NCBI GenBank assembly: GCA_945898055.1
Contig: CAMDGV010000045.1
Span: 1-34,577 of the forward strand
Length of the DNA: 34,577 nucleotides
Direction of reading: 5' to 3'
Origin: Akkermansia muciniphila
GTDB taxonomy: Bacteria; Verrucomicrobiota; Verrucomicrobiia; Limisphaerales; UBA9464
The notes beneath the pieces are model-generated. The model did not search any database. It was not told the DNA's origin and was given only the letters and a program-made list of their open reading frames with translations. Both the position numbers and the translations under genes were made by a program. Of this stretch, positions 1 through 34,577 are shown piece by piece. Within the stretch, counting starts at the first letter, position 1; every line of letters starts with the position of its first letter.

Positions 1-1073
1 TGGTCATTGATAGCCGCGAAATGGTGCCAATTGCCGTCATTAATGTCGGTCCCCGTCGGGGTATCTCCGCCGGAACCACCCGTGAAGGTGAGCCCACCCT
101 CGCCACCACGCCGATGCAAGCGCCAATTATTCCCTTCACCTTTGGCAACTAAGGCCTGCCAACTTTTATCGAACGTTCCAACTTTAAACCAACCCGCAAG
201 ACTCATGCTCTTGCCTTCGAAAGCGAGATCATCGGGTTCACCACCGGTGATTTCCACCATCTGATCAATACCGTCCAGCACCATGGATTTTCCAAAGCCA
301 GACTTGCCGGTGCCGAAGGAAATGGCCGACGAACCATTTTCGGTACCGTCGAACTTGTTCTGGGTGGAGTCCTTCAGGTTGCCATTGAAATCCCAGTAGG
401 CCTTTAGCCCAACTTTGAGGGACCACATAATGGATCCGAGGGTACCGCCCGTTCCTTTTCCGTAAAGATCCGTAATTTCCGACTCCGTCAGAACTCGGTT
501 CCAGACAGCAACATCATCAAATTGACCTTTGAAAGAACGACCGGTGTTGTCGGGGTTATTTCCGATCATCATTCGCTTGCCATTTTTACCTAAAACCGCT
601 GCATCGGTCTTTTTGGCAGCTAAAACACCATCCACATAAATCGCCGTGCCAAAATCTTTCTTAGCACTATCAGTGATGGCGACAAAATGATGCCAAGCCC
701 CATCGTTGACAGGCTTGCTTCCGTCGGTGTCTCCAGTACCCCCCGCGTAGGCAATTCCAGTCGAGTCACCCCGCCGAGCAACACGCCAGTTCGCGCCTTC
801 ACCCTTGGCGATAAGTGCCTGCCAACCCTTGTCGAATGAACCAACTTTGAACCAACCCGCAATCGAAACGCTAGAGCCCTCAAAGGCCATATCATCCGGT
901 GCACCACCGGCGACTTCGATGAATTGATCAATTCCATCGAGCTCGATTGCCTGTCCAAAGCCGTCTTTACCGGCAACAAACTTAACCGGGGCAGCCCCCT
1001 TTTGAGCGCCATCGAACCGATTGGCTGTGGAATCCGCAAAATTACCATCAAAGGACCAATAGGCTTTGAGGCC
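1..1073 (-). repeat. Tandem 663-bp LamG-encoding repeat (two copies seen)
   Basis: The two LamG domains of the leftmost gene repeat with a spacing of 221 codons (copy 1 at about 1073-411, copy 2 from 410 to the window edge). They share long identical or near-identical stretches at protein level, such as AGWFKVG, DKxWQAL and AKGEG. The second copy is cut by the window edge, so further copies may follow. Confidence 0.75.
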
Positions 1074-1181
1074 AGATTGGAAGTTTGGAGCTTGAGCTTG
1101 GGCGTTAATTTCGCCAAGGAGCGGTATCGCCGCTAAACCAGCTAGTACAGGGCTTGACCATGATTTCGGAAGTATTTGCAT
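1..1181 (-). CDS. Secreted tandem LamG (concanavalin A-like) protein, 3' end beyond window
   Basis: The reverse strand is open from an ATG at 1181 to the window edge without a stop (393 codons seen), so the C-terminus is missing. The N-terminus has a basic start, a hydrophobic stretch (SSPVLAGLAAIPLLG) and a likely cleavage near AQAQA at residues 28-31. Two LamG jelly-roll domains follow, starting with GLKAYW at residues 37 and 258. Both carry the family's YW-FDG/FNG start, an AGWFKVG strand, the WHHF motif and, in the first copy, a YVDGV strand and FDDVAVWNRVLT end. LamG domains bind carbohydrate or protein; in this phylum such proteins are usually exported and of unknown role. Antisense open frames in this interval, for example 620-1117, are shadows. 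A C-terminal anchor such as PEP-CTERM or a sorting domain may lie outside the window. Confidence 0.85.
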   Translation of the reverse strand, partial: MQILPKSWSSPVLAGLAAIPLLGEINAQAQAPNFQSGLKAYWSFDGNFADSTANRFDGAQKGAAPVKFVAGKDGFGQAIELDGIDQFIEVAGGAPDDMAFEGSSVSIAGWFKVGSFDKGWQALIAKGEGANWRVARRGDSTGIAYAGGTGDTDGSKPVNDGAWHHFVAITDSAKKDFGTAIYVDGVLAAKKTDAAVLGKNGKRMMIGNNPDNTGRSFKGQFDDVAVWNRVLTESEITDLYGKGTGGTLGSIMWSLKVGLKAYWDFNGNLKDSTQNKFDGTENGSSAISFGTGKSGFGKSMVLDGIDQMVEITGGEPDDLAFEGKSMSLAGWFKVGTFDKSWQALVAKGEGNNWRLHRRGGEGGLTFTGGSGGDTPTGTDINDGNWHHFAAIND

Positions 1182-1335
1182 AGGGTATTTTAGTGTCTTC
1201 AGTTACCGACTTGCCCCAAACACAGCAGAAACCCCAAGCGTCTAGGAGGACTCTTGGTAAGTTTTATTAAGTATTAAGTGGGCCCAATTAGTTACGAAAA
1301 ATTCACATCTAGATGCAATAAAGAATTTTTTCAAA

Positions 1336-1370
1336 TTACTGAAAATCAACATATTACAACGAATGTGATC
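1336..1370 (+). repeat. Left copy of an imperfect 35-bp direct repeat flanking the IS remnant
   Basis: This 35-bp stretch matches 2886-2920 in the same orientation at 27 of 35 positions, including TTACT, AATCAAC, ACAACGAA and GTGATC at identical spacing. The two copies bracket the broken transposase. They are too long and too diverged to be an ordinary target-site duplication of an IS3-type element. Confidence 0.6.
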
Positions 1371-1399
1371 GTCAGATGTTGCTGAGTCATTGACTTCAA

Positions 1400-2865
1400 T
1401 GTATGGTAAAAATACACTTCAATATGTTGATCCAAAGCGGTCGCAGACGGAAGCAACGACAATGACCAAAACCACCCCATCTGAGGTGCCCAAGAAGGCC
1501 TCGAAGACGAAGCGACGGTTCCTGACGGCTGAGAAGAAATTTCAGATCTATCTGGAAGCGCAGTCGCCCGACAAACCCGTGGGCGAATTGCTGCGCCGTG
1601 AGGGCCTCTTCGCGACCGATTTGGCTCGCATCCGTCAGCAAGTCAAGGAAGGCGCCCTACAACGCCTCAGCGCCAAGTCTGGAAGGAGGTGCGCGACGGT
1701 CAACCCGAGCGCCTACGACGCAATTAAGCGGGAGCTCCAAGACAAGGAACGCGCCCTAGCGGATTTGAGGGTTGAACTGGCCATCCTGCGAAAGAAAGAC
1801 GAATGGGGGCTCGTGGGACCGATAACCAAGCTGTGGATCAAGGCTGAAACCAAACTTGCCATCCTCGCAGTGATCGAGACCTCCCAGCAGCAAGGCGTGT
1901 CGGCCCGACGCTGTTGTTCCATCCTTAGGATCGAACACCGTCGCGTTGTCCGCTGGCAACAGCGGGCCCGCCAGGGTCAGGGACTGGAGGATCGGGTGCC
2001 CGGTCCCAAAGAGCCGTTGCACCGGATCCTGCCCGAAGAGGTCGCCCGGAGTGTTGCGATGGCCAAGAGTTAGGAATACGTCGATCTGTCCCACCGCATT
2101 CTGGCGGTCACGACCTGCGAAAAATGGCCTATTTAAGGCCTCCTTCTCGACGGTCTACCGGGTTCTCATGGACGAAGAATTGATGACGGCGCGGGGTCCC
2201 GGAGGGCCGCACAACGGCCACCCGAAGGCTCCGGTCCACAAGGTCTTACCGGGTCCAACCAATGGGTGTGTTGGGACATCAGCTACCTTATGATGCATCA
2301 GAAGGGGGAATATCTTTTCCGCTACCTGCTGCTGGATGAGTGGTCCCGAAAGGCCGTCCAGTGGCGCATCGCCTGGCAGCAAACGGCCGACGAATCGCGG
2401 TTACTACTCGAGGGCGGTCTGGTCGAAGAAAACATCCTCGACCTACCGGAGGAACAGCGTCCCGAATTCATCAATGACCGAGGCCGCCAGATGAAGGCCA
2501 AGCCGATCCGTAAGCTATGCAAAGACCACGGCCTGCCCCAGTTGTTTGCCCGCCCACGAACTCCCAACGACAATCCCTTCATCGAGTCGGCGTTCAGCAC
2601 GGTGAAACGGGCACCGGAATATTCCGGGCGCTTCCTCGATGACCACGTGGCCAACGCCTCTTTCGCCCGGTACTTCAATTGGTATGACACCGAGCACTAC
2701 CACTCGGGCATCGACTACGTGACCCCGCAGCAGGCCCACGGCGGACTGCGGGAAAAAATCATCGAAGAACGACGTACAAAAATGTCCTCCCAACGCCGCG
2801 GCGCCGGGAGAAAGGTCCGCCTTTGAAAAAACGAAAAATATCTCCCTATATTGTAGCGTAATACA
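1400..2865 (+). mobile_element. Degenerate IS3-like insertion sequence, ends tentative
   Basis: A broken transposase gene fills this interval. The proposed ends are weakly supported. TGTAT at 1400-1404 faces its complement ATACA at 2861-2865, and an inner imperfect inverted repeat (1413-1426 against 2847-2860, 11 of 14 matching) lies just inside. I could not find a matching short target duplication outside these ends, so the true boundary may be elsewhere, for example nearer the 35-bp direct repeats. Confidence 0.5.
1462..2826 (+). pseudogene. IS3-like transposase, broken by a stop and two frameshifts
   Basis: Reading starts at the ATG at 1462. Residues 1-70 form the OrfA-type helix-turn-helix region (KRRFLTAEKKFQIYLEAQ, then GELLRREGLF), followed by a charged coiled stretch and the HTH_21-type start of the integrase part (SARRCCSILRI). 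A TAG stop lies at 2071-2073. The same frame stays sensible to about 2130, reading then continues in the next frame (FSTVYRVLMDEELM) to about 2260, and returns to the first frame (CWDISYL, INDRGRQMKA, NPFIESAF, FNWYDTEHYHSG) to the TGA at 2824. The aspartates and glutamate of the DDE triad are all present (WDIS, NDRG, IESAF), so loss of activity is due to frame damage. OrfA and OrfB parts are in one frame at the start rather than in the usual overlapping frames. Confidence 0.8.
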
Positions 2866-2885
2866 CAGCCATCTGGTGTCTTAAG

Positions 2886-2920
2886 TTACTTGTAATCAAC
2901 TGGCTACAACGAAGGTGATC
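2886..2920 (+). repeat. Right copy of the imperfect 35-bp direct repeat
   Basis: Partner of 1336-1370, same orientation, 27 of 35 bases identical. It lies about 60 bp beyond the transposase stop codon and 20 bp beyond the tentative right end of the insertion sequence. Confidence 0.6.
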
Positions 2921-3110
2921 CAATCCACGGAGAAGAGACGCTCCCCTTTAGTAACCAACGGTCACCTGGCGCATTCGACTCTGCCCAACTAAGCCTCCGC
3001 CCTCAACGGCGTGGCGGTTCAGCCCAAAACAGCTCCTGCCGGAGGAAATTATGCTCCGAAGGCACCGAATCGGATCCGACGCGTTAGCGCAGGGCGTTTG
3101 GCTGGCAGGT

Positions 3111-3347
3111 TCATAGCATTGGATGGGAGTCAAGGGTCAGTCGCAGGGCGCGGCTTGGGTGGCGAAGGTAGAGTTCAAAGAAGTACGTCAAGGGTTGGCC
3201 GGGTTCGAAGGGGATTAGGCCCCAAGAGGACGTTAGGGTGAGCGCCAGATTGAGCGCAGCGGCCGGTTTGCGATGGCAGTGTCGGTCTTCCTGCCAGGGG
3301 CTGGCGTCACGTTTGTAGTGGTTTCAGTTTTCCACCGACCAGTGCCC
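3111..3347 (-). pseudogene. C-terminal fragment of an ISAs1/H-repeat-like transposase
   Basis: Read on the reverse strand from 3347, the translation gives GHWSVEN, a TGA stop (3326-3324), then NHYKRDASPWQEDRH and NLALTL, ending at a TGA at 3113-3111. The HWSVEN, HY-RDA, ED and NLALT sequence is the C-terminal pattern I associate with ISAs1-type DDE transposases (HW-IEN...LD...ED...ALN). Only the last roughly 80 codons survive, with an internal stop. It reads directly on from the RhuM-like fragment in the same frame. The family call is from memory of the motif. Confidence 0.5.
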
Positions 3348-3365
3348 GCCCCCCATCACATCGGC

Positions 3366-3527
3366 CCGGAGCGTGTAGTCCCGCAGAACTCCCGTGGCCC
3401 ATTGCCGGAAGGCCGTGGCGCGCTTGGAATTCACGCGGTAGCCCACCGCGATGATCACATCGAGGTTGTAGTGCAGGAAATGGTTCTAGGGATTTTTCGC
3501 CGTCTTTTCAACGTCGTCAAACAGGTC
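3366..3527 (-). pseudogene. RhuM-family gene fragment
   Basis: On the reverse strand, positions 3479-3366 encode LHYNLDVIIAVGYRVNSKR followed by FRQWATGVLRDY. This is the highly conserved core of RhuM-type proteins (HYNLD-IISVGYRVNS-RG-FR-WAT-VL), known from a Salmonella pathogenicity island and from many mobile islands. Upstream in frame is LFDDVEKTAKNP and a TAG stop at 3488-3486. The normal N-terminal DNA-binding region and the long C-terminus are absent. The fragment runs without a stop into the transposase fragment at 3347, so two gene scraps have been joined. An open frame on the opposite strand (3273-3638) is only its shadow. Confidence 0.65.
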
Positions 3528-3770
3528 TGGGCCAAGGGGCGTCCGAAGCGAGAATCAACACCACGAGATTGGGTTGAAGAAAACCACTTTAACCGCGGGA
3601 TCTCTGCAAAGCTCGACACTCAAACCATTGCTCGGTGACTAATTTCAATGAAAAGCAGTGTCACTATTCCACTAACATTACTCAAATTGAGCTTGCTGCC
3701 GCCCTAGAATCGATACGTTTGCGTTACCACAGCCTTGGCTTCAACCCCTCTTTTATTCATCCTCACTCTT

Positions 3771-4730
3771 ATGTTCGCGGTTCAGAAATCAGCTCTCCTG
3801 CTTGTTGCCTCTCTCTTGCTGCCCCTCGCAATCAAGGCAGCAACCATGGCTCAAGCCAAATTGATCACCTACCGAAATTGGCCCCAGTGCTGGATTCTCG
3901 ATAACGGATCGGTCAGAGCGGTCATCGTCCCAGCAATCGGTCGGGTCGTACAATTTGGATTCTGCAATAAGCCGGGGGTCTTCTGGGAAAATGATTCGAT
4001 GGACGGAAAATCGGCCGTAAATGCACCTTGGAATAATCCAGGCAGTTTCGGCGGCGATAAAACATGGCCCGCCCCTCAATCCGAATGGACATGGCCACCA
4101 CCCGAGGTCTTTGATCGGACTCCTATGGACTGCATGCCTAATGGGATGGGTGGGGTTCTGCTTGTTTCCATTATTTGTCCCAGATTCGGAATTCGCGTGG
4201 AGCGTTTAATTAGCCTTCATCCCACTAGGCCACAGATGCGGATTGTCACCACCTACCACAAGGTGGAAGGAAATCCGATAGAAGTCTCGATCTGGACCCT
4301 TACTCAGTTACGCGAACCACTAAAGACATTCCTCGCTATCAACCCGAAGTCTCCGCTCGAGACCGAATACACTGGCTCTATGGATGGGGCTGAATCGTTT
4401 TTTCAGGTCGCCAAACGATGGATTTCGATCACCCGCGATCCCGCGGCAGATCACACCGTTGGTTCCGACGCTACTCAGATACTCTGGGTGGGTGAGCACA
4501 GCTGTCTTAAGATCGACTCACCTCGTATCTCACCGGCTCGTTACCCGGAAAAAGGCGCCGGGGTCAGGGTTTTTACTAACGGCAATCCTGCTCGCTTCGT
4601 CGAGGCTCAGACTCTCAGTCCTTTGCAACATCTCAGCGTGGGTGACTCTCTCTCGGCAACCAATACCTACTCACTGTTTCATCGAGCGCGACGCAAGCCA
4701 GACTCCGAGGCGATCGCCCTGCTGAAATAA
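3771..4730 (+). CDS. Exported DUF4380 domain protein
   Basis: I chose the ATG at 3771 because it gives a clean signal peptide (MFAVQKSALLLVASLLLPLA, then IKA-A). A TTG at 3735 is possible but would add an unneeded extension. The mature part has the features of DUF4380: an early beta-rich segment with VRAVIVPAIGRVVQFGF, then FWEND, GGDKTWPAPQ and WPPPEVFD, as in mutarotase-like carbohydrate-binding folds. The family is common in Verrucomicrobia and Planctomycetes and its function is unknown; sugar binding or epimerisation is a guess from the fold. It is the first gene of a plus-strand run, 42 bp before the flavoprotein gene. No Shine-Dalgarno is visible; the upstream bases are pyrimidine-rich. 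Confidence 0.75.
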   Translation: MFAVQKSALLLVASLLLPLAIKAATMAQAKLITYRNWPQCWILDNGSVRAVIVPAIGRVVQFGFCNKPGVFWENDSMDGKSAVNAPWNNPGSFGGDKTWPAPQSEWTWPPPEVFDRTPMDCMPNGMGGVLLVSIICPRFGIRVERLISLHPTRPQMRIVTTYHKVEGNPIEVSIWTLTQLREPLKTFLAINPKSPLETEYTGSMDGAESFFQVAKRWISITRDPAADHTVGSDATQILWVGEHSCLKIDSPRISPARYPEKGAGVRVFTNGNPARFVEAQTLSPLQHLSVGDSLSATNTYSLFHRARRKPDSEAIALLK

Positions 4731-4772
4731 TCCCCCCGACACTTTCCCTGTTGCTCTACGTCCCTCTTGACC

Positions 4773-5348
4773 ATGCGATCTGCTGCCTCTTCAGAAATCT
4801 CCCTAGAATCAATCCCGCTCCAGATCTGGACCGAACTTACCGCCGCAACCCTCAATCTCTCCGATCCTTGGCGCACGCCCATTCTCGCCTCATTGAATGA
4901 CAATCAACCCGACGCCCGTACCGTTGTCCTTCGCCAAGCTGATTTAGCTCGGCGCAGCCTTCTGTGCTTCTCAGACACGCGCGCTCGCAAAGTCACCGGA
5001 CTCCAACTGAATCCAATGACCGCTTGGTGCTTTTATGATCCAGTCCGGAGAATCCAACTCCGCGCCCAAGGCCGAACTCGAATTGCCACCGACTCAAATC
5101 TTACCCGTCAATTCTGGGACTCGATACCTCCGGCTAATCGACGCCTTTATGATTCCTACCCTCCTCCGGGCGAGCGAATTAATGCTCCTGAATCACTGGA
5201 ATTTGGTGCGTGCCCAGAGGCTCACTTCGCCCTCCTCGAAACCACGGTCGACCACTTCGACTGGCTTCATTTAGGTCAAACTATCCATCGCCGGATTCAA
5301 CTCCATTGGACGGGGCTCGTCTGGGATACTCACTGGGTTGCCCCATAA
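4773..5348 (+). CDS. Pyridoxamine 5'-phosphate oxidase-like FMN-binding protein
   Basis: This 191-residue protein has the N-terminal split-barrel pattern of PNPOx-like flavoproteins: a helix with WTEL, then ARTVVLRQAD, FSDTRARKV, MTAWCFYDP and QLRAQGRTRI. The C-terminal part has DHFDWLHLGQ and RRIQLHW, as in the Alr4036/general-stress branch rather than true PdxH, whose C-terminal substrate residues I cannot match. It probably binds FMN in the cytoplasm; the substrate is unknown. Start at ATG 4773; a TTG six bases upstream is also in frame. It sits between the DUF4380 and DUF4336 genes on the same strand. Confidence 0.75.
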   Translation: MRSAASSEISLESIPLQIWTELTAATLNLSDPWRTPILASLNDNQPDARTVVLRQADLARRSLLCFSDTRARKVTGLQLNPMTAWCFYDPVRRIQLRAQGRTRIATDSNLTRQFWDSIPPANRRLYDSYPPPGERINAPESLEFGACPEAHFALLETTVDHFDWLHLGQTIHRRIQLHWTGLVWDTHWVAP

Positions 5349-5429
5349 GCCTTCGACGGGTTGATGTATAAAGCGCTTCTCTCTTACTCTAGATCTCTTT
5401 CCAGTCAGTCTAACGTTGATTTGAGTCGT

Positions 5430-6164
5430 ATGAACGAACTACAAGCTGTCGCACCCGAACTTTGGATCTGTAGCCGCGACTTTCGTGACTCCGGTATCGA
5501 AGTCGGCCAACGAATGACGGTAGTACGTGTCGGAGTTAATTCTCTCTGGATACATTCTCCTTTACCTCTGACCCCGGAATTAGCTGCCGACCTCGCCGCT
5601 CTTGGCACAGTTCGTCATGTGCTCGTTCCTAATTGTCTCCAAAAACCTCCTCTCGAAGAATGGAGAACCCACTGTCGTACCGCTCTCTTCTGGGCGGCTC
5701 CCGGACTCCGACAGATATCAGATTTTCCCTTTACCGGTGATCTTTCAGAAGTGCCCCACCCAGAATGGTTGGGGCACTTCACCCCAACTCTTATCCAAGG
5801 AATGCCAACCGTGAATGAAGTAACCTACCTCCACAACGGATCTCGTTCGCTGATTGTCGCCGATCTCGTCTATAATCTCACAACCGAAACTGACTTCGCC
5901 TCCCGCCTCCTCGCTCGCGCTAATGGCATCCACGGCCACCTCGCTGTGAGCCGACTTTTCCGCTCCCGTATGAAAGACAAAACCGCAGTCGCCGCCTCTC
6001 TTCGGTCTATCCTATCTCAGGAATTTGACGGCCTTATCCCCTCGCACGGATCTCTCCTTTCGGGCCACGGCACCCGTTCTCTTTTTGCGGCCGCTTGGTC
6101 TTGGCTTCCTAACGCTTTTCCCTCGGGTCCTCTCGCCGACCTCGATTCCACACAAAACATCTAA
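5430..6164 (+). CDS. DUF4336 domain protein (metallo-beta-lactamase-fold-like)
   Basis: The conserved opening of DUF4336 is clear: ELWICSRDF, then GQRMTVVRV, LWIHSPLPLTPELAADL, ALGTVRHVLVPN, and later FWAAPGL and FPFTGDL. Members resemble the metallo-beta-lactamase fold, but the usual HxHxDH metal motif is not visible here and their function is unknown. I chose the ATG at 5430 because the family pattern begins right after it. In-frame TTG 5361 and ATG 5364 lie upstream and would add a serine-rich extension without obvious function. Its stop is only 3 bp before the ABC transporter start, so the two are probably translated together. Confidence 0.72.
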   Translation: MNELQAVAPELWICSRDFRDSGIEVGQRMTVVRVGVNSLWIHSPLPLTPELAADLAALGTVRHVLVPNCLQKPPLEEWRTHCRTALFWAAPGLRQISDFPFTGDLSEVPHPEWLGHFTPTLIQGMPTVNEVTYLHNGSRSLIVADLVYNLTTETDFASRLLARANGIHGHLAVSRLFRSRMKDKTAVAASLRSILSQEFDGLIPSHGSLLSGHGTRSLFAAAWSWLPNAFPSGPLADLDSTQNI

Positions 6165-6167
6165 CCT

Positions 6168-7985
6168 GTGCAGTACCTAGCTCATGTCCATGGCGATCCC
6201 AAGGGCCCATTCTCTGTTCGCCCGCGGTCCACGGGCGAAATCATTCGCCGCGTCCTCCGTTACCTTCGACCCTACCCGATGCTTGCCGCTGGCACGATCG
6301 GCTGCGCCTTACTCGGTCAACTTGCCGCATTCGCCTATCCTAAACTTACTCGTATTATCTTGGATGATGTCATCGCCGCAAATCGCACCGACCGTCTCGC
6401 CCCTGCCATCGCCGCACTTCTTCTCGCCTTCTTCGCCCGCGATCTCCTCAACGCCCTTCGTATCTTGCTCAATAATCATTTTGAACAAAATGTCATCTTC
6501 GATATTCGCTGCGAACTTTATTCTAAACTCCAACGCCTTCGTCCCGCTTGGTTTGATCACCGCGCTACGGGCGATCTGATGACCCGGGTCATTGAGGACG
6601 TTAGTGCCATGGAACGGCTCCTGATCGACGGCACAGAACAGGGTGTTATTGCGGTCGTCGGACTCGTTGGGGTGACAGTGCTCCTCTTTCTCAACGATCC
6701 TTTTCTCGCCGGCATCGCTATGGCTCCCATTCCCCTGCTCGTCGGCGGTGCGATCGCCTACACCTCTACTGCCGCCGGTCGCTACCGGATTCGTAGCAAG
6801 GCTAGCAGCGCCCTCAATGCACTCTTGATGGATAATCTTCAAGGAGTCAGACAAATTAAACTCTTCGGACGCGAAACCCACGAGGACTCTCGCTTTTCTC
6901 AACGAGCCGACGAATTGCGGGCCGGCAATCTTACCATCATGCGAGCCTGGGCTACCTACAATCCAGCCATGCAATTCGCCTCGGCGCTAGGCACTGTTCT
7001 AGTCCTCTGGTTTGGCGGTCGCAAAGTTCTCGCCGGTGCGATGACCCCAGGTGCTCTCATCGAATTCCTCCTCTTCCTAAGTATGTTCTACGCTCCACTC
7101 GCCGTCCTTCATTCTTTAAATCAGATGTCTCAGTCCGCGCGAGCGGCCGGTGAACGGGTCTTCGATGTGCTCGATGCTGAACCTGAATCAACGGTTCCTC
7201 TCGACGCTTCAAACCCGATATTAAACCTTCCAGAGCGTCTCACTGGCGCGATTCGCTTCGACTCTGTCTCGGCCTCTTACGAAAATCGACCCGATGCCGT
7301 CCGCTCTGTTTCTCTCCAGGCTTCGAACGGGCAGACGATTGCCTTGGTCGGCCCCACCGGCGCGGGTAAATCAACGCTCCTCAATCTTCTTCCGCGCTTC
7401 TACGAAATGTCCGCAGGTCAGATCACCATTGATGGCTTTGATATTCGCCAAATCCCGCTCGGATTCTTGCGGAGCCAAATCGCGGTCGTCAGTCAGGAGC
7501 CCTTTCTCTTCAATGGCACCATCCGTGAAAACATTCTCTACGGGCGCCTCAATGCCACGGATACCGATCTGAATGCCGCGGCCGAGGCCGCTAATGCCGC
7601 TGAATTTATTCGAGCGCTCCCTCAAGGATTTGATACTCACGTGGGGGAACGTGGCGTCCGCCTCAGTGTGGGTGAAAAGCAACGGATTAGTATCGCTCGC
7701 GCTCTCCTGAAAGATGCCCCAATCCTCCTGCTCGACGAAGCGACTGCCAGTGTCGATACCGCTACCGAACGACTTATTCAAGAGGCTCTGCGCCGCTTGA
7801 TGGCCAATCGCACGAGTTTCGTGATTGCTCATCGTTTAGGCACCATTCGGGATGCAGACCAAATTTTAGTGATTAAATCGGGGGAAATCGTAGAACGCGG
7901 TACTCACCCCGTTCTACTTGCACAAGACGGTCTTTATGCCCGTCTGCACCGTGCCCAAGAAGCTTCCGCCGCCGCCGCCTTTTAA
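6168..7985 (+). CDS. ABC exporter, fused permease-ATPase (MsbA-like half transporter)
   Basis: A 605-residue half transporter of the usual length and order. Residues about 35-330 form six membrane helices (for example MLAAGTIGCALLGQLAAFA, IAVVGLVGVTVLLF, ASALGTVLVLWFGG), and about 360-600 form the nucleotide-binding domain. Walker A is GPTGAGKS (395-402), the Q-loop is VVSQEP, the signature is LSVGE (499-503) instead of the usual LSGGQ, Walker B is LLLDEA (520-525) and the H-loop is IAHR (His555). It should export a lipid, peptide or drug across the inner membrane as a dimer; the substrate cannot be read from sequence. The start is GTG at 6168, 3 bp after the preceding stop. The carbonic-anhydrase-like gene follows after 18 bp. 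Confidence 0.9.
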   Translation: MQYLAHVHGDPKGPFSVRPRSTGEIIRRVLRYLRPYPMLAAGTIGCALLGQLAAFAYPKLTRIILDDVIAANRTDRLAPAIAALLLAFFARDLLNALRILLNNHFEQNVIFDIRCELYSKLQRLRPAWFDHRATGDLMTRVIEDVSAMERLLIDGTEQGVIAVVGLVGVTVLLFLNDPFLAGIAMAPIPLLVGGAIAYTSTAAGRYRIRSKASSALNALLMDNLQGVRQIKLFGRETHEDSRFSQRADELRAGNLTIMRAWATYNPAMQFASALGTVLVLWFGGRKVLAGAMTPGALIEFLLFLSMFYAPLAVLHSLNQMSQSARAAGERVFDVLDAEPESTVPLDASNPILNLPERLTGAIRFDSVSASYENRPDAVRSVSLQASNGQTIALVGPTGAGKSTLLNLLPRFYEMSAGQITIDGFDIRQIPLGFLRSQIAVVSQEPFLFNGTIRENILYGRLNATDTDLNAAAEAANAAEFIRALPQGFDTHVGERGVRLSVGEKQRISIARALLKDAPILLLDEATASVDTATERLIQEALRRLMANRTSFVIAHRLGTIRDADQILVIKSGEIVERGTHPVLLAQDGLYARLHRAQEASAAAAF

Positions 7986-8003
7986 CTTAGTCTCCCCCGA
8001 CGT

Positions 8004-8558
8004 ATGCAAGATCTCATCCAACGCCTCGACACGCATCTTCGCCGCTCTCCTCAGCTAGGTCGCGATGTCTACTTGGCTCGCACGGCTGTGGTCGTGGGCG
8101 ATGTCACTTTGGGAGATCAATCCAGTGTTTGGTATGGGGCCGTCCTCCGGGGAGATATTAACCGCATTGTGGTCGGTCGCTGCAGCAACATCCAAGATAA
8201 TGCGGTCCTGCACCTCGCCGATGATCTCCCTTGTCTCTTAGGCGACTTTGTGACGGTCGGCCATTCTGCCAATGTCCACGCCTGCACGATTGGAGATGAC
8301 TGCTTGGTAGGAATGGGATCAACCATTTTAGACGGAGCCGTAGTGGGTACACAATGTCTCATCGGAGCCAACAGCCTCATTACACCGGGCATGCAAATCC
8401 CTCCCGGTTCCTTGGTACTCGGTGCTCCGGCCCGCGTTGTTCGACCGCTCCGCCCAGAGGAACGCGCCCGCCTGCGTTATTGGGCAGAAAAATACGTCGT
8501 AAACAGCGGCTATTGTCTCAAAAATCAACTCCATCTGGGTGCACCGCTCTCAGGCTAA
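8004..8558 (+). CDS. Gamma-carbonic-anhydrase-like hexapeptide-repeat protein
   Basis: This 184-residue protein shows the left-handed beta-helix repeat pattern and the three zinc-ligand histidines of gamma-carbonic anhydrases: His70 (NAVLHLAD), His87 (TVGHSAN) and His92 (NVHAC). The segment SVWYGAVLRGD is typical of the YrdA/CaiE/PaaY group, and GAPARVVRPL closes the helix. The fold and ligands support a metal-bound trimer. Whether it hydrates carbon dioxide or acts on another substrate is open, since many homologues of this length are inactive in that assay. It is the last gene of the 3771-8558 run and converges on the oxidoreductase gene. Confidence 0.85.
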   Translation: MQDLIQRLDTHLRRSPQLGRDVYLARTAVVVGDVTLGDQSSVWYGAVLRGDINRIVVGRCSNIQDNAVLHLADDLPCLLGDFVTVGHSANVHACTIGDDCLVGMGSTILDGAVVGTQCLIGANSLITPGMQIPPGSLVLGAPARVVRPLRPEERARLRYWAEKYVVNSGYCLKNQLHLGAPLSG

Positions 8559-8679
8559 AATACAGTTCCTTTCCACCGACCCCAACTGATCAACGAACTG
8601 CGAGAGCCTGCCTGCAACCGATTACGAGTCAAAAGCCTAAACCCTAAACTGCCTTGGAGTCATCTCCACTCGGGCCGAC

Positions 8680-9960
8680 TCACCGGATTTGCGGTCGCCA
8701 GCCTTTCCGGTACTCACGAGACCATAAACGGTTGGCAAGCGAATCACCGAGTATTTTCCGATGCTCGGGATCCAGAGTGAGGGTATGCCCCGTTCGCCAA
8801 GCAATATTCCCCAAATGACAGAGCAACGTGCTTTTTTGACCCTCCTCAATCTCAGCGTTTAATTGGGAGCTTCCTCGAATACTATCAATAAAGTTTTGGA
8901 AATGATCGGCATCACGCCGAGGCGCCTTACCTTCGCGAACCAATTTGTTGCGTGGATCAAAGAGTTTCCAACCTGAGTCGAGCAGTAAAAGTGATCCGCT
9001 GTCCCCGAGAAATTCAACACCTACCCCAGCCTCATAATACCCCCGAGCATGACAACTATGACTCTCCCAAGTAATCTGGCAGTGACCAAAATCAAAGGTG
9101 GCTGCAACGGTGTCTGGGGTCTCCTGATCATCTTTAAAATAATAGCGGCCGCCCGTGCAACTGACCCGACGCGGGCAGTCGACGCCCAAACCCCAACGCG
9201 CAAGATCTAGAAAATGGATTCCGTTATTTGCCATTTCGCCGCCACCCCAATGCCAACGCCAGTGCCAGTCATAGTGGACGAGATTATCTAAGTACGGCCG
9301 CTCTGGGGCTGGGCCCTGCCACAAGGAATAGTCGAGCCACTCCGGGGTCGGGACCAATTTACCCCGGCCTATACTACCCCGGTCAGCGTTGTACCAAGTT
9401 CGCGCGGCATGAACTTTTCCGATCGCACCGCCTCGAACCTCGTCAATGGCTTCACGAACCAATGCCCAACTCCGTCGCTGATTCCCCATCTGCACCTGCC
9501 TTCGGTGACGGCGTGCCGCTGCCACCATCCAGACGCCTTCAGCGGGATTGTGGCTTCCCGGTTTTTCGACATACACATGTTTTCCAGCATCACAGGCGAG
9601 CAGTGTGGCCGGAGCATGCCAATGGTTCGGAGTGGCAATACTAATGGCATCAAGAGTGGGGTCCTCTAACATGCGACGGAAATCACATACTTCCTTGGGA
9701 CGACGGCCGGTCTTCTTTTCTACCCACTCTGCTGCCTCAGCTAAAGCCCGGCGATCGACGTCGCAGACCGTGCCAATGACGCAGTCTGGGACAGTGAGAT
9801 ACGCCTCAAGATGAGCCTTGCCGCGATGGAGTCCCATTACTCCCACCGAAACCTGATTCTGTGGCGACGCCGCTCGTAGACGACGAGGTAACGCAGTAAG
9901 AGCAACAAAACCGGCTGACTTATAAAAAAAAGAGCGACGCGAGACGACAGGGAGGGACAT
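8680..9960 (-). CDS. Exported Gfo/Idh/MocA-family oxidoreductase (twin-arginine signal)
   Basis: I start at the ATG at 9960, which puts a twin-arginine signal (SRRSFFYKSAGFVAL) at residues 7-21; the open frame extends to 10059 but adds no conserved sequence. The dinucleotide-binding fold follows from about residue 37 with a degenerate glycine motif (GVMGLHRGKAH), then CDVDRRAL, ATPNHWHAP and the EKP catalytic lysine motif (YVEKPGSHN, residues 130-138). The second half is the alpha/beta substrate domain with GGGEMANNGIHFLDLARWGL. Such exported family members are abundant in Planctomycetes and Verrucomicrobia and are thought to act on sugars or their derivatives; the substrate here is unknown. 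It lies 105 bp downstream of aroE on the same strand. Confidence 0.9.
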   Translation of the reverse strand: MSLPVVSRRSFFYKSAGFVALTALPRRLRAASPQNQVSVGVMGLHRGKAHLEAYLTVPDCVIGTVCDVDRRALAEAAEWVEKKTGRRPKEVCDFRRMLEDPTLDAISIATPNHWHAPATLLACDAGKHVYVEKPGSHNPAEGVWMVAAARRHRRQVQMGNQRRSWALVREAIDEVRGGAIGKVHAARTWYNADRGSIGRGKLVPTPEWLDYSLWQGPAPERPYLDNLVHYDWHWRWHWGGGEMANNGIHFLDLARWGLGVDCPRRVSCTGGRYYFKDDQETPDTVAATFDFGHCQITWESHSCHARGYYEAGVGVEFLGDSGSLLLLDSGWKLFDPRNKLVREGKAPRRDADHFQNFIDSIRGSSQLNAEIEEGQKSTLLCHLGNIAWRTGHTLTLDPEHRKILGDSLANRLWSREYRKGWRPQIR

Positions 9961-10065
9961 TCCCCAATACAAGACGAGTCGAATCGATTCGTCGAGACTC
10001 AGATTTATGGGGATGCACTTTGAAGAATGAGCTTGGTCGTCAAAGGTTTTCCACGTCACTGACCC

Positions 10066-10926
10066 TTATCCGACCAAACCCATGGCTTCTGATAACGCCG
10101 CATGCATTATTCCCGCATCCGGAAGCAGCCCAGTCCAGTACTCAACGCCAAGAACCCCTTGATTCACCAACATCGATAATCCATCGACAGTTCGGCACCC
10201 GACCGCCTGTGCATCTCGCAATAAACGCGTCCGAGGAGGACTGAAAACAACATCAGCAACAATCTGCCCAACCCGAAGAGATTCCGTGTCCAAGGGCAAT
10301 CGGGCGGTCTCATCATATAACCCAATCGACGTCCCATTGATGACAATATCCGTTCCCTCTGGCAGTGAAAAATCCCCTTCCCACAGTTGAAAATCAGCAG
10401 AACATTTTAACTGATCAACCAGCACCTTCAGTAGATCGTAACCCCGTTCCGCTGAACGATTGACCAACAAAATATGGCCAGCACCTGCTAAAGCGAGTTC
10501 AACTGCCACTGCACGGGCAGCGCCTCCAGCACCAAACAAAACAATATTTTTACCCCTCGGATTCGTCAGGTCAGTCAGCGAACGAAGAAACCCCTTGCCA
10601 TCGGTATTCTCGCCAATCAAGCGGTCACCACGGCGAACCACACAGTTAACCGCACCAATCACCGCCGCCGATTCCCCCAGACCATCGAGCAGAGGAATGA
10701 CCGCTACTTTATGTGGCATACTGAGATTAAATCCTCGGAAACCAGCAACCCTCAGTCCCTTCACTGCATCGGCCAACCCAGATGGAGCCACCTCCATGTT
10801 AATGTAACGGCCTGGGAGTCCATGGTGCCGAAAAGCGGCTTCAACCATAGCCACCGTTGGATTACCTGCAGCACCTTGAGATAAGCACCCTACCAAATCC
10901 GGACAGAAAGAAGACAAACTCGCCAT
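10066..10926 (-). CDS. aroE: Shikimate dehydrogenase (variant N-terminus)
   Basis: A 286-residue AroE-family protein that reduces 3-dehydroshikimate to shikimate with NADPH in aromatic amino acid synthesis. Visible are NLSMPHK with catalytic Lys73, the GAVNCVV strand, ENTDG with Asp109, the nucleotide motif FGAGGAARAV (131-140), the NRS cofactor loop, INGTSIGL and the C-terminal GLSMLVNQG motif. The usual N-terminal SxS substrate motif (SLSP/SHSKSP) is replaced by SQGAAGNPTVAM, a variant I associate with planctomycete and verrucomicrobial homologues. That leaves room for quinate or another related substrate. No second aroE is in the window. Confidence 0.85.
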   Translation of the reverse strand: MASLSSFCPDLVGCLSQGAAGNPTVAMVEAAFRHHGLPGRYINMEVAPSGLADAVKGLRVAGFRGFNLSMPHKVAVIPLLDGLGESAAVIGAVNCVVRRGDRLIGENTDGKGFLRSLTDLTNPRGKNIVLFGAGGAARAVAVELALAGAGHILLVNRSAERGYDLLKVLVDQLKCSADFQLWEGDFSLPEGTDIVINGTSIGLYDETARLPLDTESLRVGQIVADVVFSPPRTRLLRDAQAVGCRTVDGLSMLVNQGVLGVEYWTGLLPDAGIMHAALSEAMGLVG

Positions 10927-11177
10927 AATTGAAATTCATACCATAGCCAGTGTGGCGGGATCAAGATCTTGGCTCAGTCGGATCCCTGCGCTGCGGCCCG
11001 GTCCTCGACCCCAATTGAACTCCTGCTATTTCCGCTCAGATTGATGGCCCATCGCCGGAGCCTAAACCTAAGTTGATCGACGGCTTAACTCTTTGAATTT
11101 CCGGGGCGAACTCGAATAGAATCTAAACTCATTTCTTATGCTAACTTCGGATCAAAATCTGAAAGTCGTCTCAAAAA

Positions 11178-12266
11178 CTACTTGGACAAGAAAGTGAAGA
11201 GGGTTGTCTCGTTAAGGGTTTTTTTGGGCCGCAAAATAATAGAAGGAAAATTTTTGTGATGAATGGCGTCGGGATAATGCTGAGTCTCCAAACAAACCGC
11301 GGTGTGACCCAGATGATTACCCGTATAGAGCTGTACGGCAGGTTGCGTAGTTCTCACTTCTAAAATACGCCCACTGGTAGGTTCAAATAGACGCGCCGCC
11401 ATCTTCATCGATTTTCTTTTATCCAACACGTAATTATGGTCGTAGCCATTGAGTTTCGGTTTTAATTGTTCGATCCGGTCCCCGATTCGTGTCGGCTTGC
11501 TAAAATCCATCGGAGTCCCTTGGAGCGTTACTATTTCTCCGGTAGGAATTAACTCAGCATCTGTTGGGGTATAACTCTTTGAAGGTATCCAGAGAATTGA
11601 GTCTAAACAACTGCCGCCGCCGGCTAGATTCCAGTAGGCATGATTGGTCAGATTCACCACCGTCGCCTTGTCTGTCTCAGCCTGATAATCAATCCGCAAT
11701 TCATTTTTGTCGGTCAAAGAATAGGTGACTGAAGTTTTTAGATTCCCCGGAAACCCTTCCTCCAAGTCTCGACTCAGGTAAGTCAATTTCACCGAAGATT
11801 CACCCGGCTGATTTTGAATATTCTCGATCGTCCACACCGCCTGCGCGAATCCTTTAATGCCACCGTGCAGCGTATTTTTCTTTTCGTTGACGGTGAGTTT
11901 GTGGGTGGTTCCATCGAGTTCAAACTGCGCATTTCCGATGCGATTAGCGACCCGTCCAATGATGGCTGCTGCGCCAGCAAATCCGTGTTGAAATTTCTGC
12001 AAGCTGTCTGTGGTCAGTAAGATATTAGTAAAAACACCCTTTCGATCGGGCGCATGAAGTTCCTTGATGATGGCTCCATAATTGATGATCTGAGCACTCA
12101 TCCCGGTCGCGTTGGAGAGGGTGATCAACTTGACCTGCAAGCCGTCTTGAGTAGTTCCAAAATTAGTCTGCTCAACTCGGATCAGAGTCTTTGCTAAAAC
12201 TGGGCACAGGGCTAGAGACGCAGCCAAGAATCCGGCAGCGAAAGTCGGTGTGAAAAGGTGAGTCAT
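11178..12266 (-). CDS. galM: Exported aldose 1-epimerase (galactose mutarotase)
   Basis: Interconverts alpha and beta anomers of aldoses. With the start at ATG 12266 the protein has 362 residues and a signal peptide (FAAGFLAASLALCPVLA). The open frame reaches back to 12341 and would overlap the upstream gene, which I consider unlikely. Family motifs are present in order: QIINYGAIIKELHAPDR, GRVANRIGNAQF, NTLHGGIKGF, VVNLTNHAYWNLAG (catalytic His), GYDHNYVLD, AVQLYTGNHL and CLETQHYPDAIH (catalytic Glu). GalM is usually cytoplasmic; the signal peptide places this one outside the inner membrane. It is the third gene of the run from 15045, 52 bp after the aldose dehydrogenase gene, and would supply the anomer that enzyme uses. 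Confidence 0.9.
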   Translation of the reverse strand: MTHLFTPTFAAGFLAASLALCPVLAKTLIRVEQTNFGTTQDGLQVKLITLSNATGMSAQIINYGAIIKELHAPDRKGVFTNILLTTDSLQKFQHGFAGAAAIIGRVANRIGNAQFELDGTTHKLTVNEKKNTLHGGIKGFAQAVWTIENIQNQPGESSVKLTYLSRDLEEGFPGNLKTSVTYSLTDKNELRIDYQAETDKATVVNLTNHAYWNLAGGGSCLDSILWIPSKSYTPTDAELIPTGEIVTLQGTPMDFSKPTRIGDRIEQLKPKLNGYDHNYVLDKRKSMKMAARLFEPTSGRILEVRTTQPAVQLYTGNHLGHTAVCLETQHYPDAIHHKNFPSIILRPKKTLNETTLFTFLSK

Positions 12267-12318
12267 AGAGGTTAAGGTCGGATTTCTTTCAATAGGAGGT
12301 TGGTAAAAGTGTCTCGGG

Positions 12319-14067
12319 TCAATTCTCTTGAACCTGATCAAATCTAGATTCGCTAAAGTCGAGTTGGTAAATCATTCCTTCAAAGCCCACTAGATAGATT
12401 CGGCCTGCTTCGTCGGTTCCAAAGGACGCAATCCCTTGGGGCGCAAGGCCAATTTGACGAACCGCGCTGAGAGTTCTGTTTTTATGGCTGACCCCAAAGA
12501 TTCGTTTAGAGGTGTAATCCCCACAAAGATAAACGCCGTAGAAAGAGGATCGCTTGTCGCCGCGATAAACCAAGCCACCTGTCACCGAGTTGCCGTATTT
12601 ACGGCCGTAGGAAAAGACAGGGGGAGTGAAGGTTCTTCCCTTTATCCGGTATTGATTCGAGAACGGTTCAAATCCCTCATAGACGTTCCATCCATAGTTT
12701 TCGCCGCGGCGAACGATATCTACTTCCTCAACCCGATCTTGCCCCACATCAGCCAGCCATAATTCGCCGGTCAACGAGTCAAAACAAAACCGCCAAGGAT
12801 TTCGAAATCCAGTCGCCCATATTTCAGGCTGAACATCTCGCTGACCCACGAACGGATTATCTTTGGGGATAGAATAATTGCGTCCGGAAGCGGTATGATC
12901 GACATCGATCCGCATCATTTTTCCCAATAGCATCTGTCGGTTTTGACTGTGTCCATTGGGATCATTATGAGGCCCCGTGTCGCCCATGGCAAAGTAGAGG
13001 AATCCATCGGGTCCAAAGTCAAGACAGCCACCGCTGTGATCCTCAGCAACACTGACCATTTTGATCACTCGACGTTCTGGAAAACCCGAGTCGCTCTTAA
13101 AGTCTGTTGATAACTTTTTCTCAACAATAAGGGTTGCAACTTTGCCTTCCTCAAATACTTGGTATTTCAGGTAATATTTGCGGTTCTCCCTGCACTTAGG
13201 ATGAAAGGTCATTCCCAATAATCCATTGGGGCCTCGATCACTAAACACCTGCTGAGAAAGGTCGGAGAAGATCGATTTTGACTCTCCCGTCGCGGTTTTC
13301 TCCATCCTCCAGATCAGTCCTTTTTGGTGAAGCACCAAGAACACGTTGGAGACACCGGGCACTTGATAAAAAGCAGTAAGCCCCGTTCGCACTCGACTGG
13401 GTGGGACTTGTAAATCTTGAGTGAAAAAAGGACGCACCCCGACCGATTTAATTAAAGAAGGGATGAGACGAGGCAAACCACGGTGACTCGCCAATGCTGT
13501 GTCCTTCTGTTTCAGGGTAGTCAGGTATTCGGTGAGATCAGTAAAGTCTTGGAGAGACAGGGCCGCTTGCAGTCCTTCGGGCATCAATGAAACAGAACTG
13601 CCCTGCCTAGATTTAATGTCGGCAGAATCAATCCGGATTAGTTTACCGTCTGCATTCATCAATTGAACTGACTGTTGATTGGATTGTTTGAGGACGCCTT
13701 GGTGGGTTTCTCCGTTCTTGGTTTCAACCATCACTGTGCCAAAACCCGGCGCAATAATCGCAGAGGGCATCAGAAGAGCGTCCACCAGATCGCGACGCCC
13801 AAAAGAGTCGCCCGCAGCAAACAGATCCGGGCCCGCTTTACTGGATGTTCCATCCACAGAATGACATTTTGAACAGGCCAACCGTGGATCTTCAGCAAAG
13901 AGTTTTGCCCCATTTCGCGGATCTCCTTGCTTGGTTAATGCATGCTTTCGGAATTCCTCGAGTGAAGGCGGTTGGACCGCTAATTGGGCGGCGGTTGCAG
14001 TGACCTCATTCCCAGCGAGAACCAAAAATAGCGAGAGGACGGAGAGTTGTTTTGACCCAGTTTTCAA
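12319..14067 (-). CDS. Exported PQQ-type aldose (glucose/sorbosone) dehydrogenase with N-terminal cytochrome c domain
   Basis: A 582-residue protein with a signal peptide (LSVLSLFLVLAG). Residues about 45-190 form a PVC-type heme domain: GAKLFAED, the CSKCH heme motif (65-69), AGPDL, a candidate distal methionine in ALLMPSAIIAPGF, and VSLMPEGL at the end. Residues about 220-575 form the six-bladed propeller of soluble PQQ glucose/sorbosone dehydrogenases: GLLGMTFHP, EDHSGGCLDFGPDG with the likely catalytic His344, MGDTG, ATGFRNPWRF, LADVGQ and ENYGWNVYEG. It should oxidise an aldose to the lactone and pass electrons to its own heme and on to the respiratory chain. In most PVC proteins of this kind, as I recall, the heme domain is C-terminal; here it leads. 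No PQQ synthesis genes are in the window. Confidence 0.88.
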   Translation of the reverse strand: MKTGSKQLSVLSLFLVLAGNEVTATAAQLAVQPPSLEEFRKHALTKQGDPRNGAKLFAEDPRLACSKCHSVDGTSSKAGPDLFAAGDSFGRRDLVDALLMPSAIIAPGFGTVMVETKNGETHQGVLKQSNQQSVQLMNADGKLIRIDSADIKSRQGSSVSLMPEGLQAALSLQDFTDLTEYLTTLKQKDTALASHRGLPRLIPSLIKSVGVRPFFTQDLQVPPSRVRTGLTAFYQVPGVSNVFLVLHQKGLIWRMEKTATGESKSIFSDLSQQVFSDRGPNGLLGMTFHPKCRENRKYYLKYQVFEEGKVATLIVEKKLSTDFKSDSGFPERRVIKMVSVAEDHSGGCLDFGPDGFLYFAMGDTGPHNDPNGHSQNRQMLLGKMMRIDVDHTASGRNYSIPKDNPFVGQRDVQPEIWATGFRNPWRFCFDSLTGELWLADVGQDRVEEVDIVRRGENYGWNVYEGFEPFSNQYRIKGRTFTPPVFSYGRKYGNSVTGGLVYRGDKRSSFYGVYLCGDYTSKRIFGVSHKNRTLSAVRQIGLAPQGIASFGTDEAGRIYLVGFEGMIYQLDFSESRFDQVQEN

Positions 14068-14127
14068 TCAATGAGAGGGGTGGAAATAAACGTAAGTAGC
14101 AGGGGAAATTTTACTCTGATGAAGTGC

Positions 14128-15045
14128 TTAAAAAGCACTCTTAACTCTCATTTTGAGCCCGTAGACGCCCTTGCTCGCGGTAATAAAAAGAAGGTCCCGT
14201 GCTTTGCCTCCAAAGGTAACGTTGGCGGTCCAACTTTCTGGTACATCGATGTGCTCGATCTGTTTTCCGCTTGGGTCGAAGACCGTCACCCCGCGACCGG
14301 TAAGATACACATTACCGAGGCTGTCGAGAGTCATACCGTCGGAACCGAGTTCGCAGAAAAGTCGCTTGTGGGAAAGAGTGCCGTCACTCTCTATCGAGTA
14401 CGCATACGTCTTTTTTGCACCAATGTCGGCGACATAAAGAGTCGACCCATCCGATGTTCCAATCAGGCCGTTCGGTTGAGTGAGATCGGTGGCGACTGGT
14501 TTAAGTAATTGGCGGTCAGCGCTCATGAAATAGACGTGCTGGCCGTCCTGTTGCATCTTTGGATCACGTTTCCAATAGTCACGTTTGTAAAGCGGGTCAG
14601 TAAAATAAAGCCCGCCGTCAGGTCGAATCCAAAGGTCGTTGGGACCATTAAGAAGTTTGTTTGAGAAATTCCTCACCAGCACGGTGATTTTTTTATCAGG
14701 CGAAATAGACCAAAGTTCATTGGTCTCATCGGCACACGCGAGCAGATTGCCCTCTTTATCGAAATAAAGACCATTGGCTCGTCCCGCAGGTTTAAGCCAA
14801 TCGGTGCAGGTGTTACGAAGAGCGTCCCACTTAACAATACGATCGTTGGGTTGATCGGTAAAAAAAACATTCCCTGATTTGTCCATGGCAGGGCCTTCGG
14901 TGAAGGCAAAATTTCCCGCGATCTTTTCTAGTTTCGCACCTGAGGCGACAACGGCGGAAGTGACGGCATCGACCGCCTGCAATCGAGGAATGAAAAGGAA
15001 AAGGGCGACCGCCAAGGCGAGTCCGAATTGATGATGCAAGAGCAT
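14128..15045 (-). CDS. Exported SMP-30/gluconolactonase-family lactonase
   Basis: A six-bladed propeller hydrolase of 305 residues starting at ATG 15045, chosen because a clean signal peptide follows (FGLALAVALFLFIPRLQA). The frame extends to 15147 through a longer hydrophobic leader. Metal-ligand regions of the SMP-30 family are visible: FTEGPA (Glu50), LLNGPNDLWI, TQPNGLI (Asn192) and GSDGMTLD (Asp236). It should hydrolyse aldonolactones to aldonic acids. It is the first gene of a run of three; the dehydrogenase making such a lactone starts 60 bp downstream. It diverges from the membrane-protein gene at 15179, leaving 133 bp for two promoters. Confidence 0.87.
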   Translation of the reverse strand: MLLHHQFGLALAVALFLFIPRLQAVDAVTSAVVASGAKLEKIAGNFAFTEGPAMDKSGNVFFTDQPNDRIVKWDALRNTCTDWLKPAGRANGLYFDKEGNLLACADETNELWSISPDKKITVLVRNFSNKLLNGPNDLWIRPDGGLYFTDPLYKRDYWKRDPKMQQDGQHVYFMSADRQLLKPVATDLTQPNGLIGTSDGSTLYVADIGAKKTYAYSIESDGTLSHKRLFCELGSDGMTLDSLGNVYLTGRGVTVFDPSGKQIEHIDVPESWTANVTFGGKARDLLFITASKGVYGLKMRVKSAF

Positions 15046-15178
15046 AAAAGAGAGGAGCGAAACGATTAATGAGAAATCGGGCAAAAAGGCAACGGCGAAC
15101 TGGACCGGATTTGGGCAAAGTTCAAAAAAATATTTTTGCAACTTCACAGGATTTCAGCTTGAGACCAGTCTCAGTACC

Positions 15179-16369
15179 ATGAAGGTAAACTTACTTTTTC
15201 GCCTGATCATTTTTTTATTTATTACCACACCGTTGGTTTCCGTTTCGGCCGCACCCGCAGACGGGTTTAAAAAGGAAACCTCAACTGGAAAGGCAGCCGC
15301 CGAGAAGTTGACCCAAATCACCGGCATCGCCATTTCGCCTTTGGCCGGTATCGGTGGCGTGGGCGCGTTCCGTTACTGGAAAGCTAAACCTGAGAATCGC
15401 CCCGGTCTTTCATGGTATGCTCAACCTTGGTTCTTCGTTCCGGCTTTACTTTTGGTAGCCGCTTGCATGGCCAAGGACAGTGCCGGCCCATTCGTCCCGA
15501 CGTCTTTGAAAAAACCCCTCGATTTACTTGAGCTTTTTGAAAATAAAATCAGTGGCATCATTGCCACAGGCGCCGTGGTCCCCATGGCCTTGGAAATTTT
15601 TGAGGCACTGAAACCAACCGGGGGACCTTCCACCATGACACTCTCTTCCGTCGGCTTTGCTGCCTTGGATTTTTCTTGGTTGGGTGATTTAGTAATGGTT
15701 CCCCTTGCTCTGCTTATTTATGCCACCGTTTGGCTGTTTTCTCACACGATTCATGTTCTCATTCTAGTCAGTCCATTCACTACTGTGGATACTGTCCTCA
15801 AAGGGTTTCGGGCTTTTATTCTTGGATCGCTGGTAGTGCTGCCAGCGATCGATGAAAGGGCCGGAGTCCTTTGGTCAGTTGTGATCGTACTGGTCAGTGT
15901 TGTCTTCGCTCCGTGGGCTTTTCGAACCGTAGTGTTTGGATCGGTTTTTGCTTGGGATATCGCCTCGCGACAGAAGCATCGGTTTTCACCCAAAAAGGAT
16001 TGCGTTTGGGCTTTTTCCGCCCGCCGTCTAGGGAAAGTACCCCATCGGTCCTTGGGTCGGGTAAGTCGGAATGGCGAGGGCGAATTAGTCTTCATCTGGC
16101 GCTCTTGGTTGATCTTTGCGCCACAGACGGAAACCCTGACCCAAGGACACTATATTATTGGGCAAGGATTGATCCATTCAGAGATTTTGAGGGTCGAAGA
16201 GGAATCAACCTTCGATATTTTTAATCTTCCGCCGCGCTGTAATGGGCATGAACAAGCGGTGGCTGGTGCTTTAGGTCTTACCGAGATTCGTCCCATCGGG
16301 CTTCGTGCCTTTTGGGCAGCACTCAGCGGACTTATAGGCGGTCGTAATCGAGTGAGGTCCGCCCTTTAA
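15179..16369 (+). CDS. Membrane protein of unknown family
   Basis: I do not recognise this 396-residue protein. It begins with a signal-like helix (LLFRLIIFLFITTPLVSVSA), then a soluble stretch, and has about five membrane helices, for example WFFVPALLLVAACMA, IIATGAVVPMALEIF, LVMVPLALLIYATVWLF, FILGSLVVLPA and WSVVIVLVSVVFAPWAF. After about residue 265 comes a charged region without membrane segments, with RLGKVPHRSLGRVSR and FIWRSWLIF. The arrangement suggests an inner-membrane protein with a cytoplasmic tail. The FAD oxidoreductase gene follows after 11 bp, so the two may be one transcript. It diverges from the lactonase gene at 15045. Confidence 0.75.
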   Translation: MKVNLLFRLIIFLFITTPLVSVSAAPADGFKKETSTGKAAAEKLTQITGIAISPLAGIGGVGAFRYWKAKPENRPGLSWYAQPWFFVPALLLVAACMAKDSAGPFVPTSLKKPLDLLELFENKISGIIATGAVVPMALEIFEALKPTGGPSTMTLSSVGFAALDFSWLGDLVMVPLALLIYATVWLFSHTIHVLILVSPFTTVDTVLKGFRAFILGSLVVLPAIDERAGVLWSVVIVLVSVVFAPWAFRTVVFGSVFAWDIASRQKHRFSPKKDCVWAFSARRLGKVPHRSLGRVSRNGEGELVFIWRSWLIFAPQTETLTQGHYIIGQGLIHSEILRVEEESTFDIFNLPPRCNGHEQAVAGALGLTEIRPIGLRAFWAALSGLIGGRNRVRSAL

Positions 16370-16380
16370 AATCTCACTCG

Positions 16381-18090
16381 ATGCCCTCCCTAAGTTGCAA
16401 TCGCAGATCGTTTCTAGCGGGTTTCAGTGCGGGTTATTTTTCATTCGACGCTCTCTTATCCGCACAATCGGGCAGCCCAATAAACCTGTCGGCAGATATT
16501 CTTGTTGCGGGAGGGGGGGTCGGAGGAGTGGCTGCCGCCTTGGCCGCGTGTCGTGCCGGATTTCGGGTCATATTGACGGAAGAGACCCTCTGGCTGGGGG
16601 GCCAATTAACCTCGCAAGCGGTACCCCCTGATGAGCATCCTTGGATCGAAACTCAGGGTTGTACTCGTAGCTACCGAGAGTTTCGCGAGCAAGTTCGCGC
16701 TCTGTACCGACAACGGCCACTGACCCCTTCAGCGCAGGCTGCGATAAACGCGAATCCAGGAGGGGGTTGGGTCTCACGCCTCTGCTGTGAACCTCGGTTG
16801 GCACTCGAGGCCATCGTCTCGCTACTAGCTCCTCATTTAGCTTCAGGTCGATTAACTCTCTTACTCGGGCACCGACCGATCTCGGTCGAACGGCTCGGAG
16901 ACCGTTTGGGCGCGGTCGTTTTTGAAAACCTTTCTGAAGGCAAGCAGCGCCTCGTTCGCGCTTCGTATTTACTGGATGCCACCGAATTAGGAGATCTCCT
17001 GCCCTTGGGTGAGGTGGAACATGTAACCGGAGCCGAGTCGCGGTTGGAAACAGGGGAACCTTCGGCGCTGGAAAAAGCAGATCCACTCGATCAGCAGGCG
17101 ATCACTTGGTGTTTTGCGTTAGAACATTATATCGGCGAAAACTGGGTTATTTCGAGCCCACCGCACTATCAGCGTTGGCGGAAGTACTTCCCTTCGATGG
17201 CTCCGGCTTGGACAGGGCGCCTCTTCGACTGGGCTCATTGTAATCCAGTGAACTTAGCGTCTCGCACTCTGCCCTTTGATCCGGTTGGTGAGGGAGGATT
17301 TCCAAATCTGTGGACCTATCGACGCTTGAGAGACGCCTCGAAGTATGTGAATCCAAAAAATTTCCCTTCCGTTTGCTTGGTTAATTGGCCGCAGAATGAT
17401 CACTGGATTGCGCCGCTCATCGGACCAGGCATTTCATCAACTCAGAAGAGGGATCGGGAATTAGAATCGAAGGAACTCAGTCGCGCATTTCTCTACTGGC
17501 TCCAGACCGACGCTCCAAGGCCTGATGGAGGGACAGGGTGGCCTGGATTGAAGCCGTCAGCGGATACTTTAGGGACCGCTGATGGTTTTGCGATGGCTCC
17601 CTATATTCGGGAGAGCCGGCGGATTCAGGCTCGATTCACGGTGAAAGAGCAACATGTATCAACGACCGCACGAATGTTAGAAACTGGGGCGACCAAAGAG
17701 ACGGTTCGCGCCGCCGTTTTTTCAGATTCGGTCGGGGTTGGAGCTTACAGGATCGATTTACATCCATCGACTTCAGGTAGGAATTACCTCGATCTCTCCA
17801 GCCTACCCTTTCAAATCCCGTTAGGTTCGTTAATCCCCAAACGGGTCGAGAACCTCTTAGCGGCGGGCAAAAATATCGGCGTCACCCACATCACCAACGG
17901 CTGTTACCGATTGCATCCAGTGGAATGGAACATCGGCGAGGCGGCTGGCACTTTAGCTGCCTTTTGTTTGCAGAGAAAGCAATCCCCCAGATCCGTCCAT
18001 TCAAAGGTTAACTTAATGCACGATTTCCAAAAACAACTGAGATCGGACGGATTCGAGTTGGAATGGACGTTGGCTATCCACCCTCTTTAA
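16381..18090 (+). CDS. Exported FAD-dependent oxidoreductase (FAD_oxidored type)
   Basis: A 569-residue protein with a twin-arginine-like signal (NRRSFLAGFSAGYFSFDALL) and a dinucleotide-binding motif right after it: ILVAGGGVGGVAAALAACRAG, followed by WLGGQLTSQAVPPDEH. That GGQ-TSQ-VP sequence marks the FAD_oxidored family, common in Planctomycetes, Verrucomicrobia and Bacteroidetes. A second FAD-contact region near the C-terminus reads NLLAAGKNIGVTHI and GEAAGTLAAFCL. The folded flavoprotein would be exported by the Tat route. The substrate is unknown; homologues sit near polysaccharide-use genes. It is 11 bp after the membrane-protein gene. Confidence 0.85.
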   Translation: MPSLSCNRRSFLAGFSAGYFSFDALLSAQSGSPINLSADILVAGGGVGGVAAALAACRAGFRVILTEETLWLGGQLTSQAVPPDEHPWIETQGCTRSYREFREQVRALYRQRPLTPSAQAAINANPGGGWVSRLCCEPRLALEAIVSLLAPHLASGRLTLLLGHRPISVERLGDRLGAVVFENLSEGKQRLVRASYLLDATELGDLLPLGEVEHVTGAESRLETGEPSALEKADPLDQQAITWCFALEHYIGENWVISSPPHYQRWRKYFPSMAPAWTGRLFDWAHCNPVNLASRTLPFDPVGEGGFPNLWTYRRLRDASKYVNPKNFPSVCLVNWPQNDHWIAPLIGPGISSTQKRDRELESKELSRAFLYWLQTDAPRPDGGTGWPGLKPSADTLGTADGFAMAPYIRESRRIQARFTVKEQHVSTTARMLETGATKETVRAAVFSDSVGVGAYRIDLHPSTSGRNYLDLSSLPFQIPLGSLIPKRVENLLAAGKNIGVTHITNGCYRLHPVEWNIGEAAGTLAAFCLQRKQSPRSVHSKVNLMHDFQKQLRSDGFELEWTLAIHPL

Positions 18091-18156
18091 TTGGGGATAT
18101 TTTCCAAAACTGGATTGGAAGAACTTAGGCCACGGAGTTAAGTAGATGTCACGCAC

Positions 18157-19374
18157 ATGAAGTTGCCGAAAATTTCCAAACCAAGCTCACCTCCCCCTCC
18201 AACACCCGTAATCCAGCAAGAAGATACCGGCAAAAAAGCAGTTCAATGCGAAGACCTCAAACCCGATCGGTTTGTGGTTATTATGGCCGGTGGACGTGGC
18301 GAACGTTTTTGGCCGGTCAGCCGCGAAAAAACACCTAAGCAACTCATTCGACTTTTGGGTGAGCGCTCTTTTCTCCAACAAGCCGTCGATCGAGTGAAGA
18401 CCTTGGTGCCGATTGAAAACATCCTAATTATCACCAACGCCGTCCAAACGGTCGAGGTTCGGCGGCAGTTGCCTGAATTACCCAAGAACAATGTGGTCGG
18501 GGAACCCGTGGGCCGCGATACCTGTGCTGCTGTAGCACTCGGTGCGGCTCTCGTTGGAGCCCGTTCCTCAAAGGCAGTGATGGCGGTGCTCCCAGCGGAT
18601 CATGTCATTCCGAATAAAGCCAAGTTTTGCCAAGTGCTGAAGGATGCCTTTGAAGTAGCAACGCACCAACCCGTGATTGTCACGATCGGAATTCAACCCA
18701 CCAGTCCAGAGACAGGATACGGCTATATCCAGACCGCTAACGTGTTACCTACGACAAAAGGGCGAAAGGCCTTGAAGACAGTCTTCTTTCGAGCCGAACG
18801 GTTTGTAGAAAAACCAGATCTTGCGACGGCCGAAGGCTATTTAGCCTCCGGTAATTATCGCTGGAATGCAGGCATGTTTGTCTGGTCCTTTGCCACTGTT
18901 AGCGAGGCCTTGGCGGAGCACCAACCGGAATTGGGCGCGGCGTGTCAACGCTGGGCGACTGCGGCACGCAAAAGCTCCAATAAACTGACCTTGATCTTGC
19001 AAAAAGAATACCCCGGAATCCGCAAGATTAGTGTGGACTTCGCTCTGATGGAGAAAGCAAAGAATGTGGTAGTGGCCGACGGATCCTTTGACTGGGACGA
19101 TTTAGGTGCTTGGCCGGCGCTGGCTCGTCACGTGACTCAAGACTCCCAAGGCAATGCGGCAGTCGCTGATTTCATCCACGTCGACGCCTCAGGTAATATC
19201 ATCTTTGACGGCCGGACCCAAGGCCGCACCGCCGTGGCCTTGGTCGGGGTAAAAGATTGCATCATTGTTCTCACCGACGATGCGATGATGGTCGCGGCCA
19301 AATCTGAGGCGCAAAAGATTAAGGATTTGGTTAAAAAACTGGCCGCTGATCCCAAGCGATCAGGTCTGATCTAG
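18157..19374 (+). CDS. manC: Mannose-1-phosphate guanylyltransferase
   Basis: Makes GDP-mannose from mannose 1-phosphate and GTP for surface polysaccharide or glycoprotein synthesis. Visible motifs are MAGGRGERFWPVSR with KTPKQ (residues 43-62, nucleotide binding), GEPVGRDTCAAV, VLPADH, TGYGYIQ, RFVEKPD, YRWNAGMFVW, ISVDFALMEKA and DFDWDDLG-like SFDWDDLGAW. The protein has 405 residues and only the transferase half; the C-terminal phosphomannose isomerase cupin of bifunctional ManC/AlgA is absent. An unusual proline-rich lead of about 37 residues precedes the conserved part. The start at ATG 18157 has no visible ribosome-binding site. It converges with the lactonase gene at 19403. Confidence 0.9.
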   Translation: MKLPKISKPSSPPPPTPVIQQEDTGKKAVQCEDLKPDRFVVIMAGGRGERFWPVSREKTPKQLIRLLGERSFLQQAVDRVKTLVPIENILIITNAVQTVEVRRQLPELPKNNVVGEPVGRDTCAAVALGAALVGARSSKAVMAVLPADHVIPNKAKFCQVLKDAFEVATHQPVIVTIGIQPTSPETGYGYIQTANVLPTTKGRKALKTVFFRAERFVEKPDLATAEGYLASGNYRWNAGMFVWSFATVSEALAEHQPELGAACQRWATAARKSSNKLTLILQKEYPGIRKISVDFALMEKAKNVVVADGSFDWDDLGAWPALARHVTQDSQGNAAVADFIHVDASGNIIFDGRTQGRTAVALVGVKDCIIVLTDDAMMVAAKSEAQKIKDLVKKLAADPKRSGLI

Positions 19375-19402
19375 GAACCCTCGGGCGGCTTGATCGATTT
19401 TA

Positions 19403-20542
19403 TTATTTCAATGGAACGAAACGCAGACAAACCGGCGAACCAACTTGTAGGATCCTCCCAGTCGAAGTAAGACGCCCCGTGACCGCATCGATCTGAAACT
19501 GACGAATATCATCAGAACTCTGACCGGCGGCAAAGAGGAAGCGGCCGCTCGGATCAATATTGAAATTCCGAGGGGTTTTTCCCCCTGTCTTCGTGATTTC
19601 TACTAAGGTTAAATTGCCCGAGAGAGTGTCACGACTGAAGACCGCAATTGAATCGTGCCCACGGTTAGATCCGTAAACAAATTTACCCGATGAATGCACA
19701 CGGATTTCAGCGGTGGAGGTCGAGGCATCACGGGTACCCGGAGGAAGTGTAGAAACCGTCCCAACCTCGGTCATCTTACCTGCTTTTGCCTCATAACGGA
19801 AGGTGGTAATTGTAGAGAGCATTTCGTTGATCACGTAGGCATGCCGACCGTCTGGACTAAAGGCCAAATGCCGAGGGCCACTCCCTGGGGAAAGCGTGGC
19901 GTCTTGTAACGGGAGGGACGCCGTCAGACCGAGTGTTGCGTCAAAACTGTAGGCATTGATGCGGTCTGTTCCCAAGTCAGCAGCCCAGACGAAACGCCCA
20001 TCAGGACTTGGATTTATGGAATGAGCGTGAGGTTGCTTTTGGCGATCTGAATTGCTGCTGCTGCCCGAATGTTTGAAGTAAGCTGTGTGCGGCCCAACCG
20101 ATCCATTCTTGAAAATGGGCAGCGAAACCACACTTCCACCGCCATAATTAGCGACAAACAAGTGCCGCCCTTTTGCGTCGGTACTGAGGTAACAGGGGCT
20201 TTCTCCCAAAGTGCCTTGTTGGCTCAGTTCCTGAAGATGTCCGTCTTCAGGGTGAATGGAAAAAGCGGTAACCGAGCCCCCTGATTTACCCTGCCAACGG
20301 TCGATTTCGTTGGCCGCATAGAGGAATTTACCCGTGGGATGGATCGCTAAAAATGAGGGGTTTTCTGACCTAGCGGCGAGTCCTAGTGGAACAGTTTCGC
20401 CGGTCGTATCATCGAAACGAAAGGCGTAAATGCCTTGGCTTTTTGCGCCAGTATAGGTTCCGACATAGAGGAGGTGACCTGCGGCGGTAGCGGAAAGGCT
20501 GATCATCAGGGAGAGAGCAGCAAGGACAGTAAAGGAGTGCAT
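19403..20542 (-). CDS. Exported YbhE-type lactonase (seven-bladed beta-propeller)
   Basis: The 379-residue protein matches the 6-phosphogluconolactonase YbhE/Pgl family: HLLYVGTYTG at the start, then QGIYAFRFD, NPSFLAIHPTGKFLYAANE, GESPCYLSTDAKGRHLFVANYGGG, HAHSINPSPDGRFVW, GPRHLAFSPDGRHAYVINE, STAEIRVHSSGKFVYGSNRG and RNFNIDPSGRFLFAAGQ. A signal peptide (FTVLAALSLMISLSATAAG) places it outside the cytoplasm, where 6-phosphogluconolactone would not be found, so a free sugar lactone is a likelier substrate. It lies 93 bp after the CoA-binding gene on the same strand. Confidence 0.85.
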   Translation of the reverse strand: MHSFTVLAALSLMISLSATAAGHLLYVGTYTGAKSQGIYAFRFDDTTGETVPLGLAARSENPSFLAIHPTGKFLYAANEIDRWQGKSGGSVTAFSIHPEDGHLQELSQQGTLGESPCYLSTDAKGRHLFVANYGGGSVVSLPIFKNGSVGPHTAYFKHSGSSSNSDRQKQPHAHSINPSPDGRFVWAADLGTDRINAYSFDATLGLTASLPLQDATLSPGSGPRHLAFSPDGRHAYVINEMLSTITTFRYEAKAGKMTEVGTVSTLPPGTRDASTSTAEIRVHSSGKFVYGSNRGHDSIAVFSRDTLSGNLTLVEITKTGGKTPRNFNIDPSGRFLFAAGQSSDDIRQFQIDAVTGRLTSTGRILQVGSPVCLRFVPLK

Positions 20543-20635
20543 GGGATGAGAAGACTCCGAACTGGAAACTTTGCCAGCCTCAGGTTTAGAAAAAAAGTCG
20601 AAGGCGAAAGAGTAAGTGAATTGTCCACGGTGAAT

Positions 20636-21013
20636 TTAGAGAGCCTCGGGCGACAGACCCAGTCCCGCAAGACTGCAGGCGCAAATCACCGGAAGATTTA
20701 GCGACTGAGCGATTCTTAGAACCTCAGGGGTATCTGTGCCCGGATTCAGCCACAGTTCGTCGCAACCGCGGTCGGCAATGGTCGAGAGGAGAGAAAGTAA
20801 AATTTTTGGTGGAACATAGACGCTAATAATACTGGGCCTGCCAGGAAGAGATTCGATATCTGGAAAGACGGATAAACCGGCTATGGAAGTCTCGCGGGGA
20901 TGGATTGGCCAAACGCAGTAGCCCTGCCGTTGATAGGCGAGAACAGCTTGATGTCCGAACTTCGTTGGATCGGCGGAAGCACCGAGGATGGCGGCGGATT
21001 TAGGAGCGTTCAA
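20636..21013 (-). CDS. CoA-binding domain protein (YccU-like)
   Basis: A 125-residue single-domain protein with the Rossmann pattern of the CoA_binding_2 family: AAILGASADPTKFGHQAV, the strand YCVWPIHPRE, the loop SIAGLSVFPDIESLP, ISVYVPP and ELWLNPGTD. Members bind CoA in the cytoplasm; their job is unknown. It starts with TTG at 21013, whose TTGA overlaps the TGA stop of the MEKHLA gene by 4 bp, so the two are very probably translated together. Confidence 0.82.
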   Translation of the reverse strand: MNAPKSAAILGASADPTKFGHQAVLAYQRQGYCVWPIHPRETSIAGLSVFPDIESLPGRPSIISVYVPPKILLSLLSTIADRGCDELWLNPGTDTPEVLRIAQSLNLPVICACSLAGLGLSPEAL

Positions 21014-21546
21014 GTGGTCGGAGTGGAGTTAGAAGCTTTCTCAGATAACCATTCCCACTGGGAAAACAGAGCCGCCTGACCGGTAGTTCTCAATTGGCCA
21101 TCGAGGACATTCCAAACAGTCGCCGTATGAATAAGGAAACGGCGCCCCGTTTTAGTGACTCGAATTCCATTATAATTCTGAATGAATCCCTGGGTCGTAA
21201 CCGCAGACAACAGTCGAGCCCGTTCTTCGCGGAGCGGCGCCTCAGCGGTGAGTCGAGAGGGTGTTGAACTAAATTGAATCCAGTCCATTTCCCAAAGTTC
21301 GAGCGCGGTACGATTGCCGTACCAAAGCAACGGATCTGCTTCCGTGCCGTGGGCCACAAGAGCAAAGGGAGCACCCCAGACAGACTCCGCGAGAGATTTG
21401 GTTAAAGAGGAAGCGACAAGATCTAAGCCGGTCCAGTGCCGGTAACTCAGAATCACCTGAGTTAAACGGTCGCAAACGTCGGGTTCAGTCCAAGGTTCTG
21501 GCACTGAAATAGAGGACCGCAACCGAGTAGAGTTGGTCGATATCAA
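21010..21546 (-). CDS. MEKHLA (PAS-like) domain protein
   Basis: A 178-residue protein with the MEKHLA domain: ILSYRHWTGLDL, PFALVAHGTEADPLLWYGN, ALELWEMDWIQFSSTPSRLTA, ERARLLSAVTTQGFIQNYNG and a strand with GRRFLIHTATVWNVLD. The domain is named from plant HD-ZIP transcription factors; small bacterial proteins carrying it alone have no known function. The start is uncertain: TTG at 21546 gives the full frame, and a GTG at 21504 just before the conserved part is an alternative. Its stop overlaps the start of the CoA-binding gene. Confidence 0.8.
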   Translation of the reverse strand: MISTNSTRLRSSISVPEPWTEPDVCDRLTQVILSYRHWTGLDLVASSLTKSLAESVWGAPFALVAHGTEADPLLWYGNRTALELWEMDWIQFSSTPSRLTAEAPLREERARLLSAVTTQGFIQNYNGIRVTKTGRRFLIHTATVWNVLDGQLRTTGQAALFSQWEWLSEKASNSTPTT

Positions 21547-21645
21547 AAATTCCAGTTTGCAAGATTCTCAGAACTCGCTACAAACCCTCTCTCGTTCGGC
21601 CGGAATCGACTTTTGTTAAGTCGCCGCCTTCGAGAAACTCGTTTT

Positions 21646-21801
21646 ATGTCGCAGCACAACAGCCTTCGCGCCACCAGTTCGCTGGGCGCCAAACGTAATG
21701 TCCTTAAGCGCTTCGAGCGCGTGGCAATTCTCAAAACCCGCGGGCAATGGAAAGAGGGTGCCCGTGTCACCGGTCTACGCAAGACCAAGCCGCCAGAGTA
21801 G
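21646..21801 (+). CDS. Small basic protein of the Chlamydiae/Verrucomicrobia family
   Basis: A 51-residue, lysine/arginine-rich protein starting at ATG 21646: MSQHNSLRATSSLGAKRNV, then LKRFERVAILKTRGQWKEG and GLRKTKP. This matches, from memory, the TIGR04137 family, found only in Chlamydiae and Verrucomicrobia and thought to be associated with the ribosome or rRNA. An in-frame ATG at 21613 would add 11 residues not seen in the family. It stands alone, divergent from the MEKHLA gene and 78 bp before the pseudouridine synthase. It is one of the best lineage markers in the window. Confidence 0.88.
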   Translation: MSQHNSLRATSSLGAKRNVLKRFERVAILKTRGQWKEGARVTGLRKTKPPE

Positions 21802-21879
21802 TTTTCAACTTATTTTAAGAACCGCTGCTGCCGAATGCGGGGACCTAATCCCCTCACTCGGCATTTGTCATTAAAAAGA

Positions 21880-22617
21880 ATGTCTTCCGTTCGACTTCAG
21901 AAATTTATTTCCGACGCTGGTATCGCCTCCCGACGCGCTGCCGAAAGGTTGATCCTCGCTGGATCCGTCACTGTCAACGGTCGCATCATTTCTGAACTGG
22001 GATCCAAGGTGGATTCCGATCGCGACGAAGTGGTGGTGTCGGGCAGTCCGGTGAAAGCTCGAAAGAAGCTTTATATCGTCTTAAATAAACCCCCAGGGTT
22101 CCTTTGCTCTCGTACAGATCCAGAAGATCGACGGGTGGTTGGGGACTTGCTTCCAGCCGAATGGACAAACCTTTACACGGTGGGAAGGCTCGACAAGGAG
22201 AGTGAGGGACTGATTTTCCTCACCAATGACGGCGATTTCTGTCTCAAATTAACCCATCCTAGATACGGTATCCGGAAACAATATGTCGCAGTGGTCGAGG
22301 GACGTTTGCAATCCGGTCAGATTTCTCGATTCACTGAGGGGGTAGAACACGAAGGAGAAATCCTCAAGGCCGAGCGGGTCCGGTTGGTCGATTCAAATAA
22401 CTCTCACAGTGTCGTCGAAATTGAATTAGCGCAGGGCAAAAATCGCGAAGTCAGGCGTTTGTTTGAAGCCCTAGGTCATGAAGTTGTTGAACTCCGTCGA
22501 ACTCGCATCGGCCCGATTAAACTGGGAGAACTTCCAGTGGGTAAATGGCGAAGCCTTTCGCCGGCTGAAATTCAATCACTGACTCCCAAGCCCAAAATCT
22601 TAAGCCCAAAATCTTAA
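21880..22617 (+). CDS. rluB: rRNA/RNA pseudouridine synthase (RluB/RsuA family)
   Basis: Residues about 1-60 are an S4 RNA-binding domain (RLQKFISDAGIASRRAAERL, TVNGRI). Residues 65-235 are the catalytic domain, with GRLDKESEGLIFLTNDG carrying catalytic Asp105, then KLTHPRYGIRKQYVA and GKNREVRRLFEALGHEV. The length (245 residues) and motif fit RluB/RluE/RsuA, which modify a single rRNA uridine; which one cannot be told. I start at ATG 21880 because the S4 domain begins there; an upstream ATG at 21835 adds 15 residues. The stop lies inside a 14-bp tandem duplication (22588-22615). Confidence 0.88.
   Translation: MSSVRLQKFISDAGIASRRAAERLILAGSVTVNGRIISELGSKVDSDRDEVVVSGSPVKARKKLYIVLNKPPGFLCSRTDPEDRRVVGDLLPAEWTNLYTVGRLDKESEGLIFLTNDGDFCLKLTHPRYGIRKQYVAVVEGRLQSGQISRFTEGVEHEGEILKAERVRLVDSNNSHSVVEIELAQGKNREVRRLFEALGHEVVELRRTRIGPIKLGELPVGKWRSLSPAEIQSLTPKPKILSPKS
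22588..22615 (+). repeat. 14-bp tandem duplication across the pseudouridine synthase stop
   Basis: The unit AAGCCCAAAATCTT occurs twice back to back (22588-22601, 22602-22615), followed by a partial third copy. Because 14 is not a multiple of three, the second copy is read in another frame and supplies the final residues and the stop codon. Confidence 0.8.
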
Positions 22618-22651
22618 GCCCAAATAGTTTCACCTTTAGATCTTGCCGCAC

Positions 22652-23623
22652 ATGATCCGAACCCTTCGTTTGCTGACTGCTAGCCTTCTTGCGATGGCTT
22701 TCCTGCAGCCTCTTCTCGCAAAGCCCGCGATTGTTAAGGTAGATCGAGGCAACGTACGAACAACCCCGTCACGAGATGGAGAAGTGATCGTGACGCTCCG
22801 ACGCGGGGACTCTGTTGAGGTTCGAGAAGCGGCGAACGGAGAATGGGTTCGGATCGCTTTACCCGCCAAAGCTTCGGTCTGGATTTATGGCTTGCTCGTA
22901 GACGCTGTCGGGCATCGAGTCCGAACGGCCGAAGCCAATGTCAGGACGGGACCAGGAAAGAATTATTCCGAACTGGGCAAACTCAAAAAAGGCGACCCGC
23001 TGGTTGTGCTTCGCGAAAGTGATGGGTGGCTCCAGATCGAGGCTCCGTCTTCGGTTTCCTGCTATATCTCAGCTGGTTTATTGAGCGGAATCGAAGAGAC
23101 AACTTCAACGCCAGCGATCTTGACGGAAGGCATTCTTCCACCTGCACCAAGCCTCACTGCAACCCTTCCCCCTCCCCTGCCCCAGTCTCGGCTCTCTGCT
23201 GCGGTCTCGAAATCAATCCCACTTTCCGCAACGGTCCTTGAGCCCCTGCCCTCTCCGACCCTCGCAGAACCTCTCTCTGCACCACCGGTCAATTCAGCTC
23301 TTCAGATTGAGTCCCCTCCCCCAAAGACAGTCTCCGAAGTGGGGCAGGCGCTCCTCGAATACACCGAGAAAGTGAGAGTCGTGGAACGGGTCGGCAAAGT
23401 ACGGCTTAACCTCGATCCTCAGTCCCCTTCCTACTACGAATTAGATAGCCTGAAATCGCGAGAGGGCCAGCTTGGCTACTTAACTAGCGACGATGCGAGC
23501 ATCCAATTTAAAGGCTTTCGAGGCAAAACAGTGCGCGTGATCGCAGCGGAGTACATCTCCAAACCACCTGCATCAAAAGTCATCCTAAAAGTTCGCTCCA
23601 TTGCCTTGGACCCAGCTCGATAA
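22652..23623 (+). CDS. Exported protein with two SH3b domains and a proline-rich linker
   Basis: The 323-residue protein has a signal peptide (IRTLRLLTASLLAMAFL, then LLAKP). Two bacterial SH3 domains follow: residues about 28-85 (VDRGNVRTTPSRDGEV, WVRIALP) and 93-145 (EANVRTGPGKNYSELG, GWLQIEAP). A proline/serine/leucine-rich linker of about 80 residues leads to a C-terminal domain (about 235-320) that I do not recognise, with VRVVERVGKVRLNLDPQ. SH3b domains of exported proteins usually bind peptidoglycan or other envelope ligands. Start at ATG 22652; TTG 22643 is also in frame. It sits between the pseudouridine synthase and folD, 34 and 64 bp away. Confidence 0.8.
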   Translation: MIRTLRLLTASLLAMAFLQPLLAKPAIVKVDRGNVRTTPSRDGEVIVTLRRGDSVEVREAANGEWVRIALPAKASVWIYGLLVDAVGHRVRTAEANVRTGPGKNYSELGKLKKGDPLVVLRESDGWLQIEAPSSVSCYISAGLLSGIEETTSTPAILTEGILPPAPSLTATLPPPLPQSRLSAAVSKSIPLSATVLEPLPSPTLAEPLSAPPVNSALQIESPPPKTVSEVGQALLEYTEKVRVVERVGKVRLNLDPQSPSYYELDSLKSREGQLGYLTSDDASIQFKGFRGKTVRVIAAEYISKPPASKVILKVRSIALDPAR

Positions 23624-23687
23624 TCGGTGTCGGTTCACCTTCGTACCGCTTCAAAGTGCGGTTCGCCCCTCCTAACCCTCCTACGGT

Positions 23688-24563
23688 ATGAGCAATCTCA
23701 TCGACGGAAAATCCATCGCTCTACAGATCCACGAGGAAACAAGAAAACGCGTTGCCGCCTTGGCTCATCGGGGGATTATTCCTGGACTCGTCTTTGTCCG
23801 AGTGGGCCAAGATCCAGCTTCCCTTGCCTATGTCGGAATGAAGGAACGTAAGTCTCGCGAATTGGGGATCCGATCAACCACCCATGTGCTGGACGAGAGC
23901 ACCTCTCAAGAAGAACTCGTGACCCTTCTCGAGCGGTTGAACACCGACCCCGAGGTCCACGGAATCTTAGTTCAGGCACCGCTGCCACCGCATATTGATC
24001 AGGCAGTTATCTACGCCTCCGTCCATCCCTCAAAGGATGTGGATGGATTTCATCCGGTCAACATCGGGCGGTTGATGTTGGGTGATACTGGAGGCTTTTT
24101 GCCGTGTACACCCGCTGGTGTGCATCAATTATTGATTCGAACTGGGGTCCAACTCCCAGGCGCTGAAGTGGTGATTTTAGGGCGTGGAAACATTGTCGGC
24201 AAACCAATGGCTGCAATTCTATTTCAGAAGGCCAGCAACGCAAACTGTACGGTGACTGTTTGCCACAGCGGAACCCGCGAAACTGCGGAGCACTGTCGAC
24301 GCGCCGACATTATTATTGCGGCCATTGGCGTCCCCCGTTTTCTACGGGCTGATATGATCCGACCTGGAGCCGTTGTGATTGACGTCGGGGTGAATCGAAT
24401 TACTGATCACACCACCTCCACCGGTTCACGTTTAGTTGGCGATGTTGCCTTTGAAGAAGTGCAACCTAAAGCCGGATGGATCACGCCGAATCCGGGCGGT
24501 GTCGGACCGATGACGATTGCCATGCTCCTTTCCAATACAGTTCGCGCTGCAGAGCAAAAATGA
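23688..24563 (+). CDS. folD: Bifunctional methylenetetrahydrofolate dehydrogenase/cyclohydrolase
   Basis: Converts 5,10-methylene-THF to 10-formyl-THF in two steps in the cytoplasm. The 291-residue protein shows SLAYVGMKERKSRELGI with the catalytic lysine (Lys52), VHGILVQAPLPPHID, the KDVDGFHPVNIGRL motif, FLPCTPAGVHQLL, the nucleotide site VVILGRGNIVGKPMA, TVCHSGTRETAEHCRRADI and the C-terminal signature PGGVGPMTIAMLLSNT. The length is normal. The start at ATG 23688 is firm because the conserved SNLIDGK sequence begins there. No Shine-Dalgarno is visible. Confidence 0.95.
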   Translation: MSNLIDGKSIALQIHEETRKRVAALAHRGIIPGLVFVRVGQDPASLAYVGMKERKSRELGIRSTTHVLDESTSQEELVTLLERLNTDPEVHGILVQAPLPPHIDQAVIYASVHPSKDVDGFHPVNIGRLMLGDTGGFLPCTPAGVHQLLIRTGVQLPGAEVVILGRGNIVGKPMAAILFQKASNANCTVTVCHSGTRETAEHCRRADIIIAAIGVPRFLRADMIRPGAVVIDVGVNRITDHTTSTGSRLVGDVAFEEVQPKAGWITPNPGGVGPMTIAMLLSNTVRAAEQK

Positions 24564-24692
24564 ACTTTATTGGGGCAATTCCGCATAGGCTTGAGTCAGT
24601 CAAAATTAATCATCGCAAATAAGATTAATTTTTCGTTGACGCTCTCCAATCCCAATGGCAAAACCTTTCCACACACGGAACTAATCAAACCA

Positions 24693-25322
24693 ATGAATAC
24701 CAAATCGCTTCTCTTAGCTGCTGTTATCGCAGCCCTTGGCACCGCTTCTGCGTCTGCCCAAGTCACAAGCCAAAACATCGTCGGCTACATTCGCCTCAGT
24801 TTGGGCAAGGGATTTAATCTCGTCTCCAATCAACTGAAGAACGGTAACAACAACATTAACACGGTCTTGGCCGAAGCACCTGAAGGCACAATTGCCTACA
24901 AGTGGACCGGCGCAAGTTTCACCTCTGTTGAAAAAGTCGGGACTGAGTTCGAAGGCGCTGCCGCATTCAGCTTGAACCCCGGCGAAGGTGTGTTCGTGAA
25001 TGTCCCCGCTGCCACCACTGTGACTTTGATCGGCGAGGTCAGCTTGAACAACTCTGTCCCCCTGACAAAGGGCTTCAACTTGGTCGGTTGCCCCCTCCCG
25101 CTCGCCGGACGTGTTTCTGATCCTGCAACGGTCGGAATGACCGCTGTGGATGACGACAAGATCTATCAATGGAGTGGATCTTCCTTCGCTTCCACAGAGT
25201 TCATTGCTGGCGCATGGGAAACTGCTGACGGCAACGCTGCTGGTCCTCAAATCAAGGTGGGTGAAGGCTTCTTCTACTCAACTACCTCTGCTCGTAACTA
25301 CGTCCGTAATTTCGCACTCTAA
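24693..25322 (+). CDS. Exported two-repeat protein with GFNLV motifs (verrucomicrobial type)
   Basis: A 209-residue protein with a signal peptide (SLLLAAVIAALGTASASAQ). The mature part has two homologous halves. Each begins with GFNLV (KGFNLVSNQLKNG, then KGFNLVGCPLPLAG), has a YKW/YQW-G-SF segment (AYKWTGASFTS, YQWSGSSFAST) and ends with a GEG-F strand (NPGEGVFVNVP, KVGEGFFYSTT). I know this arrangement from exported verrucomicrobial proteins that sit beside PEP-CTERM genes; function unknown. It starts at ATG 24693; an open frame from 24570 would precede the signal peptide and is not needed. The PEP-CTERM gene follows after 24 bp and the pair shares the terminator at 25971. Confidence 0.8.
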   Translation: MNTKSLLLAAVIAALGTASASAQVTSQNIVGYIRLSLGKGFNLVSNQLKNGNNNINTVLAEAPEGTIAYKWTGASFTSVEKVGTEFEGAAAFSLNPGEGVFVNVPAATTVTLIGEVSLNNSVPLTKGFNLVGCPLPLAGRVSDPATVGMTAVDDDKIYQWSGSSFASTEFIAGAWETADGNAAGPQIKVGEGFFYSTTSARNYVRNFAL

Positions 25323-25346
25323 TCTTTAACAGTTAAAAAATATCCT

Positions 25347-25952
25347 ATGAATAAAGTTCTATTCAGCATCATTGGTACCTTGGCGGCGGTTAGTGCTTTC
25401 GCTCAAGGCTCCGTCAACGTCAACAACCGTTTCGGTAGCCCCGCAGTGATCCGTGGCGTCTCCCTTCCTGGCGGCGCTTTGGTCGCTGGTGCGGAATGGC
25501 AGGCCTTGATCACCTACGGAGCCGCCAATACTGCCTTGGGCAGTGCGATGAACTTCCGCCCAGCCGGCACATTGGCCGGCGCTTGGGTTCCGACCAGCAA
25601 CGGTGGTGCTAACGATCGTGTTATGGACGGCGTGGCCGCAGGCTCCACTGTCTCCTTGACTGTGAATGTCTGGGATAGCTCCCGTTTCGCTTCTTGGACT
25701 GATGCCTCCGCCGCACTCAAAGCCGGTGGTGTTTCCTCCGGTGCTGCAACTGCCGCCGGTTCTTCAACCTTCTCCTACTCCGTCCCGAGTGGTGATGCCG
25801 CCCTCAACCCCGGTAACTTCAACATGGCCAACTTCCAAGCTTTCTCATTGACTGCCTTGAACGTTAAGAGTGGACCTGTTGTTCCGGAGCCGACCACGAT
25901 CGCCCTCGGCGCCCTCGGCGCTGCTGCGCTCCTCTGGCGCCGTCGCAAGTAA
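25347..25952 (+). CDS. PEP-CTERM sorting-domain protein
   Basis: A 201-residue exported protein with a signal peptide (VLFSIIGTLAAVSAFAQG) and a classical C-terminal sorting signal: VPEPTT, a hydrophobic helix (IALGALGAAALLW) and RRRK at the very end. In known systems this tail is cut by an exosortase and the protein goes to the envelope or to exopolysaccharide; no exosortase gene is in the window. The middle is rich in Gly, Ala, Ser and Asn, without a domain I recognise. It follows the two-repeat exported protein by 24 bp and is closed by a strong terminator. Confidence 0.9.
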   Translation: MNKVLFSIIGTLAAVSAFAQGSVNVNNRFGSPAVIRGVSLPGGALVAGAEWQALITYGAANTALGSAMNFRPAGTLAGAWVPTSNGGANDRVMDGVAAGSTVSLTVNVWDSSRFASWTDASAALKAGGVSSGAATAAGSSTFSYSVPSGDAALNPGNFNMANFQAFSLTALNVKSGPVVPEPTTIALGALGAAALLWRRRK

Positions 25953-25970
25953 TTTGGTTTGATTAATTCA

Positions 25971-25998
25971 AGGCCGCTCTGATCACTCAGAGCGGCCT
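25971..25998 (+). terminator. Intrinsic terminator after the PEP-CTERM gene
   Basis: A perfect 12-bp stem (AGGCCGCTCTGA with TCAGAGCGGCCT) around a 4-base loop, followed by a T-rich stretch (GTTTATTTTA), starts 18 bp after the stop codon. It ends the 24693-25952 pair. Confidence 0.9.
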
Positions 25999-26151
25999 GT
26001 TTATTTTAGATTGGGCTTCCATTTCTTGGGGAAATACGCGCACCAACTCCCATAATCCAGCTTTACGAGGGAATGTTTGCAGGCTCATTTCCTCGGATTC
26101 AAATTGGGCTTTTTGAGCACTCCCATCCACTACCTTCTCTCAAAAGCTCAA

Positions 26152-26499
26152 ATGATCATCACCGACACCCTACTCTCTCCTATTCGACTCACTGTGTTGG
26201 GCGATTCCAAGAGGGATTTATCCCGCTTCTGGGAGGTCATGGTCACTCTTTCCGGTCCTGAGTCCACGGGAGTTCTGCCTTTGCAACAGGAGGTCATCGC
26301 CGTTCTAGGAGACAGTAATCCATTTTGGACTCATGCCCGGCGATGTCTTTGGATCGCCGAGCGAGATGGGCGGGTGGTGGGGCGTATTGCAGGTATAATT
26401 GACCCAACCCATCAGAAGATTCGCAGTGCAGTAACGGAGATCGGAAACGATGGTTTTGGAAGCAGCATCTTAATAAATTCCTCGATCGTCAGACACTAA
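26152..26499 (+). pseudogene. Truncated GNAT-like acetyltransferase N-terminus
   Basis: From ATG 26152 the frame encodes about 115 residues. Positions 20-85 resemble the start of a family of long GNAT-related proteins (FW then PLQQEV, NPFWTHARRCLWIAERDGR and VVGRIAGIIDPTHQK). The resemblance stops at about 26418. The rest (IRSAVTEIGNDGFGSS) does not continue the fold, and the acetyl-CoA-binding motif and remaining two thirds are missing. I read it as a gene cut by insertion or deletion; the frame also extends upstream to 26077. Confidence 0.5.
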
Positions 26500-26546
26500 A
26501 TTTGAAGGATTCCCTAGAGGCGATTGCTAGCCACTGCCGTCTTTAA
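26439..26546 (+). pseudogene. Unidentified 35-codon gene tail joined to the acetyltransferase fragment
   Basis: In a frame different from the acetyltransferase fragment, 26439-26546 encodes DRKRWFWKQHLNKFLDRQTL, then NLKDSLEAIASHCRL and a TAA. The amphipathic, lysine-rich and aromatic composition looks like real protein rather than chance reading. I cannot name the family; a transposase-associated C-terminus is possible. No start codon precedes it. Confidence 0.3.
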
Positions 26547-26614
26547 TGGGCAAGCCTGACGGTCCCAAATCAAAAGGCTCCTAAAATAACCTCCTCCTAA
26601 TAATGATTTAAAAC

Positions 26615-27904
26615 TCAGGGCCTCTGAGCGGTCCAGTTCGGAATCCCAATAAGAGGCAAGGCGAACGCAAAAGCAGAATTGCGATCGGCGGTATCGGCTT
26701 TAAGGAAGACTTCATAAATTCGTTTGCGATGCTCAGGTGTACAGATCGAACGCGGCGTGTGGGTCCAAAGACCCAAATTGAGACCGCCTTCGGCAGAGTG
26801 ATCGACGTGGCGATGGAGAATAAAAGAGTCAATGGCATCAAGTCGTTGCACTTGCATCCAAGCATAACAATAGGCAGCCGCTTGAATCGTTTCTCCATCA
26901 GGCCCGCTCGGCGTATGAAAACCTTGTTCGCTCAGAATGACCCGTCGTTGACGTCCCTTGTGGTGCAATTCTGGTCGGTTGAGGAAGTCAGTCAGAGTTT
27001 GTAGATTCCGAAAAGTGATCCGAGGTGTCGTTTTCCAGTCGGGTGTCGCTGTCTTGTCGTTCCAGGTACGGGGTTCAAATAAGTTTTCTGGATAAGGATG
27101 AAAGGCAATATGCCAGTCAAAATCACCTTGCTCACGCGACCGTTGGGCGAAACGTTCAAGAAAAGGGCGAGCCGGAAATGCTTCCTCCTCACTTCCGCCG
27201 GGATAACGAATATTCCAGTGGTGTTCGAGTGATAAAAAAACGCGTGCTTCCGCTGAATAGCTCCGCACTGCAGTGTGGGTTAACCGGACCGTTCGAAGGT
27301 AATCTTCACAAAAAGATTCTGCGCTGACTTGACCCATATTGCACCAAAACCAGTGTGAATTGACCTCATTACCCACAATCCAATTCCATACACGCCCGAA
27401 CTCAGTGTCGGGCCTTGACCATCTCGCAGCAAGGAAACTGATGGCCGCGCTGTAGGCCTCGCGTCCTTCGGTGGTCACAGTGTTAAAGGCGGATAGGTGG
27501 TTGGGGCATTTGGGGTTGTAGCTGGGATGCTGAAGAATTCGGCGGACTTCGGGGACTGCAGATTCATAGTTGAGAAGAATAAGAGAGACTAGAACTCCGC
27601 GATCCGACAGCGGTTTGATTTGGCGATCTAGCTCTTCAACGTAGTTACGATGGAAGTGGTAAATTTTGGCTCCCTGTTGCCAAGAAAAATTTCCGGAGGC
27701 TGCGTGAGGATCCAGTAATTGCGATAGATTGAAATTAAGCGCTGCATGTTTTACTCCGAGTTGAAGGGCGTCATCGACCATCTGCACCTGAAGACCTTTC
27801 TTTGAAGAAACCATCGGATAGGCAGCTGTATTGATTTCGGCGCGTCCGCGGGTAGAGAGGAGTATAACTAGAAGAGCAATGAAGCGAAATCCCTTGAAAA
27901 GCAC
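26615..27904 (-). CDS. Exported DUF5722 protein, glycoside-hydrolase-like
   Basis: The 429-residue protein has a signal peptide (FIALLVILLSTRGRA) and the DUF5722 pattern: GLQVQMVDDALQLGVKHAAL, then VLVSLILLNY, NHLSAFNTVTTEGREAY, WIVGNEVNSHWFWCNMG, FHPYPENLFEPRTW and RVILSEQGFHTP. The order strand-NE (Glu180) and strand-SEQG (Glu326) is that of an acid/base and nucleophile pair in a TIM-barrel retaining glycosidase; this is inferred, not shown for this protein. The start is GTG at 27904, the only one that keeps the whole signal peptide. It diverges from the LamG lipoprotein gene, with 134 bp between them. Confidence 0.8.
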   Translation of the reverse strand: MLFKGFRFIALLVILLSTRGRAEINTAAYPMVSSKKGLQVQMVDDALQLGVKHAALNFNLSQLLDPHAASGNFSWQQGAKIYHFHRNYVEELDRQIKPLSDRGVLVSLILLNYESAVPEVRRILQHPSYNPKCPNHLSAFNTVTTEGREAYSAAISFLAARWSRPDTEFGRVWNWIVGNEVNSHWFWCNMGQVSAESFCEDYLRTVRLTHTAVRSYSAEARVFLSLEHHWNIRYPGGSEEEAFPARPFLERFAQRSREQGDFDWHIAFHPYPENLFEPRTWNDKTATPDWKTTPRITFRNLQTLTDFLNRPELHHKGRQRRVILSEQGFHTPSGPDGETIQAAAYCYAWMQVQRLDAIDSFILHRHVDHSAEGGLNLGLWTHTPRSICTPEHRKRIYEVFLKADTADRNSAFAFALPLIGIPNWTAQRP

Positions 27905-28038
27905 CTTTTGGCGACGTGAAGAAGGTTAGAAAACTTCACAGATAAATAGAAGATTTGCTCACCGGCCCCAGCGATCTCTGTTCAAATTTGTTCAATCTGA
28001 AACTTCCTCAAAGTTGATAATCCAATTAACCTCGAAGA

Positions 28039-28902
28039 ATGATCCGCTTTCTTGTTCTCGCCGTCACCGTTTTCCTAATCGGTTGTTCTTCTCTACAGCC
28101 TCAACCTCGGTTGGCCTCGGCTTTAGTTTTCCATGCCCCATTTGATCAATCGGCTGACGCTGTCCTCGGCGCGGGCGATCGGCGCATTCAGACTGGACCC
28201 AGTTGGGGGGCTCCCCGCAGTAGTCATCCCGGGTTACCGACTGAAGGCACAGTCTCAGTAAAGCCAAATGAGGGGCGTTACGGTGGAGCTCTTTATTTTT
28301 CAAAAAAGATCCCTCAGATGGTCGGATTTCGAGTACCGGGCAATATGCCTTTTCGCACCAATAATTGGTCTGGTTCAATTAGTTTTTGGTTAAAGGTCAG
28401 TCCGGATGAGGATTTGGAACCAGGCTATTGCGATGTCATCCAAGTAACTTCTAAGGGATGGGATGACGCCTCACTTTTTGTAGAGTTTACCAAGGATGAA
28501 AAACCCCGGGAAATGCGCCTTGGGGTCTACGCCGATAAAGCGGTTTGGAATCCCGGCAATCGAGACTGGGGAACCATGCCTCTAGGGGAAAAGCCCCTAG
28601 CTCGAGTGGAACGTCCACCCTTTCGTCGGGATCGCTGGACCCATGTCGCCTTTACTTGGGATCATTTTAACACGGGGCATCGAGACGGGGTCTGTCGGCT
28701 GTATTTGGATGGTGTCCCGACGGGTGGAATTTCGGCCCGTGAACAGACTTTTCATTGGGATTTGTCACAAGCGGTCATGATGCTGGGCTTAGCCTATACC
28801 GGATGGATGGATGATCTTTCGGTTTTCGACCGAGCTTTAACCCCGAACGAAATTAAAATGCTACACGCTTTAGTTGGAGGCGCCTCAGAATTGCGAAAAT
28901 AA
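28039..28902 (+). CDS. LamG-domain lipoprotein
   Basis: A 287-residue lipoprotein: short hydrophobic signal (FLVLAVTVFLIG) and a lipobox with Cys16 (LIGC-SS). The mature protein is one concanavalin A-like jelly roll, with VFHAPFDQSADAV, GGALYF, WSGSISFWLKVSPDEDL, RWTHVAFTWDHF, CRLYLDGVPTGG and MDDLSVFDRALTPNEI. It should be anchored to the outer or inner membrane and bind or hydrolyse glycan. Divergent from the DUF5722 gene, it may share its control region and substrate. Confidence 0.85.
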   Translation: MIRFLVLAVTVFLIGCSSLQPQPRLASALVFHAPFDQSADAVLGAGDRRIQTGPSWGAPRSSHPGLPTEGTVSVKPNEGRYGGALYFSKKIPQMVGFRVPGNMPFRTNNWSGSISFWLKVSPDEDLEPGYCDVIQVTSKGWDDASLFVEFTKDEKPREMRLGVYADKAVWNPGNRDWGTMPLGEKPLARVERPPFRRDRWTHVAFTWDHFNTGHRDGVCRLYLDGVPTGGISAREQTFHWDLSQAVMMLGLAYTGWMDDLSVFDRALTPNEIKMLHALVGGASELRK

Positions 28903-28942
28903 AGTCTATTTCCACTGATCTGAGATTTATTGATGGGCCACT

Positions 28943-29455
28943 ATGGAAGTAATTGTCGAGACAGCTTCAGGCCCTTGGGGCGATGCCACCGCCACATTTT
29001 CGATTGATCGAAGTTTTCGCTACCGTTTGACCCGCATTTGGGAAGCTTCCGCGCCAAGGGTTAACTTTCTAATGCTCAATCCCAGCACGGCTGATGCGTT
29101 TCAATTGGATCCAACCAATCGCCGTTGTATGGGATTTGCCCGTGACTGGGGTTATGGAGGAGCTGAAATCACTAATATTTTCGCCTATTGCACCACCGAT
29201 CCACGAGGTCTTAAGACGGCACGCGATCCAGTAGGAAGTGAAAATGACGCCGCTATTCTAGCAGCAGCAAAGGAGGCTGACTTAGTGATCGCCGCTTGGG
29301 GATTGCACGCTAGCTTTTTAAGGCGTGGGGCCACTGTGCGCCGTTTTCTCCTCGATGCTGGGGTCCGATTATCTGTCCTGCGCTTGACCAAGGAAGGGCA
29401 TCCAGGGCATCCACTCTATTTGCCGGGGGACGTTACTCCAGTGCTTTGGTCCTAG
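28943..29455 (+). CDS. DUF1643 domain protein
   Basis: A 170-residue protein covered by DUF1643: YRLTRIWE, FLMLNPSTADA, DPTNRRCMGFARDWGYGG, ITNIFAYCTTDPRGL, DPVGSENDAAIL and VIAAWGLHA. The family is widespread, often in phages and accessory islands, and has no established function. The length is normal and the frame intact. It follows the LamG lipoprotein gene by 40 bp and ends facing the unrecognised gene at 29673. Confidence 0.87.
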   Translation: MEVIVETASGPWGDATATFSIDRSFRYRLTRIWEASAPRVNFLMLNPSTADAFQLDPTNRRCMGFARDWGYGGAEITNIFAYCTTDPRGLKTARDPVGSENDAAILAAAKEADLVIAAWGLHASFLRRGATVRRFLLDAGVRLSVLRLTKEGHPGHPLYLPGDVTPVLWS

Positions 29456-29672
29456 CCGAAACTCCGAAAGAAAAAGACACTCAGATTTCGAGCTTAAGGC
29501 GATCGAAATTCTTTGATGATACATCAAAGTTTGGGCAACACACTAAACCCAAACCAAAGAAGATCCCCACCTTAAGAAGCGGAAACAGCACAACGGGTCT
29601 AATTCCAAGTGCTTCGTTTGATCCTAAGCTGGGAATGAGTCAGGCCAACTACTTTCAGCCAACGCTCAACCC

Positions 29673-30398
29673 CTACTTATCTTCCTTATCTCCCCACCAA
29701 CGTCTAACGCGTAGAAAAAGAGAATCAAGTCCCGAAACTCGGAGCGATCTCTGGCCCTCATTGAGGACCGCTGATGCAGACACGTTTGTATCGCGGTCAA
29801 ACCGATTCAGTCGGTTGAGATACAGAAAAAGGCCACTAGGACTCACCGACAAAAAACCGTTGGAGGCGCAGACCACTTTTCCGTCGGGAATCAAATGCAC
29901 ACCCAAATTTACAAAGGACATGGCGCACGCAACCGTCAAATCCTCGATGGTGGGCAAGGTCAAACGATTCAAGCGGATAAACTGATGTAGCTTAACTGCC
30001 TCGAGGCCCTCACTCGCCGGGATATAGGCAGCAAGGCTAATCAATGTCGATTTCTCCACGGGGACACAGTATGCTGGAATCGTTTCAAGGATCTTAAAGG
30101 TGTCAGCATGGATAGGAAGGCTACGATCTGCCGCAAGCCGAGAAGCATACGCCTCTTTTAGGCAGTCCAACCGAGAACAACCACTCGGCAAAATCAGAGA
30201 CACCAAATAATTATCGTCTAACGAGGTAAAGGAGTACCTCGCTAAAAGATCACCGCGCGCTAAAGATAAGCAACCGCGCGTTGGTCTCTTGGATCTCTTC
30301 TCCTTGGCCAAAGTCTCATCCGGTTTTGCAACAGCAAACACCTGCCTAATCTCTTCTTTGCCCGTCGGAATCCCTGATAATTTAATGGGCTTACTCAC
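29673..30398 (-). CDS. Unrecognised protein, 241 residues
   Basis: I do not recognise this protein. It starts with GTG at 30398 and has no signal peptide or membrane helix. It contains a lysine/arginine-rich stretch (LAKEKRSKRPTRG, about 30-42), mixed alpha/beta sequence with LKEAYASRLAADR, IPAYCVPVEKSTLISLAAYI and SFVNLGVHLIPDGKVVCASN, and a basic tail (FLRVRRWWGDKEDK). Balanced composition and length favour a real gene over the overlapping antisense frame 29446-29985. It is isolated: the DUF1643 gene converges on it and a transposon-like remnant lies upstream, so it is probably accessory. Confidence 0.55.
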   Translation of the reverse strand: MSKPIKLSGIPTGKEEIRQVFAVAKPDETLAKEKRSKRPTRGCLSLARGDLLARYSFTSLDDNYLVSLILPSGCSRLDCLKEAYASRLAADRSLPIHADTFKILETIPAYCVPVEKSTLISLAAYIPASEGLEAVKLHQFIRLNRLTLPTIEDLTVACAMSFVNLGVHLIPDGKVVCASNGFLSVSPSGLFLYLNRLNRFDRDTNVSASAVLNEGQRSLRVSGLDSLFLRVRRWWGDKEDK

Positions 30399-30601
30399 AA
30401 TCGAATTGCAGACTTAAACACTTTGCAGTCCAGAGTGCTAGGTGACTTTATTTCCAAAACTATTAGAGTCAAGCAAGACAGTCTAACCGAATCTAGTCTT
30501 GGTAGTTATGTCATGAGTGATTTGGTACCGTGCATCCCGAAGTTGTTGGTGCTTTGACTGAACTACCTGGTTGGTCGGGGGCTACAGTCGGAGCATCGAA
30601 A

Positions 30602-30712
30602 CTGAGTTTGCGTTACCGGGGCGGCAAATAGCGCCCGGGGATTTACCATGGCTGCAGGGCTGGATTGATGCGAATCCGGACTGGAGCCGCAAACGGATTG
30701 CGCGCAATTGTG
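30602..30712 (+). pseudogene. Fragment of a DruA/DUF4338-type gene
   Basis: The region encodes LSLRYRG, then after a one-base frame change RQIAPGDLPWLQGWIDANPD and WSRKRIAR, before losing resemblance at about 30705. Proteins annotated DUF4338 or Druantia DruA begin with the same RYRGR, I, D-x-x-x-LI, P-WSRR-LS-x-LC pattern. Only about 35 codons remain. In this phylum these genes behave much like mobile elements, so this need not come from a defence island. Confidence 0.5.
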
Positions 30713-30730
30713 GCTCTCATCCCGACAAGA

Positions 30731-30803
30731 GGGGGTGAACTATGGGGGCAGGCTATCTATTTCTCGGTAGGGGGTGAACTATGGGGCAGGCTATCTATTT
30801 TCT
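30731..30803 (+). repeat. 39-bp-spaced direct repeat upstream of the NIF3-like gene
   Basis: Two 34-bp copies (30731-30764 and 30770-30803) beginning GGGGGTGAACTATGGGG and ending CAGGCTATCTATTT differ only by one G and one T in homopolymer runs. The second copy ends 23 bp before the start codon of the NIF3-like gene, so the duplication lies in its leader or promoter region. Confidence 0.85.
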
Positions 30804-30826
30804 ATCAATTCAATTCTTCTCCAATC

Positions 30827-31588
30827 ATGCCAACTGTTCCTCTTCAAAGTATCGTTGACCACTGCTCCGCTCTCCTCTGTCCAGACCAGTTCACTGACTA
30901 CGATCTCGCTCATAATGGCTTGCAAGTCGCCAATCGTGACGGAGTGCAGCATATCGTCGCAGCAGTCGATGCGTCTCTCGCTACTATCCGACGTGCCGCA
31001 ACCGCAGGTGCCAGCCTTATGGTGGTTCACCACGGGCTTTTTTGGGGAAATTCCATTCCGTGGACCGGCCGGCGCCACGAGCTTATTTGCGCCTTGGTGG
31101 AGGCAGATTTAGCCATTTACTCTATGCACTTACCTCTGGATGCCCATCCCACCTTGGGTAATGCAGCACTCTTGGCGGGTCATCTCCGACTAAAACGACT
31201 TCGACCCTTCTTTCAGCATCAGGGGCGCCCAATCGGCTGGCAGTCCACCGTAGCCATTCCCCGCTCAGAACTCGCCAATCGACTCTCTAGTCTGCTCGGC
31301 CGTCCTCCCATTCTTCTGCCGGGCGGTCCTGAACTTTGTCGAAAAATCGGAATTTGCACTGGAGGCGCAGGTGCCGAACTAAAACAAGCGGCGTCGGAAG
31401 GTGTGGATACCTTTATCACCGGCGAAGGCCCGCACTGGACTCATTCCCTCGCCGAAGATGCCGGAATCAATGTGTTTTATGGAGGTCATTACGCGACGGA
31501 AACCTTCGGAGTAAAAGCATTGGCCGAGTCTCTCGCCAAACAATTTAGTCTCACTTGGGAGTTCATCGATCATCCCAGCGGCCTTTAG
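30827..31588 (+). CDS. NIF3-like dinuclear metal-centre protein
   Basis: The 253-residue protein is a full-length NIF3/YbgI-family member. It has DLAHNGLQVAN, VAAVDASLATIRRA, the metal ligands of LMVVHHGLFWG, YSMHLPLDAHPTLGN, then KIGICTGGAGAEL, FITGEGPHW and NVFYGGHYATETFGVKAL. The family forms hexamers with two metals per subunit and is variously annotated as GTP cyclohydrolase 1 type 2; its real role is unsettled. I start at ATG 30827; an open frame reaches back to 30665 through the duplicated 34-bp repeats and the DruA-like remnant, which is not coding. Confidence 0.9.
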   Translation: MPTVPLQSIVDHCSALLCPDQFTDYDLAHNGLQVANRDGVQHIVAAVDASLATIRRAATAGASLMVVHHGLFWGNSIPWTGRRHELICALVEADLAIYSMHLPLDAHPTLGNAALLAGHLRLKRLRPFFQHQGRPIGWQSTVAIPRSELANRLSSLLGRPPILLPGGPELCRKIGICTGGAGAELKQAASEGVDTFITGEGPHWTHSLAEDAGINVFYGGHYATETFGVKALAESLAKQFSLTWEFIDHPSGL

Positions 31589-31685
31589 TCAGCAAAGAAG
31601 AGTGTCCCTCCGCTACAAAGTCGCATTAGATCAACAACAGCATCTTGACCCTGAGGCAGAGTTCGTGATTGACTCATGTCTCAGC

Positions 31686-31778
31686 GGAGAGGTGGCCGAG
31701 TGGCTGAAGGCGCTGGTTTGCTAAACCGGTTTACGGTCAAAAGCCGTAACGGGGGTTCGAATCCCCCCTTCTCCGCCA
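31686..31778 (+). tRNA. tRNA-Ser (anticodon GCU)
   Basis: The acceptor stem GGAGAGG (31686-31692) pairs with CCTTCTCC before discriminator G31775, with one G-T pair. The D-arm is GGCCGAGTGGCTGAAGGC, the anticodon loop TTGCTAA reads AGC/AGU serine codons, a long variable arm follows as expected for tRNA-Ser, the T-arm is GGGGGTTCGAATCCCCC, and CCA is encoded (31776-31778). Confidence 0.97.
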
Positions 31779-31787
31779 GTCTTCATT

Positions 31788-31817
31788 AGCCCCTAGAAAC
31801 ACACGTTTCTAGGGGCT
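31788..31817 (+). terminator. Intrinsic terminator of the tRNA-Ser gene
   Basis: A perfect 13-bp stem (AGCCCCTAGAAAC with GTTTCTAGGGGCT) around the loop ACAC, followed by TTTTCTTT, lies 10 bp after the tRNA. Confidence 0.93.
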
Positions 31818-31918
31818 TTTCTTTAAGGGTAACTACTCGGGAAGTTCTCAGCCTAAAATTGCCACTGGGTTAAGTGAACGCCAGCACCAGTCTGCGCCCC
31901 CGCCCTTTAACTGAAGAG

Positions 31919-32875
31919 TCAGCCGACAAGCACGACAAGTTCTGCACTGAAAGAATTGACGTCAGAAACCAAGATCGCTCGACGCAAGAGTCGCTTTAAT
32001 TCGAGCGCGTCGGTGAGGGACTGAACCTGTTGACGTACTAGGTCAGAGACCTCTCCAAATCGAGTTTCTAGAGCATCTAAGACGGCTTCTTGAGCCTTGT
32101 TACGTTTTCCTTGTTCAATGCCTTGTTCAAGGACGGCGAGTTCGAAACTGCTGATGGGAATCAGGGTGTTGGTTTTTTGTTGGACTTGGAGTTCGGTGTT
32201 GAGTTGTTTTTCTAGATTCTCAGGTAAGGTCATTAACCAGTCAATTAAGCTGAGGATCTTGCTGACTTTTTTGACAGGCATTCCGCGTTGAAAAAAGTCC
32301 CGGATCATTTCGCGTTTGAGCTGATAACGCCCAGGGAGATCGTTCATCGTCTTCTGGGCCGCTAAGTGAGCGTCAATCACCCAGGCCACAGGGTTCCCTT
32401 GGTTGCGTGCGACCGTAAGCCGACGCCCGAGCTTGGAAAGTTTTACCGTGGCAAATTCAAAGGTGATTTTGTTTTTGTTCCGGCGGGCTTCTTTGTACTT
32501 GGAAGGTTGCCAGTCAGGATCGCTGTCGCCGTAGACGACGAGACTAAAGACGTTTTCCTCGTAACGCACCCGAAGACAATATTTGTAAACATAGATACGG
32601 TTTTCGAAGTTAACTTCCTTTTGATTCTGAATTTCGAGGTGAATCAAGCAGCCGCTTTGACTCTGATCTTTGAAGGCTACTTTGATTAATTTATCGACAC
32701 GTTAAAGGCCTTGATTGGCGTTGCGAGTGATTTTCTGGAGTTCGGTATCAAGCCACTCAATGGGGTGGGACCAATCGATGGATTTGGCGATCGAAGGAAA
32801 GCAGAGATCCATGAAAGGTTCGAAGAATTCTTCCAAAGTAGATTTCCAAACGCCGTCGAATTGAAGAGGAGACAT
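31919..32875 (-). pseudogene. Rpn-family PD-(D/E)XK nuclease gene with one in-frame stop
   Basis: From ATG 32875 the reverse strand encodes MSPLQFDGVWK, FEPFMDLCFP and IDWSHPIEWLDTELQ, up to a TAA at codon 58 (32704-32702). It then continues in the same frame with RVDKLIKVAFKDQSQSGCLI, HLEIQNQ, YVYKYCLRVRY and VVYGDSDPDW to a TGA at 31919. The two parts together form a 318-codon protein of normal layout for recombination-promoting nuclease/transposase-like proteins. The stop lies three codons before Asp61 of the VDKL motif; the ExQ motif (EIQ) is downstream. A rescue start at TTG 32647 would lose Asp61, so the nuclease is probably dead unless the stop is read through. The C-terminus has a Glu/Lys-rich helix (LEQGIEQGKRNKAQE). 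Confidence 0.75.
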
Positions 32876-33003
32876 ATCTCAGGATTAGGTTTTCCGGAGA
32901 GTGCCATAATTTGTGAACGACTAACCATGGGCGAGTGGCGCCCACCCCCTCTTTGGCTAAGAAATGGGAATCAGATTTGAGCGAATTTCGCGCCAAGGCC
33001 GGA

Positions 33004-33309
33004 CTAGCATCTGGGAAGAATATTAAGAATGGACCGCACCGTTGAGGGATTCAAACCTGGGGGTAGTCGAATGGCCCAACCGGATGGACGTAAGCGTACG
33101 CCCAACCCCATGCCCAACCCCATGGTTCCCTCGTTGCCGAAAGTAGGATATTCCACGATCGAAGGCGGGGGCGAAAGGTCGACCAACCGGACTAGCCTTT
33201 CGCCGGTTTCCAGTTCCACGGCAGGAGTTCGGCAACCGTAAGGTTCGTTGCCTGTGGAATTGATAGGAATTTGCTTTTTGACGCGGAGGGTAAATGGCGT
33301 TTCCTCCAT
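33004..33309 (-). CDS. Doubtful 101-codon open frame
   Basis: The frame starts with METPF-like MEETPFTLRVKKQIPINS and continues with YGCRTPAVELETGERLVRLV before turning into low-complexity sequence caused by a 12-bp duplication (GLGMGLG). The first 60 residues look protein-like, the last 40 do not. It is upstream of the broken Rpn gene on the same strand. I recognise no family and would not rely on it without homologues. Confidence 0.25.
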   Translation of the reverse strand: MEETPFTLRVKKQIPINSTGNEPYGCRTPAVELETGERLVRLVDLSPPPSIVEYPTFGNEGTMGLGMGLGVRLRPSGWAIRLPPGLNPSTVRSILNILPRC

Positions 33310-33359
33310 CTCGTTGGCGATGCGTTTGGCACGACCTCATAGAGAGTGGGTGAGGTCTC

Positions 33360-33383
33360 ACGCAAAGACGCGGAGACGCAAAG
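33360..33383 (+). repeat. Three tandem 8-bp units (ACGCAAAG type)
   Basis: ACGCAAAG, ACGCGGAG and ACGCAAAG follow one another without spacing. The motif resembles short intergenic repeats with CGCAAAGACGC that I have seen scattered in genomes of several phyla. Confidence 0.7.
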
Positions 33384-33531
33384 GGAAGAAGAGGATTTGG
33401 AGAAGTATTTCATGGCCGTTACAAGCCTTTTCTCCGTTATTTAAAAAACCTCTATCTAGGCGAATCTTCTACAGGCATGATTCCAGAGATTCCCGGGAAA
33501 AATTGTCCGATTTCCAATTCTTGCTCCAGTC

Positions 33532-33885
33532 ATGAGGGACCACCTCCTTTATATTTGTCCCCACTGCGAGACGAGTTGCTCAGTCGCTCTCGATCAGGTG
33601 GGCCGTAACGTCGTCTGCCCCAACTGCTCACAAGAATTTACAGCGACTCCCGTGGACTCAGCCGACTTCCAGCTGCCCGAGACGGTTCCGTTCTTCAAAT
33701 CCGGAAAACTCGAAATTCTCAAAAACCACCTTAACAAACTTACTTCCGACGGAGAATTGAGCGAATCAGACGAAATAGCCCTCACAAGAGCAGCGCTGAT
33801 TTTAATCAAAGGTTTGTTACCAACCAAAATTTTGAAAACTGTGATACTTATAAATTCTATAAAACATGAGGACTATATTATTTAA
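33532..33885 (+). CDS. Small zinc-ribbon protein
   Basis: A 117-residue protein with an N-terminal zinc ribbon: Cys9-x2-Cys12 (ICPHCE) and Cys29-x2-Cys32 (VCPNCSQEF). A linker and a helical, acidic segment (SGKLEILKNHLNKLTSDGEL, then SESDEIALTRAALILIKGLL) follow. The ribbon type is common at the N-terminus of planctomycete and verrucomicrobial proteins of many functions; here nothing recognisable follows. Its last 20 bp overlap the start of the beta-propeller gene in another frame, which points to translational coupling. Confidence 0.7.
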   Translation: MRDHLLYICPHCETSCSVALDQVGRNVVCPNCSQEFTATPVDSADFQLPETVPFFKSGKLEILKNHLNKLTSDGELSESDEIALTRAALILIKGLLPTKILKTVILINSIKHEDYII

Positions 33886-34577
33886 AATTCTAATCTTTAT
33901 TGTAATTAATGTAAAATTAATTGGGCAAACACCCGGGACCAAGAAATGGGAGTTCCTGACAGAAGGAGCGGCCATTTCCTCCCCCGCGATAGGATCCGAC
34001 GGCACGGTGTATGTAGGAAGTGAGGACAGCAAGGTGTACGCGCTGAATGGTGCGACAGGAGCCAAGAAGTGGGAGTTCTTGACAGGAGTATGGGTCAGGT
34101 CCTCCCCCGCGATAGGAACCGACGGCACGGTGTATGTAGGCAGTGGTGACAAAAAGGTGTACGCGCTGAATGGAGCGACGGGTGCCAAAAAGTGGGAGTT
34201 CTTGACGGGTGGATATGTCTCTTCCTCCCCCGCAATCGGATCCGACGGCACGGTGTATGTGGGGAGTCAGGACAACAAGCTGTATGCGCTGAATGGCGCG
34301 ACGGGAGCCAAGAAGTGGGAGTTCCTGACGGGATTTTGGGTCAATTCCTCCCCCGCGATAGGATCTGACGGCACGGTGTATGTGGGCAGTTATGACAAGA
34401 AGGTGTACGCGCTAAATGGCGCGACTGGAGCCAAGAAGTGGGAGTTCCTGACAGAAGGAGGGGTCTCTTCCTCCCCCGCGATAGGATCCGACGGCACGGT
34501 GTATGTGGGCAGTGGAGACGGGAAGGTGTACGCGCTGAATGGCGCGACGGGAGCCAAGAAGTGGGAGTTCCTAACGG
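33866..34577 (+). CDS. Exported PQQ-like beta-propeller repeat protein, 3' end beyond window
   Basis: The frame from ATG 33866 stays open to the window edge (237 codons seen). A signal peptide (ILFKILIFIVINVKLIG) is followed by five full and one partial copy of a 41-residue repeat: KKWEFLT, a variable stretch, SSPAIGSDGTVYVGS, a variable pair, then K-VYALNGATGA. This is the BamB/PQQ-like propeller repeat (W at the blade start, DGTVYVGS, YALNG-G). Each copy would be one blade. Blades are usually diverged; here they are nearly identical, so recent repeat amplification is likely. The antisense frame 33817-34251 is a shadow. Binding partner unknown. Confidence 0.85.
   Translation, partial: MRTILFKILIFIVINVKLIGQTPGTKKWEFLTEGAAISSPAIGSDGTVYVGSEDSKVYALNGATGAKKWEFLTGVWVRSSPAIGTDGTVYVGSGDKKVYALNGATGAKKWEFLTGGYVSSSPAIGSDGTVYVGSQDNKLYALNGATGAKKWEFLTGFWVNSSPAIGSDGTVYVGSYDKKVYALNGATGAKKWEFLTEGGVSSSPAIGSDGTVYVGSGDGKVYALNGATGAKKWEFLT
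33941..34577 (+). repeat. 123-bp tandem repeats in the beta-propeller gene
   Basis: Copies start at 33941, 34064, 34187, 34310, 34433 and 34556 (cut by the edge), with an exact period of 123 bp and no indels. The blocks coding for SSPAIG-DGTVYVGS and VYALNGATGAKKWEF are almost identical in DNA. Differences concentrate in codons 8-12, 28 and 30 of the unit. Confidence 0.95.

Follow-up and report, generated by a model that had tools for sequence, protein, structure and literature searches.

The window analysed here, a stretch of DNA of 34,577 nucleotides, is the whole of contig C45 (exactly 34577 bases) of a draft genome (4.63 Mb, 136 contigs), and it ends within a repeat array. The reading frame at 33866-34576 (+) is still open at the 3' contig end, so that the gene is cut off; it comprises a leader of 25 codons, five whole units of 41 codons and 7 codons of a sixth (Table 1). 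Pfam searches with the encoded protein retrieved PF13360 (PQQ_2, 1.7e-39) and PF13570 (Beta-prop_ACSF4, 2.8e-43), and the PQQ_2 score of 136.3 bits, against a curated cut-off of 27.6, identified the product as a PQQ-like beta-propeller, which is probably exported, judging from its hydrophobic leader. A complete paralogue is present on contig C89. Consecutive blades had a median identity of 0.85 in the window and 0.88 in the first eight blades of C89, placing both among the highly repetitive beta-propellers, for which the identity of consecutive blades exceeds 60%. BamB (PF13360, TIGR03300) shares the PQQ-like propeller fold family, but the blades are near-identical here, and identification as BamB was rejected, as TIGR03300 scores of 114.4 (window) and 227.2 bits (C89) fell below the cut-off of 285.2. 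A PQQ-dependent dehydrogenase was rejected likewise (TIGR03075, 69.6 and 118.1 bits for window and C89, cut-off 480.05).

Table 1. The propeller gene and its upstream features in the window; residue positions are those of the 41-codon unit.
Feature	Coordinates	Strand	Evidence or remark
158-base dispersed repeat	33259..33416	.	98.7% identical to copy behind C89 paralogue
Truncated copy of 299-aa zinc-ribbon-like gene	33532..33885	+	just upstream of propeller gene; longer copy on C23
Propeller gene, 3' part missing; probably exported	33866..34577	+	open ORF, Pfam matches
Leader, 25 codons, hydrophobic, signal-peptide-like	33866..33940	+	sequence; similar in paralogue
Blade 1; residues at 10,12,28,30 = A,I,E,S	33941..34063	+	
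Blade 2; residues at 10,12,28,30 = W,R,G,K	34064..34186	+	
Blade 3; residues at 10,12,28,30 = Y,S,Q,N	34187..34309	+	
Blade 4; residues at 10,12,28,30 = W,N,Y,K	34310..34432	+	
Blade 5; residues at 10,12,28,30 = G,S,G,G	34433..34555	+	
Blade 6 start, KKWEFLT, ended by contig edge	34556..34577	+	

A sequence-only reading of this DNA had described the five blades as a fixed scaffold with hypervariable residues at positions 8-12, 28 and 30. The residues that it quoted for these positions were exact, as were its two exceptions at positions 19 (S/T) and 32 (V/L). It was mistaken in describing synonymous differences in the constant blocks as few: across the 34 constant codons pS was 0.275 and pN 0.010, and a tree-free count yielded at least 17 synonymous changes compared with 2 nonsynonymous ones. 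Silent changes being this common, the blades must be old enough to have collected them, and their scaffold has been kept by selection. For the seven variable codons the corresponding values were 0.318 (pS) and 0.542 (pN). Changes were concentrated at codons 9, 10, 12, 28 and 30, with at least 14 nonsynonymous and 2 synonymous changes, versus at least 4 and 18, respectively, in the other 36 codons (Fisher P 4e-5; no tree is involved, but the sites had been picked on the same data). In the codon test described below, hypervariability held for these five positions but not for position 8, which is either E or G, nor for position 11, which is A once and otherwise V. V11 and D29, each located between variable codons, are nearly fixed.

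The location of the variable sites was examined in an AlphaFold2 model of the window protein built with ten relatives (pLDDT 92.2, falling below 50 at residues 1-18). Strands B, C and D occupy unit positions 22-27, 31-36 and 1-6, respectively, and strand A is a bridge at 16-17, so that positions 8-12 form the D-A loop and positions 28-30 the B-C turn. These two loops are predicted to lie on one face of an up-and-down four-stranded blade. The earlier proposal that the sites face one surface is thus upheld as far as strand order tells, which places them neither buried nor scattered. In Foldseek comparisons the closest solved folds were v31Bagel8 (8prj; rmsd 0.5 A over 211 columns) and Cake8 (6tjg; 0.6 A over 214), both titled as designed or engineered, while propellers of other ring sizes fitted less well (Cake9 1.7 A, Cake6 6.7 A). 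As the best fit was to eight-bladed folds, the five window blades are curved as in an eight-blade ring. To our knowledge, neither v31Bagel8 nor Cake8 has a natural ligand. L063, a relative with eight blades, was also modelled (pLDDT 88.4). Length changes among homologues also touched the D-A loop, which carried 28 of the 62 insertions of at least three residues (strand D 11, C 8, B 7; C-D loop 4, B-C loop 3, A-B loop 1); counting every insertion regardless of length put strand A first (67), followed by the D-A loop (50), and deletions fell in the D-A (132), A-B (66) and C-D (66) loops. Given uncertain alignment edges and non-independent homologues, these counts are at best supportive.

The C89 gene encodes 1134 amino acids, in the order of a leader resembling that of the window (4.0/58 nonsynonymous and 3.0/17 synonymous sites differing), eight 41-aa blades, a TraB/PrgY/gumN domain (3.7e-36), two Ig domains and five more blades, the latter sharing the scaffold. 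Its blades are variable at the same positions as those of the window. Pairing window blades 1-5 in order with C89 blades 1-5 gave 75 differences compared with a mean of 97 over 6720 assignments (P 0.0045), and the order was supported by the variable codons alone (P 0.021) as well as by the constant codons alone (P 0.038). The lowest assignment score was 69, below the 75 of the in-order pairing, so that support for a shared order is good but imperfect. The suggestion that the array evolved by unit shuffling therefore found no support; since blade order has been kept, the comparison points to duplication of the whole gene, followed by point changes, as the probable origin of the window and C89 copies. 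In principle, C45 and C89 could stem from different strains in one bin, for which the contamination estimate is 0.49. The two marker genes used for C45/C89 adjacency lie on separate contigs in the closest sister genome, G008 (94% and 95% protein identity in two housekeeping genes). G008, which is 86% complete, yielded no comparable array (best E 1e-6); its DNA matches C89 from base 4049 onward only (92.8% over 9.7 kb), and neither the propeller gene nor its flank matched either of the two G008 stretches used for the comparison.

Comparison of the two copies, blade by blade in five pairs, revealed opposite regimes at the two classes of site. At positions 8-12, 28 and 30, 33.6 of 80.8 nonsynonymous and 5.4 of 24.2 synonymous sites had changed (dN/dS 2.27), versus 4.5 of 381.2 and 31.5 of 128.8 at the remaining sites (dN/dS 0.04). 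Resampling of 12 blades gave a pN/pS of 1.65 (1.14-2.70) at positions 10, 12, 28 and 30 and of 0.05 (0.02-0.08) at constant sites; with the five window blades only (0.88-3.80, same four positions) or seven C89 blades (0.76-4.36, positions 8-12, 28 and 30), the interval includes 1. Codon likelihood analysis of 15 blades, comprising those of the window and of C89 except C89 blades 8, 11 and 13 with an altered end or insertions, returned omega >1 for just five of the 41 positions (9, 10, 12, 28 and 30) under two trees, with a 2dlnL for the seven variable codons of 23.1 or 60.8 depending on the tree; this home-made test works with a single synonymous rate, lets codons change by one base at a time and presupposes a tree for repeats that may recombine. 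A tree-free count in ten C89 blades, which as paralogues of the window blades are not a fully independent replicate, gave 20 nonsynonymous and 5 synonymous changes at the five positions versus 9 and 18 elsewhere (P 9e-4). The residue combination at positions 10, 12, 28 and 30 was distinct in all 15 blades, and the loops of the other face (positions 19, 36-41, 1 and 2) hardly changed (1.0/100 nonsynonymous sites). Pairwise dN/dS, codon likelihood and tree-free counts thus all bear out a fixed scaffold with sites under diversifying selection.

The same variability could in principle reflect relaxed constraint, that is, ordinary recent amplification of blades in which the best-tolerated sites change. 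Amplification of new propellers is indeed described as common in the available part of a survey of highly repetitive beta-propellers (Pereira and Lupas, 2022; PMC9218822), and variation also peaks at positions 10, 12 and 28 when older arrays are included. However, pN exceeds pS at the variable sites and the omega values above 1 largely contradict this explanation. Older arrays, moreover, vary at further sites, for example 6, 19, 38 and 41, of which 19, 38 and 41 are nearly fixed in the window and C89 blades. A set of stable orthologues served as control: four genes from Opitutia-type metagenome-assembled genomes (L066-L069) each encode eight diverged blades, arranged in a shared order. Four pairs, out of the six that can be formed, had 1.0/93.7, 0.0/93.7, 2.0/94.0 and 3.0/93.3 nonsynonymous changes at the five sites, where pN/pS was 0.00-0.06 compared with 0.12-0.17 for the scaffold. 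This conservation, stronger than that of the scaffold, implies that the five positions matter to the protein and makes relaxed constraint quite unlikely. The Opitutia orthologues keep the five sites, while in the near-identical arrays selection drives them to change; the partner of the protein may be constant for the former and changing for the latter.

We then examined how widely such arrays occur. Three window blades were searched against a sample of 335 genomes from the class, with up to 13 candidates scored in each, and 6 of the 335, including the source genome, matched at 1e-40 or better; the five others included G058, G174 and G215, and codon tests covered the arrays of the remaining two. 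Two of the matching genomes, of different genera, carry near-identical four-blade genes (L177 and L178, 86% identity over 606 bases), in which the five positions were taken as preset sites. Between them, pN was 0.598 and pS 0.169 at positions 9, 10, 12, 28 and 30, compared with 0.049 and 0.249 elsewhere. Inside each gene the preset sites had 11/0 and 9/1 nonsynonymous/synonymous changes, and the other codons of 1-35 had 4/12 and 6/9 (P 1.8e-4 and 0.018). The flanks of L177 and L178 showed no similarity by blastn and one weak stretch by tblastx; their presence in different genera without alike flanks raises the possibility of gene transfer.

The genomes carrying L177 and L178 belong to a second family of the same order, in which 15 of 20 genomes matched at 1e-35, one of them (G380) with 12 matches on five contigs. 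From part of these matches we sampled 40 arrays with 175 units from 53 loci, and the codon test kept 80 units from 29 arrays that shared at least 84% of the scaffold over columns 1-36, variable sites uncounted (95 units were dropped). In these 80 blades omega was 3.86 at the preset sites versus 0.251 elsewhere (2dlnL 175), the filter lowering the scaffold value and leaving the preset-site value unaffected. By site, positions 9, 10, 12 and 28 were above 1 and position 30 at 1; 78 of the 80 units had distinct residues at 10, 12, 28 and 30. Nearest pairs (37 of 40 disjoint pairs, each with at most 15 scaffold differences) gave a pN/pS of 1.75 at preset sites and 0.28 in the scaffold. Beyond these families, a kinase-linked Streptomyces array showed no significant split between preset and other sites (12/1 vs 15/4, P 0.62) and a haloarchaeal array a weak one (16/3 vs 34/27, P 0.03). 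Of 158 plasmid records with a match three were taken up; the blades of a Deinococcus plasmid array proved diverged, and the other two records are covered by the change counts given above. Homologues differed in blade number: among 28 stop-closed reading frames from several families, 14 had eight blades and the rest 2, 3, 4, 5, 7 or 13, a rough start search having been used and some frames being fragments or frame-shifted. Oligomer assembly of short arrays has been tested for WD40 blades, according to the accessible part of one report (PMC6805158), and by analogy shorter PQQ-like arrays could also assemble as oligomers.

The second family also bears on whether a locally raised mutation rate at the D-A loop, through indels, gene conversion or targeted mutagenesis, might produce the pattern instead of selection. 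Two G380 genes with eight-blade arrays (L218 on C12 and L216 on C30) contain three frame changes between adjacent blades, all of them, by eye, within the hypervariable D-A stretch, which would fit such a process if they are real and not assembly errors; a third G380 locus (L219) has a longer out-of-frame gap between blades. In addition, pS is higher at the variable codons than elsewhere, both in the window (0.318 vs 0.275) and in the second-family pairs (0.284 vs 0.131). Yet V11 and D29 are nearly fixed amid the variable codons, pN lies above the local pS, and no template-like copy of the repeat was found in the genome outside C45 and C89, so that we consider raised mutation very improbable. 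The six-frame search, in an assembly 95% complete, likewise speaks against a diversity-generating retroelement target, no near-identical repeat copy having been found beyond the two contigs.

Some arrays are attached to other domains. Single second-family arrays follow a TIR_2 domain (6.2e-10; eight blades), a Trypsin_2 domain (1.7e-28; at least six blades) and a GYF_2 domain, and the Streptomyces array follows a protein kinase; the TIR, trypsin-like and kinase fusions were each seen in one array. PADLOC returned a weak match of the TIR part to a ThsB model (26.8 bits) and a match of the protease part to an RT-protease model (66.4 bits), and found nothing on C89, the TraB-like domain of which had no relative with a solved structure detectable by sequence. 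The TIR array (L225, contig C160 of genome G389, 1264-4413, minus strand) is a candidate defence gene, a single open frame running from the TIR domain through a further region into eight variable blades that are near-identical. Other arrays are short, some with lipoprotein-like leaders.

These architectures help to decide on which side of an interaction the variable face stands. Diversifying selection would leave the same signature if the face were a target and not a sensor, in an exposed protein escaping phages, predators or host factors. The hydrophobic leaders of the window and C89 genes, lipoprotein-like leaders in 6 of the 28 stop-closed frames (by a rough pattern) and multiple copies per genome, such as the G380 matches on five contigs, are compatible with this role. 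The restriction of variation to two loops, with the other face hardly changing, speaks against it, and the fusions to TIR, trypsin-like and kinase domains, one array each, fit a sensor better; on balance a target role appears unlikely.

The arrangement of the sites has a counterpart in fungi. In the accessible portions of the literature, HET-D, HET-E and HNWD of Podospora anserina likewise have near-identical tandem blades with paired selected codons that flank conserved residues in the same two loops. Codons 7, 9, 25 and 27 of the HET-D/E WD40 unit are reported there to be under positive selection and 8 and 26 under purifying selection (PMC1805685), with 7 and 9 in the d-a loop and 25 and 27 in the b-c turn (PMC1805685, PMC2873952). 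The spacing between the pairs is an identical 18 (7,9/25,27 in HET-D/E; 10,12/28,30 around V11 and D29 here), and blades tend to carry their own combination in both cases (55 in 69 in HET-D/E; 15/15 and 78/80 here). Unlike HET-D/E, the arrays studied here have an extra selected site, 9, and consist of PQQ-like and not WD40 blades. As far as the same sources extend, fungal NLRs carry HET and NACHT domains; the Pfam matches of C89 included neither, being to PQQ-like blades, TraB/gumN and Ig domains (the window gene is incomplete). In these sources, concerted evolution and repeat-number polymorphism are established for HET-D/E only.

Other published systems are less close. The PQQ family makes up 1.7% of the set of Pereira and Lupas (2022), whose propellers resemble those described here in having recently amplified blades and disrupted arrays; in the available part of that work the term "positive selection" does not appear, and PQQ propellers are neither tested for selection by codon nor given a fixed set of variable contact sites (PMC9218822). 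NTP-dependent bacterial conflict systems, some of them in Verrucomicrobia, combine propellers with effector and kinase domains but are defined by MoxR-vWA and other cores that were not seen in the arrays tested here, and "PQQ" is never mentioned in the available portion of that text (PMC7159879). We found no report of such selection in PQQ-like propellers in the open-access literature consulted. The window gene is therefore filed as a highly repetitive PQQ-like propeller with a surface like that of the fungal sensor propellers, outside that family.

We conclude, with a probability of roughly two in three, that the window holds the first five-plus blades of a probably exported PQQ-like propeller, one face of which serves in recognition and evolves under diversifying selection. 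Each blade would combine a fixed scaffold with four to five residues offered to a ligand, located in the D-A loop (9, 10, 12) and the B-C turn (28, 30). The blades would have been produced by amplification and the whole gene duplicated to give the window and C89 copies, after which selection may have altered the contact residues blade by blade until each had its own combination. We infer that the residues at the five sites contact a ligand, plausibly a macromolecule that itself changes fast and belongs to a rival, a phage, a predator or kin, and that recognition may be relayed to the attached domains, TraB-like in C89 and TIR, trypsin-like or kinase in single related arrays. The resemblance to fungal self/non-self sensors suggests that bacteria have evolved a similar fast-changing recognition surface.

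More tentatively, and at somewhat less than even odds, these genes may represent a class of prokaryotic variable receptors: PQQ-like propellers with a code of four to five residues per blade and various outputs (TIR, trypsin-like protease, kinase, TraB-like), found in Verrucomicrobiota and perhaps other groups, with a fungal-like code reached independently. The Verrucomicrobiota arrays come from draft genomes, in which misassembly of such repeats from short reads is a real danger, and fungal repeats of this kind cannot be rebuilt from Illumina assemblies according to the accessible part of one study (PMC12222747). If the interpretation is correct, bacteria would have a recognition surface built from repeats, a counterpart to the allorecognition sensors of fungi, and two propeller lineages would have arrived at the same contact-site layout. 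With few and known contact sites per blade, binding specificity would be directly testable by swapping, and positions 9, 10, 12, 28 and 30 provide a rule for picking candidate variable receptors among proteins annotated as "PQQ-binding-like beta-propeller repeat protein".

Several further features of the neighbourhood were recorded. The zinc-ribbon match of the truncated copy upstream of the propeller gene is weak (22.3 bits, cut-off 30.8), and the 299-aa protein itself had no Pfam match. A decayed stretch of this gene also lies ahead of the C89 gene, and truncated copies (L139, L140, L163) also precede a BspA-like LRR gene on C54, which has near-identical repeats and likewise runs off its contig, as well as an unrelated gene on C41. 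As the C41 fragment precedes a different gene, no conclusion was drawn from the placement of these copies. The 158-base repeat, which precedes the window gene and follows the C89 gene, has 63 matches in the genome and consists of two separable parts (about query bases 4-45 and 94-148). A gene at 31919-32928 (-), putatively for an Rpn-type nuclease, is apparently broken by an in-frame stop, and a similar stretch occurs in G008. Near the position that the propeller gene occupies on C89, G008 encodes a repeat protein of 2788 amino acids (L167, 139-8505), which presumably contains Asp-box-like and cadherin-like stretches.
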